Below are positions 1 to 64,000 of a stretch of DNA of 64,000 bases, one piece after another. The notes below the pieces were generated by a model, which saw only the letters and a program-made list of their open reading frames with translations, had not been told where the DNA came from and searched no databases. Where the stretch lies: NCBI RefSeq assembly GCF_009834785.1, contig NZ_WUYX01000015.1, forward strand, positions 1-64,000. The letters are read 5' to 3'. Both the position numbers and the translations under genes were made by a program. This DNA comes from Natronorubrum halalkaliphilum (GTDB lineage: Archaea > Halobacteriota > Halobacteria > Halobacteriales > Natrialbaceae). Numbering within the stretch: position 1 is the first letter of the stretch; every line of letters starts with the position of its first letter.

Positions 1-663
1 CGTGCTGATGTGTCTCGTTTACAATATCAAGCGTGCCGTTCAACAGTGAAATCCGACGCCGTATGGCGATTCAATGGAGCCGATGTTCCCTCGCCTGACG
101 GTCTTGACGAAGTGCAAGCACAGCGGACCCAGATTCGAGCAGAACTGGCCGATGCGAAGCCGGAAATCAAACAAAAGCGAGATCGACTCCGGCGTCGCCT
201 CGTTGAGGACGCACGCGGACTTCTGACCCATCTGTCCACGGAGGAGGATACGAAAAAGGCACAAATAATATCGCTCAAAGAAACGCTGGAGTCCGACCTT
301 CGAGGTGATCTGATAGCGGATGTCGTCGGCTGTTCGAGCGGTTATCCCGGCAAATTCCGTTGGCAAAAAGAAACCGGGACGGTGGTTCTTCGAGCGGATG
401 TCGAACGGCGGCGGATGAATCGGTTTTCAGCGTCCCAGAAAGCCAACATCCATCGGCGTGACAACCACCAGTGTGTTAACTGCGAATCAGACTCGAAACT
501 TCAGGTTCATCATATTATCCCCGTCGACGCAGGCGGTGATAACGAGATGCAAAACGGAGCAACACTCTGTGACACCTGTCACGGCACGCTTCACCGATGG
601 AAACACGGATTTGGCGAAGACTATACCACGATATCGGAATTCTGGACCTGGACGGAGAGATAG
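1..663 (+). CDS. HNH endonuclease domain protein, 5' end outside the window
   Basis: The reading frame is open to the first base, so the true start may lie upstream; a GTG at 10 would give 217 aa. Residues about 35-95 are charged and probably helical or coiled coil. The C-terminal third carries an HNH/McrA-type zinc module: a first CVNC pair, then the LQVHHIIP catalytic histidines, then a second CDTCH pair. The fold is known for metal-dependent DNA nicking or cleavage. It could be a stand-alone nuclease, or part of a restriction or mobile-element locus to the left. The family call is firm; substrate and partners are not visible. Confidence 0.8.
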   Translation, partial: RADVSRLQYQACRSTVKSDAVWRFNGADVPSPDGLDEVQAQRTQIRAELADAKPEIKQKRDRLRRRLVEDARGLLTHLSTEEDTKKAQIISLKETLESDLRGDLIADVVGCSSGYPGKFRWQKETGTVVLRADVERRRMNRFSASQKANIHRRDNHQCVNCESDSKLQVHHIIPVDAGGDNEMQNGATLCDTCHGTLHRWKHGFGEDYTTISEFWTWTER

Positions 664-785
664 AGCCCCCGTTTACCGCGAGCGGCGTGGTCCGTTTACC
701 GTCCTTCCTGCATGCGTCTACGGCACATGACCGCCTCAGCGGGATTCGCCTGTTTCGGCAGTGTCGTTCGACACGGAGAATTGCG

Positions 786-1616
786 TCACCGCAACCCCAG
801 TTTGACGGCTAACCGCTCCCAGACGCCGTCGCCGACATCGCCGACTGCCGCCATCTCCTCGGTCGTGAGTTCGAAATCGAAGATATCGGCGTTTGCTTCG
901 ATGTGTTCGCGGCTCGCAGCCTTCGGAATCGCTGCCACGTTCGGCTGCTGGAGCAACCAGCGCAGGGCGACCTGGGCGGCCGATTTGTCGTGGGGCGCGC
1001 CGACGTCGGCGAGGCGGTCGTCGCCCGGCACGGCACCCTCCGCCAGCGGACTGTAGGCGGTCAGACAGACGTCGTGTTCGACGCAGTACTCGAGCAACTC
1101 GTCCCGATGGTGGTAGGGATGGTACTTCACCTGATTCGCGACGATCGGCGTCTCGGACAGGTCTCGAGCCGACTCGAGTTGCTCGACGGAGAAATTGCTG
1201 ACGCCGATGTGATCGACTGCGCCCTCGTCCTGGAGCTCGTTCATCGCGCCGAGCGTCTCCTCCAGTGGCGCGCGATCGCTGGGTGCGTGGAGCAACAGGA
1301 GGTCGACGGTCGACAACCCGAGTCGCTCGAGGCTCTCGCGAGTGGATTCGAGGACGTCGTCGTGGGCGGCGTTCTCGCGGTGAACTTTGGTCACGACGAA
1401 GACGTCCTCGCGGGGGACGTCACTTGCGGCGATGGCCTCGCCGACGGCACGTTCGTTGTCGTACATCTGGGCGGTATCGATGTGGCGATAGCCGACCGAC
1501 AGTGCGGTCTCGACGGCGCGGCGGCAGTCCGCGCCGGTCATCCGTGCGGTGCCGAAGCCGAGGGCGGGAATCTCGACATCGCCAGCCTCGACAGTGGTTG
1601 CGGCCGAACCGTTCAT
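786..1616 (-). CDS. Aldo/keto reductase
   Basis: A soluble NAD(P)H-dependent oxidoreductase of the AKR superfamily, reducing aldehydes or ketones; the substrate cannot be read from sequence. The catalytic tetrad is visible: Asp and Tyr in GYRHIDTAQMYDNE, Lys in VVTKV, His in LLLLHAP. The C-terminal IPKAAS segment fits cofactor binding. I chose the ATG at 1616 (MNGSAATT) over an in-frame start 24 nt upstream because it begins at the usual family N-terminus. At 276 aa it has normal family length. A second AKR lies at 40838-41680; the two share most motifs but are clearly diverged. It stands alone, with no operon partners. Confidence 0.9.
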   Translation of the reverse strand: MNGSAATTVEAGDVEIPALGFGTARMTGADCRRAVETALSVGYRHIDTAQMYDNERAVGEAIAASDVPREDVFVVTKVHRENAAHDDVLESTRESLERLGLSTVDLLLLHAPSDRAPLEETLGAMNELQDEGAVDHIGVSNFSVEQLESARDLSETPIVANQVKYHPYHHRDELLEYCVEHDVCLTAYSPLAEGAVPGDDRLADVGAPHDKSAAQVALRWLLQQPNVAAIPKAASREHIEANADIFDFELTTEEMAAVGDVGDGVWERLAVKLGLR

Positions 1617-1965
1617 GATGTAATCGTTACCACCACACACACTTCAGTATCGGGCTGGAGTTCGGTGGCCCAACTCCCGAATCCTCGGTAGAGATGACTG
1701 TCCACCGAGTCTGGTACAGTGTTACTACACCGACTATCGTGGACACACGCTACGTCAGTCTGAGTGGTTGGGTCATGCTCCCTCGTGAAATCGACAGTTA
1801 GTCAGACTCGACCTCAGGCCGACCGGTTCGAAGTTCGACGAGGAACCATGACGACTCTCGAGCGCGATAACACCGCTGCAGGAACCGACCCCGATTCGAT
1901 ATCGACACTCTGACAGCGTCAAACGCGACCGCAGTGTATCGCTCCGCTACTGTCGGAAGTCCGGC
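1617..1965. other. Intergenic, no gene seen
   Basis: About 350 bases between the convergent-side end of the mutase gene and the start of the aldo/keto reductase. The only open frames are short with no recognisable domain (one of 21 codons from 1850). I see no tRNA, strong hairpin or repeat-family copy. Confidence 0.5.
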
Positions 1966-3648
1966 TCAGACCGCGCTGCCGGGCTGGTACTCGCCGAACT
2001 CGTCGCGAAGCACGTTACAGATCTCGCCGACCGTCGCGTAGGCCTTCACGGCGTCGATGATGTACGGCATGAGGTTTTCCTCGCTCTGGGCGGCCTCACG
2101 CAGGGCCTCGAGTTTCGCGTCGACGGCCTCGTCGTCGCGGCTCTCGCGGGTCGACTCGAGGCTATCGATCTGTCGCTGCTGGTCTTCGGCGGTGACCTCC
2201 TCAACGTCCATCTCGGGGTCCTCGTCGACCTCGAACTCGTTGACGCCGACGATGATGCGTTCCTGGTCTTCGATCTCCTTCTGGCGGTCGAAAGCCGTGT
2301 CCTGGATCTGGCGCTGGACCCACTGTTGTTCGATCGCTTCGCGCATCCCGCCGCGCTCGTCCACCGCCTCGAGGATTTCGTAGGCCTCTTCCTCGACCTC
2401 GTCGGTCAGCGATTCGACGTAGTAGCTGCCCGCGAGGGGGTCGATGGTGTCGGCTGCTCCCGATTCGTGAGCTAAAATTTGCTGGGTCCGCAGGGCGGTC
2501 CGAACGGACTCCTCGGTCGGCAGGGCGAGGGCTTCGTCCTTGCCGTTGGTGTGGAGACTCTGCGTGCCGCCCAGGACGGCCGCGAGCGCCTGGTAGGCGA
2601 CGCGGACGACGTTGTTCTCGATCTGCTGGGCGGTGAGCATCGAGCCCGCGGTCTGGGTGTGGAACTTGAGCTGTTTCGATTTCGGATCGTCCGCGTCGAA
2701 GCGTTCGTCGATGATGTCGTGCCACATCCGGCGTGCGGCGCGGAACTTGGCGACTTCCTCGAAGATGTTGTTGTGGCCGTTGAAGAAAAAGGACAGTTGG
2801 GGCGCGAACTCGTCGACGTCGAGGCCGGCCTCGATCGCCGTCTCGACGTACTCGATGCCGTCGCCGAGCGTGAAGGCGAGTTCCTGGGCGGCCGTCGCGC
2901 CGGCCTCACGGATGTGGTAGCCCGAGATCGAGATGGTGTTGAACTTCGGCGTCTCGGAGGCGCAAAATTCGAAGATGTCCGTGATGATCCGCATCGACTG
3001 CTCGGGCGGGTAGATGTAGGTGTTGCGGGCGATGTACTCCTTGAGAATATCGTTCTGGATCGTCCCGCGAAGTTCCTCGCGGTCGACGCCCTGCTGGTCG
3101 CCGACGGCGATGTACATCGCGAGCAACACCGAGGCGGGCGCGTTGATCGTCATCGACGTCGAAACTTCGTCCAACGGGATGCCGTCGAAGACGGTTTCCA
3201 TGTCGTCTAACGAGTCGATCGCGACGCCCGCCTTTCCGATCTCGCCGGCGGCCATACTGGCGTCGGAGTCGTGTCCCATCTGCGTCGGCAGATCGAACGC
3301 CATCGAGAGCCCGGTCTGGCCCTGATCGAGCAGGTAGTGATAGCGTTCGTTGGTGTCTTCCGGCGTCGAGAACCCGGCGTACTGGCGCATCGTCCACAGG
3401 CGACCGCGATACCCCGTGGAGTAGACCCCGCGCGTGTACGGCGGCTCGCCCGGATACCCCAGATCCTCCTGATAATCGAGGTCGGCGACGTCCTCGGGCG
3501 TGTAGAGTCGGTCGACTTTCTGGCCCCCCGTATCCGTCGTGAACGTCTCCTTCCGCTCGCCGAACCGATCCAGTACCGGTTCGACCTCCGCCTCGTGCCA
3601 CTCCTCCCGGTCGGCACGGATCTCGTCGAGATCCTCGGAATCGAACAT
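1966..3648 (-). CDS. mcmA1: Methylmalonyl-CoA mutase, large (catalytic) subunit
   Basis: Catalyses interconversion of (R)-methylmalonyl-CoA and succinyl-CoA in propionate/branched-chain degradation or the methylaspartate cycle, together with a separate B12-binding subunit. The 560 aa protein matches the TIM-barrel catalytic half: [20 protein letters not shown] near residue 80, [17 protein letters not shown] near 120, and the conserved [15 protein letters not shown] and [18 protein letters not shown] blocks. There is no C-terminal cobalamin domain, as usual for the split archaeal enzyme; the small subunit is not in this window. The open frame extends about 420 nt further upstream, but those residues are basic and non-homologous, so I placed the start at the ATG at 3648. 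Confidence 0.95.
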
Positions 3649-3855
3649 TATGAGTACCGTGGATGGGACGGGGCTTGAAGGTTGGTGAACGCGGCCAGAA
3701 TCGCTCGAGCGGCGGCCGTTGATCCACGAAGCGACCCCGAACGCCGCCGATCGGTCGGGTGTCCGGTGTCGGCTGACGGACGCAACCGGTTTGCAAATAC
3801 GACTGTCACCCGAGCCGGTACGACCGTTTTTCACTCGGGGCGTGGGAGAGCCGAT

Positions 3856-4092
3856 ATGGAGCCGTCGTTGCCGACCAACGAGAGCCGTGATCGTCGCCGC
3901 GCGACGCTGTACGTCGTCCCGTTTCTCGCGCTCGGGCTGGTGAACCTCGCGACGCTGCTTCGGTGGGGGCTGGATCCGCTCTGGGCCTTTGCAATCCTGC
4001 CGCCGATTCTGGCCGTCACGGTCGTCGCCTGGGTCGCGTTCTGTCACGGGTTCGATCGGCGGCCGCACCAGCCGGGCGGCCCCAACGAGTAA
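3856..4092 (+). CDS. Small membrane protein, two transmembrane segments
   Basis: A 78-aa protein with a charged N-terminus (ESRDRRRA), then two hydrophobic stretches of about 20 residues separated by a short loop (RWGLDPLW), then a polar tail with His and Pro. This resembles small haloarchaeal two-helix membrane proteins near transporter subunits, but I see no diagnostic motif. The ATG at 3856 follows a plausible leaderless promoter and the composition is coding-like. Function unknown. Confidence 0.6.
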
Positions 4093-4099
4093 CGGCCAG

Positions 4100-4726
4100 C
4101 TATCGACCCGTATCGTACTTGTACGTCGCCGACTCGGCGTCGATCCCGAAGTCCTCGGCGGATTCGTCGTCCGACACCTCGTCGCGACCCTCGGGGGCGC
4201 GCTTGAACGCTTCTCGGAGCCGTTCGGGCATCCGGAAGCGGTCGATATCGATCTCGAGCGGGACGGCGTCCGGATCGACCCCGTCGCGTTTGTCCTCGAG
4301 GCGTTCCCGTAGAACCTCCGGCAGCTGTGAGTCGTCGATTCTGCGGAAGCCGAACTGGGCGAGATAGCTCCCCTCGCTCGTCAGTACGTAAACGGTCTCG
4401 AACCCTTCGTCACCGGCGTACTCGACGAGTCGTTCGACGACGTGGGCACCGACGCCCTGTTCGCGCCAGCCCTCGAGTACGCCGATGCTGGTCAGTTCGC
4501 AGACGTCGCTTGCGCGCCCGCCGGCGCGATCGGAGTCGGCGTCAGCCGATCCAGCGTCGTCGGTTTTGTGGATGCGAATGCGACCGAACCCGGCTTTCTC
4601 GCCGGACTGTTCGTCGATGGCGACGACGTAATCGCGCGAGCGGAACGCCGTCTCGTCGAGGCCCATCGCCTCGAGGTGATCGAGTAACCAGACCTCCTCC
4701 CTGTTTTTCGCGTCCCGCACGTACAT
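4100..4726 (-). CDS. GNAT family N-acetyltransferase
   Basis: A 208-aa acetyl-CoA-dependent acetyltransferase. The core GNAT pattern is present: [22 protein letters not shown] contains the Q/R-x-x-G-x-G/A acetyl-CoA loop, and [18 protein letters not shown] is the typical C-terminal beta-alpha element. An acidic insertion (about residues 60-75) and an acidic tail are halophilic additions. The open frame runs far upstream but only the part from the ATG at 4726 has normal composition. The acceptor substrate is unknown. Confidence 0.85.
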
Positions 4727-4739
4727 GATTCGAGGTACG

Positions 4740-5145
4740 GCGCGTACGGCCAAAAGTATTTGCGGGTCAGCAACCGCTGTCGCGGACGTTCGGTTGCGGT
4801 CCTGGGACGTGTTCGCGCCGCTCCGTCGCCACCGAGTCGGTCGAGTCGGGCGTACACGATCGGCGTTCTCGAGCGCGGCACTTCGACGCCCTCGATGTGG
4901 TCTAGATAGGCCGACGTTCCGGACCGGTAGCTCAGGAGACCGGGGAGCAGTCCGATTCCGACGACGATCCCCAGGCTCGTCGCGGGATCCGGAGCGGAGC
5001 GCCAGAGGTGCGAAAGCCCGAGATAGCCGACGAGAGCAAGCCCCAGATAACACAGGAGAACCAGACAGCCGACGACGATCATCAGGAGCCGCGTTCCCGT
5101 CGAACGGTGCGCATTGCTGTCCGTTCCGACGGCCGGCCGTGACAA
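4740..5145 (-). pseudogene. N-terminal remnant resembling an M48 family peptidase
   Basis: A TTG-started frame encodes two hydrophobic segments (MIVVGCLVLLCYLGLALVG and LGIVVGIGLLPGLLSY) followed by YRSGTSAYLDHIEGVEVPRS and TPIVYARLDRL. As I recall them, haloarchaeal M48 peptidases begin in this way (a YRFGT-type motif, then a charged segment before the catalytic domain). The HEXXH zinc site and the whole catalytic region are missing: similarity stops near 4830 and the frame runs into the GNAT gene. I infer a 3'-truncated gene. A free-standing two-helix membrane protein is the alternative. Confidence 0.45.
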
Positions 5146-5211
5146 ACGGGTGTCGGATCGCGGGTTTTGACCGGCGAATCGAGGTCCCGACGGCGCTCGG
5201 CCTCGAGGGGG

Positions 5212-6132
5212 TTAGCCGGCGATCTGTCGGCTGCGCCGTTTCGCGGTCGTCCAGCACTCGTCCGTCGGTGCGACCCACGGGACGAGAACGATGGCCGCGA
5301 GAAACAGCGCGGACCAGCAGACGATGAACGCGCGGTTGCCGATTCCCAGGTCGGTCACGACCCACGTACCGACGACGACGGCGACGCCGAGGAGCGGAAC
5401 GAGATACTCCCAAATTGACGCTCGCATCGCGGCTGCGATCGTCGGCGCGTAATACCAGGCGAGCAGTCCGCCGACGCTCCCGCCGAAGACGATATGTGCG
5501 TTGCGGCTGCCGACGGCGGCGACGGCGATCAGCGCGACGGCGAAGCCGACCGCGAACGCAGCCGTCGCCTCGTCGACCGTCGTTCGCCGGGAAACAGTTC
5601 TTCTCGCCAGATACAGCAGCGTGAGAAAGGCGAGGCCGTAGGCGATGCCGCCGGCGACGTCGCCCGGAAAGTGAACGGCGAGTCCGACTCGAGTGAAGCC
5701 AACCCACCCGATGGCAGCGATACCGGCGACAGCGCGTCGCCGGAGGGTGCTTACCGGCAGGTCGACGACGATCAGGCCGATGATGATCGTCGCCGCCATC
5801 GCGTGGCCGCTGGGAAAGCTCGTCGTCGAGATGTGTGCGGCGTGTTCGTACCAGGGGACGAACCATCCGGGGAAATCTTCGGCACCGACGGGCGGGCCGA
5901 CGATCGGCCGGCTCGCCGTGTGATACGACTTGGTGAGCGACATCAGTCCGTAACAGCCGATCACGCCGCCGAGCCACGGCGCGACGAGGTCGCGGTTCGC
6001 CCAGTAGGCGGCGATCAGCGTCGGTGCGATCAGGTAGACGCTCCCGAGGTACGAGAGGACGACCATGATGACGCCCAGCCAGGAGGGGACGGCGTCGCGG
6101 ACGGCTTCGACGACAGCGGGATCGAACCACAT
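5212..6132 (-). CDS. PAP2 superfamily membrane phosphatase
   Basis: A 306-aa integral membrane lipid-phosphatase-like protein. The three phosphatase motifs are present in order: KSYHTASRP (KX6RP), FPSGHAMA (PSGH), and TRVGLAVHFPGD (a variant SRX5HX3D). Several hydrophobic helices surround them, and there is an additional multi-helix C-terminal part. The family removes phosphate from lipid phosphates such as isoprenoid diphosphates. The ATG at 6132 (MWFDP) is preferred over a TTG 15 nt upstream. Confidence 0.9.
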   Translation of the reverse strand: MWFDPAVVEAVRDAVPSWLGVIMVVLSYLGSVYLIAPTLIAAYWANRDLVAPWLGGVIGCYGLMSLTKSYHTASRPIVGPPVGAEDFPGWFVPWYEHAAHISTTSFPSGHAMAATIIIGLIVVDLPVSTLRRRAVAGIAAIGWVGFTRVGLAVHFPGDVAGGIAYGLAFLTLLYLARRTVSRRTTVDEATAAFAVGFAVALIAVAAVGSRNAHIVFGGSVGGLLAWYYAPTIAAAMRASIWEYLVPLLGVAVVVGTWVVTDLGIGNRAFIVCWSALFLAAIVLVPWVAPTDECWTTAKRRSRQIAG

Positions 6133-6219
6133 CGAGAAGCAGTTCAATATACCAACCGGTATTTCTTTCGATCATTGATGAACGGTCGATGAATAGAACA
6201 GCCGTTCGCGACGGCTCCC

Positions 6220-7155
6220 CTACCCCGCCGTCAGCGCCTCTTCGAGTCGGTCCTCGATGTCCTCGAGGTCCTCGCGAAGCGCTTCGCCCGCGGCGTCCTC
6301 GAGGTCGTCGATGCGGTCGGCGATCCCCTGTAGTCGTGAGTATTTTTCGTCCTCGTCGACGCCGGTCTTCTGGACGTAGACGGTTTCGATCGTGTCGTAG
6401 ACCGCGTCTTCCGAGAGATCGGTCACGGAGAGCACGACGTCGAGTTTGTCCGGATCGACCCCCAGAACCCACTCGCGAGGGATGCCGTGATCGTCGAGCG
6501 CGGCGAGAACGGTTTCGTCGTCCGCCGGCCGACGGCGTTCGCGGGTGGTCCGTCGAACCGTCCCGAAGCGCCCGTGAAGCTCCTGTTCGGGGCCCAGCCG
6601 CTCGAGCAGTTCGTCTCGAGCCGTCTTTCGCACGCCGTCGGCACCGCGCTGGACGTCCGAGGCGAGGACGTAGTAGTCCGTCAGAAGATCGGTGTCCAGC
6701 GAGTCGACGCTGAACGGCCCCTCCGCCTCGAGGCGTTCGATCTGGTGGGCGAGCAACAGCGCGTCGTCGCGGACGCGCTCGGGCGGGGTCCGGGCCTCGG
6801 CCGCCGAGACGAGAAACGGGCTCTCGCCGCCGGCCGCGTCCGCGGGGGATTTGACGATCGTGTCGTCCTCGACGGTGTACGCGTCGGAGAGCGTGAGCAC
6901 CGTCGCGTACGGCTCGACGCCCGGCTGGAGGTCGTCGATCGACATCGCCTGGCCCTCGAGTTGCTCGTCGAAGACGCCGAACTGCTCGCGCCAGAGTGGC
7001 CGTTCCTCGGCGCTGTCCGCAAAGCGGACGACGAGTCGGTCCGCCGCGGTCGTCTCGATTCTGAACGGCCGCTCGGACAGCGGCGTCACCAGTTCGGCTC
7101 CGGGTTCGATGTCGGCACACTGGGATCGGAGGTCGGCCCAGTCGTCGTCGTTCAT
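6220..7155 (-). CDS. Conserved haloarchaeal hypothetical protein
   Basis: A soluble, very acidic 311-aa protein with no motif I recognise. It begins MNDDDWADL. The central part holds an ERVRDDALLLAHQIERLEAE helix, a positively charged TTRERRRP turn, and a predicted coiled-coil C-terminus (about residues 265-305) rich in Asp and Glu. The start at 7155 is the only ATG with normal downstream composition. It stands alone; function unknown. Confidence 0.7.
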   Translation of the reverse strand: MNDDDWADLRSQCADIEPGAELVTPLSERPFRIETTAADRLVVRFADSAEERPLWREQFGVFDEQLEGQAMSIDDLQPGVEPYATVLTLSDAYTVEDDTIVKSPADAAGGESPFLVSAAEARTPPERVRDDALLLAHQIERLEAEGPFSVDSLDTDLLTDYYVLASDVQRGADGVRKTARDELLERLGPEQELHGRFGTVRRTTRERRRPADDETVLAALDDHGIPREWVLGVDPDKLDVVLSVTDLSEDAVYDTIETVYVQKTGVDEDEKYSRLQGIADRIDDLEDAAGEALREDLEDIEDRLEEALTAG

Positions 7156-7341
7156 AGCGTGGTCTCGGACGCTGGCGGACAAAAAGCAGCGGCCGGAATC
7201 TGCGGCCGTCGCGGCTCATTCCGGAGCGAAAGGTGAGGATCGGTCCGGTCGAACTGGACGGTGTCTCGAGAGGCGCGCCGGTCCGACGGCCATGACAGTT
7301 TGTGGCAAACCGTTAGGCCGCTGCTCGATGCAGTGGCGTCT

Positions 7342-7647
7342 ATGAACTGTCGGTTCTGCAACGACGCGGTTCCGTTCACCCAACACGAGATGGCGCATCA
7401 CCTCTTCGAACTCACCGATATCGACGCTCGGTGGCGGCTCTGCCGCGACTGCGCCGAAATCCGAACGGAGGGAACCAAATACCACGGCGCGGGCAACCAG
7501 CAGGAACGCGGCTCGTGCATCGACTGCGACAACGACGCCGAGTACGGGATTACCCTCCTGAAGGAGACGCCTGCCGGGGACGTCGTCCCCGACGATCACG
7601 TGTATCATGTTCTGTGTGCGGACCATTTCGACGATCGCCAGCACTGA
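7342..7647 (+). CDS. Small zinc-ribbon-like protein
   Basis: A 101-aa protein with cysteine pairs CRFC (residue 3), CRDC (about 36) and CIDC (about 57), plus further Cys/His (HVLCADHF) at the C-terminus. This spacing suggests one or two zinc-binding knuckles. Start ATG at 7342. The gene ends immediately before a repeat-family copy that begins at 7647. Function unknown; nucleic-acid or protein binding is a guess. Confidence 0.7.
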   Translation: MNCRFCNDAVPFTQHEMAHHLFELTDIDARWRLCRDCAEIRTEGTKYHGAGNQQERGSCIDCDNDAEYGITLLKETPAGDVVPDDHVYHVLCADHFDDRQH

Positions 7648-7734
7648 TACGGATTGCTGTAACTAGTTACCGCCGGTCACCAGAGCGGGATCGGCGATCG
7701 GCGATCGGCGGTAATTGACTACAGTAAACCGTAT
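7647..7734. repeat. Palindromic interspersed repeat, copy A
   Basis: An 88-bp imperfect palindrome. The left arm reads ATACGGATTGCTGTAACTAG and the right arm, read in reverse complement, starts ATACGGTTTACTGTAGTCAA. The interior is GC-rich with GATCGGC units. The same ends recur near 8479, 17236, 47374 and 54737. The copy lies against the zinc-ribbon gene and overlaps the 3' end of the HAD reading frame, supplying its stop codon. It may be a MITE or a folded RNA terminator. Confidence 0.8.
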
Positions 7735-8436
7735 GAGAGGGGACTCACTCGAGCACCGCCGGCAGTTGCGTGAGCGATGAAGTCGATACGTCGGCGTGAC
7801 GTCGCGGGTGTCTGCGGTTTCGATTTCGGTGCCGGTGTCGGTGTCGGTTTTACAGTCCGCACTCGAGCGCGTGAGCAACGCCGAATCGATACCCGCGTTG
7901 TGGGCCGCCCGCACGTCGACCGACCGATCGCCCACGTACAACGCCGATTCGGCCTCGAGGGAATCCATCGCGTTCTCGATATTCGTCGGATCGGGCTTGC
8001 GTCGGGCGAACCCGTCCGGAGTCAGCGGACAGCCGTGGACGGTTTCGAACAGCGACCGGAGGCGAACCCGGTCGAGCAGTTTCGTGACCACGGTCGGGTG
8101 GTTGTCGCTGACGACTCCGAGTGGCTGCTCGAGCGATCGGACGGCGGCCACGTCGTCGTAGACCGAGCGCAGCCCGCGCTCGACCGCTCCGAGTTGCGTG
8201 CGAATCAGGTCGCGTGTCGCCTGCGTACAGAAGACATCGGCATCGATCTCGAGGTGTCGACAGCGGTCGGCGATCGACTCGAAGTCGCCGGACATGAGCT
8301 CTCGGAGCGTCTTCGCCGTCGGCCCGGACCGGCCGAATTTTGCGTACGTTCGCTCGAGCGCGTCGGACAGTCGCCGCGACGACGGTGTTTCGACCACGAC
8401 GCCATCGAAATCGAACAGGACCGCGTCGTACTGCAT
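7663..8436 (-). CDS. HAD superfamily hydrolase, probably frameshifted at the C-terminus
   Basis: A phosphoglycolate-phosphatase-like hydrolase. The catalytic core is complete: LFDFDGVVVE (motif I, DxD), GVVSDN (motif II), RRKPDP (motif III Lys) and YVGDRSVDV (motif IV). After residue about 217 the encoded frame becomes basic and runs into repeat copy A, ending with translated repeat sequence. In the next frame, positions 7784-7745 read STSSLTQLPAVLE then stop, a typical C-terminus for this family, so a single-base indel near 7783-7786 is likely. A hexanucleotide repeat (7816-7850) precedes the break and encodes a Thr/Asp-rich linker. The ancestral gene would have ended at 7745. Confidence 0.8.
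   Translation of the reverse strand: MQYDAVLFDFDGVVVETPSSRRLSDALERTYAKFGRSGPTAKTLRELMSGDFESIADRCRHLEIDADVFCTQATRDLIRTQLGAVERGLRSVYDDVAAVRSLEQPLGVVSDNHPTVVTKLLDRVRLRSLFETVHGCPLTPDGFARRKPDPTNIENAMDSLEAESALYVGDRSVDVRAAHNAGIDSALLTRSSADCKTDTDTGTEIETADTRDVTPTYRLHRSRNCRRCSSESPLIRFTVVNYRRSPIADPALVTGGN
7816..7850. repeat. Degenerate GGTGTC-type hexanucleotide tract
   Basis: A short tract of near-hexameric units (GGTTTC, GATTTC, GGTGCC, GGTGTC, GGTGTC) lying inside the 3' part of the HAD gene, where it encodes alternating Thr/Asp-type residues. Similar tracts occur near 24810, 45606 and 47212. Confidence 0.5.
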
Positions 8437-8478
8437 TGCTGAGTCGGTACTCGCCGGGAAAGAAAAAGATACCTACTG

Positions 8479-8557
8479 AGACGGATCGCTGCCCGTCGGT
8501 GTCTGTGGGACCGCGACCGTCCTGCGGTCGCGACGGTACATCGTACAGCAACCCGTA
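8479..8557. repeat. Palindromic interspersed repeat, copy E
   Basis: The left end AGACGGATCGCTG and right end TACAGCAACCCGTATGAGAG match the repeat family (right end nearly identical to copy A after reverse-complement alignment). The centre holds a strong hairpin, CGCGACCG and CGGTCGCG separated by about five bases. It lies between the divergent HAD and S9 peptidase genes. Confidence 0.6.
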
Positions 8558-8699
8558 TGAGAGATCGGCACGCGTCACGACGCGATCGACGGCGTTTCGG
8601 ACGATCCAGGGATGATCGATCCGGCGCCGGGCTCGGCGGATCAGTTACCCAGTTTTCATGTTCTCGAAAAACTAAGTTCGTCCGCTGAGATGCGTCGCT

Positions 8700-10586
8700 A
8701 TGAACGATTCAGACGACGGCGTCCTCGAGGAACTGGCGAGTCTCCCGACGATGGCACATCCGACGGCCGCGCCGTCGGGCGACGAAGTCGCACTCTACTA
8801 CGACGTGACCGGCCGCAACGAACTGCACGTCGTCGACACCGACTCCGGGGAACTCTCCCGGTGGTCGGACGGGGAGGTGCCGCGGAACGCCCGCTGGTTC
8901 GTCGCGTGGGACGCCGACGGCGAGCGCGTCTTCTTCCACCTCGACGACAACGGCGACGAACAGAACGACATCTACGCACTCTCCCGAGACGGGTCGGTCG
9001 AACCGGTCGTCGAAATGGACGGCCAGGTCGTCGTCCACGACGTCGGCGACGACGGCGACACGCTCCTGGTCGGATCGACACGAGACGGGCAGATGAACGT
9101 TTACCGCCACGATCTCGCGAGCGACGAGACGACCAAGATCACCGACTACGACCGGGCGGTCTGGGGGTCGCTCCTCTCGCCGGACGGCGACCGAATCGCC
9201 TACTCGACCAACGAGACCGACGACTACGATAACAAGGACGTCTACGTCGCGAACGCGGACGGGTCGGAGCCTCGAAACCTCGAGATCGGCGAGGTCGGCG
9301 CGGAAGCGACGCCCGCCGACTGGGGGCCGGAGGGACGACGGCTGCTCGTCGGAGACAACACCGAAGATCTCGGCCGTATCGGCGTCTACGCGGTCGAAGA
9401 CGACGAGGTCACCTGGTACGGCGACGGCGACCACGAAGAGAGTCCGGTCGCGTTCCTCCCCGACGGCGAGCGCGTCCTCGCGACCAGATCTCGCGACGCG
9501 CTCCAGCTCCCCGTCGTCTACGATCTCGAGACCGGCGAGGGACGCGAACTCGACGTACCCGAAGGAGTCTCGTCGTTCGGCCGTATGCACACCGGCGGCG
9601 TCAGCGTCGGCGACGATCGGATTATCCTCCAGCACACCACGCCGACCCGTCGCCCGGAACTGCTCGCGTACGACCTTGAAAGCGACGAGTACGAGCCGTT
9701 GCTCGAGGCCGAGTACGGCCCGTTCGACGCCGACGACTTCGCGGACGCGGAGTACTTCACGTTCGATTCCGACGGCGTTCCCGAGACGTCCGCAGAGGCC
9801 GTCGATCACGACCCATACGAGGAACTCGAGATCGGCGCGCTCCTGTACGATTCCGGCGAGCGACCGTCGCCGCTGATCGTGAACCCTCACGGCGGCCCGC
9901 GGGCCCGTGACACGAAGTCCTTCGACCTCTACACGCAGGTGCTGGTATCCCAGGGATTCTCGGTGCTACAGGTTAACTACCGGGGCTCGTCCGGTCGCGG
10001 CCGCGAGTTCGTCGAGGCGCTGATCGACGACTGGGCGGGTGCCGAACAGGGCGACGTCGCCGGGGCCGCCGAACACGTCCTCGAGCGCCACGACTGGATC
10101 GACGAGGACCGCGTGGTCGTCTTCGGCGGCTCCTACGGCGGCTACTCGGCCTACTGGCAACTGGTGCAGTACCCGGAGCTCTACGAGGCGGGCATCGCCT
10201 GGATCGGACTGACCGATCTCGAGGACATGTTCGAGAACACGATGCCCCACTTCCGGACCGAACTCATGGAGAAGTACCTCGGTACGCCCGACGAGAACCC
10301 TGACCTCTACGAGGAGCGCTCCCCGGTCACTCACGCGGACAACCTCGACGCGCCGATCTACCTCGTCCACGGCGTCAACGATCGTCGCGTCCCCGTTTCG
10401 CAGGCGCGGATTTTCCGCGAGGCGCTCGAGGAGCGCGGCCTCGAGGCCGGCCCCGACGGCGCGTTCGAGTACCACGAACTGGGCGAAGAGGGTCACGCGT
10501 CGTCCGACCAGGAACAGAAGCTTCGGCTGTTTCGACTGCTAACGGATTTCCTCGATCGTCGCGTCGGCACCGAGACGGCGGACTGA
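8700..10586 (+). CDS. S9 family serine peptidase (prolyl oligopeptidase/acylaminoacyl peptidase type)
   Basis: A 628-aa cytoplasmic peptidase. The first about 370 residues form a WD40/propeller-like beta domain with repeated DG-E and D-R-I motifs; the C-terminal about 240 residues are the alpha/beta hydrolase. Catalytic Ser is in FGGSYGGYSAY, Asp in VHGVNDRRVP, and His in EEGHAS near the end. NPHGGPR is the conserved oxyanion-side segment. There is no signal peptide, so it probably hydrolyses short peptides inside the cell. The ATG at 8700 sits about 27 nt after an A/T-rich AAAAACTAAG, fitting a leaderless transcript. Confidence 0.93.
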   Translation: MNDSDDGVLEELASLPTMAHPTAAPSGDEVALYYDVTGRNELHVVDTDSGELSRWSDGEVPRNARWFVAWDADGERVFFHLDDNGDEQNDIYALSRDGSVEPVVEMDGQVVVHDVGDDGDTLLVGSTRDGQMNVYRHDLASDETTKITDYDRAVWGSLLSPDGDRIAYSTNETDDYDNKDVYVANADGSEPRNLEIGEVGAEATPADWGPEGRRLLVGDNTEDLGRIGVYAVEDDEVTWYGDGDHEESPVAFLPDGERVLATRSRDALQLPVVYDLETGEGRELDVPEGVSSFGRMHTGGVSVGDDRIILQHTTPTRRPELLAYDLESDEYEPLLEAEYGPFDADDFADAEYFTFDSDGVPETSAEAVDHDPYEELEIGALLYDSGERPSPLIVNPHGGPRARDTKSFDLYTQVLVSQGFSVLQVNYRGSSGRGREFVEALIDDWAGAEQGDVAGAAEHVLERHDWIDEDRVVVFGGSYGGYSAYWQLVQYPELYEAGIAWIGLTDLEDMFENTMPHFRTELMEKYLGTPDENPDLYEERSPVTHADNLDAPIYLVHGVNDRRVPVSQARIFREALEERGLEAGPDGAFEYHELGEEGHASSDQEQKLRLFRLLTDFLDRRVGTETAD

Positions 10587-11094
10587 GGGGGTGTCCGCCT
10601 ACTGGCTGTTTTCGATCGGCGTGACGATACCTCCGGATTGATCGTGACCGGCGATGCGTTCGATTCGACTGGAAAAGCGGATCACGCGAAACGGGTCCTG
10701 ATCGTCGGTGGACGCCCGTTGCAATACGTCGCGAGGGTGCGTGATCCGTCTATCGTGTTTGACCACGATACGCCTCCTCCCAATCGTCGGACTTGCTATC
10801 GCCCAACGGTACCAGTGACTGGAACGCCCAGCGATATAAGATGTGTGGCTGGCATACTCATGCATGGTGCCGTGAGTCGGGAGGAACGGTTTCGGGAACG
10901 TACTCGGTACGACCGATCCTCTGGGGCCAGTTCCGGTTCGATCCGAGTGCCGATACCGGCGCGTACAGTGCAGGGAGACCGCTCACGACCGTCGAGTCCG
11001 TCGTTTCGATCACGCAGTGGAACCGTTCGAGTTCTACCGACAGGTCGCCGATAGGGCGGGGCGAACGCCGGCGAAGTGTCGAACGAGTTCGGTC
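10587..11094. other. Intergenic, no confident gene
   Basis: About 500 bases between S9 and M14 peptidase genes, whose 3' ends face each other. The best open frame is 10599-10865 on the minus strand (88 codons, no recognised motif and mixed codon use); I do not call it. No repeat-family copy or tRNA seen. Confidence 0.4.
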
Positions 11095-12171
11095 TCAGGC
11101 CTCCTCGAGGGGGGTCGTCACAGCAGCGAGGAAATCCGAACCTTCCCGTTCCAGCTCGGCCGGACGGTATCCGTAGTACGTCCACGCTTCAGTCGTGACT
11201 CCGCTCCCGTCGCCGGGGAGTTCGCTGTGAAGCCAGCCGCGGGCGAGTTCCGGATCGTCCTCAACGGAGGTTCCCGATAACGAAAGCGATGCAGCCTCGA
11301 TGTCGTCGATCATGCCGAGGTGCGCGTCGGACATGTTCGACTCCCAGTGACGCACTGCGTCGTGAGTTCCATCGGTGGACGCGTGGAGGTCGAACGCCCA
11401 ATGGAGGTCCGAAACCTCGTCTAAGAGGTAGTTCCGAGCGTTGTCGATTTCGACGGGACCGGGCGTATCCCACTCCCGATTGTGGTTGTTGCCTCGCGCG
11501 TCGTCGTAGTGGTAGCCGTGATACATCCCGTCCGGATTGAGATTCGGCAGAAAGTGGAAGACGTAGTCGTCGACGAACCCGCCCGACGAACCGTTGAGAC
11601 GGTTGATTGCCCGATCGATAATCGCGTCCATCTGGTAGGAACCGTGGGTTTCCCCGGGATGTTGTCGAGTCGTACACACGATATCCGTTTTCTCCGCGTT
11701 GGCGACTGCCGGATCAGTGATCCGGATCGAGTGCATCTCTCGACCTTCGTAACTCTCGCCGATCACGTCGGTTTCGACGAGAGCGGGATACTCCGCGGCC
11801 AGTTGGTCTACCCGCTCGACTGTGCTCTCGTAGGGGTAGGCAGGCCAACTTGCGATGGAGACCGTATCGTCGTCGAACTCGCGTTCGAAACCGCCTTCGA
11901 CCGCGTCGTCGAACTGCGACCACTCGCCTGGACCAGGAGTTTCGCTGTAAACGAGCTGATACTCCTCCGACATTCGGTCGCCCGTTTCTTCCCGATTCGT
12001 GATCTCGAACGAGACCGTTTCGCCGGCGGCACCCTCGAGTTTGAAGTGAAAGTAGCCGAGGTAGTCGTAGTCCTTTGCGTCTACCATCTCGATTTCGACG
12101 TGGGTGTCCGCCGGTTGGCACTTGACCGCACCGCCGCCGCCGTCGAAATCGGTAGTCGTGCTAATTGGCAT
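11095..12171 (-). CDS. M14 family zinc metallocarboxypeptidase, cytosolic-carboxypeptidase-like
   Basis: A 358-aa carboxypeptidase. Zinc ligands are in TTRQHPGETHGSYQMDA (HxxE) and the third His in AFDLHAST. Other M14 landmarks are NLNPDG, the NREW segment, and a late catalytic Glu in TTEAW. The first about 110 residues, with GYFHFKLEGAAGETVSFEI, resemble the N-terminal beta domain of cytosolic carboxypeptidases (AGTPBP/CCP type) rather than digestive enzymes. There is no signal peptide. The family removes C-terminal residues from proteins or peptides; the archaeal substrate is unknown. Confidence 0.9.
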   Translation of the reverse strand: MPISTTTDFDGGGGAVKCQPADTHVEIEMVDAKDYDYLGYFHFKLEGAAGETVSFEITNREETGDRMSEEYQLVYSETPGPGEWSQFDDAVEGGFEREFDDDTVSIASWPAYPYESTVERVDQLAAEYPALVETDVIGESYEGREMHSIRITDPAVANAEKTDIVCTTRQHPGETHGSYQMDAIIDRAINRLNGSSGGFVDDYVFHFLPNLNPDGMYHGYHYDDARGNNHNREWDTPGPVEIDNARNYLLDEVSDLHWAFDLHASTDGTHDAVRHWESNMSDAHLGMIDDIEAASLSLSGTSVEDDPELARGWLHSELPGDGSGVTTEAWTYYGYRPAELEREGSDFLAAVTTPLEEA

Positions 12172-12544
12172 GAGTAGTTGGAATCGTCGCGTCGGAGACC
12201 GGATCGATATCGCCCGTGAAGCGGACTGCAGTTGCGTGTAGGCTATCTGAGATGGGTACCTCCCGATATGCGTTCTCGCCGAACTCGTTCACTATCGAAA
12301 CGTCGTCGGGATGCTCAGTAACGATACTGGCTTCTCTTGCAGGGTACGGCTACGCCTGCGGATCGAAGCGAACCGAACGCAGCGTCGGTGACGAAGCAAT
12401 GGCGGCCGTCGATTCGTCTCGCGGTTGGCACATCGTACCGGATCGGTTCAGTATCGACTGTCAGTCCCGACGAGCGCGTACGACAACTCCACCGTTTGGT
12501 TGAACAGTGGAACCCTCGAGCACGGGCGTGCTGGCCCGCTCGAG
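12172..12544. other. Intergenic, no gene seen
   Basis: About 370 bases between the M14 start and the end of the ferritin-like gene. A CTCGAG hairpin around an alternating GC stem lies near 12508-12544, at the 3' side of the ferritin-like gene, and could act in termination. No convincing open frame. Confidence 0.4.
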
Positions 12545-13069
12545 TTACGACGGCGTGAGCCGATCCCACAGCGACTTCATATCGGCGGCTGTCTCCATCG
12601 CCGAAAGCTCGCGGTAGGCCGACTGTTCCTCTTCGTAGTTCGACTCGAGGGGTTTCCGAATCTCGTCCGTGTACTCGAGGTGGTTCGCCATCGTCGTCAG
12701 CCCCTCGTAGGCCGTCATCTCGATGCGTTCGGTCATCATCCCCGCGTTCAGGTAGGCCATGTCCAGAACGTCGTCGTCCTCGATAGCGTCCTCGAGCGTG
12801 GCCCGTTCCGCCTCGAGCGCGTCGAGGACGGGATCCTCGCGGCGCTCGGCGGGCCGGTCGAGGGCCGCGAAGACGTCCTCGAGTCGCTGGACCTGCGTCC
12901 GCGTCTCGTCGCGGTGGTCGGCGAAGCCCTCGGCCATCCGGTCGTTGGTCGTGTTGATCGCCATCTCGTCTAAGGCCTCGACGAGTTCGTGCTCCGTGTA
13001 GTACAACTGAGCGAGCTTGTGGTGGAACAGCTCCTCGAGTCCGTCGATTCGGTCGACGCTGGTTTCCAT
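12545..13069 (-). CDS. YciE/YciF-type ferritin-like protein (DUF892)
   Basis: A 174-aa four-helix-bundle protein. ELFHHKLAQLYYTEHELVEALDEMA is the characteristic first helix; later Glu-rich helices (MTERIEMTAYEGLTTMA) carry further candidate metal ligands. The family is linked to stress response, but its catalytic role is not settled. The frame is open upstream; I chose the ATG at 13069 (METSVDRIDGL) because homology begins just after it. The next gene fragment is divergent. Confidence 0.85.
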   Translation of the reverse strand: METSVDRIDGLEELFHHKLAQLYYTEHELVEALDEMAINTTNDRMAEGFADHRDETRTQVQRLEDVFAALDRPAERREDPVLDALEAERATLEDAIEDDDVLDMAYLNAGMMTERIEMTAYEGLTTMANHLEYTDEIRKPLESNYEEEQSAYRELSAMETAADMKSLWDRLTPS

Positions 13070-13202
13070 ACATCTTCCGGCATCGGACAGTTGCATAGTC
13101 GCAAGCCCCGAACACGCAGGCTCCGGGAACAGCGGGTCGAGGCCCTCGGGAGTTGTCTCGACGCCGATCACGCCGACTCGAGCCAGACTGTCGGGGGCGC
13201 GG

Positions 13203-13448
13203 ATGTACGGGGAATCGATGACGCTCGCCGACCTGGCTGACGAAGTCGCGATTCGCGAACACAAGTCTCCAATTACCGAAATTTCGGCCAAAACGGTACA
13301 GCGCGTCTATCTGTCTCTCTACCATACGCACGTTCCGATGTTGGAGGAGGCGGATTTCGTTCGGTACGATCAAGAAGCGGATATCGTCACGCTTTCGGAA
13401 CGCGTAGACGAGATGGAACGACACCAGGAGCTACTGATCGCCGAGTGA
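13203..13448 (+). pseudogene. 5'-truncated DUF7344 domain gene
   Basis: The frame encodes a clear C-terminal part of a haloarchaeal DUF7344 winged-helix protein: MTLADLADEVAIREH, then VYLSLYHTHVPMLEEADFVR and YDQEADIVTLSERVDE. It matches the layout of the intact relative at 17526-17882 (LVDEM, ISIALHQKHLPKMAE, LLDYDP). The first recognition half (an RRR-VL-L type helix) is missing, and upstream codons look unlike coding sequence, so the 5' part appears lost near 13195. Translation from ATG 13203 or 13218 could still give a short protein of about 76-81 aa. Confidence 0.6.
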
Positions 13449-13675
13449 ACCGCCTCGGGTTGCTCCGCCGGTCGAAATTCGAAACGCCGCACTCCCGTCT
13501 GCAGGACCTCTCCGTCGATATCACATCGAGAAGGCCGCTCGGATCGTCTGGAACCGGTCGCGAACGGTCGGCGAGCGGAACGACGCCGAATACCGATGTC
13601 GGGACGAGCGCGCCGTACAACCGATCCGAACTATCGCCCGCGTCTGGCGTCCATGCCGTCGTACACGGGGCCGCG

Positions 13676-13682
13676 CATTAAC
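13676..13682 (+). promoter_or_regulatory. TATA box for the E1 operon
   Basis: CATTAAC is centred about 27 nt before the ATG at 13706, the spacing expected for a leaderless haloarchaeal transcript. Confidence 0.5.
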
Positions 13683-13705
13683 ACCCTGGAGTCCGTCGTA
13701 GTACT

Positions 13706-14785
13706 ATGCCCGACGAGAATGTCGCCCAGTTTACGATCCGATCCGTACAGGTGCTCGCCGAGGACGAAACGGTCGACGAGGAACTGGTTCCCGACCTCGA
13801 CGACGACGAGTTACTCGAGTTGTACGAACAGATGAAACGCTCGCGCAGGCTCGACGAACGCGCCATTGCGCTCCAGCGCCGCGGCGAACTCGGGACGTAC
13901 GCGCCCGCGATCGGCCAGGAGGCTGCACAGGTCGGCAGCGCGTTTGCGATGGCCGAGGACGACTGGCTCGTCCCCTCGTTCCGCGAACAGCCCGCCCTTT
14001 TGACACGCGGAACCGAGCTCCACAGCATCCTCGAGTACGCGCTGGGGATGGAGGAAGGGGCCGAAATCCCGGACGGAGAGGGCGGATTGCCACCGGCGAT
14101 CCCCGTAGGCAGCCAGCCGCTACACGCCACCGGCGTGGGCTGGGGGGAGGCGCTGCAGGATCGTCCGAACGTCGCGGTCACCTACTTCGGCGACGGGGCG
14201 ACCAGCCAGGGAGACGTCTACGAGGCGATGAACTTCGCGGGCGTCTACGACGCCCAGACGGTCTTCGTCTGTCAGAATAACCGGTATGCCATCTCGACGG
14301 GAATCGAGAACCAGACCGAAGCGGAGACGCTCGCCCAGAAAGCCATCGCCGCGGGGATCGACGGAATTCAGGTCGACGGCAACGACGTTCTTGGCGTCTA
14401 CCGCGTCGCGAGGGAAGCCATGGAAAAGGCCCGGAACGGCGAGCCGGTCCTGATCGAGGCGCTTACCTACCGGCGCTCGATGCACACGACCTCCGACGAC
14501 CCCTCCGCCTATCGCGAGGGTGACGAAGAAGCCGAGTGGGAGGCCCGCGATCCGATCCTCCGGTTTCAGGTCTACCTCGAGGACCGCGGAATCCTCGACG
14601 ACGAGACCGAAGACGCGATCGACGACCGGATCGAGTCCGAACTCGCCGAGGCGATCGAGCGGGCGAGAGCGGACCGCGAGGCGCTCGACCCGGCGGACAT
14701 GTTCAGGCACGTCTACGCCGAGATGCCGTCCGAACTCGAGCGCCAGTACGAGGCCTTCGAGGGCGACGGAGGTGGTGGGAAATGA
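13706..14785 (+). CDS. pdhA: 2-oxoacid (pyruvate/branched-chain) dehydrogenase E1 component, alpha subunit
   Basis: A 359-aa thiamine-diphosphate-dependent subunit that decarboxylates a 2-oxoacid with the beta subunit. The ThDP motif runs from GDGATSQGDVYEAMN to about 30 residues later (QNNRYAIS). GIDGIQVDGNDVLGVY and the RRSMHTTSDDPSAYR loop are typical. Haloarchaeal paralogues act on pyruvate or branched-chain 2-oxoacids and sequence alone does not decide. Its stop overlaps the start of the beta gene (ATGA), so they are co-translated. No E2 or E3 follows. Confidence 0.93.
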   Translation: MPDENVAQFTIRSVQVLAEDETVDEELVPDLDDDELLELYEQMKRSRRLDERAIALQRRGELGTYAPAIGQEAAQVGSAFAMAEDDWLVPSFREQPALLTRGTELHSILEYALGMEEGAEIPDGEGGLPPAIPVGSQPLHATGVGWGEALQDRPNVAVTYFGDGATSQGDVYEAMNFAGVYDAQTVFVCQNNRYAISTGIENQTEAETLAQKAIAAGIDGIQVDGNDVLGVYRVAREAMEKARNGEPVLIEALTYRRSMHTTSDDPSAYREGDEEAEWEARDPILRFQVYLEDRGILDDETEDAIDDRIESELAEAIERARADREALDPADMFRHVYAEMPSELERQYEAFEGDGGGGK

Positions 14786-15750
14786 GTGAGCGCCTCCGGA
14801 TGGTCGGGGCCGTTCGCGAGACGCTACGCGACGAACTCGAGCGCGACGACAGCGTCGTCGTCTACGGCGAAGACGTCGGCGAGGCCGGCGGCGTGTTCCG
14901 GGCGACCCAGGGTCTTGTCGACGACCATCCCGACAGGGTGTTCAACACGCCGGTCGCGGAAGCCGGGATCGTGGGAACGGGCGTCGGACTCGCGGCAACC
15001 GGCATGCGCCCCGTCGCCGAGATCCAGTTTCAGAGCTTCCTCTACCAGGGGTTTCACCAGCTCGCCCAGCACGTCGCACGGATGCGAAGCCGGACTCGAG
15101 GGACGGTCACCTGCCCCATGACGATTCGGATGCCCTACGGCGGCGGCATCCACGCGCTGGAACTCCACTCCGAGAGCTTCGAAGCTGGATTCTCACACAT
15201 TCCCGGGCTACAGGTCGTCTTCCCCGCCTCACCCGCCGAGACAAAGGGTCTGCTCACGTCGGCCATCCGCGATCCGGACCCGGTCGTCTTCATGGAACCG
15301 ACGCGGCTGTACCGTTCGTTCCGCGAGGAGGTGCCCGACGACCACGAGATTCCCCTCGGCGAGGCTCGCGTGGCCGAATCCGGTGACGATGTCACGGTCG
15401 TCGCGTGGGGATCGATGCTGCGCGAGACGCTCGACGCGATCGAGGACGTCGACGCGAACGTCGAGGTGATCGACCCCCGCACGCTCTACCCGCTGGACAC
15501 CGAGACCATCGTCGACTCCGTGAAGAAGACCGGCCGCTGCGTCGTCGTCCACGAGGCACCAAAGACGGCCGGAATGGCCGGCGAGATCACTTCCCGAATC
15601 AACGAAGAGGCGTTCCTCTACCTCGAGGCACCCGTCGAACGGGTGACCGGCTACGACGTTCCCGTGCCGATGTTCGCCCGCGAGGACGACTATGTGCCCG
15701 ACGCTGATCGTATCGAGTCGGGTATTCGTCGGGCGCTCGAGTTCGGGTGA
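14782..15750 (+). CDS. pdhB: 2-oxoacid dehydrogenase E1 component, beta subunit
   Basis: A 322-aa partner of the preceding alpha subunit. YGEDVGEAGGVFRATQGL is the conserved ThDP-side segment; FNTPVAEAGIVGTGVGLAAT, PYGGGIHALELHSES and the transketolase C-terminal block VIDPRTLYPLDTETI are all present. The ATG overlaps the alpha stop by four bases. In characterised haloarchaeal clusters E2 and lipoamide dehydrogenase follow, but here the next gene is on the other strand, so the complex must borrow E2/E3 from elsewhere or act alone. Confidence 0.93.
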   Translation: MSERLRMVGAVRETLRDELERDDSVVVYGEDVGEAGGVFRATQGLVDDHPDRVFNTPVAEAGIVGTGVGLAATGMRPVAEIQFQSFLYQGFHQLAQHVARMRSRTRGTVTCPMTIRMPYGGGIHALELHSESFEAGFSHIPGLQVVFPASPAETKGLLTSAIRDPDPVVFMEPTRLYRSFREEVPDDHEIPLGEARVAESGDDVTVVAWGSMLRETLDAIEDVDANVEVIDPRTLYPLDTETIVDSVKKTGRCVVVHEAPKTAGMAGEITSRINEEAFLYLEAPVERVTGYDVPVPMFAREDDYVPDADRIESGIRRALEFG

Positions 15751-15838
15751 GAGCGTGAACGAGGGTGGGGCACACGCCGCTCACGCGATGTCTCCAAAAC
15801 CCACGACGACGGTTCAGAGCCTCTCCCGATCGCTGTCG

Positions 15839-16275
15839 TTAGGTCCCTCGATTCGCTCCCTTTTCGAACGCTGCTTCGACTCCGACGAGTTCGAAGAACT
15901 GGTCGAAGTCATCGTCTTCCGGGAAGTGTTCTCGCATCTCGTCGAACTCGCTCCCGGGCACGACCTCCGCGAGGAGCGCGAAGACGGCCTGGACGTAGTA
16001 AACGGCCTCCGGTCGACCGTCTTCGCCGTCCGAAAGCGCCGCTCGATCGACCACGCGGGAGACGAACTCGTCGAAGCCGAACTGCTGACCCGACTCCGCC
16101 TCGAGCAGGAACCGATCGATCTCCATCGGGAGCGGCCTCGCCAGGTTGGAGGCTTCGCCCCCTGAATCCGTTCGTCAAGCGTCAGTAGTACGGCGCGGGT
16201 CGCCCGAACCGCTTCACCCATTCCCGAAAGCTCAAGTCGGTGCTGTACTTCGCCGACGAATTCGTGGTATCCCAT
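15839..16275 (-). pseudogene. DUF2267 family gene broken by a one-base frameshift
   Basis: From the ATG at 16275 the frame reads MGYHEFVGEVQHRLEL and RATRAVLLTLDERI, the usual DUF2267 N-terminus. The rest is in another frame: GGEASNLARPLPMEIDRFLL, then FGFDEFVSRVVDRA, ending near 15839. The join lies at a run of five C on the plus strand (16158-16162); one extra base there restores a single protein of about 145 aa. This is either a recent mutation, a phase-variable tract or a homopolymer sequencing error. The downstream 95-aa part could start at the Met at 16126. Confidence 0.75.
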
Positions 16276-16369
16276 CGGCTCCGCTCACTCTCCCATCGGC
16301 GAAAAAACCGGAGCATGGTAATCATCGCGCCCGGCTCTCCAGCGAGGGGACCGTATAGCGGTCCGGTAG

Positions 16370-17122
16370 TCAGTTCTCGTCTAGAGAGACGCCGTCGAGA
16401 TCGATGCGAGTCGGTTCGGGAACGGATTCCCCCGAGACCGCGTACTCGCCACGTTCGGCTGCCGTGCTCTCGTCGTTCCCCGAAAGGACGATCACGCTCT
16501 CGGCGAGCAACGGCGCGATGACGCCTGCGACCACGGTCCGAGGGTCCGACAGGGAGTCGCGCACGACGACGCGGTCGCCGGTCTCGAGGCTGAACTCCTC
16601 GACGACCGCACGAGCCGCCTCGAGAACGTCCTCGTGGGTGTACGTTTCCGCTCCGTCGGTCAACATCGCGGTGTCCGAGTCGATATCGAGCGGCGGAAAA
16701 GCGGGATTCTCGCTCCAGACGCCGGCGTCGAAGTGGTGGATGTCGGGTTCCTCGGGATTCGTTCCGTAGCCGACCCGTTGGGCACCGCGCGGGAGGTCGT
16801 AGCTGCCGGACTCGAGATCCCTGACGGGTGCCACGAGCGCACGGAACGCCTCCACCTCCGTGAGGTCCGTCGGCGGGTCGAAGCGCGTGGTACCCTCGAG
16901 CAGTGTCGTCCCGAAGAACGCGAGCAAAGCCAGCGGGTTCGACCCGACGATACCGACGGTGACGCCGTTCCGAACGCCGGAGTGTCGGAGGAAGTTACCG
17001 GCCTTCCAGGACGTCGTACACAACCAGTGGTGATCGAACTCCCGGCCCGTCGCATCGACGAGTGCCGTGCGATCGTCCCGCAGTTCGCGCGTGAGTAGCT
17101 CGTCGACTGTCGCGGCGGTCAT
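16370..17122 (-). CDS. AMP-dependent ligase (acyl-CoA synthetase)-like N-terminal protein
   Basis: A 250-aa protein resembling the N-terminal part of acetyl-CoA synthetase-type enzymes: DRTALVDATGREFDHHWL, SWKAGNFLRHSGVRNGVTVG, and THEDVLEAARAVVEEFSLET. The phosphate-binding SSGTTGxPKG loop and the adenylate-forming core are absent, so classical ligase activity is unlikely. Related short proteins occur across haloarchaea, so it may be a stable family and not a fresh truncation. Start ATG 17122. Function unknown. Confidence 0.65.
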   Translation of the reverse strand: MTAATVDELLTRELRDDRTALVDATGREFDHHWLCTTSWKAGNFLRHSGVRNGVTVGIVGSNPLALLAFFGTTLLEGTTRFDPPTDLTEVEAFRALVAPVRDLESGSYDLPRGAQRVGYGTNPEEPDIHHFDAGVWSENPAFPPLDIDSDTAMLTDGAETYTHEDVLEAARAVVEEFSLETGDRVVVRDSLSDPRTVVAGVIAPLLAESVIVLSGNDESTAAERGEYAVSGESVPEPTRIDLDGVSLDEN

Positions 17123-17525
17123 ACGTCCCACTCGGCGCCCGGCCGAAAAAAGCGCGCCGACTCGAGCCGACGAGATTGGCTTCAGGGGCCGTCATACGAC
17201 GGCGTTTGAGCTTCCCGAAGGATGGCTCGGCCTCGTACGGTTGCTGTACGTCGTCTCTACAACCCATGCTCGTGGTTTCTTTCGGTACACAGTTACAGCA
17301 GACCGTCTCAGAGGAACTGCCCTGTTTATCCCTCGAGGACACCGTCGGACGTCCGGAGATATCCATCACTTCGTAGTCTGCGAGGTAATCGCCGACGAGA
17401 AACAAGATCTGACGTGCTGTCAATATTGCTATAGTTTGAGCAATAATCCCCTGGAGAGTGTCATTCTCACCCGTGGTAAAACTCCACAAATCCTTTACTC
17501 CCCAGAATAATAGCTCAACTGGAAT
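17123..17525. other. Intergenic region with a repeat copy and an A/T-rich promoter zone
   Basis: About 400 bases between divergent genes. It holds repeat copy D (17236-17306) and, from about 17400 to 17525, a clearly A/T-richer stretch than its surroundings, with TATA-like sequences before the DUF7344 start. Confidence 0.5.
17236..17306. repeat. Palindromic interspersed repeat, copy D
   Basis: The left arm TACGGTTGCTGTACGTC and the right arm ACAGTTACAGCAGACCGT pair as an imperfect inverted repeat and match copy C closely at both ends. The following TCAGAGG is like the flank of copies A and B. Confidence 0.65.
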
Positions 17526-17882
17526 ATGTCAGACGTTAAGTGCAATAGTTCGTCTCAAGAAGAAAAGGAAGGGGCACAGTCGCCGTCCGATCTGGATACG
17601 GTCTTCGATATCCTCTCGGATCGGCAGCGAAGGGTGCTGTTACAGCACTTAGAGACGGACGAGCCGACGACTATCGATGAACTCGTCGACGAAATGAGTG
17701 CCCATATCGAAGCCGATCCGCCCCAAATCTCCATCGCGCTTCACCAGAAGCACCTCCCCAAGATGGCCGAGACGGAACTCCTCGACTACGACCCCCGTTC
17801 GGAAACGGTTCGGTACTACGGCCACCGGTTTCTCGACGAAGTACTGGACTACACGGCGTCGGAGGATCTCTGCGACGAGTGA
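17526..17882 (+). CDS. DUF7344 domain winged-helix-like regulator
   Basis: A 118-aa protein. FDILSDRQRRVLLQHLETDE is a typical first helix pair, followed by TIDELVDEMSAH, ISIALHQKHLPKMAE and LLDYDPRSETVRY. The family is common in haloarchaea and presumed DNA-binding; targets are not known. The start ATG follows an A/T-rich promoter region. The C-terminal half is also found as a fragment at 13203-13448. Confidence 0.8.
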   Translation: MSDVKCNSSSQEEKEGAQSPSDLDTVFDILSDRQRRVLLQHLETDEPTTIDELVDEMSAHIEADPPQISIALHQKHLPKMAETELLDYDPRSETVRYYGHRFLDEVLDYTASEDLCDE

Positions 17883-17999
17883 GATCCGTTTTCGACTCAC
17901 TCGAGAGACCCCTGGGCTCGAAGTACCGATCAGCACTAATCGCTATCCGCTCGTCACCGGAAACAAAACGGAGCGAGGAACCTCCTGCCTACTGTCCGA

Positions 18000-19169
18000 T
18001 TAGAACGCCCGCTTGATCTTCTCGAAGAACCCTTCCTTGACCTCGATTTCGTCGCCGCCGGCCTCCGCGAACGCCTCGAGGGCCTCGCGCTGGTCCTCGT
18101 TCAGGTTCTCGGGGGTGACGATCTGGACCTGCACGAAGAGGTCACCCTGGCCGCGGCCCCGAAGTCGTGGCATCCCCTTGCCCTCGAGCCGGAACGTCTC
18201 GCCGCTCTGGGTGCTCTTGGGAATCTCGAGTTCGACGCTGCCGTCGAGCGTCGGCACCTCGACGGTGTCGCCGAAGGTGGCCTGCGGGAACGAGATCGGC
18301 AGTCGGTACTGCAGATCGTCGCCCTGGCGTTCGAACTCCTCGTGGTCGCGGATCGAGACGTCGATCAGCAGGTCGCCGCGACGCCCGCCTTCGGGACTGG
18401 GTGCGCCCTCGCGTTCCATTCGGAGGGTCTGGCCCTCCTGAATCCCCGCGGGCACTTCGACGGTCAGCGTGGCCTCGTTGCGGACGTACCCCTCGCCGCG
18501 GCACTCGCCGCAGGTCTCGGAGTACAGCGTCCCGTCGCCCTCACAGCGCGGACAGGACGTCGTCTGCTGGACGCGACCCAGCGGCGTCTGCTGAACCTGG
18601 GTGACCTGCCCTCGGCCCTGACACTCCGGGCAGGTCTGGGCGTCCGCATCCGGCGGATGACCTTCGCCCTCGCAGACGTCACACTCCTCGGGACGCTCGA
18701 CGGTAAACTGCTTCTGTGCGCCGTCGTAGGCCTCCTCGAGATCGATCTCGAGTTCGGTTCGCAGGTCGCGGCCCTTGCGCGGACGGCGTCGGCCGCGGCC
18801 GCCGCCACCGCCGCCGAAGACCTGCTCGAAGATGTCGCCGAGTCCGCCGCCACCCATGCCGCCACCGCCGCCCATCCCGCCAAACGGGCCGCCGCCCATC
18901 CCGCCGCCAGCGCCGCCTTCGCTGGCGTCGAAGCCGTGCTTTTCGGCCTGCTCGTAGCGGTCGTGGCCCATCCGGTCGTAGGCGCTGCGTTTCTCTTCGT
19001 CGGTCAGTACCTGCTTCGCTTTCTGGATCTTTTTGAACTTCTCTTCGGCGTCAGGGTCGTCGCTGACGTCCGGATGATACTCCGTCGCCTTCGTCCGGTA
19101 GGCCTGTTTGATCTCCTCGGTTGACGCGTCGGGGCTTACGCCGAGCACGTCGTAGAAGTCCTCGCTCAT
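18000..19169 (-). CDS. dnaJ: Chaperone protein DnaJ (Hsp40)
   Basis: A 389-aa co-chaperone that delivers unfolded clients to DnaK and stimulates its ATPase. Residues 1-70 are the J domain with the HPD motif (EYHPDVSDD). A Gly/Phe-rich segment follows (about 75-130), then four zinc-binding CxxCxGxG repeats (CDVCEGEG, CPECQGRG, CPRCEGDG, CGECRGEG), then the substrate-binding C-terminal domains. It is a full type I DnaJ. It is the last of the grpE-dnaK-dnaJ series on this strand, with its own spacer of about 190 bases and a possible TATA at 19226-19232. Confidence 0.97.
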   Translation of the reverse strand: MSEDFYDVLGVSPDASTEEIKQAYRTKATEYHPDVSDDPDAEEKFKKIQKAKQVLTDEEKRSAYDRMGHDRYEQAEKHGFDASEGGAGGGMGGGPFGGMGGGGGMGGGGLGDIFEQVFGGGGGGRGRRRPRKGRDLRTELEIDLEEAYDGAQKQFTVERPEECDVCEGEGHPPDADAQTCPECQGRGQVTQVQQTPLGRVQQTTSCPRCEGDGTLYSETCGECRGEGYVRNEATLTVEVPAGIQEGQTLRMEREGAPSPEGGRRGDLLIDVSIRDHEEFERQGDDLQYRLPISFPQATFGDTVEVPTLDGSVELEIPKSTQSGETFRLEGKGMPRLRGRGQGDLFVQVQIVTPENLNEDQREALEAFAEAGGDEIEVKEGFFEKIKRAF

Positions 19170-19356
19170 TCGTTGTCAAACCGATACTCGGTTGAGCCAC
19201 TTGAAACGAACGTTCCAAGACCGAACTTTTTACGCTTCAGGTTCGCTTCGCTCACCCTCGCGCAAAAACTTCGATGAAAAAGGCCGCTCGCTCCCGTTGG
19301 TCGCTCGCGGGTGCAGTGCTTGCGTCAGACTACCGCTGCGGGCTGAGTACGACGAC

Positions 19357-21285
19357 TTACTCGTCGTCCTCGTCCTCGACTTCGTCGGCGATATCCTCGA
19401 AGTCCGCGTCGACGTACTCCTCGCCCTCGCCGCCGGCAGCGCCTTCGGGGCCTGGGTTCGGACCGCCGCCCATGCCGCCTGGACCTGCACCTGCAGCACC
19501 GCCAGCTGCGCCGCCCGCGGCACCGCCAGCGCCCGCCGCGCCGGCTTCCTGGTAGATCTGCTTGCCGATCTCCTGCAGTTCCTTGCTCAGATCTTCGGTC
19601 GCGGCTTCGATGTCCTCGGCGTCGGAATCGCTGTCGTCGATGGTTTCCTCGAGGTCCTCGACGGCCGCTTCGATGTCACCGCGCAGGTCGTCGTCGACCT
19701 CCTCGTTTTCCTCGAGCAGCGTTTCGGCGCGCTGGATCGTCGCTTCGGCCGTGTTGCGAGCCTCGATGCGCTCGCGCTTCTGTTTGTCCTCTTCGGCGTG
19801 TTTCTCGGCCTCTTCCTGCATCTTCTCGATCTCGGAGTCCGAAAGGCCAGCGCCGCCTTCGATGGTGATCTCCTCGCTGGTGCCGGTACCCTTGTCCTCG
19901 GCGCTTACGTTGACGATGCCGTTCTCGTCGATCGAGAACGTGACCTCGATCTGTGGCGTCCCCGCGGGCGCCGGCGGGATGTCGGTCAGGTGGAACTCGC
20001 CGAGCATCTCGTTTTTCTCGGCCAGTTCGCGCTCACCCTGGAAAACGCGGACCTGCACGGAGGTCTGGTTGTCAGCTGCCGTGGTGAAGATTTTCGACTC
20101 CTCCGTCGGAATCGTCGTGTTCTTCTCGATGAGTCGCTCGAAGAGGCCACCCTTGACCTCGATACCGAGCGAGAGCGGCGTCACGTCGAGCAGGACGATG
20201 TCGTCGACCTCGCCGCCGAGAACGCCACCCTGAATCGCCGCGCCGAGCGCGACGGCTTCGTCGGGGTTGACGTTCTTCTGGGGCTCCTTGCCGGTCAGCT
20301 CTTCGACTTTCTCCGCGACCTGTGGCATTCGCGTGGAGCCACCGACCAGGAGGACTTCGTCGATATCGTCTTTCTCGTAGCCGGCGTCCTCGAGTGCCTG
20401 CTCGGTCGGCTCGACGGTGCGATCGATCAGGTCGCTGGTAAGCGATTCGAACTTGGCACGGGTCAGCGACTCTTCGAGGTGGATCGGACCGTCGTCCGTC
20501 GCGGTGATGAAGGGAAGGTTGATCTCGGTCTCCTTTCGGCTCGAGAGTTCGATCTTGGCCTCCTCTGCGGCGTCCTTGAGCCGCTGGAGCGCCTGTCGGT
20601 CGTCGCGGAGGTCGATGCCGTGTTCCGCTTCGAACTCCTCGGCGAGCCAGTCGATGATCGCGCCGTCCCAGTCGTCGCCACCGAGGTCGTTGTCACCGTT
20701 GGTTGCGACGACTTCGTAGACGCCGCCGCCGAGATCGAGAATAGAAACGTCGAAGGTACCGCCACCGAGGTCGTAGACGAGCACGGTCTGGTCGGAGTCG
20801 TCGTCGAGGCCGTAGGCCATCGACGCGGCCGTCGGCTCGTTGATGATGCGCTCGACCTCGAAGCCGGCGATCTCGCCGGCGTCTTTGGTCGCCTGGCGCT
20901 GTCGGTCGGAGAAGTACGCGGGGACCGTAATGACGGCCTTCTCGACCTCGTCACCCAGATACTCCTCGGCGTCGTGTTTGATCTTCTGGAGGATCATCGC
21001 CGAGATCTGCTCGGGCGTGTACTCCTCGTCTTCGATCTCGACAGTGTAGTCTTCTTCGCCGATGTGGCGCTTGATCGACGCGATCGTCTTTTCGGGGTTC
21101 TGGATCGCCTGGTTCTTCGCCGGTTTGCCGACGAGGCGCTCGTCGTCGTCGGTAAACGCGACGACGGAGGGCGTCGTCCGCTCACCTTCGGCGTTAACGA
21201 TGATCTCCGGATCGCCACCTTCCATCACCGCGAACGCGCTGTTCGTCGTCCCCAGGTCGATTCCAAGAATTTTGTTGCTCGCCAT
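19357..21285 (-). CDS. dnaK: Molecular chaperone DnaK (Hsp70)
   Basis: A 642-aa ATP-dependent chaperone. The nucleotide-binding domain shows [17 protein letters not shown] (phosphate 1), [13 protein letters not shown] (phosphate 2) and [13 protein letters not shown] (adenosine motif). The substrate-binding domain follows ([10 protein letters not shown]), with a Gly/Ala-rich linker and an acidic C-terminus ending EVEDEDDE. The in-frame ATG 21 nt upstream is unlikely; the start at 21285 (MASNKIL) gives the standard N-terminus. It lies between grpE and dnaJ. Confidence 0.97.
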
Positions 21286-21310
21286 CGTGGAGGCTATTGT
21301 GCGCACTTTG

Positions 21311-21319
21311 TTTTAAAGG
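21311..21319 (-). promoter_or_regulatory. TATA box for dnaK
   Basis: On the minus strand CCTTTAAAA lies about 30 nt before the dnaK ATG, fitting a short or absent 5' leader. A second A/T block lies near 21345. Confidence 0.5.
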
Positions 21320-21450
21320 TTACTAGGGAGTATCGGGGTCAGAATAAAATATCTCGAGACGGCCATAGACGGTACTCTCACCGTCTGAAACGCTCCAAAT
21401 AGAATTTCGATCTTCGCCGGAACAGCGCAGTTGGCCGGCAGTATTATCAG

Positions 21451-22641
21451 TTAGTTATCTGTCTCGTCGGCTGCGTTCACATCTGATTCGTCCGCGGTCG
21501 CATCGTCTTCGGACGCATCCTCGTCGGCGTCCGTCTCGTCGCTCGCGATCTCGCCGCCGAGTTCGATCGCGCCCTCGGTATCGTCGTCATCGTCCGCACC
21601 GTCCGTAGCGCCGTCGACCGTCGAATCGTCCGCCTCGTCGCTCGTCCCCTCATCTCCACTCTCACTTTCGGAGCCGTCGTCTCCCTCGTCGGCTTCCTCA
21701 CCCTCGAGTTCGCCGTTCGAGACCGTCACCTGCGCGTTCTGGATGACCTTGTCGCCCATCTCGTAGCCGGGTGTAAAGACGTCGGCGATGGTCCCTTCGG
21801 GCTGGGCGCTGTCGACCTGCATCATGACCTCGTGCCGTTGCGGGTCGGTCTCGGTTCCGGGCTCGGGATCGATCTCCGAGACGTTCTCGTCCTCGAGGAT
21901 GCGGTCGAACTCCCGCAGCGTCATCTCGACGCCGTCGCGCAGGCTCTCGGCGTCGCCGCTATCTTCCTCGAGTGCGCGTTTCAGGTTGTCGCGGACGCCG
22001 AGCAGTCGTTCGACGAGGTCCTCGGTCGCGCGGTCTTTGATCTGGTCCTGGCGCTTTTTCGCCCGCTTCTTGTAGTTCTGGAAGTCGGCCTGCTTGCGCT
22101 TGAGTCGACTCTTCAGGTCGTCGATCTCCGCCTCGGACTCCTCGAGTTGCGCGTCGCGCGCGTCGAGTTCGTCCTGTAGGTCGCCGATGGTCTCGGCCTG
22201 TTCCTCGACGCGTTCGCTGAGATCCTCGAGTTCCTGGCGCTGGTGTTTGACGGTGCCGTTTAGCTCGCGAGCCTCCTCGACGATGGCGTTGACCTTGTGG
22301 GCGAGTTCGTCGTCGAACTCGGTGACGCGGTCGAGGAGTTGCTGGATGTCCTCGCTCGTCTGGGGCGCGTTCGTTGCCTCGGTGGTAATCTTCGATTCCG
22401 ACTCGGTCCCCGAGTCCGAACCCGCTCCGGATCCCGTTCCCGACCCCTGCTGGGAGGTCGCAGTCGCGTCCTCGGTCGAGTCGTCTGCGTTCGTCGAATC
22501 CGCATTGGTGGCGTCGGATTCGCCGTTCGATTCCTCCGTTTCCGTCGCCGCAGATTCGACGTCGGCCGTATCGCCGTCGTCGGATTGCTCCTCGGACGGG
22601 ACACCCTGGGCGGAAGCGTCCGTGCCCTCGTCTTCGTTCAT
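21451..22641 (-). CDS. grpE: GrpE nucleotide-exchange factor with long acidic extensions
   Basis: A 396-aa DnaK nucleotide-exchange factor, about twice the bacterial length. Residues about 1-105 are a low-complexity Asp/Glu/Ser/Thr segment. A coiled coil follows (about 105-200: RQELEDLSERVEEQAETIGD), then the GrpE core (RKQADFQNYKKRAKKRQD; HEVMMQVDSAQPEGTIADVF; TPGYEMGDKVIQNAQVTVS). A second acidic tail of about 90 residues ends the protein. The extensions likely reflect high-salt adaptation. First gene of the chaperone series. Confidence 0.93.
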   Translation of the reverse strand: MNEDEGTDASAQGVPSEEQSDDGDTADVESAATETEESNGESDATNADSTNADDSTEDATATSQQGSGTGSGAGSDSGTESESKITTEATNAPQTSEDIQQLLDRVTEFDDELAHKVNAIVEEARELNGTVKHQRQELEDLSERVEEQAETIGDLQDELDARDAQLEESEAEIDDLKSRLKRKQADFQNYKKRAKKRQDQIKDRATEDLVERLLGVRDNLKRALEEDSGDAESLRDGVEMTLREFDRILEDENVSEIDPEPGTETDPQRHEVMMQVDSAQPEGTIADVFTPGYEMGDKVIQNAQVTVSNGELEGEEADEGDDGSESESGDEGTSDEADDSTVDGATDGADDDDDTEGAIELGGEIASDETDADEDASEDDATADESDVNAADETDN

Positions 22642-22661
22642 ATGCCAGTCAACGAACAGCG

Positions 22662-22670
22662 GTAATAAAA
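22662..22670 (-). promoter_or_regulatory. TATA box for grpE
   Basis: On the minus strand TTTTATTAC is centred about 26 nt before the grpE ATG, indicating a leaderless transcript. Confidence 0.5.
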
Positions 22671-22728
22671 GGGTTGAGGTACGGTGGTCTCAGCTCCGCC
22701 GACCTCGAGTCGATCGCCGCGAGTCCGA

Positions 22729-22737
22729 CAATATTTG
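22729..22737 (+). promoter_or_regulatory. TATA box for the XPB-like helicase gene
   Basis: AATATTTG lies about 28 nt before the GTG at 22762. This spacing supports the GTG as the start of a leaderless message. Confidence 0.45.
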
Positions 22738-22761
22738 TTCGTGCCGTCCCGAAAACGGACC

Positions 22762-24234
22762 GTGACGCGGCCCCAGGACGAACGCGCGGCGTCGGCGTCG
22801 ACACCGATCACGCTCCGGTACGAGGACGGCACCGTCCGGATCGACGGCCTCGAAGGAGCGACGCTGACCGCCGTCCGCGAGTCGGTTCCCGCTCTCGAGG
22901 CCGACCGCCGAACCGACGGCTGGCGGAGCCCCGCGTTTCGCTACGCCGACGTCCGTGCCGCGCTGTGGGACGCCGATATCGACGCCGACCGAATCGACGA
23001 CCGCGTGCTCAGCCTCGAGTCGCTGCCGACGCTCCGCTCCGCGTACGAACTCCGCGAGTACCAGCGGACGGCCCTGGAGGCGTGGCTCGAGACCGATCGC
23101 TGGCGCGACGGCAACCCGTCCCACGCCCTCGAGTCGCTCGCGCGAGCGCCCGCTGGCGTGCTCGAACTCCCAACCGGCAGCGGGAAGACGGTCATCGCCC
23201 TGAAAGCCATCGAACGGCTCGGGGTGCCGACGCTCGTCGTCGTGCCGACGATCGACCTCCTCGAGCAGTGGCAACGTGAACTCGAGGACGAGTTCGATTG
23301 CGAGATCGGACGCTTCGGCGGCGGCGAACAGCGCTTCGGCCCGATCACCGTCTCGACCTACGATTCGGCCTACCTGAAAGCCGATTCGGTTGGCGACCGC
23401 TTCGGGTTCGTCGTCTTCGACGAGGTCCACCACCTCGGCGGCGAGGGATACCGAGAGATCGCCCGCCTGCTCGCCGCTCCGGCCCGACTCGGACTCACCG
23501 CAACGTTCGAGCGTCCGGACGACGCTCACGAGATCATCGAGGAAATCGCCGGCCCGCTGGTCTACCGGGTCGCCGTCGACGAGTTAGCGGGCGATCACCT
23601 CGCGACGTACGATCTAAAGCGACTCGAGGTGGCGCTTACGCCCGCCGAGCGCGAGGCCTACGAGCGCAATCAGGAGACGTTCACGGACTACCTCGCGCGA
23701 TCGAACATCCGGATGCAAAGCGGATCGGACTACCAGGAACTCGTCAAACGCTCCGGCAACGACCCCGAGGCCCGCAAGGCGCTGCTCGCCCGCCAGCGCG
23801 CCCGCGAGATCATGCTCGGCAGCGACGCCAAACTCGAGGCCCTCGAGGAGATTCTCGACGACCATCGCGGCGAGCGGACGATCGTCTTCACGGCCCACAA
23901 CGACCTCGCGTACGACGTCAGCGAGCGGTTCCTGATTCCGACGATCACCCACCAGACGGGAGCCGCGGAGCGTCGGGAGATCCTCGAGCGGTTCCGCGAG
24001 GGGACCTACACCCGGATCGCGACGTCGAACGTCTTAGACGAGGGCGTCGACGTCCCCGACGCATCCGTCGCGGTCGTCCTCTCGGGCAGCGGCAGCGAAC
24101 GCGAGTTTACCCAGCGACTCGGACGGATCCTTCGCCCGAAGACAGACCGGAGCCGAGCCGTCCTCTACGAAGTGCTCTCGAAGGATACCGGCGAAGAACG
24201 CGTCTCGAGCCGTCGGCGGGACGATTCGCGATAG
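22762..24234 (+). CDS. XPB/Rad25-like superfamily 2 DNA helicase
   Basis: A 490-aa ATP-dependent helicase. Walker A is in LELPTGSGKTVIALKA, the DEAH-type box is FDEVHHLGG, motif III LGLTATFER, and motif VI FTQRLGRILRPK. An N-terminal region of about 110 residues precedes the helicase core, as in archaeal XPB proteins. The likely role is DNA opening in repair or transcription-coupled processes. GTG at 22762 is chosen from promoter spacing. A DUF790/Bax1-like gene, the known nuclease partner of archaeal XPB, lies 7 kb away at 31467. Confidence 0.88.
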   Translation: MTRPQDERAASASTPITLRYEDGTVRIDGLEGATLTAVRESVPALEADRRTDGWRSPAFRYADVRAALWDADIDADRIDDRVLSLESLPTLRSAYELREYQRTALEAWLETDRWRDGNPSHALESLARAPAGVLELPTGSGKTVIALKAIERLGVPTLVVVPTIDLLEQWQRELEDEFDCEIGRFGGGEQRFGPITVSTYDSAYLKADSVGDRFGFVVFDEVHHLGGEGYREIARLLAAPARLGLTATFERPDDAHEIIEEIAGPLVYRVAVDELAGDHLATYDLKRLEVALTPAEREAYERNQETFTDYLARSNIRMQSGSDYQELVKRSGNDPEARKALLARQRAREIMLGSDAKLEALEEILDDHRGERTIVFTAHNDLAYDVSERFLIPTITHQTGAAERREILERFREGTYTRIATSNVLDEGVDVPDASVAVVLSGSGSEREFTQRLGRILRPKTDRSRAVLYEVLSKDTGEERVSSRRRDDSR

Positions 24235-24319
24235 ACTCGCGTCGAGAGAGTTGCGAACGGAGCGCTCACGGTGGCAGTTCGCCCATTCCTTTCCCGACGC
24301 CTCGTCTATCAGACCACGA

Positions 24320-24688
24320 TCACTCACCCGGATGCGCGATGGTGGTGAGCAGCGCGTTCTCGGCCTGCCGGGAATCCAGACGGGTGCGCTGGCAGACGAC
24401 CGGCAGGTCGGACTCGATCACGCTCGCGAAGTCCTCACCCTTCGGGATCTTTTCGGGGTCTTCGAACTCGTTGAATCGGAAGTGTCTGGTTCGCTCCGCG
24501 GGAACCGTCTTCTCGAAGGGGCCGATCGGCCCGCGATCGGCGAAATAAACCGTAATTTCGACGGTAGCCTCCTCGTCATTCGTATTCAGAATACAGACGG
24601 TCTCGTGGCTCTCCATCTCGGGTTCGGGGCCGGTACTCTCCGCGGGAATGTAGCCCTCCGGAATCGCCCAGGTGTGTTTTCCGGTCAT
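24320..24688 (-). CDS. Sensory rhodopsin transducer (ASRT) family protein
   Basis: A 122-aa protein matching the soluble ASRT family (the Anabaena sensory rhodopsin transducer fold): WAIPEGYIPAES, CILNTNDEEATVEITVYFAD, ERTRHFRFNEF, and QRTRLDSRQAENALLTTIA. The family forms beta-sandwich tetramers; many members occur without rhodopsin and may bind sugars or DNA. There is no rhodopsin gene in the window. It stands alone, convergent with the helicase gene. Confidence 0.85.
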   Translation of the reverse strand: MTGKHTWAIPEGYIPAESTGPEPEMESHETVCILNTNDEEATVEITVYFADRGPIGPFEKTVPAERTRHFRFNEFEDPEKIPKGEDFASVIESDLPVVCQRTRLDSRQAENALLTTIAHPGE

Positions 24689-24809
24689 CGCTTCTCAACG
24701 AAGAGACGACGGAAACGCGGATAACACACGGGCTTGTACCCTCAGGCGAGTATCGGGACGAGAGTCCGCCGTTAGCCCTGACTCTCGAGACCGGTCGTCT
24801 GTCAGGGCT

Positions 24810-24848
24810 GATGTCGCTGTCAGTGTCGATGTCGGTGTCCGTGTCCGT
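24810..24848. repeat. Degenerate GTGTC-type hexanucleotide tract
   Basis: Successive six-base units GATGTC, GCTGTC, AGTGTC, GATGTC, GGTGTC, CGTGTC lie just downstream of the F420-oxidoreductase gene. It is not in a coding region I can support. Confidence 0.55.
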
Positions 24849-24881
24849 TCCGTGCCGGTACCGAAACGAGTGCATCCCTCC

Positions 24882-25841
24882 TCACTCGAGTTCCGGCCGC
24901 ACGTGCTCCCCGAAGGTCTCGATGAACTCCTCCTGATTCGTGTTGACGTTGTGGAGGAACACCCGATCGACGTCGAGTTGGAGATCCGCCTCGAGCCACT
25001 CGATATGCTCCTCGAGATCCGCGGAGACGCGGACGTTCTCCGCGACCTGTTCCTCGTCGACCGTCGCTTTCAGCTCGTCGTACTGTTCGGGCGTCCGAAG
25101 TTCCTGGGTCACCGTCCCCGGGACGCAGTTGGTGGCCCACTGCTCGTAGGCGCCCTCGAGGGCGGCCTCGTCGCTTTCGTCGTAGGAGTGCTGGGCCTTC
25201 AGATAGACCGGCTTGTCCGGTGCCTGCTCTTTGAACGCCTCGACGCGGCTGGCGTCGTCCTCGTGGTCCGGCGTCGCGATCGTGATCATGCCGTCGGCCC
25301 ACTCGGCGAGCCACTCGGCGGTCGCTTCCGAGAGCGCAGCGCCGATCAGCGGTGGCGCCGTTTCCGGCCGTGAGTACAGTTGCGCCTTCTCGACGTCGAC
25401 GCGTCCGTGGTGGGTCACCTGTTCGCCCTCCCACAGCCGTCGCATGATGTCGGCACACTCCTCGAGGCGGGCGTTTCGTTCGCGTTTGACCGGCCAGTCG
25501 GTCCCCGTGATCCCCTCGTTGAGGATCTGACCGCTGCCGACGGCGAGCCAGAACCGGTCAGGATACATCTCCCGCAACGTCGCGGCTCCCTGTGCGATGA
25601 TGGCGGGATGATAGCGATAGCCCGGGGCGTTGACCGTCCCGAACGTCATCTCGGTCGCTTCCAGGGCCGAGCCGAGCCAGGACCAGACGAGACCCGATTC
25701 GCCCTGTTGCTCGCTCCAGGGATGGAAGTGATCCGAGGCGAGCGCGTAGTCGAACCCACGGTCGTCCGCGAGTTGGATCCACTCGAGGAGGTCGCTCGGC
25801 GCGAACTGCTCGTGTGAGGCGTGATAGCCGATGGCAGTCAT
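24882..25841 (-). CDS. LLM-class F420-dependent oxidoreductase
   Basis: A 319-aa luciferase-like monooxygenase-fold protein using coenzyme F420. It resembles the F420-dependent glucose-6-phosphate dehydrogenase-like group: GYHASHEQFAPSDLLEWIQL, DHFHPWSEQQGESGLVWSWL, and FWLAVGSGQILNE. The true substrate is unknown; haloarchaea make F420 and carry many paralogues. Single gene with ATG at 25841. Confidence 0.9.
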   Translation of the reverse strand: MTAIGYHASHEQFAPSDLLEWIQLADDRGFDYALASDHFHPWSEQQGESGLVWSWLGSALEATEMTFGTVNAPGYRYHPAIIAQGAATLREMYPDRFWLAVGSGQILNEGITGTDWPVKRERNARLEECADIMRRLWEGEQVTHHGRVDVEKAQLYSRPETAPPLIGAALSEATAEWLAEWADGMITIATPDHEDDASRVEAFKEQAPDKPVYLKAQHSYDESDEAALEGAYEQWATNCVPGTVTQELRTPEQYDELKATVDEEQVAENVRVSADLEEHIEWLEADLQLDVDRVFLHNVNTNQEEFIETFGEHVRPELE

Positions 25842-26204
25842 GAGTAGCTCAGCTCCGGTGGCGTTGTGGTCGTGATCGTACCCGTCTCCGTACTCGTGGC
25901 CGATCGCGCATCGACTTGACTCTCGGTGAGCGGAGTCGTTACTCGAGAATACGACGGTAACACGGCCTCATACACTACAAAACATCACTTAGTTCTACAG
26001 TATGCGTATGCATGATTCGGGGGTCCCCGAGCCAGTTCGGGACATCCTCGTTCCAGTGGTCCGTACGAGTCGATCGACGACTGCGTATTGCCGTCGAACG
26101 GGTAACGGTACGTATCGAGACCGACTGCCGAGAACGTACCGCAACACTGCCACCCCAGCGGCGGATAGTCAATCTACTTACCGTGGGAGAGAGGATGTTC
26201 GACC
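25842..26204. other. Intergenic, divergent promoters
   Basis: About 360 bases between the F420 oxidoreductase and the pyrophosphatase. It includes an A/T-rich part near 25970-26000 and a TATA-like CTACTTA near 26174 before the pyrophosphatase. No gene seen. Confidence 0.4.
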
Positions 26205-27131
26205 ATGTCGAACGCCATTCACGTCATCGGTCACCAGCAACCGGACACGGACACCGTCTGTTCTGCAATCGCGTACGCGCGGCTGAAGCAAGCCCAGGAA
26301 ACGGATGCCGTCCCGGCTCGAGCCGGTGCCCTCAACCCGGAGACGAAGTTCGTACTGGACCGCTGGGACGTCGAAGCGCCGGCGCTTCTCGAGGATGCGA
26401 CGGATGACCGACTGATTCTCGTGGATCACAACGAGTACAGTCAGACCGTTCCCGGCGCACGGGAGGCGGAGATCATCGAGGTCGTCGATCACCACCGGAT
26501 CGGCGACGTGGAGACCAGCGCGCCCATCTTCTTCCGGAACGAACCGGTCGGCTCCACCGCGACCATCCTCACGGGGCTGTACGACGATGCCGACGTCGAA
26601 ATCGACTCGCAGACTGCGGGGCTGTTATTGAGCGGACTCCTGAGCGACACCGTCGTGCTCCGGTCGCCGACGACCACCGAGGCGGACCGGACCGCGGCCG
26701 AGCGGCTGGCGGACAGCGCCGGCGTCGAGTACGAAGCCTACGGCAAGGAACTGCTCCAACAGAAGAGCAAACTCGGGGAGAAAGCGCCTCGAGAGATGGT
26801 TCTCGGTGATTTCAAAGAGTTCGAGTTCGGGCCACACCACGTCGGTATCGGTCAGATCGAAACGGTCGAGCCGGACGCCGTGTTGACCCAGCGAGAGGCC
26901 GTGCTCGACGCGATGGACGCCATCGTCGACGAACGGGAGTACGCTGTGCTCCTGTTGCTCGTCACGGACCTCCTCGAGGAGGAGTCCACCGCCCTGGTCG
27001 CCGGTGATCGGACGGAGACCGTCGAAGCGGGGCTCGACGTCACGTTCGACGGTCAGGAAGCGTTCCTGCCCGGCGTCATGTCTCGGAAAAAGCAGGTCGT
27101 GCCGCCGCTCGAGGGCGCGTTCGAGGAGTAG
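26205..27131 (+). CDS. ppaC: Manganese-dependent inorganic pyrophosphatase (family II)
   Basis: A 308-aa DHH-superfamily enzyme that hydrolyses pyrophosphate to phosphate. Metal-binding motifs are visible in order: HVIGHQQPDTDTVCSAIAY, LVDHNEYSQT, and VDHHRIGD. The C-terminal DHHA2 domain ends with SRKKQVVPPLEGAF, the typical substrate-binding SRKKQ loop. Length is normal. The gene stands alone. Confidence 0.95.
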   Translation: MSNAIHVIGHQQPDTDTVCSAIAYARLKQAQETDAVPARAGALNPETKFVLDRWDVEAPALLEDATDDRLILVDHNEYSQTVPGAREAEIIEVVDHHRIGDVETSAPIFFRNEPVGSTATILTGLYDDADVEIDSQTAGLLLSGLLSDTVVLRSPTTTEADRTAAERLADSAGVEYEAYGKELLQQKSKLGEKAPREMVLGDFKEFEFGPHHVGIGQIETVEPDAVLTQREAVLDAMDAIVDEREYAVLLLLVTDLLEEESTALVAGDRTETVEAGLDVTFDGQEAFLPGVMSRKKQVVPPLEGAFEE

Positions 27132-27206
27132 CGTTGCGGAGCAGCCGGTACCGTCGCTCACTGAGGAAGATCCTAATCGAAGCGGTATACCCACGGAAAC
27201 CGGCCG

Positions 27207-28871
27207 TCACGGAATCTCGTAGTGTTCGCGTCCCCGTTCAGCGAACGCTTCGCGTGAAATCTCCTCGGCGAGCAGCGCCTCGAGGTCGTCACCGACGCGT
27301 TCGGCGGCGATCGTATCTGGATAGATGACGCCCGTCGCACCGCGCTCGAGGAACTCGTCCGCCGTCTCGGTCTCGGTGACGCGGACGACCCGCGGAACGT
27401 CCGCCTCGAGGTCGACGACCGTTTCGGCGCGGTCGTGTTCCGGCGTCAACGAGATGACGGCCGCGGCGTCCTCGAGTTGGGCCAGTTCCCATACCGTCTC
27501 GTTCAGTACGTCGCCGTAGACGTAGTTCTCACACTCTTCGCGGACTTCCTCGAAGAGAACGGGGTTGTCTTCGATGACCACCGTCGGTCGATCGAGGGAC
27601 GAACAGGCCTCGAGAACCTGCCTGCCGCCGTGCTCGAAGTCGACGATGATGACGTGATCCTCGAGGTCATCGGCGACGATCGTTCGATCGCCAACCGGTT
27701 CTCCGAGGAAACGAACGACGCCGCGATCGCGCAGCCAGCGGTTGATCGTGCCGGCGTGACGACCCGTGTACGTCGCGACGATCATCGTGATGGCCGTGGC
27801 GAGGACGATCGCGTCGAACACGGGACGGGCGATCTGGCCGGCGGCGAGCGCCTCGAGCGCGATAAAGAGGCTAAAGACGCTCACCTGATCGAGGGTGAGG
27901 CCGGTCAGGATCGCCGTCCGACCGTCGAACCCGGTCCGGAGCAGGATGAACGCGACGAGCAGCGGGTTCAGGATCAGGACAGCTACGACCAGCGCAAGCG
28001 TGTATCCGAGTGTCTCGAGACCCGGTATCGTGAGCAACGCGCCGACGGTGACGAAGAAAATCGGCGTGAAGAAGTCCTCTAAATCGTCGACCGTGTCGAC
28101 CAACTCGAGCGAGTGGGGGTAATCGTCGGCGATGGCGATCCCGGCGGCGAATGCGCCGACGACGATCGAGAGGTTCGCGGCCTCGGCGAGGGCGATAAAG
28201 CCGACCACGAACGAAACGCCGAGCAGCATCATGACTTCCGAGTCGCCGCGGAGCCGAGCGGTCAGCCGGTGGAAAGCGACGTACCGAATGCCGAGTGCGA
28301 GCGCGAAGATACCGCCGGCGACTGCGAGCTGTTCCCAGGCGGGCGTCGCCGCGTAGACGAACGCGCTCAGCCCGAGGACGATGAGTACGCCGAAGAGATC
28401 CTCAGTAAAGTGAATCGATTCTGCGAGTCGTTCGTACGTCGGCCGGGCCCCGTTCTCGTCGCCGAGGTAGCTGGTCGCGACGAGCGAGGAACTCAGTGCG
28501 GCGGCGATGGCCAGATAGGCGGCGTTCAGCGGCTCGAGACCGAACAGGAGGCCGACGCCGACGGTCAGCGTACCGATGAGTGCGGCCTGTACGAAACCGA
28601 CTGTAACGCTGATCCGTCCGGTCGACCGGAACGCCTCGACATCGACGTGGATCCCGAAGAGGAATACGAGGAAGGCGACACCCCACTGCGCCAGGTCGAG
28701 CAGTTGCGTCTCGTCGAATCCGATCCCCTCGAACACCACCCCGGCGAGAACGCCGGCGAGCAGGTAAAACGGGATCACCGACAGCCCCTTCTGGGCGGCG
28801 ACGAGCAACAGTGCGGCTGCGAGGCCGAAGATGAGCGTCAGTGCGAAGAGGATTTCATACATCGGTATCAC
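27207..28871 (-). CDS. Kef-type cation:proton antiporter with C-terminal nucleotide-binding domain
   Basis: A 554-aa membrane protein. Residues about 1-385 form 11-12 transmembrane helices of the CPA2 Na+/H+ exchanger domain. The C-terminal about 150 residues resemble TrkA-N (HVIIVDFEHGGRQVLEAC, VIEDNP, VYGDVLNETVWELAQLEDA). The dinucleotide loop is degenerate: the usual GxGxxG is replaced by VDFEHGG. A K+ or Na+ efflux role is likely. The start overlaps the end of the next antiporter by 17 nt, so the two are one operon. Confidence 0.9.
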   Translation of the reverse strand: MIPMYEILFALTLIFGLAAALLLVAAQKGLSVIPFYLLAGVLAGVVFEGIGFDETQLLDLAQWGVAFLVFLFGIHVDVEAFRSTGRISVTVGFVQAALIGTLTVGVGLLFGLEPLNAAYLAIAAALSSSLVATSYLGDENGARPTYERLAESIHFTEDLFGVLIVLGLSAFVYAATPAWEQLAVAGGIFALALGIRYVAFHRLTARLRGDSEVMMLLGVSFVVGFIALAEAANLSIVVGAFAAGIAIADDYPHSLELVDTVDDLEDFFTPIFFVTVGALLTIPGLETLGYTLALVVAVLILNPLLVAFILLRTGFDGRTAILTGLTLDQVSVFSLFIALEALAAGQIARPVFDAIVLATAITMIVATYTGRHAGTINRWLRDRGVVRFLGEPVGDRTIVADDLEDHVIIVDFEHGGRQVLEACSSLDRPTVVIEDNPVLFEEVREECENYVYGDVLNETVWELAQLEDAAAVISLTPEHDRAETVVDLEADVPRVVRVTETETADEFLERGATGVIYPDTIAAERVGDDLEALLAEEISREAFAERGREHYEIP

Positions 28872-30615
28872 CGCCAGTCGTGCTGGCGTCTCCGCCGGTA
28901 TCGCTCGCGGGATGCGAGCGATTCGATTCCGTCGTTTCGTCTGTTCGCGGACTCCTGGCGCGTTCGTTCAGTTGCGCGAGCCGTCGCTCGAACGCCTCGC
29001 GGTCGTCGAGTAGTTCGAGCAGATTGCCGAGTTCGTCGCCAACGATACCGCGCTCCAGAACGACGTAGTCGGCACCGCTCTCGAGGAGAACCGTGGCCTC
29101 GTCCTCGGTCGTCGCCGTCACGATCGAAAGCGTGTCCGGAGCATCCTCGACCAGTCGGAGGTTGACGTCGGCCCGCTGGGCGACGCTGACGATGATCTCG
29201 GCGCCGGAGAGGTTCGCCTCCTGGCGGATGTCGCCGTGTCTGGCGTTCCCGAAAATAAAGCCGTGCTCGACGTCCTGAAGCTCCGTGACGTACTCGGCTC
29301 GATCCTCGACGAAGACGACCTCGTCGACGTCGTCCTCGACGATTTCGGCCAGTTCGCCCGAGAGTCGACTGTAGCCGACGATCACGGCGTGGTCGTCGTA
29401 CTCGACCGGCTGGGCCTCGACGGTGTCCTCGCGTTCGAGTCGCTCGAGGATGGGTTTCACGTACGCGTAGATCTGACGGTTGTAGATGACGTAGTACGTC
29501 GAAATCGGCATCGTAATCAGCGCCATCAGACTGAGGAAGCCGAGGATGCCTTCCTCGATGAATCCCTGATCGACCGCGAGCGCGCCCAGAACCAGGGAGA
29601 ACTCGCTGACCTGTAGCATCGAGATCGTCCCGAGGAACGACGTTTCGACGTCGAAGTTCTGGCTGTAAAAGAGCCCGAAGACGATGAAGAAGTTGATGAC
29701 GATCAACAGGGTGGCCGCGATGAGCGCCTCCTGCCAGTAGGCCAGTAGCTGGTCCATCTCCATCTGGAGCGCGATGCTCGCGAAGAAGATGGCGATGAAG
29801 AAGTTCGTCGCGGGGCGCATCCGTTCTTTGAGCTCCGTACTGTAGGGCAGTTGTGCGAGCGCGAGCCCCGCGAGAAACGCCCCGATCTCGATGGAGAGAT
29901 CGAGGGCTTCGGCCGCGAAGATGAACAGAAACGCCCAGGCGATGCCGACGGTAAAGAGCGTGCTCTTGTTGGCGGCGCTGGCCCGCAACAGCGCCGGGAG
30001 GAAGTATTTGCTCGCGAGATAGGCGACGACGCCGATCGCGCCCATCAGAAGGAACACGCGACCGATGCTGAACGCGATTTCGCCGACGTTGTCGACAGTA
30101 CCGACCGCCAGAATCGCGAGCGCCATCACGAGGTAGATGTCCTGAAATATCAGGATGCCGACGTCGACCTTGCCGTACAACGACTTCAGATCGTCCTTGT
30201 CCCCGAGGACCTTGACGATGATCGGCGTCGCGCCGAACGTCGTCGCCAGTGCGATCATCAGCGACTGAAAGACCGTGAACCCGAGCAACAGGGCGACGGC
30301 CGTCGAGGCGACTGCCTGCAGGATCGCCTGTCCGACGGCGATCGCGCCGACGGGACGCATGATCTCCTTGATATCGTCGAATCGCATCTCGATGCCGAGC
30401 AGGAACAGCAAAAACCCAAGCCCGAGTTCGGCGACGATCTCGATGAGCTGGTCTTCGGCGACGATGCCGAGTCCGATCGGGCCGACGACGACACCCGTCA
30501 GAACGTACGCGACGATCGTCGGCTGTTTCGTCAGTCTGGCCGCGTAGCTCAGCACGGCTGCGGCGACGATTAGCAACGCGAAGTCCGTCGCGAGAGCGAT
30601 CCCACCTAGGGACAT
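28855..30615 (-). CDS. Kef-type cation:proton antiporter with TrkA-N domain
   Basis: A 586-aa CPA2 family antiporter, upstream partner of the preceding gene. About 12 membrane helices (LTGVVVGPIGLGIV; FLLFLLGIEMRFDDI; ATTFGATPIIVKVLGDK) are followed by a TrkA-N-like domain (HAVIVGYSRLSGELAEIVED, with GYSRLSG as the nucleotide loop) and a hydrophilic, probably disordered tail of about 50 residues. No RCK-C domain is visible. Two non-identical subunits in one operon could form a heteromer. A DacZ-like cyclase gene follows upstream on the same strand. Confidence 0.9.
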   Translation of the reverse strand: MSLGGIALATDFALLIVAAAVLSYAARLTKQPTIVAYVLTGVVVGPIGLGIVAEDQLIEIVAELGLGFLLFLLGIEMRFDDIKEIMRPVGAIAVGQAILQAVASTAVALLLGFTVFQSLMIALATTFGATPIIVKVLGDKDDLKSLYGKVDVGILIFQDIYLVMALAILAVGTVDNVGEIAFSIGRVFLLMGAIGVVAYLASKYFLPALLRASAANKSTLFTVGIAWAFLFIFAAEALDLSIEIGAFLAGLALAQLPYSTELKERMRPATNFFIAIFFASIALQMEMDQLLAYWQEALIAATLLIVINFFIVFGLFYSQNFDVETSFLGTISMLQVSEFSLVLGALAVDQGFIEEGILGFLSLMALITMPISTYYVIYNRQIYAYVKPILERLEREDTVEAQPVEYDDHAVIVGYSRLSGELAEIVEDDVDEVVFVEDRAEYVTELQDVEHGFIFGNARHGDIRQEANLSGAEIIVSVAQRADVNLRLVEDAPDTLSIVTATTEDEATVLLESGADYVVLERGIVGDELGNLLELLDDREAFERRLAQLNERARSPRTDETTESNRSHPASDTGGDASTTGGDTDV

Positions 30616-30774
30616 TCTCGTACGCTCATGAATCTCGTAGAATCCTCCGAATGGCCGGTTCTGAAAGCGAACCTATCCAAGAACACGAGAGAGAGACTTA
30701 ATTGCGTTCGGCTGGCAAATGTGGATGGAACAGGGCCACAGGACCGTCGCCTCGAGTTCGCTTCGCGCGAGCCG

Positions 30775-31350
30775 TCACGAGTAGGCGTGGGGGTTCCACT
30801 CGCCCCCGAGCTCCGATCGTCTGTTGGTGTCGAACGAGCCGCCCTCGAAAATCGTGACGCGGCCGGTTTCCTCGCTCAGCGTCAGCGTCGATACGACGTT
30901 CGGTCGGCGGGACGTATCCAGCGCGCTCATGTGTCGCGACCCCATCCAGCCCTCGTACTCCGACTCCCTTTCGGTGACGCCCTCGAGTTCGCCGGGCATG
31001 AGATCGGTAAAGCGGACCATCTGCTCCTGGACGACGCCGTCGACGCTGACGACGAGTGCACCGTCCCGCGTCATCGCGACCTCCCGCGCCGTTTCGAAGA
31101 AGGTCTCGAGGTCCAGACAGACGTCGCGACACTCGTCGGTCGGCCACGTGTTGTTCCCCATCGGATCCGCGAAGTCGGCGATCGAGGGCCCGGTGACGAC
31201 GGCGACGTACATTCCCGGTCCCGCAACGTACTGTTCGTTCCAGCGATCGAAGTTCAGACTGATCGACTCGAGGGAGTGGGTGAGACAGTCGATCAGCTCC
31301 TGGACCCCGTCGTGGGTTTCGTACGCGATCCGGAGGTCGGCATCGTCCAT
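30775..31350 (-). CDS. dacZ: DisA_N-type diadenylate cyclase (DacZ-like)
   Basis: A 191-aa protein matching the archaeal diadenylate cyclase pattern, which makes c-di-AMP from two ATP. DGALVVSVDGVVQEQMVRF carries the DGA motif, and MGSRHMSALDTSRRPNVVST and TLSEETGRVTIFEGG match the RHR-like and downstream strand motifs. The N-terminal LRIAYETHDGVQELIDCLTH is typical of haloarchaeal members. The middle RHR residue is H-M here (SRHMSA), to be checked against characterised DacZ. The start could also be 31359 or 31398. It lies near two antiporters; c-di-AMP controls K+ transport in several bacteria. Confidence 0.75.
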   Translation of the reverse strand: MDDADLRIAYETHDGVQELIDCLTHSLESISLNFDRWNEQYVAGPGMYVAVVTGPSIADFADPMGNNTWPTDECRDVCLDLETFFETAREVAMTRDGALVVSVDGVVQEQMVRFTDLMPGELEGVTERESEYEGWMGSRHMSALDTSRRPNVVSTLTLSEETGRVTIFEGGSFDTNRRSELGGEWNPHAYS

Positions 31351-31466
31351 AACTGGCATTCGGCCCGACCCGCCGTAATCTCGGTGCCTGTAGGACATCG
31401 CGAAGCCGGTGGGTCCCCGGGCGGTAACGCGTTACTTTTGGGCGTCCCGCGCCGATTCGTAGCCGA

Positions 31467-33017
31467 ATGCTGACGAAGGACCTGCTTCGCGTCTCGCGAG
31501 CCGGTGGCGGCTACCGTCCCCGGTTCGCCGGCCGCGAGCACCGCCCGCTCGCCGCCCGCGTCATCGGCACGTATCAGGGCCACGTCGGCGAATCACGATC
31601 GACGCTCGAGGACTCCCTGACCGAACTCGAGGCCGACGCGGAGGACTTCAAACTCGTCCGGGGCTTTGCCGCCTTGCTCGAGCGTGATGCAACGTTCGAG
31701 ACCGACGCCACGGTCGACCCCGAACGCGCTCGACGAGCGGCGTTCGAAGCTGCCGAGGCGGTCGGCGTCGTCACCGACGACGAGCGGACGATGGCGCTCG
31801 TTCGCGCCGGCGAGTCCCTCGGCGTTTCGGCGGACGACCTCGAGTCGGCGCTATACGCCGACCTCGAGGAACGGGAGGTCCTCGCCGCCGTGGAACCGCG
31901 GTGGGATCCCGAGGAGCTACTCGGCCGGTACAACCTTTCGCTGACCCAGACGGCGCTGTTCGACGCGACCGAGCTGCGGATCCGCTCGAGCGATCCGAAA
32001 GCGCTGATCTCGGCGATCAAGCGACTCCGACTGATGTACGAGATACGGCGTCTGGACGACGATTCGACCGGATCCGACGGCGACGGTGGAATCGCCGAAC
32101 GCGAGGTCGTCGTCACCGGCCCCACCCACCTCTTCCGAGCCACGCGGCGGTACGGCACCCGATTCGCACGGCTCCTGCGAACCGTCGCGAAGAGCGAGAC
32201 GTGGTCCCTCGAGGCGACGATCGACGACCGCGGGACCGAGCACACGCTCGCCCTCACCCACGAGGATCCCGTTCGGGTCCCCGACGCCGAACCGATCGCC
32301 GACGTGAGCTTCGACAGCACCGTCGAGGCGGACTTTGCCGCCCGCTTTTCCGCGCTGAACCTCGAGTGGGACCTCGTGCGCGAACCCGAACCGCTCGCGA
32401 CGGGGACGCGGGTGATGATCCCGGACTTCGCGTTCGACTACCACCACGCGGATTTCCGCGTCTACTTCGAGATCATGGGGTTCTGGACGCCCGAGTACGT
32501 CGAGAAGAAACTCGCCCAGCTCGAGGCCCTCGAGGACGTCGAACTGGTCGTCGCCGTCGACGAGTCGCTGGGCGTCGGCAAGGAAATCGCCGCGCGCGAC
32601 GCTCGAGCGGTCCCTTACACCGGCTCCGTCCGCGTCAAAGCCGTCGTCGACGTCCTCCGGGAGTACGAACGCCAACTGGTCGCCGACAGCGCCGCCGCAC
32701 TTCCCGACGAACTGCGGCCGGACGACGACGTCGTCTCGCTCGAGACCCTCGCCGACCGTCGCGGCGTGAGCGAGGATGCGCTAGCGGACGTGGTGTTTCC
32801 GGAGCACGAGCGGGTGGGCCGGACGCTGGTCCGGCCGGCGGTCCTCGAGTCGGTCGCCGACGACCTCGAGCCCGGGACGGACCTCGAGGCCGCCGAAGCC
32901 GTCCTCGAGGCGTCGAGCATCACCGACTCGAGTGCGATCCTCTCCGAACTCGGCTACCGCGTCGAGTGGGAGGGGCTTGCCGGGGGGACGCTCGTCGAAC
33001 GCGAGTGCGGCGAGTAG
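31467..33017 (+). CDS. DUF790 family protein (Bax1-like nuclease)
   Basis: A 516-aa protein of the DUF790 family. It starts MLTKDLLRVSRAGGGYRPRF; the C-terminal third holds FEIMGFWTPEYVEKKLAQLE and VELVVAVDESLG, the nuclease-like part. In Sulfolobus-type archaea the homologue Bax1 binds and works with XPB helicase in DNA repair. The XPB-like gene at 22762 is a candidate partner. It is divergent from the DacZ-like gene. Confidence 0.88.
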   Translation: MLTKDLLRVSRAGGGYRPRFAGREHRPLAARVIGTYQGHVGESRSTLEDSLTELEADAEDFKLVRGFAALLERDATFETDATVDPERARRAAFEAAEAVGVVTDDERTMALVRAGESLGVSADDLESALYADLEEREVLAAVEPRWDPEELLGRYNLSLTQTALFDATELRIRSSDPKALISAIKRLRLMYEIRRLDDDSTGSDGDGGIAEREVVVTGPTHLFRATRRYGTRFARLLRTVAKSETWSLEATIDDRGTEHTLALTHEDPVRVPDAEPIADVSFDSTVEADFAARFSALNLEWDLVREPEPLATGTRVMIPDFAFDYHHADFRVYFEIMGFWTPEYVEKKLAQLEALEDVELVVAVDESLGVGKEIAARDARAVPYTGSVRVKAVVDVLREYERQLVADSAAALPDELRPDDDVVSLETLADRRGVSEDALADVVFPEHERVGRTLVRPAVLESVADDLEPGTDLEAAEAVLEASSITDSSAILSELGYRVEWEGLAGGTLVERECGE

Positions 33018-33334
33018 CGGTCCCGCGTAACGCCGCGGTGAGACGCCACAGTCGTCCGGAGGATTCACTCGTCGGTGGTGTGGGCTCGGTGTCCCCACAC
33101 GCCCTGCGCTGGCAGTCCGCGGTGGGCGACGACGTCGGTCGCCGAACCGGACGAAATAGACCGAATGCAAACAATCGTTCTTCGATCGGTCTCGTCGTAG
33201 AGAGTTTGTGATTAGTTCGCCGGTTCCGTAGCCCGTGCCGGTCGATAATCGATCCTGAAAAACACTCTCAAACCAATGTTATTAGTGAATAGCCTTAACC
33301 CCCTGAGGTTGCAGGGACGATACGTACACCAGAC
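33018..33334. other. Intergenic, promoter of the response regulator
   Basis: About 320 bases. The last 70 bases are A/T-richer (TTATTAGTGAATAGCC near 33280) and probably hold the promoter of the next gene. No open frame of note. Confidence 0.4.
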
Positions 33335-33784
33335 GTGATCGACTCCTGCACTACCGAACCGGTACAGATCCTGCTCGTCGAGGACAACCCCGGCGACGTT
33401 CGCCTGATTCAGGAAGCGTTCAGAGACGCGACCGTCGAGGCGACGTTTCATACGGTACGCGACGGCGATGCCGCCCTCGAGTTTCTGCGTGAGCAGCAGT
33501 CCGAACGAGCCTCGACGCTGGATCTGATGCTCCTCGATCTCAACCTCCCGCGAACGGGCGGCTTCGAGGTGCTCGAGACGATCGAGAGCGATCCCGATCT
33601 CACCGCGCCGCCCGTGCTCGTCCTCACGAGTTCCCGGTCGAGGGACGACATCGCCAGAAGCTACGATCTGAGCGCCAACGCGTATCTCACCAAGCCGAGC
33701 GATCCCGACGAGTTCGCCGAACTGGGGCGAGCGGTCGAAGCCTTCTGGTTCAACGAGGCGACGCTACCGCCGGCGTCGAGTTGA
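33335..33784 (+). CDS. Response regulator receiver protein, Rcp1-like
   Basis: A 149-aa single-domain CheY-like receiver without an output domain. The acidic pocket is in LLVEDNPGDVRLI, the phospho-acceptor Asp in LMLLDLNLPRTGG, the switch Ser/Thr in VLTSSRS, and Lys in YLTKPSDPDEF. The start is a GTG at 33335. The NPGDVRLI signature is common in haloarchaeal regulators paired with hybrid histidine kinases; no kinase lies nearby. Confidence 0.9.
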   Translation: MIDSCTTEPVQILLVEDNPGDVRLIQEAFRDATVEATFHTVRDGDAALEFLREQQSERASTLDLMLLDLNLPRTGGFEVLETIESDPDLTAPPVLVLTSSRSRDDIARSYDLSANAYLTKPSDPDEFAELGRAVEAFWFNEATLPPASS

Positions 33785-33855
33785 TCGTCTGTGGCGGCTC
33801 GGACGGGAGACCGGACGCCCCCAGCGTTATTCCGGCCGATGACGTACGATCGTGC

Positions 33856-34782
33856 ATGCCCGAGGACATCCCCGGAATCCACCACGTCACGGCCATCGCG
33901 AGCGATCCGCAGCGCAACTTCGAGTTCTACACGGAGACGCTCGGCCTGCGACTCGTCAAACAAAGCATCAATCAGGACGACGTCTCGGTCTATCACCTGT
34001 TTTACGCGGACCACGAGGGGACGCCGGGTACGAGCATGACCTTCTTCCCCTACACCGACGCCCGACGCGGTCAGGTCGGCGCGGGCCAGGCGAACGCAGT
34101 GTCGTTTCTCGTCCCGGACGGCTCGATCGACTACTGGCGTGGCCGACTCGAGGACGCGGGTGCCGAGCCCGACGAGCCGCGGGACCGGTTCGGTGACACC
34201 GTCCTCCCGTTTACCGACCCTGACGGGCTGCCGCTGGAGTTAGTCGCTCGAACGGACGCTCCGCCCGCGAACCTCCCGGAGAGCCAGGTTCCCCACGCCC
34301 ACGCGATTCGCGGCTTCTTCGGCGTGACGCTCTCGCTGACCAGCAGCGACCGGACCGGCGACCTGCTCAAAGCGATGGGGTATCGCCAGACCGACCGCGA
34401 CGGAACGCGAAAGCGCTACGAGGCCGACGGCGAACTGGGCTACGTCGTCGACGTTCTCGAGGATCCGCAGGCCCGGCGCGGAATCCCGGGCGCCGGAACC
34501 GTCCACCACGTCGCGTTTCGGGTGACCGAGGACGAGCAGCCTGCGTGGCGCGACCTGTTGATCGACCGCGATCTCAGACCGACGGAGGTGATCGACCGAA
34601 AGTGGTTCAAATCGGTTTACGCCCGCGAACACGGTACCGTCCTCTTCGAGTACGCGACCGCTGAACCGGGCTACACCGTCGACGAGGACCTCGATTCGCT
34701 GGGCGAACGGCTCGTCCTCCCCGAGTGGTTCGAGGACCGTCGCGAGGAGATCGAAGCCGGGCTGCCGGAGCTGTCTCCCTGA
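33856..34782 (+). CDS. VOC superfamily protein, ring-cleavage dioxygenase-like
   Basis: A 308-aa protein with two glyoxalase/dioxygenase modules. The first has GIHHVTAIASDPQRNFEFYT and FPYTDARRGQVG; the second has GTVHHVAFRVTEDEQ and VLFEYATAEPGY. His in HHVT and HHVA and Glu in LFEYA form the predicted metal site. It belongs to the group often annotated as ring-cleaving dioxygenase; the substrate is unknown. The ATG at 33856 is used because upstream codons lack homology. Confidence 0.88.
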   Translation: MPEDIPGIHHVTAIASDPQRNFEFYTETLGLRLVKQSINQDDVSVYHLFYADHEGTPGTSMTFFPYTDARRGQVGAGQANAVSFLVPDGSIDYWRGRLEDAGAEPDEPRDRFGDTVLPFTDPDGLPLELVARTDAPPANLPESQVPHAHAIRGFFGVTLSLTSSDRTGDLLKAMGYRQTDRDGTRKRYEADGELGYVVDVLEDPQARRGIPGAGTVHHVAFRVTEDEQPAWRDLLIDRDLRPTEVIDRKWFKSVYAREHGTVLFEYATAEPGYTVDEDLDSLGERLVLPEWFEDRREEIEAGLPELSP

Positions 34783-34820
34783 TGTCCTGACCCCTCGTCT
34801 CCGTCTCTCGTCGGTCCCAC

Positions 34821-35876
34821 TCAGGACGACTCCATGATCTCGGTCTCTTCCTGTGGCAGCTCCTGTTGGAGGACGAACGGCCCGAAATCCGCGGCCGTAC
34901 GTCGGGCGATAGTCGCGATTCGGAGGACGTAGACGAGCAGAACCGCGAACGGACTGAACAGGGCTGTAATGGTCGCGCTCACGACCAGCGCGTAGACGGA
35001 CGCATGCAGCCCCATCGCCAGCAAATTCCCGTACGCGACGATGATGAACGCGCCGCCCAGCAGGGTCGGAAACCCGACGTACAGCAGAATCTTCGACAGG
35101 TCGGCGAGCTCCTGTTGCATGTACACCGTCTTGAAGTACTGCCGGGCGATGTGGATGTCGCCGAGCAGTTCCTCGAGCCGTTCGAGTTGCCCGTCCGCGG
35201 CGTCCGAGAGGTCGTCGCGATGGCCTTCCCGGAGTTGCCGGACGATCTGTAACTGCCACGGGTCGTTGTAGTGGAGGATCACGGAGATGACGGTAAACGA
35301 GCCGAACGTGGTCCCCTCGAGCGTCCGGATCGCGTCCCGATCCCGCGGCTCGGTCCGGGAAACGAACGAATCGACTCGCGACTGCAGATCCTCGGGGCCG
35401 TCGCGGCAGACGGTCTGTAACCCCTGTGCAGTCCGGCGTTTCGACTCGATCAGCACGCGGAGAAACGCCGACGGTTCCGCGGGAGTCGGTCGATAGCCGG
35501 TGTGGTTTTCGATCCGCTGTCGATACTCGCGGGTCTCCTCGAGTCGCTCGAAGAACGCGCCCGTCGAGCCGAACTCTTCCGAGAGAATAAGCTGGTTGAT
35601 CGCGAGGACGACGGTGATAAAGGGGAGCATGCCGCCGACGAGCGCCGCACTGGTGGCCGTGATATCGGCCTCTTCGGCGGGCGTGATCAGCCCGCCGCGG
35701 ATGAGCAGCAGCGACGCGGCGAAGACGGCGACGAGGAGAAGTCCGGAGAGCACTCGACGGTCGCCGTACAGGAACGTCCAGCGGACGAACTCCTCGGCGT
35801 TGAGCCGTTCGAAGACGGACGTATCGTCCAGCGACGCGCTCGGTGGCTCCTCCTCTTCAACGTCCACCGTGATCAC
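34821..35876 (-). CDS. Haloarchaeal membrane protein of unknown function
   Basis: A 351-aa protein with two pairs of transmembrane helices: about residues 45-60 and 78-97 (LLLVAVFAASLLL; LPFITVVLAINQLIL), and two near 265-320 (LLYVGFPTLLGGAFIIVAYG; LVVSATITALFSPFAVLLVY). A long charged cytoplasmic domain lies between. No catalytic or transport motif is recognised. Single gene convergent with the dioxygenase-like gene. Confidence 0.7.
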   Translation of the reverse strand: MITVDVEEEEPPSASLDDTSVFERLNAEEFVRWTFLYGDRRVLSGLLLVAVFAASLLLIRGGLITPAEEADITATSAALVGGMLPFITVVLAINQLILSEEFGSTGAFFERLEETREYRQRIENHTGYRPTPAEPSAFLRVLIESKRRTAQGLQTVCRDGPEDLQSRVDSFVSRTEPRDRDAIRTLEGTTFGSFTVISVILHYNDPWQLQIVRQLREGHRDDLSDAADGQLERLEELLGDIHIARQYFKTVYMQQELADLSKILLYVGFPTLLGGAFIIVAYGNLLAMGLHASVYALVVSATITALFSPFAVLLVYVLRIATIARRTAADFGPFVLQQELPQEETEIMESS

Positions 35877-36071
35877 TCGCGATGCGACTCACGTCGTGTT
35901 CCTAGTGGAACCCTATCGGCAAAACACTCCTGCCGGCAACTGGAGTCAGCCCTGCAAATCGCCGACCGTCACTGCCACAGCTACTGCTCGTCACTGCACG
36001 CCCGATCGCACAGCCGTCGTTCGAACGCCGAAATCGTTGCAGTGCGAGAACCGAGGGGCTGCGGCGACCCG

Positions 36072-36581
36072 CTACAACTCGCGCTGACGTCCCTTCGGCA
36101 CCACCGAGCGCAGTTCGCCGTGGACGTAGAGTCCGATCCCCAGCGGCTCGAGTTCGCCCCCGATTTCGTGGGCGCCGATGAGATACCCCCAGTCGCCGTC
36201 CCACCAGTCGAGTTCCTGGTCCTCGCCCGCCGCGAACCGGCGGGCCTGCTCGCGGTCGAGTTCGATCACGCAATCACTCGCGTGCCGGCCAAAGCGCTGG
36301 GCGAAGTCCGTCGTCGGCTTCCAGTGTTCCTGTCGAGTTCGGAGACAGGTCATGCCGATGGCTTCGATCTCGAGGGGCGTCGGCGCCTCGCCGGCGTAGA
36401 TCCAGATCTTTCCCGCGCCCTTCTCCCAGAAGGTGTAGTCGTCGAACGTTTCCGGTGGAATACCGAACCGCTCGTCGAAGTAATCGACGACCGCCTCGCG
36501 GGTGGCTCGGCCTTCGACGGTTCGCTCCGCGTCCGTCGCGGGGAGCCGGTCGAAGCGCTGGCCGTCGTTTTCGTCGCTCAT
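36072..36581 (-). CDS. Conserved archaeal protein coupled to the RNA methyltransferase gene
   Basis: A 169-aa soluble protein (MSDENDGQRF...). YFDERFGIPPETFDDYTFWE, KIWIYAGEAP, and LGIGLYVHGELRSVVPKG suggest a PUA-like small beta fold as found at the C-terminus of RsmB/Nop2 methyltransferases. Its ATG overlaps the methyltransferase stop (ATGA), so it is probably translated with it and may form its RNA-binding partner. The PUA assignment is inference. Confidence 0.75.
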   Translation of the reverse strand: MSDENDGQRFDRLPATDAERTVEGRATREAVVDYFDERFGIPPETFDDYTFWEKGAGKIWIYAGEAPTPLEIEAIGMTCLRTRQEHWKPTTDFAQRFGRHASDCVIELDREQARRFAAGEDQELDWWDGDWGYLIGAHEIGGELEPLGIGLYVHGELRSVVPKGRQREL

Positions 36582-37489
36582 CAGGCGGTCACCTCCAGTT
36601 TCGCGACGAAGAAACCGCCGGTGTCGTTCTGGTGGGGATAGATTCTGGCCGCCCGCTCGAGGCTCGAGTCGAACGTCTCGTCGTCCCACTCGGCGAGTCC
36701 CGGCGAGTAGTCGAGACCGAGATCGAAGTCGACGACGCGACAGGGTTCGTTCTCGAGGGCGTGCTGGACCACGGCCTCGTTCTCCTCGGGGGCGAAGGTA
36801 CACGTCGAGTAGACGACGGTGCCGTCCTCGCGGGTGGCCTGGATCGCTCGTCGCAGAATCCCCTTCTGGATTCCTGCGACGGAGCTGATGTGGTCTTCCG
36901 TCCAGTTGTCGAGCGCGTCGGGGTTCTTCCGAATCGTCCCCTCGCAGGAACAGGGAGCGTCGACCAACGTTCGATCGAACGCGTCGAACGAAAACCGCTT
37001 CAGCGAGTAGTTGCGCGCGTCGTCGTTTGTTACCGCCAGACTCGTTGCGCCGAGTCGCTCCGCGTTGAATCGTAGCGCCGAGATACGCCCGAGATTGTTG
37101 TCGTTCGCGACGACGGTCCCGCGGTCGTTCATCAGCGCCGCGATCTGGGTCGCTTTCCCTCCCGGTGCGGCACAACAGTCCCAGACTCGCTCGCCGGGCT
37201 GGGGGTCGAGGACAACCGGCGGCACCGCTGAGACTTCCTCCTGCCCATGGGTGAAGCCGTGAAACGACGTCCACGTCGAGCCCGGCGAATCGGTCTCGAG
37301 GCGGAGTACTCGCGGGTTCCAGTCGGCCTGTTCGTAGGCGACGCCGTCGTCGGCGAGGGCCGCGAGCGTTCGCTCGACCGACGCCTTGATCGTGTTCACG
37401 CGGACGGCGTTGCCGAGCGGCCGCTCGCAGGCGGCCAGAAACGCCTCGAAATCGTCGACGATGGGTCGATACCGCTCGAGTGGCTCCAT
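36581..37489 (-). CDS. RsmB/NOP family RNA (cytosine-5) methyltransferase
   Basis: A 302-aa SAM-dependent methyltransferase that places m5C in rRNA or tRNA. Motif I is in WDCCAAPGGKATQIAAL; the two catalytic Cys motifs are LVDAPCSCEGTIRKN and VVYSTCTFAPEENEAVV. The PUA-like partner follows as a separate overlapping gene. Start ATG 37489 (MEPLERYRPIVDDFEAF) gives the usual N-terminus. Whether the target is tRNA or rRNA is not decided. Confidence 0.92.
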   Translation of the reverse strand: MEPLERYRPIVDDFEAFLAACERPLGNAVRVNTIKASVERTLAALADDGVAYEQADWNPRVLRLETDSPGSTWTSFHGFTHGQEEVSAVPPVVLDPQPGERVWDCCAAPGGKATQIAALMNDRGTVVANDNNLGRISALRFNAERLGATSLAVTNDDARNYSLKRFSFDAFDRTLVDAPCSCEGTIRKNPDALDNWTEDHISSVAGIQKGILRRAIQATREDGTVVYSTCTFAPEENEAVVQHALENEPCRVVDFDLGLDYSPGLAEWDDETFDSSLERAARIYPHQNDTGGFFVAKLEVTA

Positions 37490-37621
37490 TGGCCGCGAGT
37501 TCGCGTGCCCGGCGTTTGTGGGTTTCGAAGCGACGGCGGCGACGGCCAGTCGAGCCTCGACGGCGACTGTGGGAATCCTCGAGTGAGACTACCGCCGGAT
37601 CGCTCGAACGCGCTGCCACGG

Positions 37622-37630
37622 CCTTTATGC
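37622..37630 (+). promoter_or_regulatory. TATA box for the PAC2-family gene
   Basis: CTTTATG is centred about 28 nt before the ATG at 37654; the spacing indicates a leaderless transcript. Confidence 0.4.
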
Positions 37631-37653
37631 TATTCTCGCCCGTCGATACGGAC

Positions 37654-38394
37654 ATGACAGGTATCCAGCTCCAGGGGCCGGAAGCGGCGTTCGACGACCC
37701 CACGCTCGTCGAGGGGTTTCCCGGACTCGGTCTCGTCGGCAAGATCGCGACCGATCATCTCGTCAACGAACTCGATATGCGCTACTACGCCAGCGTCGAC
37801 TGCGAGGGACTCCCTCGGATCAGCGTCTACCGCGGCGACGATCCGACGGCCCGACCGCCGGTACGGATCTACGCCAGCGAAGCGCACGACCTGCTCGCAC
37901 TCCAGAGCGACGCCCCGATCTCCGCCGAGGCCATCGACTCGGTCGCCAACTGTCTGACGAGTTGGATCACCTCTCGGGACGCGACGCCGATCTATCTCAG
38001 CGGTCTCCCCGCAGAACGTGACGGAACCCCGGCACTCTACGGCGTCGGGACCGGTGACACCGGTGAGGTACTCGCGTCCCACGACATCGCCGGCCCACCC
38101 GAAGACGGCGTCGTTACCGGCCCGACGGGTGCACTTCTCAACCGCGCGGCCCACCGCGACTACGATAGCATCGGACTCGTCGTCGAATCGAGCCCGAAGT
38201 TTCCCGACCCCGAGGCCGCGAGCGTGCTCCTCGAGCAGGGGATCGCGCCGATCGCGGACCTCGAGGTCGACGTACAGGACCTGATCGACCACGCGGCGGA
38301 GATCAAAGAGAAGCGAGAGCAGTTCGCCCAACAGATGCAACAGATGGGTCAGGAGGAGAGTTCGCAGGCACAGCCGCTCCGGATGTATCAGTAA
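37654..38394 (+). CDS. PAC2 family proteasome-assembly chaperone
   Basis: A 246-aa protein of the PAC2 (proteasome assembly chaperone 2 / PbaB-type) family: FPGLGLVGKIATDHLVNELD, then VRIYASEAHDLLALQSDAP, YLSGLPAERDG, and SVLLEQGIAPIADLEVDVQD. The C-terminal about 35 residues are a Gln-rich coiled coil (KREQFAQQMQQMGQEESS) ending in a short hydrophobic tail (LRMYQ). Archaeal relatives bind 20S proteasome subunits through C-terminal tails. ATG 37654 is supported by promoter spacing. Confidence 0.85.
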   Translation: MTGIQLQGPEAAFDDPTLVEGFPGLGLVGKIATDHLVNELDMRYYASVDCEGLPRISVYRGDDPTARPPVRIYASEAHDLLALQSDAPISAEAIDSVANCLTSWITSRDATPIYLSGLPAERDGTPALYGVGTGDTGEVLASHDIAGPPEDGVVTGPTGALLNRAAHRDYDSIGLVVESSPKFPDPEAASVLLEQGIAPIADLEVDVQDLIDHAAEIKEKREQFAQQMQQMGQEESSQAQPLRMYQ

Positions 38395-38525
38395 TCGTGT
38401 GTCTGCCACCGATCCCGAAAGAGACCATCTCGCGTATTCGGCACTGATAATCTACACGCCGGCCGAATTACGTTGTCGTTTCGGCGACAAAACATTTTCC
38501 ACGTATTTTTTATTCTCCAACTGTT

Positions 38526-38533
38526 CAGGAGGT
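38526..38533 (+). promoter_or_regulatory. Shine-Dalgarno sequence before the reductase gene
   Basis: AGGAGGT lies about 7 nt before the ATG at 38540. Most genes here look leaderless, so this marks a transcript with a real 5' leader and decides the start over an in-frame upstream GTG. Confidence 0.6.
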
Positions 38534-38539
38534 ACAGAG

Positions 38540-39916
38540 ATGACTACCGCTACGGAATCGTACGACATGGTCGTCGTCGGCGGCGGCACGGGTGGCTGTT
38601 TCGCCGCGGCGACCGCCGCCCGAGAGGGACTCGACGTCGTCCTTCTCGAGCGCAAGAGCGAGGACGAGGGGGGATACATCGCCTGTGGCGACGGGATCAA
38701 GGGGAAGAGCACGTTCCCCGACGTCATCGATCGCGATCGGCTCAGAGACGAGGCGTTTACCAACGAAGGGATCACGCGCGGCGTCTTCGAGAACCCACAG
38801 ACCGGGGAATCGATCGATATCCCGTTCAATCAGACCGGCGCGGTCGTCGACCGCTACGAGTACGGCCAGATACTGCTCGACGAGACCGGTCGGGCTGGCG
38901 TCGACATCCACTACGACACCGTCGTGAACGATGTCGTCCAGCCGAACGGGACCGTCGAGGGCGTGACCGCCGTCAGGGACGGCGACCCGCTCGAGTACGA
39001 ATCCGAACTCGTCATCGACGCCGCGGGCGCGCTGTCGGTACTACAGGACAAGACGGACCTCTCGACGTCCACGTTCGACACGAACGTCAACTACTCGCAA
39101 TTCTGCTCGGCGTACCGGGAGGTGCTCGAGGTTCCCGAACCGGTCGACTGGGACGATGCGCTCGTGTTCAAACCGACCGAGGAGCTGGGCTATCTCTGGT
39201 ACTTTCCGCGGTCTTCCACGGAGATCAACGCCGGCCTGGGATTTCAGATGACCCAGGAACCGGTCGAGCTCGTCGACGTGCTCAAAGACGATATCGCGAA
39301 CCGGGCGGAGTTCGCCGGTGCGACGGTCAAGAACAAACTCGGCGCGGCCCTCCCGACGCGGCGCCCCTACGATTCGGCGGTCCATCCGGGCTACATGGCT
39401 GTCGGCGACGCTGCCGCCCACGTTAATCCCTGTACCGGCGGCGGGATTCCCGGGGCCGCGAAGGCAGGCCACTGGGCGGCGGAAATCGCGGCCGAAGCGA
39501 TTTCGGACGGCGACGTCGGCGAAGCAACGCTCTGGGAGTACAACCGCCGCGTCCAGACCGACTTCGGCAAGCGCTTCGCCGCGATGGATCTCTACAACAT
39601 CTTCGGTACGGCCCACGAACTGGACGAACTCGTCTCGATCATCACGTCCATCCCCGGTCAGCAACTCGTCGACGCCATCGGAAAGACCGGGACCGCGAAC
39701 ATGAGCCTGGGGCTCAAACTCAAGACGCTCGTCGAGACGTTCGGTCACTGGGATACTCTCTACGAACTCTACAAAATCCAGAACGCGGCGACCTCGCTCA
39801 AAGACGTCTACGACAGCTATCCCGACGACCCCGACCACTTCGCGGCCTGGCAGTCCGAGCGCGACGGCGTGATGGACCGGGTCTACGACATCACCGGTGC
39901 GGATCCGAAGTATTAG
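38540..39916 (+). CDS. Geranylgeranyl reductase family (archaeal lipid or isoprenoid reductase)
   Basis: A 458-aa FAD-dependent enzyme that saturates double bonds of isoprenoid chains, including archaeal membrane lipids. The FAD motif is MVVVGGGTGGCFAAATAARE, followed by the GGYIACGDGIKG active-site Cys region, GYLWYFPRSSTEINAGLG and VGDAAAHVNPCTGGGIPGAA. A consensus Shine-Dalgarno precedes the ATG. Haloarchaea carry several paralogues, so exact lipid versus carotenoid or quinone substrate is undecided. Confidence 0.92.
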   Translation: MTTATESYDMVVVGGGTGGCFAAATAAREGLDVVLLERKSEDEGGYIACGDGIKGKSTFPDVIDRDRLRDEAFTNEGITRGVFENPQTGESIDIPFNQTGAVVDRYEYGQILLDETGRAGVDIHYDTVVNDVVQPNGTVEGVTAVRDGDPLEYESELVIDAAGALSVLQDKTDLSTSTFDTNVNYSQFCSAYREVLEVPEPVDWDDALVFKPTEELGYLWYFPRSSTEINAGLGFQMTQEPVELVDVLKDDIANRAEFAGATVKNKLGAALPTRRPYDSAVHPGYMAVGDAAAHVNPCTGGGIPGAAKAGHWAAEIAAEAISDGDVGEATLWEYNRRVQTDFGKRFAAMDLYNIFGTAHELDELVSIITSIPGQQLVDAIGKTGTANMSLGLKLKTLVETFGHWDTLYELYKIQNAATSLKDVYDSYPDDPDHFAAWQSERDGVMDRVYDITGADPKY

Positions 39917-40022
39917 TTCAATTTCACTTTCGGAGGCGATACGCTGTATACGTACGCCGTTTTCGAGGCGATTCACTCCTCGAGCCCGCCTGTAGAGGTG
40001 TGCAACGGGGCGAGGCGCTCGG

Positions 40023-40703
40023 TCACTGATCCCTGCGGAACGGTCCGTACGCGAGTCGAAGCGTCTGTGCCGTCGGGAGCGTCCAACCGCGGGCGACCGC
40101 GGCCAGCCGCGTTCCGACCGTGACGGCCGCACACGCGACTGCGGCGACGCTACCGGAAGCACCGACGGTCACCACGAGCCAGTAGGACCCCCCGCCCAGC
40201 ACGGCACAACTCGCGTAGAAATCCTCGAAGAGGATGAACGGCGACCGATCGAGCAGGATATCGGCGACCGCGCCGCCGCCGACGGCGTTGATCGTCGCGA
40301 TGGCGACGACGCCGAAACTCGAGAGGCCGGTCTCGGTTGCCACGATGGCGCCGGTCGTCGCGAACGCGGCGAGCCCGATGGCGTCCGAGACGAGCGTGAT
40401 CGGATGGTCATCCGGCGATTCGAGGACGAGGTGGAGTCCGATCGCCAGCCCAACGCCGAGCAGTCCGAGCGCGATTTCGCTGATATCGCTGAGTGCCAGC
40501 GGAATGCGGTTAACGAGAAGGTCGCGGGTCACCCCGCCGGCGAACGCCGTCGCGAGGCCGACGACAGCGATGCCGAACAGGTCGAACTCCTCTCGGATGG
40601 CCTTGCTCGCGCCGACGAGCGCGAACGCGACGAGGCCGATCGCGTTCATCGCAACGAACGGATCACCGACGGCGAACAACAGCGTATCGAGCTCCTGAGC
40701 CAC
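40023..40703 (-). CDS. TRIC (trimeric intracellular cation channel) family membrane protein
   Basis: A 226-aa protein with seven transmembrane helices in two repeats. Signature segments are FVAMNAIGLVAFALVGASKA, VVGLATAFAGGVTRDLLVNR and its repeat VVAIATINAVGGGAVADILL. The family (formerly UPF0126) forms K+-permeable trimers. Single gene with ATG 40703. Confidence 0.9.
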   Translation of the reverse strand: MAQELDTLLFAVGDPFVAMNAIGLVAFALVGASKAIREEFDLFGIAVVGLATAFAGGVTRDLLVNRIPLALSDISEIALGLLGVGLAIGLHLVLESPDDHPITLVSDAIGLAAFATTGAIVATETGLSSFGVVAIATINAVGGGAVADILLDRSPFILFEDFYASCAVLGGGSYWLVVTVGASGSVAAVACAAVTVGTRLAAVARGWTLPTAQTLRLAYGPFRRDQ

Positions 40704-40837
40704 TGGGTATCCCGACGGCGGGGGTACCCTTGAGCGCTACGAAGCGACGGCCGAGTTCGCAACTCGAGACCGTCGGATACCCCGAATCGCTCACCGCAAT
40801 CGCAACCCATTTTCGCGTTCTGGCACTTGGTCTCCAC

Positions 40838-41680
40838 ATGGGAACCGAAGACGCCGACGCCGTCGCACCGGGAACGTGTCCGACCGCCAACAGCATGCCG
40901 ATGCTGGGACTCGGCACCTGGCAGAACGACGATCCGGACCAGTGTGCCGAGACCGTTCGGACGGCCCTCGAGATGGGCTACCGACACATCGACACAGCCC
41001 AGATGTACGACAACGAGGCGGCCGTCGGCGAGGGCATCGAACGGGCCGACGTCGACCGCGAGGACGTCTTCCTCGCGACCAAGATCAAACCCGCGAATCT
41101 GGGCCACGATGACGTCCTCGAGACGGCCCGCGAGAGTCTCGATCGGCTCGGCGTCGACTCGGTCGACCTGCTGTACGTCCACTGGCCGGCCCGCGCGTAC
41201 GACCCTGAGGAGACCCTTTCGGCCTTTTCGGAACTGTACGACGAGGGCCTGATCGACAACGTCGGCGTCAGTAATTTCCTGCCCGAACAGATCGAGGAGG
41301 CGATCGATATCTGTGACGCGCCGATTCTGGCGAATCAGGTCGAACTCCATCCGATGTTACAACAGCCCGACCTCCGAGCGGCCTGCGAGAACTACGACGT
41401 CGAAGTCGTCGCGTACTCGCCGATCGCCCGCGGCGAGGTATTCGACCAGCCCGAACTCCGGGACGTCGCGGCAAAACACGACGTCAGCGAGGCCCGGGTC
41501 AGTCTCGCCTGGCTGCGCGAGAAGGGGGTCACCGCGATTCCGAAGGCGACCGGCGAGGACCACCTCGGCGACAATTTCGCGTCGCTGACGCTCGAGTTAG
41601 ACCGGGAAGATATCAACGCGATCGATAGTATCGACAGCGCGAGTCGCGAGGTTGACCCGGACTTTGCGCCCTGGAACTGA
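40838..41680 (+). CDS. Aldo/keto reductase
   Basis: A 280-aa AKR superfamily enzyme. The catalytic tetrad is in GYRHIDTAQMYDNEAAVGEG (Asp, Tyr), FLATKIKP (Lys) and LLYVHWPA (His); LGVSNF-type VGVSNFLPEQI and IPKATGEDHL follow. It is a paralogue of the gene at 786-1616 and has a slightly longer N-terminus. Start at ATG 40838, because upstream in-frame codons are not conserved-looking. The substrate is unknown. Confidence 0.9.
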   Translation: MGTEDADAVAPGTCPTANSMPMLGLGTWQNDDPDQCAETVRTALEMGYRHIDTAQMYDNEAAVGEGIERADVDREDVFLATKIKPANLGHDDVLETARESLDRLGVDSVDLLYVHWPARAYDPEETLSAFSELYDEGLIDNVGVSNFLPEQIEEAIDICDAPILANQVELHPMLQQPDLRAACENYDVEVVAYSPIARGEVFDQPELRDVAAKHDVSEARVSLAWLREKGVTAIPKATGEDHLGDNFASLTLELDREDINAIDSIDSASREVDPDFAPWN

Positions 41681-41794
41681 CGCCTGCTCCGCGGTAGCCG
41701 ACGGCTAACGCCGACCGTCGCCGGCGACCGGATACATGTCGACGCTCGGGAAAAAGCAGGAAAGTTTACGGTACACCGGCTTTTTGGCTCGCGT

Positions 41795-42544
41795 ATGTCC
41801 ACCCGCACACGACACGGTGGCGGTGGTGGCGTCGTCGGCGCGATCAGGGCCGACGTACAGCGGTTACACGGTGCCTGGATGGAGCTCGTCTTTCCACGTC
41901 AACGTGGCCGCGGCCACTCCGTCATGGGGAAGTGGAAGCCCGAGAGCCTCCCCCAGAAGATCGGCTATCACAGCTGGAGTATTCTCGGTCTATTCGGCTT
42001 GCTACTCCTCTATCCGCTTACTGTCATCGGTTTTGGTACCCGCTACTACGCGGCGAAACTCGACTCGACGCGAACCCGACTCGGCATCGTCGGCGTCACC
42101 GCTATTGCGGTCGTCGTCTGGGGCACGCTAACGGTCATCGCTCACCTCCGACTGCCCACCGAGGCCGTCATCGCCATCGCCGCGGCCAGCGGCGTCGCAA
42201 CGATTTCGACCGCCCTCGCCGCCGTCTTCTCGAAGTTCGGCGGTCGGTTGACCTCGGTCCTGTTTGCCTACCCGTTCGCGATGACGGCACTCTTCTTGCC
42301 CCCCGTCGTGGCCGCACTCGTCACGCCGTCGCTCGAGGCCGTCATTCTCGAGCCCAGCTACGACTTCGCGGTCTGGGTGCTGGACAACGTGCTCCACGTC
42401 GGCGGTATCAACGAGTTCCTGCGGACGAACTACCAACTCGAGGGCGCGGCCTACGCGGCGATGTGGGTCGGCATCTCGTTCCCGGTCGGTTGGTTCCTCG
42501 GGATCGTGATCGCGCTGGCGAATCTCGTTCGACCGTCGCAGTAA
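41795..42544 (+). CDS. Haloarchaeal membrane protein of unknown function
   Basis: A 249-aa protein with a Gly-rich N-terminus (RHGGGGGVVG) and about five hydrophobic helices, including GLFGLLLLYPLTVIGFG, VTAIAVVVWGTLTVIAHL, AIAAASGVATISTALAAVF and YPFAMTALFLPPVVAALV. No transport or enzyme signature seen. A small membrane protein gene follows. Confidence 0.7.
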   Translation: MSTRTRHGGGGGVVGAIRADVQRLHGAWMELVFPRQRGRGHSVMGKWKPESLPQKIGYHSWSILGLFGLLLLYPLTVIGFGTRYYAAKLDSTRTRLGIVGVTAIAVVVWGTLTVIAHLRLPTEAVIAIAAASGVATISTALAAVFSKFGGRLTSVLFAYPFAMTALFLPPVVAALVTPSLEAVILEPSYDFAVWVLDNVLHVGGINEFLRTNYQLEGAAYAAMWVGISFPVGWFLGIVIALANLVRPSQ

Positions 42545-42617
42545 GCCGTTGCTGAACGTTTCTGAACCGACTGCCGATTTCCGAGCGCATTAGGTGTCCG
42601 ATTCCCAACAGCCACGC

Positions 42618-42809
42618 ATGGAGTTCGACCTTCCAAAGACGGTAGCCGCGTTTCTCGTCGTGATCGCCCTCGGCGTCGGCGGCATGATCGCGTCGGACAT
42701 GATGGCAACGGACACGATTCTGATGATGGTCGCGCCGTCGATGGTGCTGTTCGGCGCGATCATGCTCGCGATCGGCGTCCAATACGGCGAGCATCGCGCG
42801 ACCAACTGA
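42618..42809 (+). CDS. Small two-helix membrane protein
   Basis: A 63-aa protein, almost all hydrophobic: two helices (TVAAFLVVIALGVGGMIAS and TILMMVAPSMVLFGAIMLAI) and a short tail ending YGEHRATN. Similar small proteins are common in haloarchaea. ATG 42618. It may be co-transcribed with the preceding gene 73 nt upstream. Function unknown. Confidence 0.65.
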   Translation: MEFDLPKTVAAFLVVIALGVGGMIASDMMATDTILMMVAPSMVLFGAIMLAIGVQYGEHRATN

Positions 42810-42845
42810 TCGGATTCCTCGATCGATCCGTTTCGGACGCTGCAC

Positions 42846-44051
42846 TCACGACGAGCGGCCGCTGAACGCAACCGGCGTATCCTCGAGCGCTCGTATCGCC
42901 AGCCAGCAGTTGGTCAGCGGGTGGTAGCCGGGCTCGACCGCGGGCCCGTGGTTCGGTCCGTCCCGCTCGTGATCGCGCGCGAGGCGTGCGTACCAGTTGC
43001 CGTATCGCGGATTGATCAGGTGCTCGTGAGCGTACGTCCAGAGCCGGTCGTACCACTCGAGGTAGTCAGGATCCGTCCGGCCCAACAACGCGCTCGCACC
43101 GATCCCTTCGGTGTGGACCCAGCCGTACTTGTCGGGAACGATCGGCTCGCCGTCGCCTTTGACTGTGTAGTAACAGCCGCCGTACTCGTCGTCCCAGCCG
43201 AGGTCGACGGCGGCGTCGAACAGGTCGTACGCGCGCTCGAGCAACCACTGTTCGGATCGATGGTCGGCGAGCAACGCCAGGAGCTTCGCCCACTCGGCGT
43301 GGTGTCCGGGCTGGTAACCCGGCGGCCGGAACTGGTGGCGCGGACTGTCCTTGTTGTACGACAGCTCCGGCTCCCAGGACTCGGTGTAGTGCTCCCAAAG
43401 GAGGCCGTCCGTCGCGCTCGTCACCCCGCGAGTAAACCGATCCGCGACCGTGTACGCTCGCTCGAGATACCGCCGTTCGCCCGTGGCTTCGTACGTCGCG
43501 ATCAGCGCCTCGCAGGCGTGCATATTGGCGTTCTGGCCGCGGTAGGACGATAGCTCCCAGTCAGCCGTCGCCTGGTCGGCGTAGAGTCCGCTGCCGGGCT
43601 CCCAGAATCGCTCCTCGAGGACCCGAAACGCTCGATCGAGTTCGTCGCGTGCGCCCGAAATCCCCGCTTGCAGCGCTCGAGCAGCGGCCAGCAGGACGAA
43701 CGCGTGGCCGTAGCAGTAGCGCGTCCAGTCGGTGGTCGTCCGCCCCTCGAGCAGCCAGTCGTACCCCTCGCGTTCGTCGTCCCAGTGGACGGTCGAGAGG
43801 AATCGCAGCCCGTGTTCAGCCGCGTACGCACACCAGTGTGGGCCGTCCGCGATCACGCCCAGACTGAAGTTGTGAACGCCTCTCGCCGTCGCGACGAGAT
43901 GTTTGGTCCGGGCGTCGTAGACGTGGCCGTCGCGCTCGTCGAGCTGTGCGACGTAGCCGCCGACGGACGTGTCGATACAAGCAGGGTAGTAGAAGTTCAG
44001 CACGTCCCTGAACTGGTGGCGAAGGGCCGCTCGCGTCCGATAGATGGTCAC
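42846..44051 (-). CDS. AGE (N-acylglucosamine 2-epimerase) family sugar epimerase/isomerase
   Basis: A 401-aa alpha/alpha-barrel enzyme. Family segments are visible: FNFYYPACIDTSVGGYVAQL, TKHLVATARGVHNFSL, GQNANMHACEALIATYEAT with active-site His, RPPGYQPGHHAEWAKLL with two candidate catalytic His, and GIGASALL. Relatives interconvert GlcNAc/ManNAc, glucose/mannose or cellobiose. The exact sugar is not decided. Single gene. Confidence 0.9.
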   Translation of the reverse strand: MTIYRTRAALRHQFRDVLNFYYPACIDTSVGGYVAQLDERDGHVYDARTKHLVATARGVHNFSLGVIADGPHWCAYAAEHGLRFLSTVHWDDEREGYDWLLEGRTTTDWTRYCYGHAFVLLAAARALQAGISGARDELDRAFRVLEERFWEPGSGLYADQATADWELSSYRGQNANMHACEALIATYEATGERRYLERAYTVADRFTRGVTSATDGLLWEHYTESWEPELSYNKDSPRHQFRPPGYQPGHHAEWAKLLALLADHRSEQWLLERAYDLFDAAVDLGWDDEYGGCYYTVKGDGEPIVPDKYGWVHTEGIGASALLGRTDPDYLEWYDRLWTYAHEHLINPRYGNWYARLARDHERDGPNHGPAVEPGYHPLTNCWLAIRALEDTPVAFSGRSS

Positions 44052-44200
44052 TGTTACGTGGCGACTCCACGCATGACCACATAGCGGTTCGGGAGGCTCG
44101 ATGCTCGCCGTCGAAACCGAATCGCAGAACGAAACGGGCGATCGAATCGCCCGACGGTTGCGTAACCGCGACGGGCCGAGTTCGTACCGTTATCCCGGCG

Positions 44201-45172
44201 TTACATGTAACCGAGGTCGCGCAGGCGCTCCATCAGGTCCTCCTTGTCCTGGGCGCGGCCCGCGCGCTCGGTCGTTCCCTCGAGATCCTGTAGCCATGCG
44301 GGTTCCTCTTCGCTCTTTTCGGTGCTGATCTCGCTGCCCAGCGAGCGGAAGCCGGCGAAGTACTTCGGCGAGATCGGGATGTCCTCCTGGTCGACGCCCT
44401 CCGGGAGGTCGTCGTCGGACTGCGGGACGTAGCCGTCGTCGGGGAACTCGGCGACGGTGTCCGGCACCACGAAGTTCCAGAAGGCCTCCCAGACGGCGGC
44501 CTCGTCGAACTGCAGGATGGGCTGGATGCGGTCGTGGGGCGGGTAGATATCGGGGTCGTGACGCGGCGAGAAGAACGTCTCGTCGGCGCGGGCCTCCTGT
44601 TCGTCCCAGCGGACGCCGCTGATGACGCCGTCGATGTCGTACTCCTCGAGCGCGTCGTTGAGCGCGACCGTCTTGAGCAGGTGGTTCCCGACGTAGGTGT
44701 CGAGCAGGAATGGAAACTCGTCTTCCTCGTACTCGAGGATTTCGCGGACGTGGTGCTGGTTGTGCTCGGAGAGGTCCTCGATTGCGATCTCGTCGCCGGG
44801 GGTCAGTCCCTGCTCGTCGACGATTTCGCCGACGTCCTCGTTGCGCGCGTAGTAGACCTCGAGATCCCACTCGTCGGCCCAGTGGTCGACGAAGTCGTGG
44901 ATTTCGTCGAAGTGCTGGTAGTGATCGATGAAGACCGCCGGCGGAACCTCGAGGTCGAAGCGCTCGGCGACCTCCTTGATGAAGTACAGCGTGAGCGTCG
45001 AATCCTTGCCGCCGGTCCACATTACGGCCGGATTTTCGTACTCCTCGAGGCCCTCGCGAGTGACCTCGATCGCCTTCTCGATTCTGTCCTGAATGTGGGG
45101 GTAGTCCTCTGGCTCCTCGCCGTCACCATCGTCGTAATCGACGTCGACGTAGTCGGGGAAGTTCTCCGTCAT
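44201..45172 (-). CDS. PP-loop phosphoadenosine phosphosulfate reductase family protein
   Basis: A 323-aa protein. MWTGGKDSTLTLYFIKEVAE is the PP-loop; RPA-like VISGVRWDEQEARADETFF is the second nucleotide/sulfonucleotide motif. The N-terminus is very acidic. True PAPS reductases have a catalytic C-terminal Cys; none is visible here (the C-terminus ends LMERLRDLGYM), so sulfate reduction is not certain. It could activate a different substrate. Confidence 0.85.
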   Translation of the reverse strand: MTENFPDYVDVDYDDGDGEEPEDYPHIQDRIEKAIEVTREGLEEYENPAVMWTGGKDSTLTLYFIKEVAERFDLEVPPAVFIDHYQHFDEIHDFVDHWADEWDLEVYYARNEDVGEIVDEQGLTPGDEIAIEDLSEHNQHHVREILEYEEDEFPFLLDTYVGNHLLKTVALNDALEEYDIDGVISGVRWDEQEARADETFFSPRHDPDIYPPHDRIQPILQFDEAAVWEAFWNFVVPDTVAEFPDDGYVPQSDDDLPEGVDQEDIPISPKYFAGFRSLGSEISTEKSEEEPAWLQDLEGTTERAGRAQDKEDLMERLRDLGYM

Positions 45173-45669
45173 GTGGTGTAATTAGATATAATTACCTCAT
45201 TTAAACCGTTTGGGGGAGCGGAAACGTCTGTCGGAAGCTGGGACGGAGCACCGACGCTAGTGGTCGGGCTCGGGGATAACGGACCGAGGCGAAGAAGTAC
45301 TCGATAGACGCCGAAACGGCCGTTGTCGGCGACGTGTCGACTGAGGCTGACAGCACAGGCAAAAACGGAGCGGTCTCGACCATGCGAAACGATCACACTA
45401 CGGCCGGTACCGAGACAGGATTCAGCGAGTCGTCAGGCGACGAGATGTGGACAATATTGCCGCAGACAAAACAAAGGATCGCCGCTTGCGACAATACGTT
45501 CGACGAATCGGACCGGACAGACGGACACTCACCGGTCCCGTCCCAGTTCGAGATTCCCGTTCCTCGAGTAGGGGTGTGGTCCGTTCGAACGAAAGTTCCC
45601 TAACCGCGTCGGCGTCGGTGTCGGCGTCAGCGGTCCAAAAGCGACTCCTCGCTTTTGCTACCGGTACTG
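45173..45669. other. Intergenic, no confident gene
   Basis: About 500 bases. Near the PP-loop gene a TATA-like TTTAAAT on the minus strand (about 45199-45206) is its probable promoter. The remaining sequence has no convincing gene; an open frame at 45334-45603 shows no motif. A short hexanucleotide tract lies at 45606-45633. Confidence 0.45.
45606..45633. repeat. Degenerate GTCGGC/GTCGGT hexanucleotide tract
   Basis: GTCGGC, GTCGGT, GTCGGC, GTCAGC units in a row, in non-coding DNA just downstream of the DUF2150 gene. Confidence 0.4.
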
Positions 45670-46248
45670 CTACTCGTCTTCTTCGACGACTTCGGGATCG
45701 CTCATCGCGCTCTGGAGACTGTCGAGTCCGTTGATCCACTCCGTGACGAGGCCGTACTCGAGGTCCTCGGCCACGGCCATATCGAGTTCCTCGCCGTCGA
45801 TGATCAGCGTCCCCGCCTGGGCGGCGTAGCCGAGTGCGGCGTCGAGATCCTCCTCGGCTTCGGCGTCGGCCGCCGCGCCGAGATAATCTCCGACGCTCCC
45901 TTCCTCTGCGGGGCCGCCAGCGATGTACTCCTCGGCGGCAAAGAAGACGCAGACGAGACTCGTCTGGACGCCGTCGACGAGAATCAGTTTCTCTTCGTCT
46001 TCGATATCGACTTCCCCGAGAACGATTTCGCGAACGTCGTTGATCTTCTCCAAGGCTTCCTCTTGCTCTAGTTCCCCGTCGTCGTAGGCAGCCACGATCT
46101 TCGCGATCGCGATCGCCGTGTCGTCCTGCAGATTGAGCAGGAGCCGGGCCGAATCTTCGTCTTCCGGATCGATCTCTTCGTCTTTGATGCGGCCGATCCA
46201 GTTCTGCCAGCGTTCCTCCGAGTAAAACTCGGTCGGGGGATTGCTCAT
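45670..46248 (-). CDS. DUF2150 family protein
   Basis: A 192-aa strongly acidic protein of an archaeal family. The N-terminus reads FYSEERWQNWIGRIKDEEID, followed by LLLNLQDDTAIAIAKIVAAY, LILVDGVQTSLVCVFFAAEE and a C-terminal ...DLEYGLVTEWINGLDSLQ. Mostly helical, soluble. Function unknown; conservation is high in haloarchaea. ATG 46248. Confidence 0.85.
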   Translation of the reverse strand: MSNPPTEFYSEERWQNWIGRIKDEEIDPEDEDSARLLLNLQDDTAIAIAKIVAAYDDGELEQEEALEKINDVREIVLGEVDIEDEEKLILVDGVQTSLVCVFFAAEEYIAGGPAEEGSVGDYLGAAADAEAEEDLDAALGYAAQAGTLIIDGEELDMAVAEDLEYGLVTEWINGLDSLQSAMSDPEVVEEDE

Positions 46249-46324
46249 ACAGACACCTACACCGGCCGCTTGAAATGCCTTTCTCTACCTGTACGCCGAT
46301 CCTACCGAATGCGTATCGCCCGTT

Positions 46325-47176
46325 TTAGGCCCGCTCAAGGGTGTCTTCCGTGTCGATCCCGTACACGAACTCCGGGGTTTCAACGTGGGCAGTGCGGACC
46401 GCCGCCTCGTATCCGTTCTCGAGCAACCAGTCGACCCGCCGGGGAACCGTCTTGGGTCCCAGGACGGCCCCCGGCCGGTCGGGATCGTCGATGTAGTCGG
46501 TCTCCATCAGAAACGGCTCGCCCCGTTCGGCGGCCGTCTCGAGGCGATCCTTCTCGCTCATCACGCTCGGTATCGGGCCCTTGAGGCGGCCGCCCGCGTA
46601 GTGTTTGACGACCTTGTGGGACGGCAGCCCGACGGCTTCGGCCCACTCCGTTACCTCGGACAGGTCCTCGCTGGCCTCGGCGTGCAGTTGGACGGCACAG
46701 TCGAGGTCGCTCGCGCGTTCGAAAGCGCGTCGCATGACGGCGTTCGAAGCGTCCCAGACGGCGTCGTCGACGTCGTAGTGTGGCCGACCGGATTTCAGCG
46801 CCAGCGCGTCGCCGGCCTCGACGTACTCGGCCGCGACGTCGATCCCTGCCTGCATTAGCTCGCGCGCCTCGTCGGGGGTGAAGCCCCTGTCGTCGACCAG
46901 TCGCGAAACGAGGCCGGGGTGGACGCCGAGTACGGGCCAGGCCCGTCCCTCGAGTTCGCTCGAGGCGTCCGCGACGATTTCGATGGTGCGCTCGAAGACG
47001 GGCCGGAAGTCCTCGCCGGACTCGGCTTCGACGTCTAGGTGCCAGGAGGGTTTGTTTATGACGAGCAGGTGGGTGCCGCCCAGCCGAGCGAAGTCACGAA
47101 CCGCGTCGATGCCGCGGTGGTTGTCCGGGTCGAGGTGGAGGTGATTGTCGAGAACCGGCGTCTCGTCGTCGATCAT
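46325..47176 (-). CDS. TatD-related metal-dependent hydrolase
   Basis: A 283-aa amidohydrolase-superfamily protein. Metal ligands are in VLDNHLHLDPD (HxH), VLGVHPGL, CAVQLHAEAS, and MTEDYIDDP-like LMETDYIDDPD. A Glu/Asp-rich middle is halophilic. TatD relatives are DNases or exonucleases, but archaeal ones vary. The frame is open upstream (47311) through a repeat-rich basic segment; ATG 47176 (MIDDETPVLDNH) is the correct start. Confidence 0.88.
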   Translation of the reverse strand: MIDDETPVLDNHLHLDPDNHRGIDAVRDFARLGGTHLLVINKPSWHLDVEAESGEDFRPVFERTIEIVADASSELEGRAWPVLGVHPGLVSRLVDDRGFTPDEARELMQAGIDVAAEYVEAGDALALKSGRPHYDVDDAVWDASNAVMRRAFERASDLDCAVQLHAEASEDLSEVTEWAEAVGLPSHKVVKHYAGGRLKGPIPSVMSEKDRLETAAERGEPFLMETDYIDDPDRPGAVLGPKTVPRRVDWLLENGYEAAVRTAHVETPEFVYGIDTEDTLERA

Positions 47177-47211
47177 ACCCGTCAGTGAGTGGGCCGGGCG
47201 GGAAAAATCTC

Positions 47212-47296
47212 CGACTCCGATCCGGTTCCGATTCCGATTCGACTTCAACGTGGACTTGGACTTCGGCTCCGGTTCCGATCTCGGACTCGAGTCCGT
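47212..47296. repeat. Degenerate GATTCC/GGTTCC hexanucleotide tract
   Basis: About 85 bases of near-hexameric units (GATCCG, GTTCCG, ATTCCG, ACTTGG, CTCCGG and the like) just upstream of the TatD start. Any translation is Ser/Asp or Arg/Ser low complexity. Confidence 0.5.
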
Positions 47297-47373
47297 TACC
47301 CCCTCACTCACCGTCTCGTGGTGCGGGCAGCATCACGGAGAACGCGCCGTTCGCGTTCATCGGTTCTGGCTTC

Positions 47374-47454
47374 ATACGGATTGCTGTAACTATGTATCGC
47401 CGATCGCCGACCCCGTTCTGGTGATCGGCGGTAATTGACTACAGTAAACCGTAT
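47374..47454. repeat. Palindromic interspersed repeat, copy B
   Basis: An 81-bp element with left arm ATACGGATTGCTGTAACTA and right arm ending TGACTACAGTAAACCGTAT, nearly identical to the ends of copy A. Its interior matches the interior of copy A only when reverse-complemented. The flank TCAGAGC matches copies A and D. Confidence 0.8.
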
Positions 47455-47674
47455 CAGAGCAGAAAACTGATTGTCCGTCCAGAACCAGGCGTGGGCCAAT
47501 TCTGGACAGGGGGGAGCCACATTGTAACGCTGAACCGTCACTTAAATCGGAACCGTCGCGCACCGAGCTGTTACCCGTCGGGTAGCCTCGCCGAGCGCCG
47601 ACCAGCCAGCTCACAAAATGTAACATAAAAGGCTCGCCGCTCCGCCGCTGACTCCGCGTCGGGTGGTCGACGAA

Positions 47675-48112
47675 CTACCGTTCGTCGCTGTCGAGCACGC
47701 GAATCTGGTCGCCCCGGACCGTCACCGGAATCGGAACCGTCGCCTCGTACAGTTCGACGGTTACCTGATCTTTGCCTTCGTCGATACGCTGGACCTGAGC
47801 CTTCTCGCCCTTGAACGGACCGGCGATGAGTTCGACGATGTCGCCCTCGGCGATCCCCTCGACGTCCGGCTTGGGCGAGAGGAAGTGCTCGACCTCCGAA
47901 ATGTCGGAGTTGCCGGGTACGATACTCCGGGCGTGGGGAATATCCTCGAGCACGCGCTCGAGAATCGCGTTGTCCTCCGCTTCGACCATCACGTAGGAGG
48001 TCAGCGAGTCGGGGGCGAGCGCGGCGTGAATCTCCGACTCCTCGCGGTTGATGATCATATCCGCGACGGTTCGCTCCTGACTCGCGGTGGTCTTGACGGC
48101 GTAAATACCCAT
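47675..48112 (-). CDS. spt5: Transcription elongation factor Spt5
   Basis: A 145-aa NusG/Spt5 homologue that binds RNA polymerase (with Spt4) to keep it processive. The N-terminal NGN domain is [20 protein letters not shown] ... YVMVEAED; the C-terminal KOW motif is [20 protein letters not shown] and [15 protein letters not shown]. Archaeal length is normal. Its ATG overlaps the SecE stop by one base, so the two are one operon. Confidence 0.95.
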
Positions 48113-48285
48113 TAGAAACCACCGGTCAGGAGGAGCATGATGCCGCCGATGAGGAAGCCCATCAGCCCGATCAGTAACACTCCTGCACCAGCGATCTTCG
48201 ACACCTGAAGGAACTCCTCGGTCGTGGGTGTCGTTGCCATCTTTAACACCCGAACGTACGAGGTCAGGTCGTACGGAACGTCCAT
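48112..48285 (-). CDS. secE: Protein translocase SecE/Sec61 gamma subunit
   Basis: A 57-aa single-helix membrane protein, found by translating the minus strand between Spt5 and its upstream promoter. It starts [20 protein letters not shown], then [20 protein letters not shown] and a C-terminal hydrophobic helix ending LLLTGGF. This is the archaeal SecE that clamps SecY. It is upstream of spt5, the conserved archaeal order. Confidence 0.93.
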
Positions 48286-48309
48286 ATCTGTTTGTTCAGA
48301 ACGCAGCGT

Positions 48310-48318
48310 CTTTTATCT
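48310..48318 (-). promoter_or_regulatory. TATA box for the secE-spt5 operon
   Basis: On the minus strand GATAAAAGA lies about 28-30 nt before the SecE ATG, indicating a leaderless transcript. Confidence 0.5.
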
Positions 48319-48436
48319 GTCTTTCGTGTCCGCCGAGGCGTGGCGGGGGCACCACTGGACGACCGATTCGAGAGGAACCCGACGTTGCACTCGACGGCCC
48401 GGCGGTCAAACCGCTCGAGGACGAATCGCACGTATC

Positions 48437-48628
48437 ATGGCCGAAGACGATTCTGACAGAGCAAACGAGCACGAGGCGGAACGGGAGGCCGAAATCGAGG
48501 ACGAACTCGAGCGGGTCGATCAGGATCCAGATCAGGTCGACGACGGTGACGGCGACCTCGGGACCCAGAACGCGCCTCGCGAGGACGAAGAAGAGCTCGA
48601 TGATCTAGAGGAGGCGGAAGAAGCCTGA
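48437..48628 (+). CDS. Small acidic protein, uncertain
   Basis: A 63-aa frame from ATG 48437 encodes an almost wholly acidic, probably disordered protein (MAEDDSDRANEHEAEREAEI, then DELERVDQDPDQVDDGDGDL). It ends in a TGA preceded by EELDDLEEAEEA. Haloarchaea do make such small acidic proteins, but with no domain it could also be a chance frame in Glu/Asp-biased DNA. Confidence 0.4.
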   Translation: MAEDDSDRANEHEAEREAEIEDELERVDQDPDQVDDGDGDLGTQNAPREDEEELDDLEEAEEA

Positions 48629-48838
48629 AGCCTGAACGCAGAAGCCAGAAACCCGACGCCGACGGGCCGGGGTCCACCCGCGCCGACTCCCTTTTGTCGC
48701 GCTCGACGATCCGATCTAGCCAGCGGTTCGAACGTATCTGAGAGGGCGGCACGCAGTCGAATCCGGTGTGTACACACTCTCGGTTTCGATGGGATCGTTC
48801 GGATCAGTCTCGATCGACCGTTGCAACCCCCACAGCCG

Positions 48839-49954
48839 TCACGGCATATCGACGTCCGGTCGCGGTTCGAGCGTTAACTCGACCGTCTGGCGCTCGCCGT
48901 CTCGAATGACTTCGATAGGAACCGTTTCGCCGGGAGACGTCTCGAGTGCGAGCGTGGACGAGAGCCGTTCCTGATTGGGAATCTCCCGGTCGCCGATCGC
49001 GACGATGACGTCGCCGCCGACGGGAACGATGTCGCCGTCGACGGTGGTGCCGCCGTCAACCGGCTGGAGGACCCCCTCGGCCGGCGAGTCCGGGACGATG
49101 TCGGTCACCAGCACGCCGCGCGGGTCCTCGAGGTCGTTGGCCTCGGCGATCAGCGGCCCGACTGGCTGGACGGTGACGCCCATGTACGGATGCTCGTACG
49201 CCCCGTCCTCGACGAGTGCGGGAACGACGCGGTCGGCGAGCGCGGCCGAGATCGCAAAGCCGATGGTCTGGCCCGCGCCGGCGAAGACGACGCCGACCAC
49301 GTCGCCCTCGAGGTTGACGAGCGGGCCGCCGCTGTTGCCGGGGTTGACCGGGGCGTCGGTCTGGATCGCCGCGGGGATCGAGAACCCGGTCGGACTCGGG
49401 AGCGACCGGTCGACGCCGCTGATAATGCCCTGTGAGATCGAGGCGTCGAGCCCCAGCGGGTTGCCCAGTGCGAGGACCTCCTGTCCGATCACCGGCTCGT
49501 CGTCGGCGAAGGAGAGTCCGTCGGGACCGTCGGGCATGTCGTCGACCGACAGCACGGCGAGGTCGCTGTGGCTGTCCGTGCCGTCGACGGTCGCCGTCCG
49601 CCACTGCTCGTCGCGAAACTGGAGTTCGGCCTCGGGTGAGTCCCTGACCACGTGGTGGTTGGTCACGACGTACTCCTCGTCGACGACGAATCCCGATCCG
49701 AGTCCACCGGGGCTGCCCTCGTCGGTGCCGAACACGTTAACGAGGACGACGTCGTCGATCGTACCCTCGTAGACGTCCGCATACGGACTGTCCGGTTCGA
49801 TCGGCGTCTCCTCTTGTATCGCCCCCCGTGAGCCGGAGGTATCGGCTCGCGCAGTACCCACGGCCGCGGAGCCGCCGATCCCGAGTGCCGCGACCGTTCC
49901 GGCGCTTGCGCGCAGGAGTTTCCGGCGACTGAACGACGTCTGGTCTGGCGTCAT
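48839..49954 (-). CDS. HtrA/DegP-like serine protease, Tat-exported
   Basis: A 371-aa S1C protease. The N-terminus carries a twin-arginine signal (FSRRKLLRASAGTVAALG) followed by an Ala/Gly hydrophobic segment and a likely cleavage near TARADTSG. Catalytic triad: His in VVTNHHVVRD, Asp in SHSDLAVLSVD, Ser in VNPGNSGGPLVN. A C-terminal PDZ domain follows (PYMGVTVQPVGPLIAEAND and GVLVTDIVPDSPAEG). It probably degrades or refolds envelope proteins outside the cell. A second Met two codons earlier (49960) is an alternative start; a TATA-like TTTTATT is about 27 nt upstream. Confidence 0.9.
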   Translation of the reverse strand: MTPDQTSFSRRKLLRASAGTVAALGIGGSAAVGTARADTSGSRGAIQEETPIEPDSPYADVYEGTIDDVVLVNVFGTDEGSPGGLGSGFVVDEEYVVTNHHVVRDSPEAELQFRDEQWRTATVDGTDSHSDLAVLSVDDMPDGPDGLSFADDEPVIGQEVLALGNPLGLDASISQGIISGVDRSLPSPTGFSIPAAIQTDAPVNPGNSGGPLVNLEGDVVGVVFAGAGQTIGFAISAALADRVVPALVEDGAYEHPYMGVTVQPVGPLIAEANDLEDPRGVLVTDIVPDSPAEGVLQPVDGGTTVDGDIVPVGGDVIVAIGDREIPNQERLSSTLALETSPGETVPIEVIRDGERQTVELTLEPRPDVDMP

Positions 49955-50146
49955 GCACATTGACACCGCGACGAGTACAATAAAACACACACCAGCACCG
50001 CCATTCCGTCCGATAAGGGGTGTCTGCTCGAGACGGCGAGACGAGGCCCCGGCCACTGCCGGCCGACGCTTATTGACGATTCCGCGCAATGTACCGATCG
50101 TTGAATCGCTCCGCCGACCGTCTCTACAGACCCCACCCACGTTCGT

Positions 50147-52072
50147 ATGGAGTATCCACCCCTGCGCGACTACGGTATCATCGGCAACGACGACCGCTGT
50201 GCGCTCGTCAGCCGATACGGATCGATCGACTGGTGTTGTTTCCCCCACCTCGAGTCGCCGAGCGTTTTCGCCCGAATCCTCGACGCCGACCGGGGCGGTC
50301 ACTTCTCCGTGCGGCCGGCCGAACCACACGAGTCGAGTCACTGCTACGCCGACCGAACGAACGTCCTCGAGACGACATTTGAGACTGACGACGGACAGGC
50401 CACGGTAACCGACTTCATGCCGATCCGGAACGACGGAATGCCGGACGACGAGCGGTTCCAGCAGGCGATCTATCGCCGTCTCGAGTGCGATCGGGGCTCG
50501 ATGGACATGACGGTCGAGTTCGAACCGGGATTCGACTACGCCCGCAAGGAAGCGACGCTCGAGTCGACTGCTGACGGCGTCGTCGCCACGAGCGGCGACG
50601 GGAGCCACGAGACCGGGGCACAGGCCACGTACAACGAAGCCGCCGCCGGCGGCGAGCGACTCCACCTGTTCGGCGACCTCGAGTTCGGCATCGACGACAC
50701 GGCGGGGGCGGCGACAGGAACGGTCTCGCTCACGGCCGACGACGACTGCTGGGTCGGCGTCCAGTACGGCGGCCGGGAGCCGATGGCGTCGATCGATCCT
50801 CAGGAGACCCTCGACGAGACGAAACACTACTGGCGGGAGTGGCTCGGTTCTCGGGACGATATTCCCGAGTCGATGCCCGAGCGCTGGCACGAAATGGTGG
50901 TCCGCTCGGAACTCCTGTTGAAGCTGTTGATCCACCACGAGACGGGGGCGATTCCGGCCGCGCCGACGACCTCGATCCCCGAGGCGATCGGCGAGCCGCG
51001 GACCTGGGACTACCGGTACAACTGGATTCGCGACGCGAAGTTCACCGTTCAGGCGCTCCACGATACGGGCCACCGACAGGAGGCCAGGGAGTACTTCGAC
51101 TGGTTCGCCGACATCGCCCACACCGATCCCGCGGAAATCCAGCCGTTGTACGGGCTCCACGGCGAGGAGGACATCGACGAACACACCCTCGAGCATCTTT
51201 CGGGGTATCGCGATACCGATCCGGTCCGCATCGGCAACGCGGCCGCGCCACAGAAGCAACTCGACGCGTACGGGACGATCGTCCAGGCGATCTACGAGAC
51301 GATCCGGTTCGACGCCGGAACGCCGATCGACGACGACGACTGGGCTGCGATCTGTGACATCGTCGACTACGTCTGTGCTCACTGGGAGGAGCGCGACGCC
51401 GGGATCTGGGAGTTCCGAGACGAACGGCGACACTTCCTGCACTCGAAACTGCTGTGCTGGGTCGCCCTCGACCGCGGAATCGCGCTCGCGACCGAAAACG
51501 AATTCGAGGCACCCATCGAAAAATGGCGCGACAATCGCGAGGCCCTCCGCGAGGAAATCGAGGAACGCGGCTACAGCGAGGAGGCTGGGAGCTTCGTACA
51601 GCACTTCGAGACCGACGAGGCCCTCGACGCGACGGCCCTCCTGATCCCGATTTACGAGTTCCTGCCGCCCGAAGACGAGCGCGTACAGTCGACGATCGAC
51701 GCCGTGCTCGATCGGCTGACCACGGAGGACGGGCTCGTCGTCCGGTTCGTCGACACCGACATCCGCCGCGACGAGGAGAAGGCGTTCCTACTCTGTTCGT
51801 TCTGGCTGATCGACGCCCTCATCCTCTCGAATCGCCTCGAGCGTGCACGGGAGTACTTCGAGAACGTGCTCGACTACGCGAGTCCGCTGGGGCTATACTC
51901 CGAGAAGGTCGATCCCGAGGATGGCACGCTTCTGGGGAATTTTCCGCAGGCGTTCTCGCATCTCGGTCTGATCAACAGCGTCACGTATCTCGCGCGGGCG
52001 ATCGAGACAGAGGGCGACGTCGAACCGGATGACTTCGATCCGGAAAACATCGAAACGCTGTTCCGACGTTAA
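50147..52072 (+). CDS. GH15 family glucoamylase/trehalase-like glycoside hydrolase
   Basis: A 641-aa exo-acting enzyme of glycoside hydrolase family 15. The N-terminal beta domain starts MEYPPLRDYGIIGNDDRCAL and YGSIDWCCFPHLESPSVFAR. The (alpha/alpha)6 catalytic domain has RTWDYRYNWIRDAKFTVQAL, then DAGIWEFRDERRHFLHSKLL with the likely catalytic Glu, and GSFVQHFETDEALDATALLI. There is no signal peptide, so it acts on imported sugars. Substrate could be trehalose, maltose or isomaltose-type glucosides. It opens the sugar island. Confidence 0.88.
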   Translation: MEYPPLRDYGIIGNDDRCALVSRYGSIDWCCFPHLESPSVFARILDADRGGHFSVRPAEPHESSHCYADRTNVLETTFETDDGQATVTDFMPIRNDGMPDDERFQQAIYRRLECDRGSMDMTVEFEPGFDYARKEATLESTADGVVATSGDGSHETGAQATYNEAAAGGERLHLFGDLEFGIDDTAGAATGTVSLTADDDCWVGVQYGGREPMASIDPQETLDETKHYWREWLGSRDDIPESMPERWHEMVVRSELLLKLLIHHETGAIPAAPTTSIPEAIGEPRTWDYRYNWIRDAKFTVQALHDTGHRQEAREYFDWFADIAHTDPAEIQPLYGLHGEEDIDEHTLEHLSGYRDTDPVRIGNAAAPQKQLDAYGTIVQAIYETIRFDAGTPIDDDDWAAICDIVDYVCAHWEERDAGIWEFRDERRHFLHSKLLCWVALDRGIALATENEFEAPIEKWRDNREALREEIEERGYSEEAGSFVQHFETDEALDATALLIPIYEFLPPEDERVQSTIDAVLDRLTTEDGLVVRFVDTDIRRDEEKAFLLCSFWLIDALILSNRLERAREYFENVLDYASPLGLYSEKVDPEDGTLLGNFPQAFSHLGLINSVTYLARAIETEGDVEPDDFDPENIETLFRR

Positions 52073-52118
52073 GAGGTTCTGAGGGGCGCTGAGTCGATTG
52101 ATATCGATTTCGCCGTAC

Positions 52119-53351
52119 TTAATCGAAGAGTTCCTCGCCCTCGACCATCTGTTCCTCGACGACGTCCATATCCAGCGTGACGCCCAGTCCGGGTTCCTCC
52201 GGGATCTGGATGTAGCCGTCCTCGATGACGTCTTCCTCGACCAGATCGGCCCACCAGTCGAGTTCGTAGGAGTGGTACTCGACGGCCAGCGAGTTCGAGA
52301 TCGCCGCGCCGACGTGGGCGCTGGCCATCGTCGCGACCGGCGAGGAAACGTTGTGCATCGCGACGGGGACGTAGTAGAGATCCGCCAGATCCGCGATCCG
52401 CCGGGTCTCGCGCATCCCGCCGACCTTCGGCATGTCGGGCGCGATGATGTCGACGGCCTGCTCCTCGAGCAATCGCCGCTGGCCGTGCGTGCGATAGACG
52501 TTCTCGCCGGCGGTGATCGCCGTCGTCGTCGACTGGGTCACCTCCCGCTGGACGTCGTGGTTCTCCGGCGGCACTGGGTCCTCGAGCCACCAGACGTCGT
52601 ACTCCTCGAGCCGCTTGGCGAGTCGCTTCGCGCTGCCGCCCGAGAACGTCCAGTGGCAGTCGAAGGCGACGTCGGCTCGCGACCCGACGCGTTCGGTGAT
52701 CGCCTCGACGATCGACGCCTTGTGCTCGATCTCTGGGCCGCGCAGGTGGCGGTTCGCGCGGTCTTTCTCGTGGCCCGAGGGCACGTCCAGATCGAACTTC
52801 AGCGCGTCGTACCCTAACTCCTCGACGACGCGCTCGGCCTCGTCAGCGCAGGCGATCGGATCGGCCTCTTCCTCGGTGTGACAGTCACAGTAGACCCGTA
52901 CCTCGTCGCGGTACTTCCCGCCCAGCAACTGGTAGGCCGGGACCTCGAGAATCTTTCCTGCCAGATCGTGGAGGGCGACTTCGATGCCCGCGATGGCGGT
53001 GACGGTGACGCCGCCGATCGAGCCCTCACCGGACATCTTCTGGACGAGATGCTCCGTGAGCCGGTCGATGTCGAGCGGGTTCTCCCCCCGGAGAAACGGC
53101 TTCATGCGCTCGATCAGTTCGGGCGCACCTGCCCCCCAGTAGGCCTCTCCGGTACCGACGATGCCCGCGTCCGTGTAGATCCGCACCAGCGTCCACGGGA
53201 AGTTCCCGTCGATCATCGTCGTCTGAATGTCGGTGATCTCGACGTCGCGACCGCCCCCGCGCTCGCGCGTGACGTTCATCGTTTCCGCCGAGAGGTCCCG
53301 CATCGTGTACTCGGCGTTCGGATCGTGCAAGCGCGTGTAATCAACTCCCAT
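52119..53351 (-). CDS. gnaD: D-gluconate/sugar-acid dehydratase (enolase superfamily)
   Basis: A 410-aa mandelate racemase/muconate-type enzyme that dehydrates gluconate to 2-keto-3-deoxygluconate in the semi-phosphorylative Entner-Doudoroff route. The C-terminal barrel shows metal ligands in VAFDCHWTF (Asp), WWLEDPVPPEN (Glu) and TAGENVYRT (Glu). The conserved MHNVSSPVATMASAHVG segment carries the catalytic His. Context with glucose dehydrogenase and KDPG aldolase supports the gluconate assignment. A TTAC-N10-GTAA palindrome overlaps its promoter (53363-53380). Confidence 0.85.
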   Translation of the reverse strand: MGVDYTRLHDPNAEYTMRDLSAETMNVTRERGGGRDVEITDIQTTMIDGNFPWTLVRIYTDAGIVGTGEAYWGAGAPELIERMKPFLRGENPLDIDRLTEHLVQKMSGEGSIGGVTVTAIAGIEVALHDLAGKILEVPAYQLLGGKYRDEVRVYCDCHTEEEADPIACADEAERVVEELGYDALKFDLDVPSGHEKDRANRHLRGPEIEHKASIVEAITERVGSRADVAFDCHWTFSGGSAKRLAKRLEEYDVWWLEDPVPPENHDVQREVTQSTTTAITAGENVYRTHGQRRLLEEQAVDIIAPDMPKVGGMRETRRIADLADLYYVPVAMHNVSSPVATMASAHVGAAISNSLAVEYHSYELDWWADLVEEDVIEDGYIQIPEEPGLGVTLDMDVVEEQMVEGEELFD

Positions 53352-53362
53352 GGCCCAAATTC

Positions 53363-53380
53363 TTACTTCGAAAATAGTAA
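53363..53380. promoter_or_regulatory. Candidate TrmB binding site at the gluconate dehydratase promoter
   Basis: TTAC-N10-GTAA, with inner TACT-N8-AGTA, overlapping an A/T-rich TATA zone about 27 nt before the gnaD ATG. The pattern resembles the TACT-N7-8-GAGTA motif reported for haloarchaeal TrmB. A position over TATA would fit repression. A related palindrome sits before the glucose dehydrogenase gene. Confidence 0.55.
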
Positions 53381-53475
53381 TAGTTTCTATCTTCTGGTCG
53401 TCGCCGCGGCCGCGGACGGCTCGGCGAAAAAAGCAACCGGCGGTCGAGTTCGGCGGTAACTGGGCCGAACCGCGA

Positions 53476-54543
53476 TCAGACGCCGCCGAATTCGACGGCC
53501 GTCTTTACGACGTCGTCATCGGAATCGAAGGCGGACTGGTACTCCTCGAGGCCGTAGACGCCGGTCACGAGGTCGTCGGTAAACCACGTCGGAAGCTGCG
53601 AGAGGCTGTCGATCGCGGATTCGAAGTGGCCGCGATGGGAGTTGACGGTTCCCACGAGGGCCTTGTTGTGAAGGACGAGTTCACGGTGGAGGCGACCGCC
53701 GTCGACTTCGAACTCCCAGGGCTCGGGCACGCCGAGGAGGACGCCGACGCCGTTGGGTGCGAGCGCGTCGACCGTTTCGAAGGCGTGTTTCGCGTGGCCG
53801 GTCGCCTCGTAGACGAGATCGGCGGGTTCGTGGACGTCGGGAATCTCGGGAACGGGCGTCTCGCGCGAGTCGATGTACGTCGAACCGAGCGCTTCGATGA
53901 GGTCGATCGTCGGGTGCGGGCGGTCGCGTCGACCGAGGCAGTAGGTCCGGTCGATGTCCAGGACCGTCTCGAACATCGCGAGCGTGATCAGTCCGAGCGA
54001 GCCGTTTCCGAGCACGACGGCCGATTCGGGTTCCCAGTCGAACGCAGAGCGGGAGGCGACGGCGTGCTCGAGTGCCTTTTCGGTGATGCTGATCGGCTCG
54101 ACGAGGAAGCCGAGCGGTGCGAGTCGCTCGGGAATCGGCACGAGATACTCCGCCGGGCTCGTGAAGTACTCCGCCATGAAGCCGTGCGCGCCGACGATAC
54201 CGCGTTCGACGTACTTCCCTTCCGGAGCCATGTCGGGCTCGCCGCGCTCGAAGTACTCGTTGCCGCCGTTGGGCGCGCGCCGGACTGTCGGCACGACGTA
54301 CTGGCCCTCCTCGAGGTCGGTCCCGTTCGCGTCTTCGACGACGCCGACGGCCTCGTGGCCGAGGACGAGTCGGTCCGCGCCGTCGGGCAGGTTCCCGTGG
54401 TGGCCCGCGATGACTTCGTGATCGGTCCCGTCAACGCCGACGCGAAGCGTGCGGACGAGCGCTTCGCCGGGCGCTGGATCGGGACGGGGCGTTTCGACGA
54501 GGACGGGTTCCCCGGCCCCGGGTTCGACAGCGATCGCTTTCAT
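53476..54543 (-). CDS. gdh: Glucose 1-dehydrogenase (zinc-dependent MDR family)
   Basis: A 355-aa NAD(P)+-dependent enzyme that oxidises glucose to gluconolactone, first step of the Entner-Doudoroff route. Catalytic zinc/active-site region: RVGVDGTDHEVIAGHHGNLP and LVLGHEAVGVVEDA; the cofactor loop is VVLGNGSLGLI. ERGIVGAHGFMAEYF and VNSHRGHFESAI match haloarchaeal glucose dehydrogenases. ATG 54543 with leaderless promoter. It is directly upstream of the dehydratase on the same strand, 125 nt apart. Confidence 0.9.
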   Translation of the reverse strand: MKAIAVEPGAGEPVLVETPRPDPAPGEALVRTLRVGVDGTDHEVIAGHHGNLPDGADRLVLGHEAVGVVEDANGTDLEEGQYVVPTVRRAPNGGNEYFERGEPDMAPEGKYVERGIVGAHGFMAEYFTSPAEYLVPIPERLAPLGFLVEPISITEKALEHAVASRSAFDWEPESAVVLGNGSLGLITLAMFETVLDIDRTYCLGRRDRPHPTIDLIEALGSTYIDSRETPVPEIPDVHEPADLVYEATGHAKHAFETVDALAPNGVGVLLGVPEPWEFEVDGGRLHRELVLHNKALVGTVNSHRGHFESAIDSLSQLPTWFTDDLVTGVYGLEEYQSAFDSDDDVVKTAVEFGGV

Positions 54544-54566
54544 AGTTCAACCTATGGGCGCCAGCC

Positions 54567-54574
54567 AATAAAAG
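54567..54574 (-). promoter_or_regulatory. TATA box for glucose dehydrogenase
   Basis: On the minus strand CTTTTATT lies about 27 nt before the gdh ATG, indicating a leaderless transcript. The TrmB-like palindrome lies immediately upstream. Confidence 0.5.
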
Positions 54575-54575
54575 T

Positions 54576-54593
54576 TTACCTCATTCGTAGTAA
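54576..54593. promoter_or_regulatory. Candidate TrmB binding site upstream of glucose dehydrogenase
   Basis: TTAC-N10-GTAA; on the minus strand it reads TACTACGAATGAGGTA, close to TACT-N7-8-GAGTA. It ends next to the TATA box on its upstream side, the position associated with activation. Confidence 0.55.
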
Positions 54594-54736
54594 ATCATTT
54601 TGAACGGCGGCTGGTCAGCGCCAGTAACTGTTGGATTCGAAAGACATCGTCGGGGTCGGCGGCGCTATCGCTCCTGGGAGAAGCGATCCAGCACACCGCT
54701 GTTCAAAGAGACGAACGAACCGAAAGTGACCGATTC

Positions 54737-54813
54737 ATACGGACTGCTGTACGTCAGCGCCGGAGCGGCCGCGAACGGTCTTGCGGTCTCCGGCAGACAG
54801 TTACAACAGATCG
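54737..54813. repeat. Palindromic interspersed repeat, copy C
   Basis: Left arm ATACGGACTGCTGTACGTC and right arm ACAGTTACAACAGATCGT form an imperfect inverted repeat and match copy D best. It ends two bases before the stop codon of the KDPG/KDG aldolase gene, so it forms the immediate 3' end of that transcript. Confidence 0.7.
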
Positions 54814-54815
54814 TT

Positions 54816-55463
54816 TCAGTCGGTACGTGCGGACTCGACGGCCTCGACGAACGCTGCGGCGGACTCCTCGACCTGCGTCATATCGTCGTCAGCGATCGCG
54901 TCGTAATCGATGAGCGCGCTGCCAGCGCCGACGGCGACGGCACCGGCGTCGAAGAATTCGGCGGCGTTGTCGGCCGAGACCCCGCCGGTCGGGATCACGT
55001 CGACCTCGCCGAGCGGCCCTCGAATCGCGCCGATGTGGCCCGGTCCGACGGTCGAGGCGGGAAACAGTTTGAGCACGTCCGCACCGTTCTCCATCGCGGT
55101 GACGGCTTCCGTCGGCGTCATGATGCCCGGAGCCGAGAGCACGCCCTGTCGATTACAAAGTGTGATCGTCTCGACGTCGGTGCTCGGCGAAACGACGAAC
55201 TCTGCCCCTGCGTCGATCACCGACTGTGCCGTCGGCGCGTCGAGGACGGTCCCCGCGCCGACGACCGCGTCCGGCAGTTCGCGGTCGACGGCGGCGATCT
55301 GTTCGCTCGCGCGGGTCCCGTCCGCCGTAATCTCGAGCGCGTCGACGCCCGCGTCGTAGATCGCTCGAGCGACGGGGACGATTCGGTCCTCGTCGATCCC
55401 GCGGAGAACCGCTACGACGCCGCTCTCGACGATCCGATCCCTGATCGCGCGGCTGTCAGTCAT
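54816..55463 (-). CDS. KDPG/KDG aldolase (2-dehydro-3-deoxy-phosphogluconate aldolase)
   Basis: A 215-aa class I aldolase that splits 2-keto-3-deoxy-(6-phospho)gluconate to pyruvate and glyceraldehyde (3-phosphate). The Schiff-base Lys is in ADVLKLFPASTVGPGHIGAI; VDVIPTGGVSADNAAEFFD and VGAGSALIDYD are conserved. Length is normal for the bacterial-type enzyme. No KDG kinase is in the window. It follows the TrmB gene on the same strand. Confidence 0.9.
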   Translation of the reverse strand: MTDSRAIRDRIVESGVVAVLRGIDEDRIVPVARAIYDAGVDALEITADGTRASEQIAAVDRELPDAVVGAGTVLDAPTAQSVIDAGAEFVVSPSTDVETITLCNRQGVLSAPGIMTPTEAVTAMENGADVLKLFPASTVGPGHIGAIRGPLGEVDVIPTGGVSADNAAEFFDAGAVAVGAGSALIDYDAIADDDMTQVEESAAAFVEAVESARTD

Positions 55464-55566
55464 CGGCGATACCTCCGGTCGGGGGGCGAGCCCAGTCCAT
55501 CACATCGGGACGTTTGCTCCCACACCTCAAGAGATTTACTCACGCACGAAAAACAGTCGCGTCGTT

Positions 55567-56625
55567 CTACTCTTCGAGCGGACTGACGGTCACCGACTCC
55601 GCCTCGAAGTCCTCGAGGAACGCGCCGGTGCCACCGATAGTGTAGCGCTCGCCGTCGACAGCGAGTTCGATCGCGTTCTCGATCGGCACCGTCGACGAGA
55701 CCGGGCGGACGAGACTCTGTCGAACGGCGACGACCTCGCCGGAGAGCGTCGACGGAAGGTCGCGTTCGCCGACCGGCGACCCGGTAACGGTCGCTTCGAT
55801 CCGGCTGTCGGTGGCGCGGTGAAGGGCGATCTGGAAGACGGCGTTGCGAAACCCTTCGAACGTCCGCGGGAGGTCGCCGGCTGCAGTGACGTACCGCTCC
55901 TCGGCGGTCGGCCAGTAGTTCGCGAGGAACGACCCGACGAAGACCGGTGCGAGCTGCGGCTGGGAGATCGAAATGGCTCTCGTATCGCTCGTCGAACTCG
56001 TCAGCATCTGGCTGGGTGCGAGCAGTCCGTGCTGGCTGTCGACCGTGAGCATCGTGGGAACGAGTGCATCCCACGTGCGAACGGTGCTCGCCGTCCCCGC
56101 CAGCGACGCGATATCCTGCTCGTCGTCGGTCCCGCCCAACAGGAGCAAGACGAGGACGCCCCGATCGACGGTGTCCTCGAGCGTCGACCGGATCTGCGGG
56201 AGCACCTCGGCGGGCAGCGAGAGCGTGACTTCCGTCTCGGCGCCGGCGAGCAGCCCCTCGATCCGCTTGAGGACCGTCTGGCGGGCCTTGATTACCTCGA
56301 ACTCTTCGCCCGTGCGCTCGGTCGTCGTGTACCGCGATTGGAGCTCCGGCTCGATCGCTTCGACGCTTTCCGTGAGTCGGCCGACGACCGTCTCGGGGTC
56401 GACGGGGCGAATCACCGTCGGCACGGAGTGGTCGTCGACCTCGACGAAGCCACGCGTCTCGAGTTCCTCGCTGATGCTGTAGACGTACCGCTTGGAGACG
56501 TCCGCAGCGTCCGCGATGGTGCTGGCTTTCGACTCGCCCTGATCGAGTATCGCGAGATAGGTGTCAACCTCCTTCTCCGAGAGGCCGAAGCGTTCGAGCA
56601 GATCGGCAAGATCGTCAGTATCCAT
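55567..56625 (-). CDS. trmB: TrmB family sugar-responsive transcriptional regulator
   Basis: A 352-aa regulator. Residues about 1-70 are a winged helix: LADLLERFGLSEKEVDTYLA, SKASTIADAADVSKRYVYSI. A coiled-coil linker follows, then a C-terminal sugar-binding domain (about 110-352). In Halobacterium TrmB represses gluconeogenesis-type genes and controls sugar genes in response to glucose. Here it lies inside the sugar island, between the aldolase and the second GH15 gene, so it is the obvious regulator of this cluster. Confidence 0.9.
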   Translation of the reverse strand: MDTDDLADLLERFGLSEKEVDTYLAILDQGESKASTIADAADVSKRYVYSISEELETRGFVEVDDHSVPTVIRPVDPETVVGRLTESVEAIEPELQSRYTTTERTGEEFEVIKARQTVLKRIEGLLAGAETEVTLSLPAEVLPQIRSTLEDTVDRGVLVLLLLGGTDDEQDIASLAGTASTVRTWDALVPTMLTVDSQHGLLAPSQMLTSSTSDTRAISISQPQLAPVFVGSFLANYWPTAEERYVTAAGDLPRTFEGFRNAVFQIALHRATDSRIEATVTGSPVGERDLPSTLSGEVVAVRQSLVRPVSSTVPIENAIELAVDGERYTIGGTGAFLEDFEAESVTVSPLEE

Positions 56626-56778
56626 GGTTACTCAGTACCTCACAGATCGGTCGGTTAGTGTAAAAGATTCCCGATGAGACTGTCACGCCGTTCGACGTAC
56701 CGGAGCCGACGGTGACTGCGTTCACGGCAACGAACGGACTTCGCCGCTTGCAGAAAGTAGGAATACATTTTTCAACAA

Positions 56779-56788
56779 AGTTTAATGG
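56779..56788 (+). promoter_or_regulatory. TATA box for the second GH15 gene
   Basis: GTTTAATG lies about 28 nt before the ATG at 56812. This supports 56812 over an in-frame ATG at 56785, which is part of the TATA element itself. Confidence 0.5.
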
Positions 56789-56811
56789 GGGGCGGGCGAA
56801 CTGAGTATACG

Positions 56812-58848
56812 ATGGAATTACACGGCGCCCTCAACGATTTCAAGCGCTCACGGGGCGACTCGCATCGGTTCCCCGGGGAGCGCCGGTCCACGACAGGATT
56901 GTTTTCCGGTCTCGACGACCGACTCGTCCACGTCGCGCCCGACGGTTCGACCACTGACTACTCCTATCCGCTCTCCGGCGTTTCCGGCATCGAACGCTCA
57001 CGGTTCGCGCTCGTCGTCGACGACGAACGACACTGGTTCGACGAGGGCGAACAGCAGTACGTCGACGGAACCGCCGTCGTCGAAACCGTCCATGACGCGG
57101 GCAGCTACACCTGTCGGCAGTACGACCTCACGATCGATCACCGCCACCTGACCCACTTCGTCCTCGAGGACGGGCCGGACGCGGACGCGTCGATCGAGGC
57201 CTGTTTCGGATTCGCACCCGAAGGACGGGCGAATCGAGTCGGCCAACTCTGGCACGACGACGCCGTCGAGGTCCACCACGACAGCGAACGGGACTTCGTC
57301 GCCGCCTCGACCGACCTCTCCGTCTCGGGGCAGGTCCCGGAACGGTTCGAGGAGTTGCTCGCCGCGGAACCCGCGACGTTCCCGCGGCACAGAGACGACG
57401 ACCGGTACGAGGAGGCTCGACTCAGCCCGATCACGAGAGTCGAGTTCGACCTGACGGGATCGACGCCCGCCGGAACCGTCGCGACGCTGCTAACGAAAGG
57501 CGCGGATCGGACCGACGCGTTAAAACGCGTCCGAGACGACGCGCTCGCTCACGACGACCGGGAGTCGATCCTCGAGGCGGGACGGAGTCAGGCTCGGGAT
57601 CGACTCCCCGACGCGGGCGCCGGTCTCGGCGACGAATTCGTGGACTTACGGGCGCTCTGTCTCCTCCGGTCCGCGACTGGCGCGCGAATCGCCGGCCCCG
57701 AGTTCGACCCCTTCTACCGTTACTCCGGCGGCTACGGCTACACCTGGTTCCGCGACGACGCCGAGATCGCCCGATTCCTGCTCGAGACCGATCTGCGCAC
57801 GGAGACCGACCTCGAGGAGTGGCACGCCGCCAGCGCTCGCTTCTACGCCGACACCCAACTCGAAGACGGGACGTGGCCCCACCGCGTCTGGCCGCACAAC
57901 GGTCAACTCGCCCCCGGATGGGCGAACGGGCGGCTCGAGGAGGGTGACTCCGCGGACTACCAGGCCGACCAGACCGCGAGCGTCGCGGCGTTTCTCGCGA
58001 CCTACCTCCGACGGGTCGATCCGAGCGACGAGCGAGTCAACAAGACGCTGACCGCCGCGCTCGAGGGGATCGACGCCACCCTCGAAGCGGACGGCCTCCC
58101 CGGCGACGTCCAGAACGCGTGGGAGAACATGACCGGTCGGTTCACGCACACGGCGGCGACGTTTCTCGAGGCGTACGCCGCGATCGCGCGGGCTCCGGTC
58201 GACGAGGACGTCGCGGCTCACGCGAGCGCACAGGCGGAACGCGTCTACGCGGCGCTGGACGATCTCTGGCTCTCGGAACGCGACTGCTACGCGATGCGAC
58301 TCGAGGACGGCGAACTCGACGAGCGACTCGACGGAAGCACGCTCGCGCTCGCGTCGGCCCACCGAGAGTACGATGCCATCGCGACGGTCGACGACGAACG
58401 ACTCGACCGTCTCGGCAGCCACCTCGAGACGACGCTCGAGGGACTCTATCGGGACCCCGAAGGCCCGATCGAGGGACTGGCGCGCTTCGAGGGCGACCCG
58501 TGGCGGCTCCGGGACCAGACGGAGCCGAAAATCTGGACGGTGACGACGGCGTGGGGTGCCAACGCGGCCGTCGAACTCCGCGACCTGTTTGCCGCGAACG
58601 ACCACCCGCGGGCCGCGGAGTTCGACGACCGCGGACGCGAGCTGCTGGCGCTGGTCGCGCCCGGCGGCCTGCTCCGTCGACCCGGCGGATATCTCCCCGA
58701 GCAACTGTTCGACGACGGCACGCCCGACAGTGCGACCCCGCTCGGGTGGCCACACGCGATCAGACTCGCGACTGCGAGCGCGCTCGAGACCGCTGAACCC
58801 GTCGAGTCGGGCGTCGAAACCGGCGGACGGGCGACCGGTCACGAGTAG
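56812..58848 (+). CDS. GH15 family glucoamylase-like glycoside hydrolase
   Basis: A 678-aa protein. Residues about 1-280 form a beta-sandwich supersandwich domain (MELHGALNDFKRSRGD; SYTCRQYDLTIDHRHLTHFV), and about 290-660 the (alpha/alpha)6 catalytic domain: GGYGYTWFRDDAEIARFLLE, GTWPHRVWPHNGQL, and DVQNAWENMTGRFTHTAATF, with a Glu in the WEN motif as a candidate acid. There is no signal peptide, so it acts in the cytoplasm on imported oligosaccharide. It is a distant relative of the GH15 gene at 50147. Confidence 0.87.
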   Translation: MELHGALNDFKRSRGDSHRFPGERRSTTGLFSGLDDRLVHVAPDGSTTDYSYPLSGVSGIERSRFALVVDDERHWFDEGEQQYVDGTAVVETVHDAGSYTCRQYDLTIDHRHLTHFVLEDGPDADASIEACFGFAPEGRANRVGQLWHDDAVEVHHDSERDFVAASTDLSVSGQVPERFEELLAAEPATFPRHRDDDRYEEARLSPITRVEFDLTGSTPAGTVATLLTKGADRTDALKRVRDDALAHDDRESILEAGRSQARDRLPDAGAGLGDEFVDLRALCLLRSATGARIAGPEFDPFYRYSGGYGYTWFRDDAEIARFLLETDLRTETDLEEWHAASARFYADTQLEDGTWPHRVWPHNGQLAPGWANGRLEEGDSADYQADQTASVAAFLATYLRRVDPSDERVNKTLTAALEGIDATLEADGLPGDVQNAWENMTGRFTHTAATFLEAYAAIARAPVDEDVAAHASAQAERVYAALDDLWLSERDCYAMRLEDGELDERLDGSTLALASAHREYDAIATVDDERLDRLGSHLETTLEGLYRDPEGPIEGLARFEGDPWRLRDQTEPKIWTVTTAWGANAAVELRDLFAANDHPRAAEFDDRGRELLALVAPGGLLRRPGGYLPEQLFDDGTPDSATPLGWPHAIRLATASALETAEPVESGVETGGRATGHE

Positions 58849-59049
58849 CGGTGGTTACGCGCGCTCACGAGTCGGTGGTCGCGCCGAAACAGCGTCTCCG
58901 AGAACAGTATACGCTCCTCTTTTTCGCCGTGAAACGCGCTAGTTCGAGTGGCAAACCGCGTATCAGCCCGCAAAAACAGCGTTCGAGATCGGCGGTCGGC
59001 ACGACGTCACGTACGCTCGGGGCCTCGGCGGTCCGAAACGACGGTCGAA

Positions 59050-60189
59050 CTACCGTGCGGTCATTTCCGGCGGTTCGTTCTCGGAGCCGAAGACGTCGGC
59101 CCCGGTTTCGGAATCGAAGAGGTGGAGATCGGATTCCGAGAACGTCAGCCTCACCTGTTCGCCGGGCTCGGGGCTGACCGTCGATTCGACGCGGGCGATA
59201 AACTCCGGCGCGATATCGATGTGGAGGTAGTTGTCGGAGCCGACCGGCTCGACGACTTCGACGGTGCCCTCGATCGTATTGTCGGCCGCCCCGCTCGCAA
59301 CGGAGACGTTTTCGGGGCGAATGCCGAGCGTGTAGCGATCCGCGGTGAGGCTGGCCGCGTGCTGGTCGGCGTACGTTGCCGAGAGGTCGAACTGGAATCG
59401 GCCGTCGGGACCGAGCAACTGAATCCGGTCGCCGTCGCGCCGTACGTCGACGTCCACGAAGTTCATCGAGGGCGATCCGACGAAGCCGGCGACGAACTGG
59501 TTGACCGGATTCTCGTAGACCTCGGTCGGCGGCCCGGTCTGTTGGAGGACCCCGTGGTTGAGGATAACCATCCGGTCGCCCATCGTCATCGCCTCTTCTT
59601 GATCGTGCGTGACGTAGACGGCCGTGATCCCGAGTTCGTTCTGGATTCGCTGAATCTCGGCGCGCATCTCCGTACGAAGACTGGCGTCGAGATTGGACAG
59701 CGGTTCGTCGAAGAGGAACAGATCCGGTTCGCGAACGATCGCGCGCCCGAGCGCGACGCGCTGTTTCTGCCCGCCCGAGAGTTCGTCGGGTTTGTCCTCG
59801 AGCAGGTCGCCGATCCCCATCATCTCGGCGGCCTCGACCACGCGCTGTTCGCGCTCGTCCTCCACCATCTCGGTGCTCATTCGGAGCCCGAACTCCATGT
59901 TCTCGAAGACGGTCTTGTGCGGGTAGAGCGCGTAGTTCTGGAACACCATCGCCACGTCTCGGTTTTTCGCGTGAACGTTGGTGACGTCATCGTCACCGAT
60001 TTGGATCGTTCCCGCGGTCGGTCGCTCGAGTCCGGCGAGCATCCGGAGCGTGGTCGTCTTTCCACAGCCGGAGGGACCGACGACCGTGATGAACTCTCCG
60101 TCGTCGATCTCGAGGGAGAGATCGTCAACCGCGACGACTGAGCCGGTATCGTACTCCTTTCGAAGCGATTCGATCGTGACACGTGCCAT
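59050..60189 (-). CDS. Sugar ABC transporter ATP-binding protein (MalK/UgpC type)
   Basis: A 379-aa ATPase that drives sugar import. Walker A is VGPSGCGKTTTLRML, signature LSGGQKQRVALG, Walker B LFLFDEPLSNLDA, switch His in YVTHDQEEAMTMGD. The C-terminal about 140 residues are the TOBE regulatory domain of MalK-type ATPases. ATG 60189 is preferred over a longer frame because of the promoter spacing. It is divergent from the rest of the transporter and shares the intergenic region with the binding-protein gene. Confidence 0.93.
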   Translation of the reverse strand: MARVTIESLRKEYDTGSVVAVDDLSLEIDDGEFITVVGPSGCGKTTTLRMLAGLERPTAGTIQIGDDDVTNVHAKNRDVAMVFQNYALYPHKTVFENMEFGLRMSTEMVEDEREQRVVEAAEMMGIGDLLEDKPDELSGGQKQRVALGRAIVREPDLFLFDEPLSNLDASLRTEMRAEIQRIQNELGITAVYVTHDQEEAMTMGDRMVILNHGVLQQTGPPTEVYENPVNQFVAGFVGSPSMNFVDVDVRRDGDRIQLLGPDGRFQFDLSATYADQHAASLTADRYTLGIRPENVSVASGAADNTIEGTVEVVEPVGSDNYLHIDIAPEFIARVESTVSPEPGEQVRLTFSESDLHLFDSETGADVFGSENEPPEMTAR

Positions 60190-60213
60190 TGTACACCCCG
60201 TTTGGCGAGGGGA

Positions 60214-60222
60214 CGTAAAATC
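60214..60222 (-). promoter_or_regulatory. TATA box for the ABC ATPase gene
   Basis: On the minus strand GATTTTAC is about 28 nt before the ATG, fitting leaderless transcription. A perfect GTAATATTAC palindrome lies a little upstream, near 60247, and could be a regulator site. Confidence 0.45.
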
Positions 60223-60468
60223 CTTTCTCAAAACCCACGATCTAAGAAGTAATATTACATCCATAATTGAGAGCGATCGGTTCAGTGCGTTTTCAGTTCG
60301 GGGGACGGTTTCATCCTCGCGACGGCTCGCCTCTGTTCGTTCGCGAACAGATGGCCACAACACCGATAACCCCTCGTGAACGCGGTCATCACTGGTCACT
60401 CGGGTACATCGACTCCGCGTTTCCAAAGTACTAAATATGTGAAGATATGATTCATCACTGTTTGACCT

Positions 60469-61674
60469 ATGGCAACCAACCGCAGATCAGTTCTCAAGGC
60501 AGTAGGGGGAATGAGCGCAGCACTGGCAATCGCCGGCTGTCTCGGCGACGATGACGACGGTGCAAACCTCTGGCACGACTTCGAAGACGCGGAAACCGAC
60601 ACCTTCGAATCGCACCTCGAGGCGTTCAACGAGGATCGCGACCAGGCGCTGACGGCGGACGGCGTCTCCGAACTGGAAGAACAGCTCGAGACCGCGCTCG
60701 CTGCCGACCGCGGTCCCCAGTCGTTCGCGTGGGCCCACGACTGGATCGGTCGCTACCACGACCAGGAGTTCGTTACCGACGCCGGCGACGACCTCGAGGT
60801 CGACCTCGAGTCGACGTACACCGAGGTCGCCGCGGAAGCCGTGCAGTACGAGGGCGCGGTGTACGGCCTGCCGTACGGTGCGGAGACGGTAACGTTGATG
60901 TACAACGAGGATCTGGTCGACTCCCCGCCGGAGACGGTCTCCGAGATGGAGTCGATCATGGAAGACCACCACGATCCGGAAAACGGCCAGTACGGTCTCT
61001 CGTACCCGTCGGTCGACCCGTACTTCGTCAGCGCCTGGGTACACGCCTACGGCGGCTACTACTACGACGAGGAGTCGGGCGAACTCGGTCTCGAGAACGA
61101 CGAGACGATCGAAGGGGTCGAACTGCTCGCGGATTCGTTCTACCCGTACGTTCCGGAGGACCCGGATTACGAATCCCAGGTGGCCGTGTTCAACGACGGC
61201 AACGCGCCGTTTGCGATCAACGGCCCGTGGCAGGTCGGCGGCTTCCGCGACGGCGACTTCGACGTGACGCTGGCACCGCTCCCGACCGTCGACGGCGGCG
61301 AGCCGCGTCCGTACACGGGCGTGCAGATGTGGTACTTCACGTCGAGACTCGGGGAGGCGGAGGACGACGTCTCCGACGCGGTCGTCGACTGGACGGAGTA
61401 CCACACGACCAACGAGGACGCCATCCTCACCAACGCACAGGACTACGGGATGGTCCCGGTTCATCAGGACTACGTCGAAAGCGACGAACTCGGCGAGGAC
61501 GTCGAGATGTTCGCCCAGACGATCGACTCGGGGATCCCGCTGCCGACCGATCCGCGAATGAATCAGGTTTGGGATCCCGTCGAAGACGCGCTCGAGCGCG
61601 TGTTCATCGGCGACGAAGAGCCGCGTGAAGCGTTCGAAGAGGCTGCAGAGCAGGTTCGCGACGCCTGGGACTAA
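60469..61674 (+). CDS. Extracellular sugar-binding lipoprotein of the ABC transporter
   Basis: A 401-aa MalE-like solute-binding protein. The N-terminus has a twin-arginine stretch (TNRRSVLKAVGGMSAALA) followed by a lipobox with Cys (IAGCLGDDDDG), so it is probably Tat-exported and lipid-anchored. Family blocks follow: WHDFEDAETDTFESHLEAFN, YGLPYGAETVTLMYNEDL, and FAINGPWQVGGFRDGDFDV. It captures a maltose-, trehalose- or maltodextrin-like sugar. The permease genes follow directly (24 nt). Confidence 0.92.
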   Translation: MATNRRSVLKAVGGMSAALAIAGCLGDDDDGANLWHDFEDAETDTFESHLEAFNEDRDQALTADGVSELEEQLETALAADRGPQSFAWAHDWIGRYHDQEFVTDAGDDLEVDLESTYTEVAAEAVQYEGAVYGLPYGAETVTLMYNEDLVDSPPETVSEMESIMEDHHDPENGQYGLSYPSVDPYFVSAWVHAYGGYYYDEESGELGLENDETIEGVELLADSFYPYVPEDPDYESQVAVFNDGNAPFAINGPWQVGGFRDGDFDVTLAPLPTVDGGEPRPYTGVQMWYFTSRLGEAEDDVSDAVVDWTEYHTTNEDAILTNAQDYGMVPVHQDYVESDELGEDVEMFAQTIDSGIPLPTDPRMNQVWDPVEDALERVFIGDEEPREAFEEAAEQVRDAWD

Positions 61675-61697
61675 CCGACGGCTACTACGATTGATCT

Positions 61698-62729
61698 ATG
61701 GTTTCGCTACCCCGCAACCGATTACCGCTGTCCGCCGAGCGGCTGCGTGATCTTCCCTTCGGCTCACGAGACATCGGGCTGTTTCTCGTGTTGCCGGGGC
61801 TGATCCTGTTCTCGGCGTTCATGCTCTACCCGATCGCGTTCCTGATCTACCTGTCGCTGACAGACGCGACACACGCGGGAACCGTCATCGGCGGAGATGC
61901 ATCGCTGGTCGGACTACAAAACTACGTCGAGCTGTTTACCGATCGACTGTTCTGGAACTCGATCGGAATCACCTGGCTGTTCCTCGCAGTGAGCCTCGTC
62001 ATCAAGGTCATCGTCGGGATCGGGATCGCGATGCTGTTCACGCACTCTCACGTGATCGGGAAGCGGTACATGCGAGCGATGATCATCATCCCGATGGGAT
62101 TCCCGCCGATTTTCACGATTACGATCTGGCGAGGAATGTTCAGTAGCGCCCGTTTCGGGCCGTTAAATGAGATGTTAGCCATGTACAACGGTGCCGTTAC
62201 CTGGATCGCCGGCGTCGTCGATAGCGCCGTCTTTTTCATGGCGGTCAGTGCGCCCGAGTTCCTGCTCGTAGATATGCCAGTCGCCTGGCTCAGCGGTCGC
62301 TGGAGCACGTTCTTCGCGTACGTAACGACCGAAGTCTGGCTCGCGTACCCGTTTATGGTGATCATCATCGTGAGCGCGCTTCAGGACGTGCCCGCGGAAC
62401 TTCACGACGCGGCCAAGGTCGACGGCGCGGGCTATCTGTACCGTTTCATCCACGTTACGTTGCCCGCGATCAAGGGCCCGGTCATGTTTGCGTCGATTCT
62501 CACCGCCGCGACGTCGTTCCAGCAGTTCCTCATTCCGTGGATCTTCAACCGCGGCGGGCCGGCGAGACAGAACGAACTGATTCTCGTCTACGGCTACCGT
62601 GAAGCCATCGTCAACCACGAGTACGCGTTCGCCTCCGCGATCATGGTCACCGCAATCGCCTTCATCGGCGTGTTCATGTGGCTGGCCGTCAAGAAAGGCG
62701 GTCTCGCCGAGGGGGTGGGATCGGAATGA
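61698..62729 (+). CDS. Sugar ABC transporter permease (MalF-type)
   Basis: A 343-aa inner-membrane permease with about six to eight helices. The EAA loop that contacts the ATPase is DAAKVDGAGYLYRFIHVTLP. The first helix is FLVLPGLILFSAFMLYPIAF. Its stop overlaps the next ATG (ATGA). Confidence 0.92.
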   Translation: MVSLPRNRLPLSAERLRDLPFGSRDIGLFLVLPGLILFSAFMLYPIAFLIYLSLTDATHAGTVIGGDASLVGLQNYVELFTDRLFWNSIGITWLFLAVSLVIKVIVGIGIAMLFTHSHVIGKRYMRAMIIIPMGFPPIFTITIWRGMFSSARFGPLNEMLAMYNGAVTWIAGVVDSAVFFMAVSAPEFLLVDMPVAWLSGRWSTFFAYVTTEVWLAYPFMVIIIVSALQDVPAELHDAAKVDGAGYLYRFIHVTLPAIKGPVMFASILTAATSFQQFLIPWIFNRGGPARQNELILVYGYREAIVNHEYAFASAIMVTAIAFIGVFMWLAVKKGGLAEGVGSE

Positions 62730-63619
62730 AACTCATCGACGATATTCGGGCGGTACGGTCCGGTCACAAACGGCCGCAGGAACTCGCAAAGAGCCTGATC
62801 GCGACCGGCAGCGCGGTCGGGTTGCTCGTCGTCCTGTTGTTCCCCGTCTACTGGATGCTCACGGCCTCGCTCTCACAGGGGGTCGGGCTGATGAGCTCCG
62901 ACGGGATCTTCGCCGATCCGAGCACGTACAATCTCGACGCCTACCGGTACGTCCTCATCGAAGACTCGACCTTCAGAGAGGCGCTGCTCAACAGCCTCGT
63001 GGTCGTCTTCGTGACGGTCAGCGTCTCGCTGTCCGTCATCATCCCCGGTGCCTACGCCCTTTCGCGGCGCAGGTTCGCCGGGCGGACGAAGATCCTCTAC
63101 GGCTACGTGTTGTTCACGCAGGTCGGTGCGGGGCTATCGATCGCGACGCTCATCGCCTTGTACGCGCTGTTCGTCAACTTCGGGCTCGACAACAGCCTGC
63201 TCGTGTTGGGACTGTTCTACGCGGGCACGGCCATCCCGTTCAACACGTGGCTGCTGAAGACGTTCATGGACAACATCCCGGTCTCCTACGAGGAGGCCGC
63301 GATGGTCGACGGCGCCAGCCAGTGGCAGGTCATCCGTGAGGTCATCCTGCCGCTCTCGAAGCCGGGAATCGCCGTCGTCCTCGTCTTCACCTTCCTCGCC
63401 GGCTGGAACGAGTTCATCATCGCCCAGACGCTGCTCCAGTCCGAAAACTACACGCTCTCGGTGGAACTCTACTCCCTCGCGACGTCCGGTCGGTACTCGA
63501 CGCCGTGGACCGAGTTCGCCGCGTTCGCGATCCTCTTCGCGACGCCGGTCGCGCTCATCTACTTCTTCGCCCAGAGCTACGTCGAGAGCGGCCTCTCCTT
63601 CGGCGGGATGGAAGGCTGA
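62726..63619 (+). CDS. Sugar ABC transporter permease (MalG-type)
   Basis: A 297-aa permease. The EAA loop is EEAAMVDGASQWQVIREVIL and first helices include GLLVVLLFPVYWMLTASLS. It pairs with the preceding MalF-type permease; the ATG overlaps its stop. It ends the sugar island. Confidence 0.92.
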   Translation: MKLIDDIRAVRSGHKRPQELAKSLIATGSAVGLLVVLLFPVYWMLTASLSQGVGLMSSDGIFADPSTYNLDAYRYVLIEDSTFREALLNSLVVVFVTVSVSLSVIIPGAYALSRRRFAGRTKILYGYVLFTQVGAGLSIATLIALYALFVNFGLDNSLLVLGLFYAGTAIPFNTWLLKTFMDNIPVSYEEAAMVDGASQWQVIREVILPLSKPGIAVVLVFTFLAGWNEFIIAQTLLQSENYTLSVELYSLATSGRYSTPWTEFAAFAILFATPVALIYFFAQSYVESGLSFGGMEG

Positions 63620-63729
63620 GGCCCTCAAACGCCGATTTTCACCACCTCTTCTATTAGTTGGTATCGCCTCTTTTGAATGTGGGCTGATCGATCAGATGGT
63701 TTATTTCTACGGCGATTCGATCGGTTTCC

Positions 63730-64000
63730 ATGGGTGCTGGTCACGATAACCTAGTCGAAAGTTTCATCAAATCAGATCTCTCCCCGACGGGAAAGTGGTG
63801 GGTCGAGGTTCCCGTTGGACTAAGCGTAGACGGAACAACTGCCGTGAAGCATATCGATGCCGTCTGTCTCACCTCTCAAGAGTTCGATCTCCCGGAAGTG
63901 TACCCGGAGCGAACGGGGATGGTCGAGTACGTGAATCCGGACGGTCACGGCTCAAGCGTGAGCAAGACGGAGCTGTTTCGGCGCATGAACAGCAGTCACC
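63730..64000 (+). CDS. Unidentified protein, 3' end outside the window
   Basis: An open frame from ATG 63730 to the last base gives the first 90 residues: MGAGHDNLVESFIKSDLSPT, GKWWVEVPVGLSVDGTTA, then VKHIDAVCLTSQEFDLPEVY. The base composition is less G/C-biased than in its neighbours. The motif order W-V-E-V followed by h-I-D-A-V resembles the start of some restriction-like (PD-(D/E)XK) nuclease folds, but the diagnostic Lys would lie beyond the edge. No function is assigned. Confidence 0.55.
   Translation, partial: MGAGHDNLVESFIKSDLSPTGKWWVEVPVGLSVDGTTAVKHIDAVCLTSQEFDLPEVYPERTGMVEYVNPDGHGSSVSKTELFRRMNSSH

Follow-up and report, generated by a model that had tools for sequence, protein, structure and literature searches.

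A palindromic, MITE-like element often placed on TGA stop codons in Natronorubrum halalkaliphilum, and a frameshifted HAD hydrolase gene that ends within one copy

The closest described systems to the repeat reported here are the MITEs of prokaryotes, which, in the sections of two accounts that deal with them, are short and noncoding, have inverted ends and target duplications, reach high copy numbers, and are inferred to depend on transposases acting in trans (Haloquadratum walsbyi, PMC3119063; PMC10969869). For Haloquadratum MITE insertions into other mobile elements, the relevant section counts 30 of 31 in PATEs or IS605-type transposons (PMC3119063). The PATEs and SMRs of Haloquadratum are short palindromic or inverted-repeat mobile repeats of haloarchaea, described in that same section without target duplication (PMC3119063). 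A 3-bp target duplication is given for PIF/Harbinger transposons in the pertinent passage of another source (PMC2213677), and the Rickettsia palindromic elements (RPEs) are treated, in part of one of the two accounts named first, as palindromic repeats turned protein-coding (PMC10969869).

The element described here shares the listed traits of prokaryotic MITEs, including a transposase dependence that we infer, and is unlike them in being a nearly complete palindrome with covarying arms, in its strong placement on stop codons, and in that its parent transposon was not found among the loci searched. Duplications of 3 bp of the TNA type also occur in the IS1031- and ISL2-like subgroups of the IS5 family. 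The element resembles the IS5 family and PIF/Harbinger transposons in this duplication, but a transposase of either kind with the element's ends was not found in the searches given below. Like PATEs and SMRs, it is a short palindromic mobile repeat of haloarchaea; unlike them, it has a clear 3-bp duplication, and its terminal inverted repeats (ends TACGG-TT-CTGTA) further separate it from PATEs, which are defined by the lack of both features. RPEs lie in frame inside genes, whereas the HAD gene described below enters the element solely through a frameshift. With terminal inverted repeats, a target site duplication, and a short, noncoding, multicopy sequence, the element is a MITE in form, with an unusual stop-codon bias. 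A literature search, conducted mostly outside subscription journals, returned no description of the element or of stop-codon-biased insertion by an archaeal MITE.

The window is the whole stretch of DNA analyzed, 64,000 nucleotides of a 4.56-Mb draft assembly in 72 contigs (the source genome, G000). Its relevant features are as follows.

7342 to 7647, plus strand: gene for a small Cys-rich (zinc-finger-like) protein, 101 aa, convergent with the HAD gene
7645 to 7647, plus strand: left target duplication (TGA) of copy A, which is the stop codon of the zinc-finger-like gene
7648 to 7733, plus strand: MITE-like palindromic element, copy A, 86 nt (80-bp consensus plus 6 extra nt), from flank and model comparison
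7734 to 7736, plus strand: right target duplication (TGA) of copy A
7663 to 8436, minus strand: HAD-superfamily hydrolase ORF in its present reading, 257 aa, from the ORF list and Pfam
7746 to 8436, minus strand: ancestral extent of the HAD gene, with the orthologue ending ...PTYRLSSLTQLPAVLE-stop, from orthologue and frame comparison
8480 to 8557, plus strand: third, divergent element upstream of the HAD gene, 78 nt, with target duplications TGA/TGA at 8477 to 8479 and 8558 to 8560
47375 to 47453, plus strand: element copy B, intergenic, with target duplications TCA/TCA at 47372 to 47374 and 47454 to 47456

The third element differs from copy A in its interior and has similar ends; with its duplications (8477 to 8560) it brackets the HAD gene together with copy A. 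For the zinc-finger-like protein, Pfam and NCBIfam gave no match at an E value of ≤0.001. A full-length, sub-threshold Rfam match to mir-5880 over 7645 to 7736 (30.2 bits; gathering threshold, 97) was set aside as probably a chance long-hairpin resemblance.

Copy A was inserted into the zinc-finger-like gene precisely at its TGA stop, and 9 bp separate its right duplication from the ancestral HAD stop codon. Since the TGA duplication rebuilt the zinc-finger-like stop, neither convergent gene was harmed by the insertion. Comparison of the occupied site with relatives recovered empty sites at L324, L325, L326, and L328, from four genomes of other genera, in which the HAD and zinc-finger-like genes are convergent with no element between them.

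The HAD ORF matches HAD_2 (PF13419; E = 4.3e-18; 66.5 bits versus a cutoff of 23.8) and Hydrolase (PF00702; E = 2.1e-14). As translated now, it ends in ...PTYRLHRSRNCRRCSSESPLIRFTVVNYRRSPIADPALVTGGN-stop at a TAG (7663 to 7665) within copy A, as the first-pass annotation had noticed in stating that the frame overruns its natural end and stops in the repeat. That annotation took the last ~25 residues to be translated repeat, which agrees with the ~23 final codons that we counted as element or target-duplication sequence; the final ~39 residues are unlike every orthologue examined. The neighboring frame encodes STSSLTQLPAVLE-stop, with its stop codon at 7746 to 7748, and SSLTQLPAVLE, comprising all 11 residues past the frame switch, is intact there. 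In a base-by-base comparison with Natronorubrum bangense (L037; ...PTYRLSSLTQLPAVLE), the switch falls at a Leu codon, where the source sequence lacks a base between 7780 and 7781, 12 codons upstream of the old stop. A frameshift near 7785 had been proposed; relative to the orthologues it is confirmed, and its position was 4 to 5 nt off. It had also been placed beside a hexanucleotide tract, a loose description, since the GGTGTC tract starts near 7826, ~45 nt from the switch. The tract is not supported as the site because of this distance and because an indel of a whole hexamer would keep the frame.

Orthologue comparison, which had been suggested as a check, bore out the proposal that the neighboring frame holds the expected C-terminus. 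The ancestral end or a variant of it is present in all eight same-genus orthologues (L032 to L039), and it or a close variant is kept at 12 of 12 further loci (L061 to L072; the sets overlap in organism at G007/L061, G006/L062, and G002/L064) and at four of four syntenic loci (L324, L325, L326, and L328). Therefore, the match in the neighboring frame is not due to chance. The shared ending is a variant of PTY-x-x-SSLTQLPAVLE in L032 to L039 and L061 to L072, and the repeat-coded tail was absent from every orthologue in the three sets. L040 was classed as a distant paralogue, the end differs in L073, and L327 has a gene at the corresponding position without the ancestral end. In Natrinema mahii (L074, 4001 to 4159), the middle of the HAD gene has been lost, and matches to residues 1 to 24 and 172 to 198 are adjacent. 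In Natronorubrum texcoconense (L033), another long palindrome, AGTAGACACTGAAA...TTTCAGCGTCTACT, lies directly 3' of the HAD stop.

D9, D11, S110, K147, D170, and D174 are invariant among the compared HAD proteins, and we take them to be the motif residues. To judge from the alignment, the catalytic residues are upstream of the frameshift and are retained; the shift would probably cost the protein its last conserved segment and add ~39 aberrant residues. An AlphaFold model of the protein was not used because its mean pLDDT was 45.6, with an alignment of only 12 sequences.

A core-model search of the source genome gave 146 listed matches on both strands, representing at least 112 distinct places, a lower bound because scoring was limited to 150 candidates. 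The 80-bp core with TGA/TGA or TCA/TCA flanks was present in 27 of the first 30 copies; of the remaining three, two differ by a single flank base and one contains masked bases. Among the matches listed, the two 3-bp flanks are identical in 91 of 112 copies (TGA or TCA in 89 of these), and the pre-insertion target in this genome is roughly palindromic, GWCTSAGWC with a central TSA. The palindrome is ~78 to 80 bp long. In 18 diverse members, chosen by script at <85% identity from 118 pooled elements, 12 of 24 pairs between the two arms have changed on both sides (covariation score, 0.362, versus 0.141 when shuffled, with 0 of 500 as high, and ≤0.157 when slid). This covariation could reflect selection on the hairpin or arm-to-arm repair, either of which would suffice. 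Other subfamilies have the same ends and other interiors. Of 125 family genomes, 72 contain the end pattern; a reversed control pattern had 0 matches in every row. A genome of another genus (G118; L283 to L322) has many identical or near-identical copies, indicating a recent burst. Runs of N lie beside element copies near C45:25313 (L075), C65:11619, and C69:12794 of the source genome; such runs lie no more than 120 nt from 3 of 112 copies (among the matches listed) versus 3 of 1,439 background 320-nt tiles, which suggests assembly trouble at the palindromes.

Nine PF01609 loci of the source genome and 30 loci of seven other genomes yielded no transposase whose ends match those of the element, and PF13586 was absent from both genomes searched for it. 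In G047, a candidate autonomous pair (L254) resolved into small, separate elements. On these results, transposition of the element would be in trans.

Among the matches listed in the source genome, the duplication is the TGA stop of a called gene in 47 of 112 copies, in 40 of the 91 with identical flanks, and in 40 of the 89 with a TSA duplication. Stops make up 8.6% of noncoding TSA sites in a 464-kb background of this genome; weighting for the target motif, with weights derived from non-stop copies, raises this to 17.6%. Genes were called with a home-made codon-usage script (81.5% coding), and small genes overlooked by it would somewhat raise the number of non-stop sites expected; we designed the tests once the pattern was already apparent. 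A second routine placed 42 of 91 noncoding copies on stops versus a motif-weighted expectation of 18.0% (OR = 3.9; P = 6e-10). In G118, where the background was the same regions as hold the copies, the figures were 25 of 63 versus 11.5% (OR = 5.1; P = 9e-9). Between convergent genes, 19 of 31 copies in the source genome (39.9% expected; P = 0.017) and 13 of 19 in G118 (21.7% expected; P = 2e-5) were on stops, and the excess in the source genome alone is modest. Tandem regions gave 22 of 43 versus 16.2% and 12 of 35 versus 13.2%, respectively. Recent and older copies had similar shares on stops (20/52 versus 5/12 in G118; 29/63 versus 11/26 in the source genome), and small samples from G024 (6/8), G089 (3/7), and G047 (2/6) are supportive only.

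Copies inside genes are rare (1 of 112 flagged among the matches listed in the source genome; 1 of 92 and 1 of 64 by the second routine). On plasmid DNA of Natronorubrum bangense, the duplication of one copy coincides exactly with the end of a publicly annotated ArsR-family CDS, and a second annotated copy lies ~18 nt past a gene end. Two other readable genes stop inside element copies, each with TAA at a decayed edge (L142, 2501 to 2580; L150, 2501 to 2576); a gene end inside the element is therefore a rare outcome.

We consider it highly probable that two separate events produced the present arrangement. In the first, a transposase acting in trans, with 3-bp TSA duplications at GWCTSAGWC, would have moved the 80-bp non-autonomous palindromic element into the TGA stop of the zinc-finger-like gene, which the duplication would have remade. 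In the second, independent event, the HAD gene would have lost one base ahead of its own stop (or the assembly would lack that base), and the shifted translation would skip the old stop, cross the 9 bp and the right duplication, and end at the element's TAG. That the element caused the HAD fusion is not supported, as copy A lies beyond the ancestral HAD stop, in the stop of another gene; all that it supplies is the new stop and ~23 codons. Across the genome, insertions in coding DNA would be lost and those in stop codons would be harmless because the TGA is rebuilt, and, should a gene next to an element lose its reading frame or stop, the new end would be set by stop codons within that element.

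The missing base could be a sequencing error, and we entertain both a natural and an assembly origin. There is close to an even chance that it reflects faulty sequencing or assembly next to the palindromic repeat and that the real gene ends at LPAVLE, outside the element: the assembly is a draft in 72 contigs, runs of N are found near other copies, and the intact SSLTQLPAVLE after the switch fits either an artifact or a very recent alteration. However, the base is missing ~45 nt outside the element, in no homopolymer longer than 2, and the rest of the gene has no visible damage. It is also quite conceivable, if rather short of an even chance, that the frameshift is real and that a dispensable gene is starting to decay with the element as a bystander. 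The internal deletion of the related gene in Natrinema mahii and the gene lacking the ancestral end at L327 are consistent with such decay, but the catalytic-motif residues are all kept and the gene has no further lesion. We regard as very improbable a functional extended C-terminus, whether from a domesticated element or through programmed frameshifting. Although the frame is open as far as the element's TAG, and palindromic elements such as RPEs occur inside proteins in examples from one account (PMC10969869), the tail is in none of the orthologues examined, by-eye inspection found no slippery heptamer at the switch, and just two other readable genes stop inside the element, both at a decayed edge.

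The excess on stops may reflect survivorship instead of targeting, with stops being the sole coding-adjacent places where a TGA duplication spares both gene and regulation; we judge this about evenly balanced. The rarity of copies within genes is consistent with survivorship, but the excess remains in convergent regions, which have no promoters, and the stop shares of recent and older copies are alike, though fast purging would also fit the latter. A broader scheme, in our view unlikely, is an archaeal MITE superfamily, spread across the family, that its transposition machinery or the host context would direct to TGA stops. With each insertion, the duplicated TSA at the center of the palindromic GWCTSAGWC target would restore the stop and so provide a safe harbor, and the covarying 80-bp hairpin directly behind it might act on mRNA 3' ends.

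Taken alone, the HAD frameshift is of minor significance. The element bears on how a mobile repeat can exceed 100 copies while a dense genome keeps its genes unbroken, in that many of its insertions fall in stop codons and restore them. This amounts to a testable explanation of how insertion can be safe, and when the stop of a gene nearby is lost, the element can furnish a new 3' end.

What the first reader, a model, noticed from the sequence alone, without database searches (positions are those of the whole stretch)
50147..63619. Compact oligosaccharide use island with its own TrmB
Two cytoplasmic GH15 enzymes, glucose dehydrogenase, a gluconate-type dehydratase, a KDPG/KDG aldolase, TrmB, and a complete sugar ABC importer lie in 13.5 kb with no unrelated gene between. 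This is a full predicted path from an extracellular alpha-glucoside to pyruvate, missing only KDG kinase. Placing intracellular GH15 hydrolases with an importer implies uptake of intact disaccharide or maltodextrin.
Basis: partly seen in the sequence, partly recalled or inferred. Interest (0 to 1): 0.6.

Follow-up and report, generated by a model that had tools for sequence, protein, structure and literature searches.

The report
Haloarchaeal maltodextrin uptake-to-pyruvate gene island
A salt-loving archaeon keeps, side by side, a starch-fragment importer, three enzymes that probably cut such fragments to glucose, and the genome's only genes for three steps of its glucose-burning pathway; this is a regional arrangement of well-known parts, with a conserved switch site that makes its control easy to test.

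Summary
The genes are real, at the coordinates given, with no unrelated gene between them. The genome is Natrialbaceae-like (nearest Natronorubrum texcoconense). The island is cut by the window end: just beyond lie the genome's only GH13 gene (MalA-like alpha-amylase) and a second, 90%-identical gluconate-dehydratase gene. With GH15b keeping both catalytic glutamates and a binding protein nearest to Pyrococcus maltodextrin-binding protein, this favours maltodextrin over trehalose or isomaltose; GH15a, related to archaeal trehalases, stays open. The 'missing' KDG kinase is at another locus and passes its curated cut-off, so the semi-phosphorylative Entner-Doudoroff path is complete; GDH, the aldolase and both dehydratases of the genome lie here. 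The local TrmB is not the orthologue of characterised haloarchaeal TrmB (that is on another contig) but a conserved paralogue keeping sugar-site residues, including the maltose-specific Asn. The TrmB site (TACT-N8-AGTA) sits at fixed positions before gdh and gad in most relatives, but not before the maltodextrin genes, suggesting two-tier control. The core trmB-paralogue/GH15/malK/malEFG(+GH13) is widespread in haloarchaea: a new member of a known kind, of moderate interest for its regulation only.

The parts
50147..52072 (+). GH15a: intracellular GH15 alpha-glucosidase with trehalase-like N-terminal domain; substrate (trehalose or short alpha-glucoside) not resolved; Glu422 and Glu586, the presumed catalytic pair, conserved
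   Evidence: Pfam GH15 230 bits, TREH_N 55 bits; NCBIfam TreH1 392 bits, under cut-off 820; E422 and E586 invariant in 8 sequences; no signal peptide seen
52119..53351 (-). D-gluconate dehydratase candidate (enolase superfamily), upstream copy
   Evidence: MR_MLE domains; best PDB match 2QQ6, 258 bits; 84% identical to a Haloferax prahovense homologue; second copy at C25:66514-67785
53364..53379 (-). TrmB-type site TACT-N8-AGTA before gad (28 bases before its start codon)
   Evidence: the only exact match in the window; same position in most relatives
53476..54543 (-). glucose dehydrogenase, the only strong one in the genome
   Evidence: Glu_dehyd_C 317 bits; 541 bits over full length to solved glucose dehydrogenase 2B5V; only strong match in genome
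54577..54592 (-). TrmB-type site TACT-N8-GGTA before gdh (49 bases before its start codon), directly upstream of a TATA-like run
   Evidence: one mismatch to consensus, same position (48-49 bases) in all loci with gdh
54816..55463 (-). KDPG aldolase, the only PF01081 gene in the genome
   Evidence: 146 bits; TIGR01182 eda 186 bits over cut-off 156; sole copy
55567..56625 (-). TrmB-family regulator, a paralogue of haloarchaeal TrmB; candidate maltose sensor
   Evidence: PF11495 171 bits, PF01978 60 bits; 129 bits vs cut-off 500 for TrmB orthologues; 30% identical to the genome's TrmB orthologue; Asn317 aligns with Asn305, and Gly and Glu with Gly320 and Glu326, of TrmB 3QPH
56754..56786 (+). 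conserved promoter footprint of GH15b, unlike the TrmB consensus
   Evidence: alignment of 11 Natrialbaceae upstream regions
56812..58848 (+). GH15b: divergent GH15, likely intracellular glucoamylase/maltodextrin glucosidase; start more likely 56812 than 56785
   Evidence: GH15 27 bits, TIGR01577 93 bits; model pLDDT 86; GH15 structures 9JU0, 1LF6, 1UG9 among the five best fold matches; E438 and E630 invariant in 40 relatives
59050..60189 (-). MalK-like ABC ATPase (CUT1 type)
   Evidence: ABC_tran, OB_MalK, TOBE_2; MalK 364 bits, UgpC subfamily 434 bits
60422..60459 (+). conserved promoter footprint of malE, unlike the TrmB consensus
   Evidence: alignment of 10 upstream regions
60469..61674 (+). 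maltodextrin-binding lipoprotein (MalE), twin-arginine motif plus lipobox LAIAGC
   Evidence: best PDB match P. furiosus maltodextrin-binding protein 1ELJ, 234 bits; Thermotoga MalE 137 bits; sequence
61698..62729 (+). permease MalF
   Evidence: BPD_transp_1 44 bits; MalF the best NCBIfam match
62726..63619 (+). permease MalG, overlapping the end of malF
   Evidence: BPD_transp_1 58 bits; MalG 119 bits
63620..64000 (.). window ends here; island continues on C25 with malA-like GH13 (64231-66369 -) and second gad (66514-67785 -)

Best explanation
This is a Natrialbaceae version of the common haloarchaeal maltodextrin locus, joined to the genome's main glucose-catabolism genes. A Tat-exported lipoprotein binds maltodextrin, MalFGK imports it, intracellular GH13 (MalA-like) and GH15b (and perhaps GH15a) cut it to glucose, and glucose is oxidised to gluconate (GDH), dehydrated to KDG (GAD, two copies), phosphorylated by a KDG kinase encoded elsewhere, and split by the KDPG aldolase to pyruvate and glyceraldehyde 3-phosphate. 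Control is probably in two tiers: the local TrmB paralogue senses maltose or maltodextrin and controls the uptake and hydrolysis genes, while the glucose-sensing TrmB encoded on another contig binds TACT-N8-AGTA before gdh and gad and holds them down when glucose is absent. Gene content, conserved order and the conserved sites are shown; substrate, the local regulator's targets and the direction of control are inferred.
For: Gene identities. Conserved order TrmB(-) GH15b(+) MalK(-) MalE-F-G(+) in Natrialbaceae, Haloferax, Haloarcula, Halorussus, Halogranum and others, with GH13 in the cluster in the examples scanned. The only GH13 of the genome adjoins. MalE nearest to P. furiosus maltodextrin-binding protein. 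GH15b keeps both presumed catalytic glutamates and folds as GH15. Sole KDPG aldolase, sole strong GDH and both close GADs of the genome are here; KDG kinase elsewhere, over its cut-off. TACT-N8-AGTA-like site 48-49 bases before gdh in all 15 loci and 27-29 bases before gad in most, standing out from diverged flanks; 2.3% of random 130-base stretches of the window hold such a site. In Haloarcula hispanica ChIP-seq found TrmB at the gdh promoter (PMC10817205). The local TrmB keeps the Gly320/Glu326 equivalents throughout and has Asn at the Asn305 equivalent in 41 of 72 rows, including the Natrialbaceae loci closest to the window; the genome's TrmB orthologue lacks it.
Against: No expression or binding data for this organism. 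GH15a is closest to archaeal trehalases, so trehalose could be a second substrate. NCBIfam scores for MalE, MalK, MalA and GAD are below the equivalog cut-offs. No site was found for the local regulator. The Asn305 equivalence rests on one remote alignment, and the residue is His in Haloarcula and many Halorubrum.
Confidence: 0.75

Rival explanations
1. The island is mainly for trehalose: the importer takes up trehalose, GH15a is a trehalase, and the local TrmB senses trehalose, as in the Thermococcus trehalose/maltose operon.
For: GH15a has TREH_N plus GH15 and scores 392 bits against archaeal TreH1; Thermococcales TrmB binds maltose and trehalose (PMC4158304).
Against: GH15a is under the TreH cut-off (392 vs 820) and is not beside the core in most relatives; MalE is nearest to a maltodextrin-binding protein, and no trehalose/maltose-binding protein is named among the 60 best chains; the adjoining GH13 resembles MalA and cyclomaltodextrinases.
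Confidence: 0.12
2. One local regulator, the island's TrmB paralogue, controls the whole island and itself binds TACT-N8-AGTA at gdh and gad; the distant TrmB plays no part here.
For: Physical neighbourhood; the DNA-binding domain is of the same family.
Against: The consensus is that of the TrmB orthologue (PMC4158304) and that orthologue binds gdh in Haloarcula hispanica (PMC10817205); no such site recurs before GH15b, malK, malE or the regulator itself.
Confidence: 0.15
3. The enzymes are one pathway only on paper: gdh, gad and the aldolase serve general glucose breakdown and merely lie next to a maltodextrin locus.
For: In most haloarchaea the core lacks these genes; in Natrialbaceae gad and gdh lie on either side of it or on one side only; they are the only copies in this genome; the TrmB-type sites are at gdh and gad only.
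Against: In several Natrialbaceae genera the genes stay adjacent, which suggests selection for co-inheritance.
Confidence: 0.3

Closest known systems
Thermococcus/Pyrococcus trehalose/maltose operon (malE malF malG treT trmB malK)
   Same: TrmB-family regulator next to a malEFGK-type importer (PMC4158304)
   Different: intracellular GH15 and GH13 hydrolases in place of treT, and Entner-Doudoroff genes attached; the TACT-N3-AGTA site of that operon was not searched for here
Sulfolobus acidocaldarius maltose regulon (malR, malEFGK, amyA, malA)
   Same: TrmB-family regulator, importer, amylase and an alpha-glucosidase in one cluster (PMC4158304)
   Different: GH15 and GH13 of haloarchaeal types; sugar-oxidation genes included
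Haloferax volcanii semi-phosphorylative Entner-Doudoroff pathway (GDH, GAD, KDG kinase, KDPG aldolase)
   Same: same enzyme steps: glucose dehydrogenase, enolase-superfamily dehydratase (84% to a Haloferax homologue), KDG kinase over the haloarchaeal equivalog cut-off
   Different: three of four steps lie beside a maltodextrin locus, with gad in two copies; the aldolase was not compared gene by gene with the H. volcanii enzyme
Haloarcula japonica MalA (intracellular alpha-amylase, GH13_49)
   Same: the adjoining GH13 scores 601 bits against haloarchaeal MalA
   Different: under the equivalog cut-off of 875
Haloarcula hispanica / Halobacterium salinarum TrmB regulon
   Same: TACT-N7-8-(G)AGTA sites; gdh is a bound target in Haloarcula hispanica (PMC10817205)
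   Different: the regulator inside this island is a different paralogue

Membership tests
Semi-phosphorylative Entner-Doudoroff pathway | GDH, gluconate dehydratase, KDG kinase and KDPG aldolase all encoded | tested here: met
   the kinase lies outside the island
Semi-phosphorylative Entner-Doudoroff pathway | dehydratase acts on D-gluconate | not testable with these tools
   enolase superfamily by Pfam; no NCBIfam equivalog cut-off reached
CUT1 maltodextrin ABC importer | binding protein, two permeases, ATPase with OB/TOBE domains | tested here: met
CUT1 maltodextrin ABC importer | binds and transports maltodextrin | not testable with these tools
   nearest solved relative is 1ELJ
Haloarchaeal TrmB (VNG1451C orthologue) | NF047392 score over 500 bits | tested here: not met
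   129 bits for the island's regulator; 610 for the gene on C44
TrmB family with sugar-binding domain | PF01978 plus PF11495, Gly320 and Glu326 equivalents kept | tested here: met
GH15 | GH15 profile and the two conserved glutamates; for GH15b also the fold | tested here: met
   GH15a (by sequence; its structure model was poor); GH15b
Archaeal trehalase TreH1/TreH2 | NCBIfam equivalog cut-off (820/1000 bits) | tested here: not met
   GH15a 392 and 338 bits
Haloarchaeal MalA | NF041321 cut-off 875 bits | tested here: not met
   601 bits

The most novel reading that the evidence does not exclude
The island's TrmB paralogue belongs to an uncharacterised haloarchaeal subfamily of maltose sensors, and Natrialbaceae have joined its regulon physically to that of the glucose-sensing TrmB, so that one locus is read by two related sensors, one for the imported sugar and one for its hydrolysis product.
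Probability: 0.4. Interest if true: 0.45.

Novelty: new member of a known kind. Interest (0 to 1): 0.28.

Why it matters
Maltose and maltodextrin use in haloarchaea has few assigned genes: a glucoamylase gene of Haloferax volcanii (HVO_1711) is listed as an open annotation issue (PMC8305020), and TrmB paralogues with a sugar-binding domain were uncharacterised in haloarchaea apart from TrmB itself (PMC10817205). The conserved locus links a divergent GH15, an importer, a GH13 and a paralogous regulator, and gives precise sites and residues to test.

Tried and rejected
TACT-N7-AGTA gave no more matches than chance in the window. A shared operator for the local regulator in the GH15b and malE promoters was looked for: both show strong but different footprints, and no common palindrome was recognised by eye. 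I first took the local regulator for the H. hispanica paralogue HAH_1557, but in Haloarcula argentinensis the pair about 10 kb apart that fits HAH_1548/HAH_1557 lies on another contig than the local-type regulator, so that was dropped (note 1 in the notebook still holds the older idea). Gene conversion between the two gad copies was considered; the tree is mixed (paired by position in this genome with Natronorubrum and in Natrialba, paired by genome in Halobiforma), so no single history is claimed. GH15a was modelled, but with too low confidence to use (pLDDT 56). PDB sequence search for GH15b gave nothing useful. Recent acquisition: G+C of the island (64.1%) is that of the window (63.8%). Papers that characterise the H. 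volcanii pathway and a further sugar regulator are not held.
Full report
Check of the observation. Reading 50147 to 63619: GH15a (+), enolase-superfamily dehydratase (-), glucose dehydrogenase (-), KDPG/KHG aldolase (-), TrmB-family regulator (-), GH15b (+), MalK (-), binding protein (+), two permeases (+). No unrelated gene lies between them. GH15b more likely starts at 56812, where the relatives start. The binding protein carries a twin-arginine motif and a lipobox; neither GH15 protein, nor the GH13 beyond, shows a signal peptide to the eye, so intracellular hydrolysis is a fair inference.

Beyond the window. The whole genome is held (4.56 Mb, 72 contigs, 99.8% complete). Just past the window end come a GH13 gene, C25:64231-66369 (-), and a second dehydratase gene, C25:66514-67785 (-). 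The GH13 is the only PF00128 gene of the genome; it scores 601 bits against haloarchaeal MalA (cut-off 875) and next best against cyclomaltodextrinase and maltodextrin glucosidase. MalA of Haloarcula japonica is described as an intracellular alpha-amylase and founds GH13_49 (PMC11239784). The second dehydratase is 87.6% identical in DNA and 90% in protein to the first and in the same orientation, so the island is flanked by direct repeats of one gene.

The pathway. Glucose dehydrogenase matches the solved glucose dehydrogenase 2B5V over its whole length with 541 bits and is the only strong member in the genome. The aldolase is the only PF01081 gene and passes the eda cut-off. The two dehydratases are the only close ones in the genome; a Haloferax homologue is 84% identical. 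KDG kinase, said to be missing, is at C64:36543-37418 and passes the haloarchaeal KDG kinase cut-off (541 against 440 bits). The semi-phosphorylative Entner-Doudoroff path is therefore complete, and three of its four steps are encoded only here as far as these families show. That the dehydratase acts on gluconate is inferred.

The sugar. Three things favour maltodextrin: the binding protein is nearest to P. furiosus maltodextrin-binding protein (234 bits; Thermotoga MalE 137); a MalA-like GH13 adjoins; and GH15b, although divergent, keeps the two glutamates that sit in GH15-type motifs (E438 in WEN, E630 in LPEQ; invariant in 40 relatives; the catalytic role is from knowledge of GH15), and its confident model (pLDDT 86) matches dextran dextrinase, bacterial glucoamylase and glucodextranase, all GH15. 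GH15a is different: a trehalase-like N-terminal domain with GH15, E422 and E586 conserved, below the trehalase cut-offs. It may be a trehalase or an alpha-glucosidase; sequence does not decide.

Relatives. A scan of one genome for each of 84,980 species found 125 stretches encoding GH15b relatives, of which 80 were fetched, all in haloarchaea or unnamed archaeal records. The order TrmB(-) GH15b(+) MalK(-) MalE-MalF-MalG(+) recurs in Natrialbaceae, Haloferax, Haloarcula, Halorussus, Haladaptatus, Halogranum and others, while many Halorubrum keep only TrmB and GH15b near each other; GH13 genes lie inside the cluster in Haloferax, Halorubrum, Haloarcula, Natronorubrum, Natrialba and Halobiforma examples. 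The Entner-Doudoroff genes are attached only in Natrialbaceae, on one side or both. So the maltodextrin core is a common haloarchaeal locus, and the island is a family-level extension of it.

Regulation. The local regulator has both TrmB domains but scores 129 bits against the haloarchaeal TrmB model (cut-off 500), while the orthologue is on contig C44 with 610 bits; the two are 30% identical. Halobacterium TrmB recognises TACT-N7-8-GAGTA and responds to glucose (PMC4158304), and in Haloarcula hispanica TrmB binds the gdh promoter (PMC10817205). Here the only exact TACT-N8-AGTA of the window lies 28 bases before gad, and a one-mismatch site 49 bases before gdh. In relatives the gdh site is at 48-49 bases in all 15 loci and the gad site at 27-29 bases in most, while the flanks have diverged; 2.3% of random 130-base stretches of the window hold such a site. 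Exact sites are also about twice as common in the genome as the reversed control pattern (32 against 15). The relatives are not independent, so this is a footprint, not a p-value. No such site recurs before GH15b, malK, malE or the regulator; GH15b and malE show other strong footprints. The gdh site lies just upstream of a TATA-like run and the gad site close to the start, so repression without glucose is the likely effect (inferred).

Sensor. In the alignment to solved TrmB (3QPH) the local regulator keeps Gly320 and Glu326 and has Asn317 opposite Asn305, the residue described as specific for maltose and as not conserved outside hyperthermophiles (PMC10817205). Among 72 aligned rows the position is Asn in 41 and His in 27 (Haloarcula, many Halorubrum), and it is absent in the genome's TrmB orthologue. 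This suggests a maltose sensor but rests on a remote alignment.

Verdict. New member of a known kind, with testable regulatory detail.

Noticed in passing
C25:52119-53351 and C25:66514-67785: Two gluconate-dehydratase-like genes, 87.6% identical in DNA, flank the island as direct repeats; homologous recombination between them could delete the whole island.
   Followed up: partly
L004, within 130 bases upstream of the second dehydratase (C25, above 67752): Inverted pair ATACTGTCGGACAGAA ... TTCTGTCCGACAGTAT, each half resembling TACT-N7-AGTA with one mismatch; the two dehydratase copies have different promoters.
   Followed up: no
G000:C43:144380-146497 (L005:6381-8498): A third GH15 with trehalase-like N-terminal domain whose conserved C-terminal block (GNFPQAFSHLGL) is missing; the frame ends early.
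   Followed up: partly
L085:9983-14542 (Halegenticoccus soli) and L068:13859-16543: In L085 the GH15b relative runs on in one 1519-aa frame into a glucodextranase N domain and a second GH15; in L068 such a gene lies separately in the cluster.
   Followed up: partly
window 7712-7726 and 47432-47446: The same 15 bases TAATTGACTACAGTA occur twice in the window, both outside the main reading frames listed; possibly a shared promoter element.
   Followed up: no
window 42846-44051: N-acylglucosamine 2-epimerase family gene (320 bits) some 6 kb before the island.
   Followed up: no
window 48839 to roughly 49930, minus strand: HtrA/DegP-like serine protease with a twin-arginine signal, next to GH15a; also found near the island in several relatives.
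   Followed up: no
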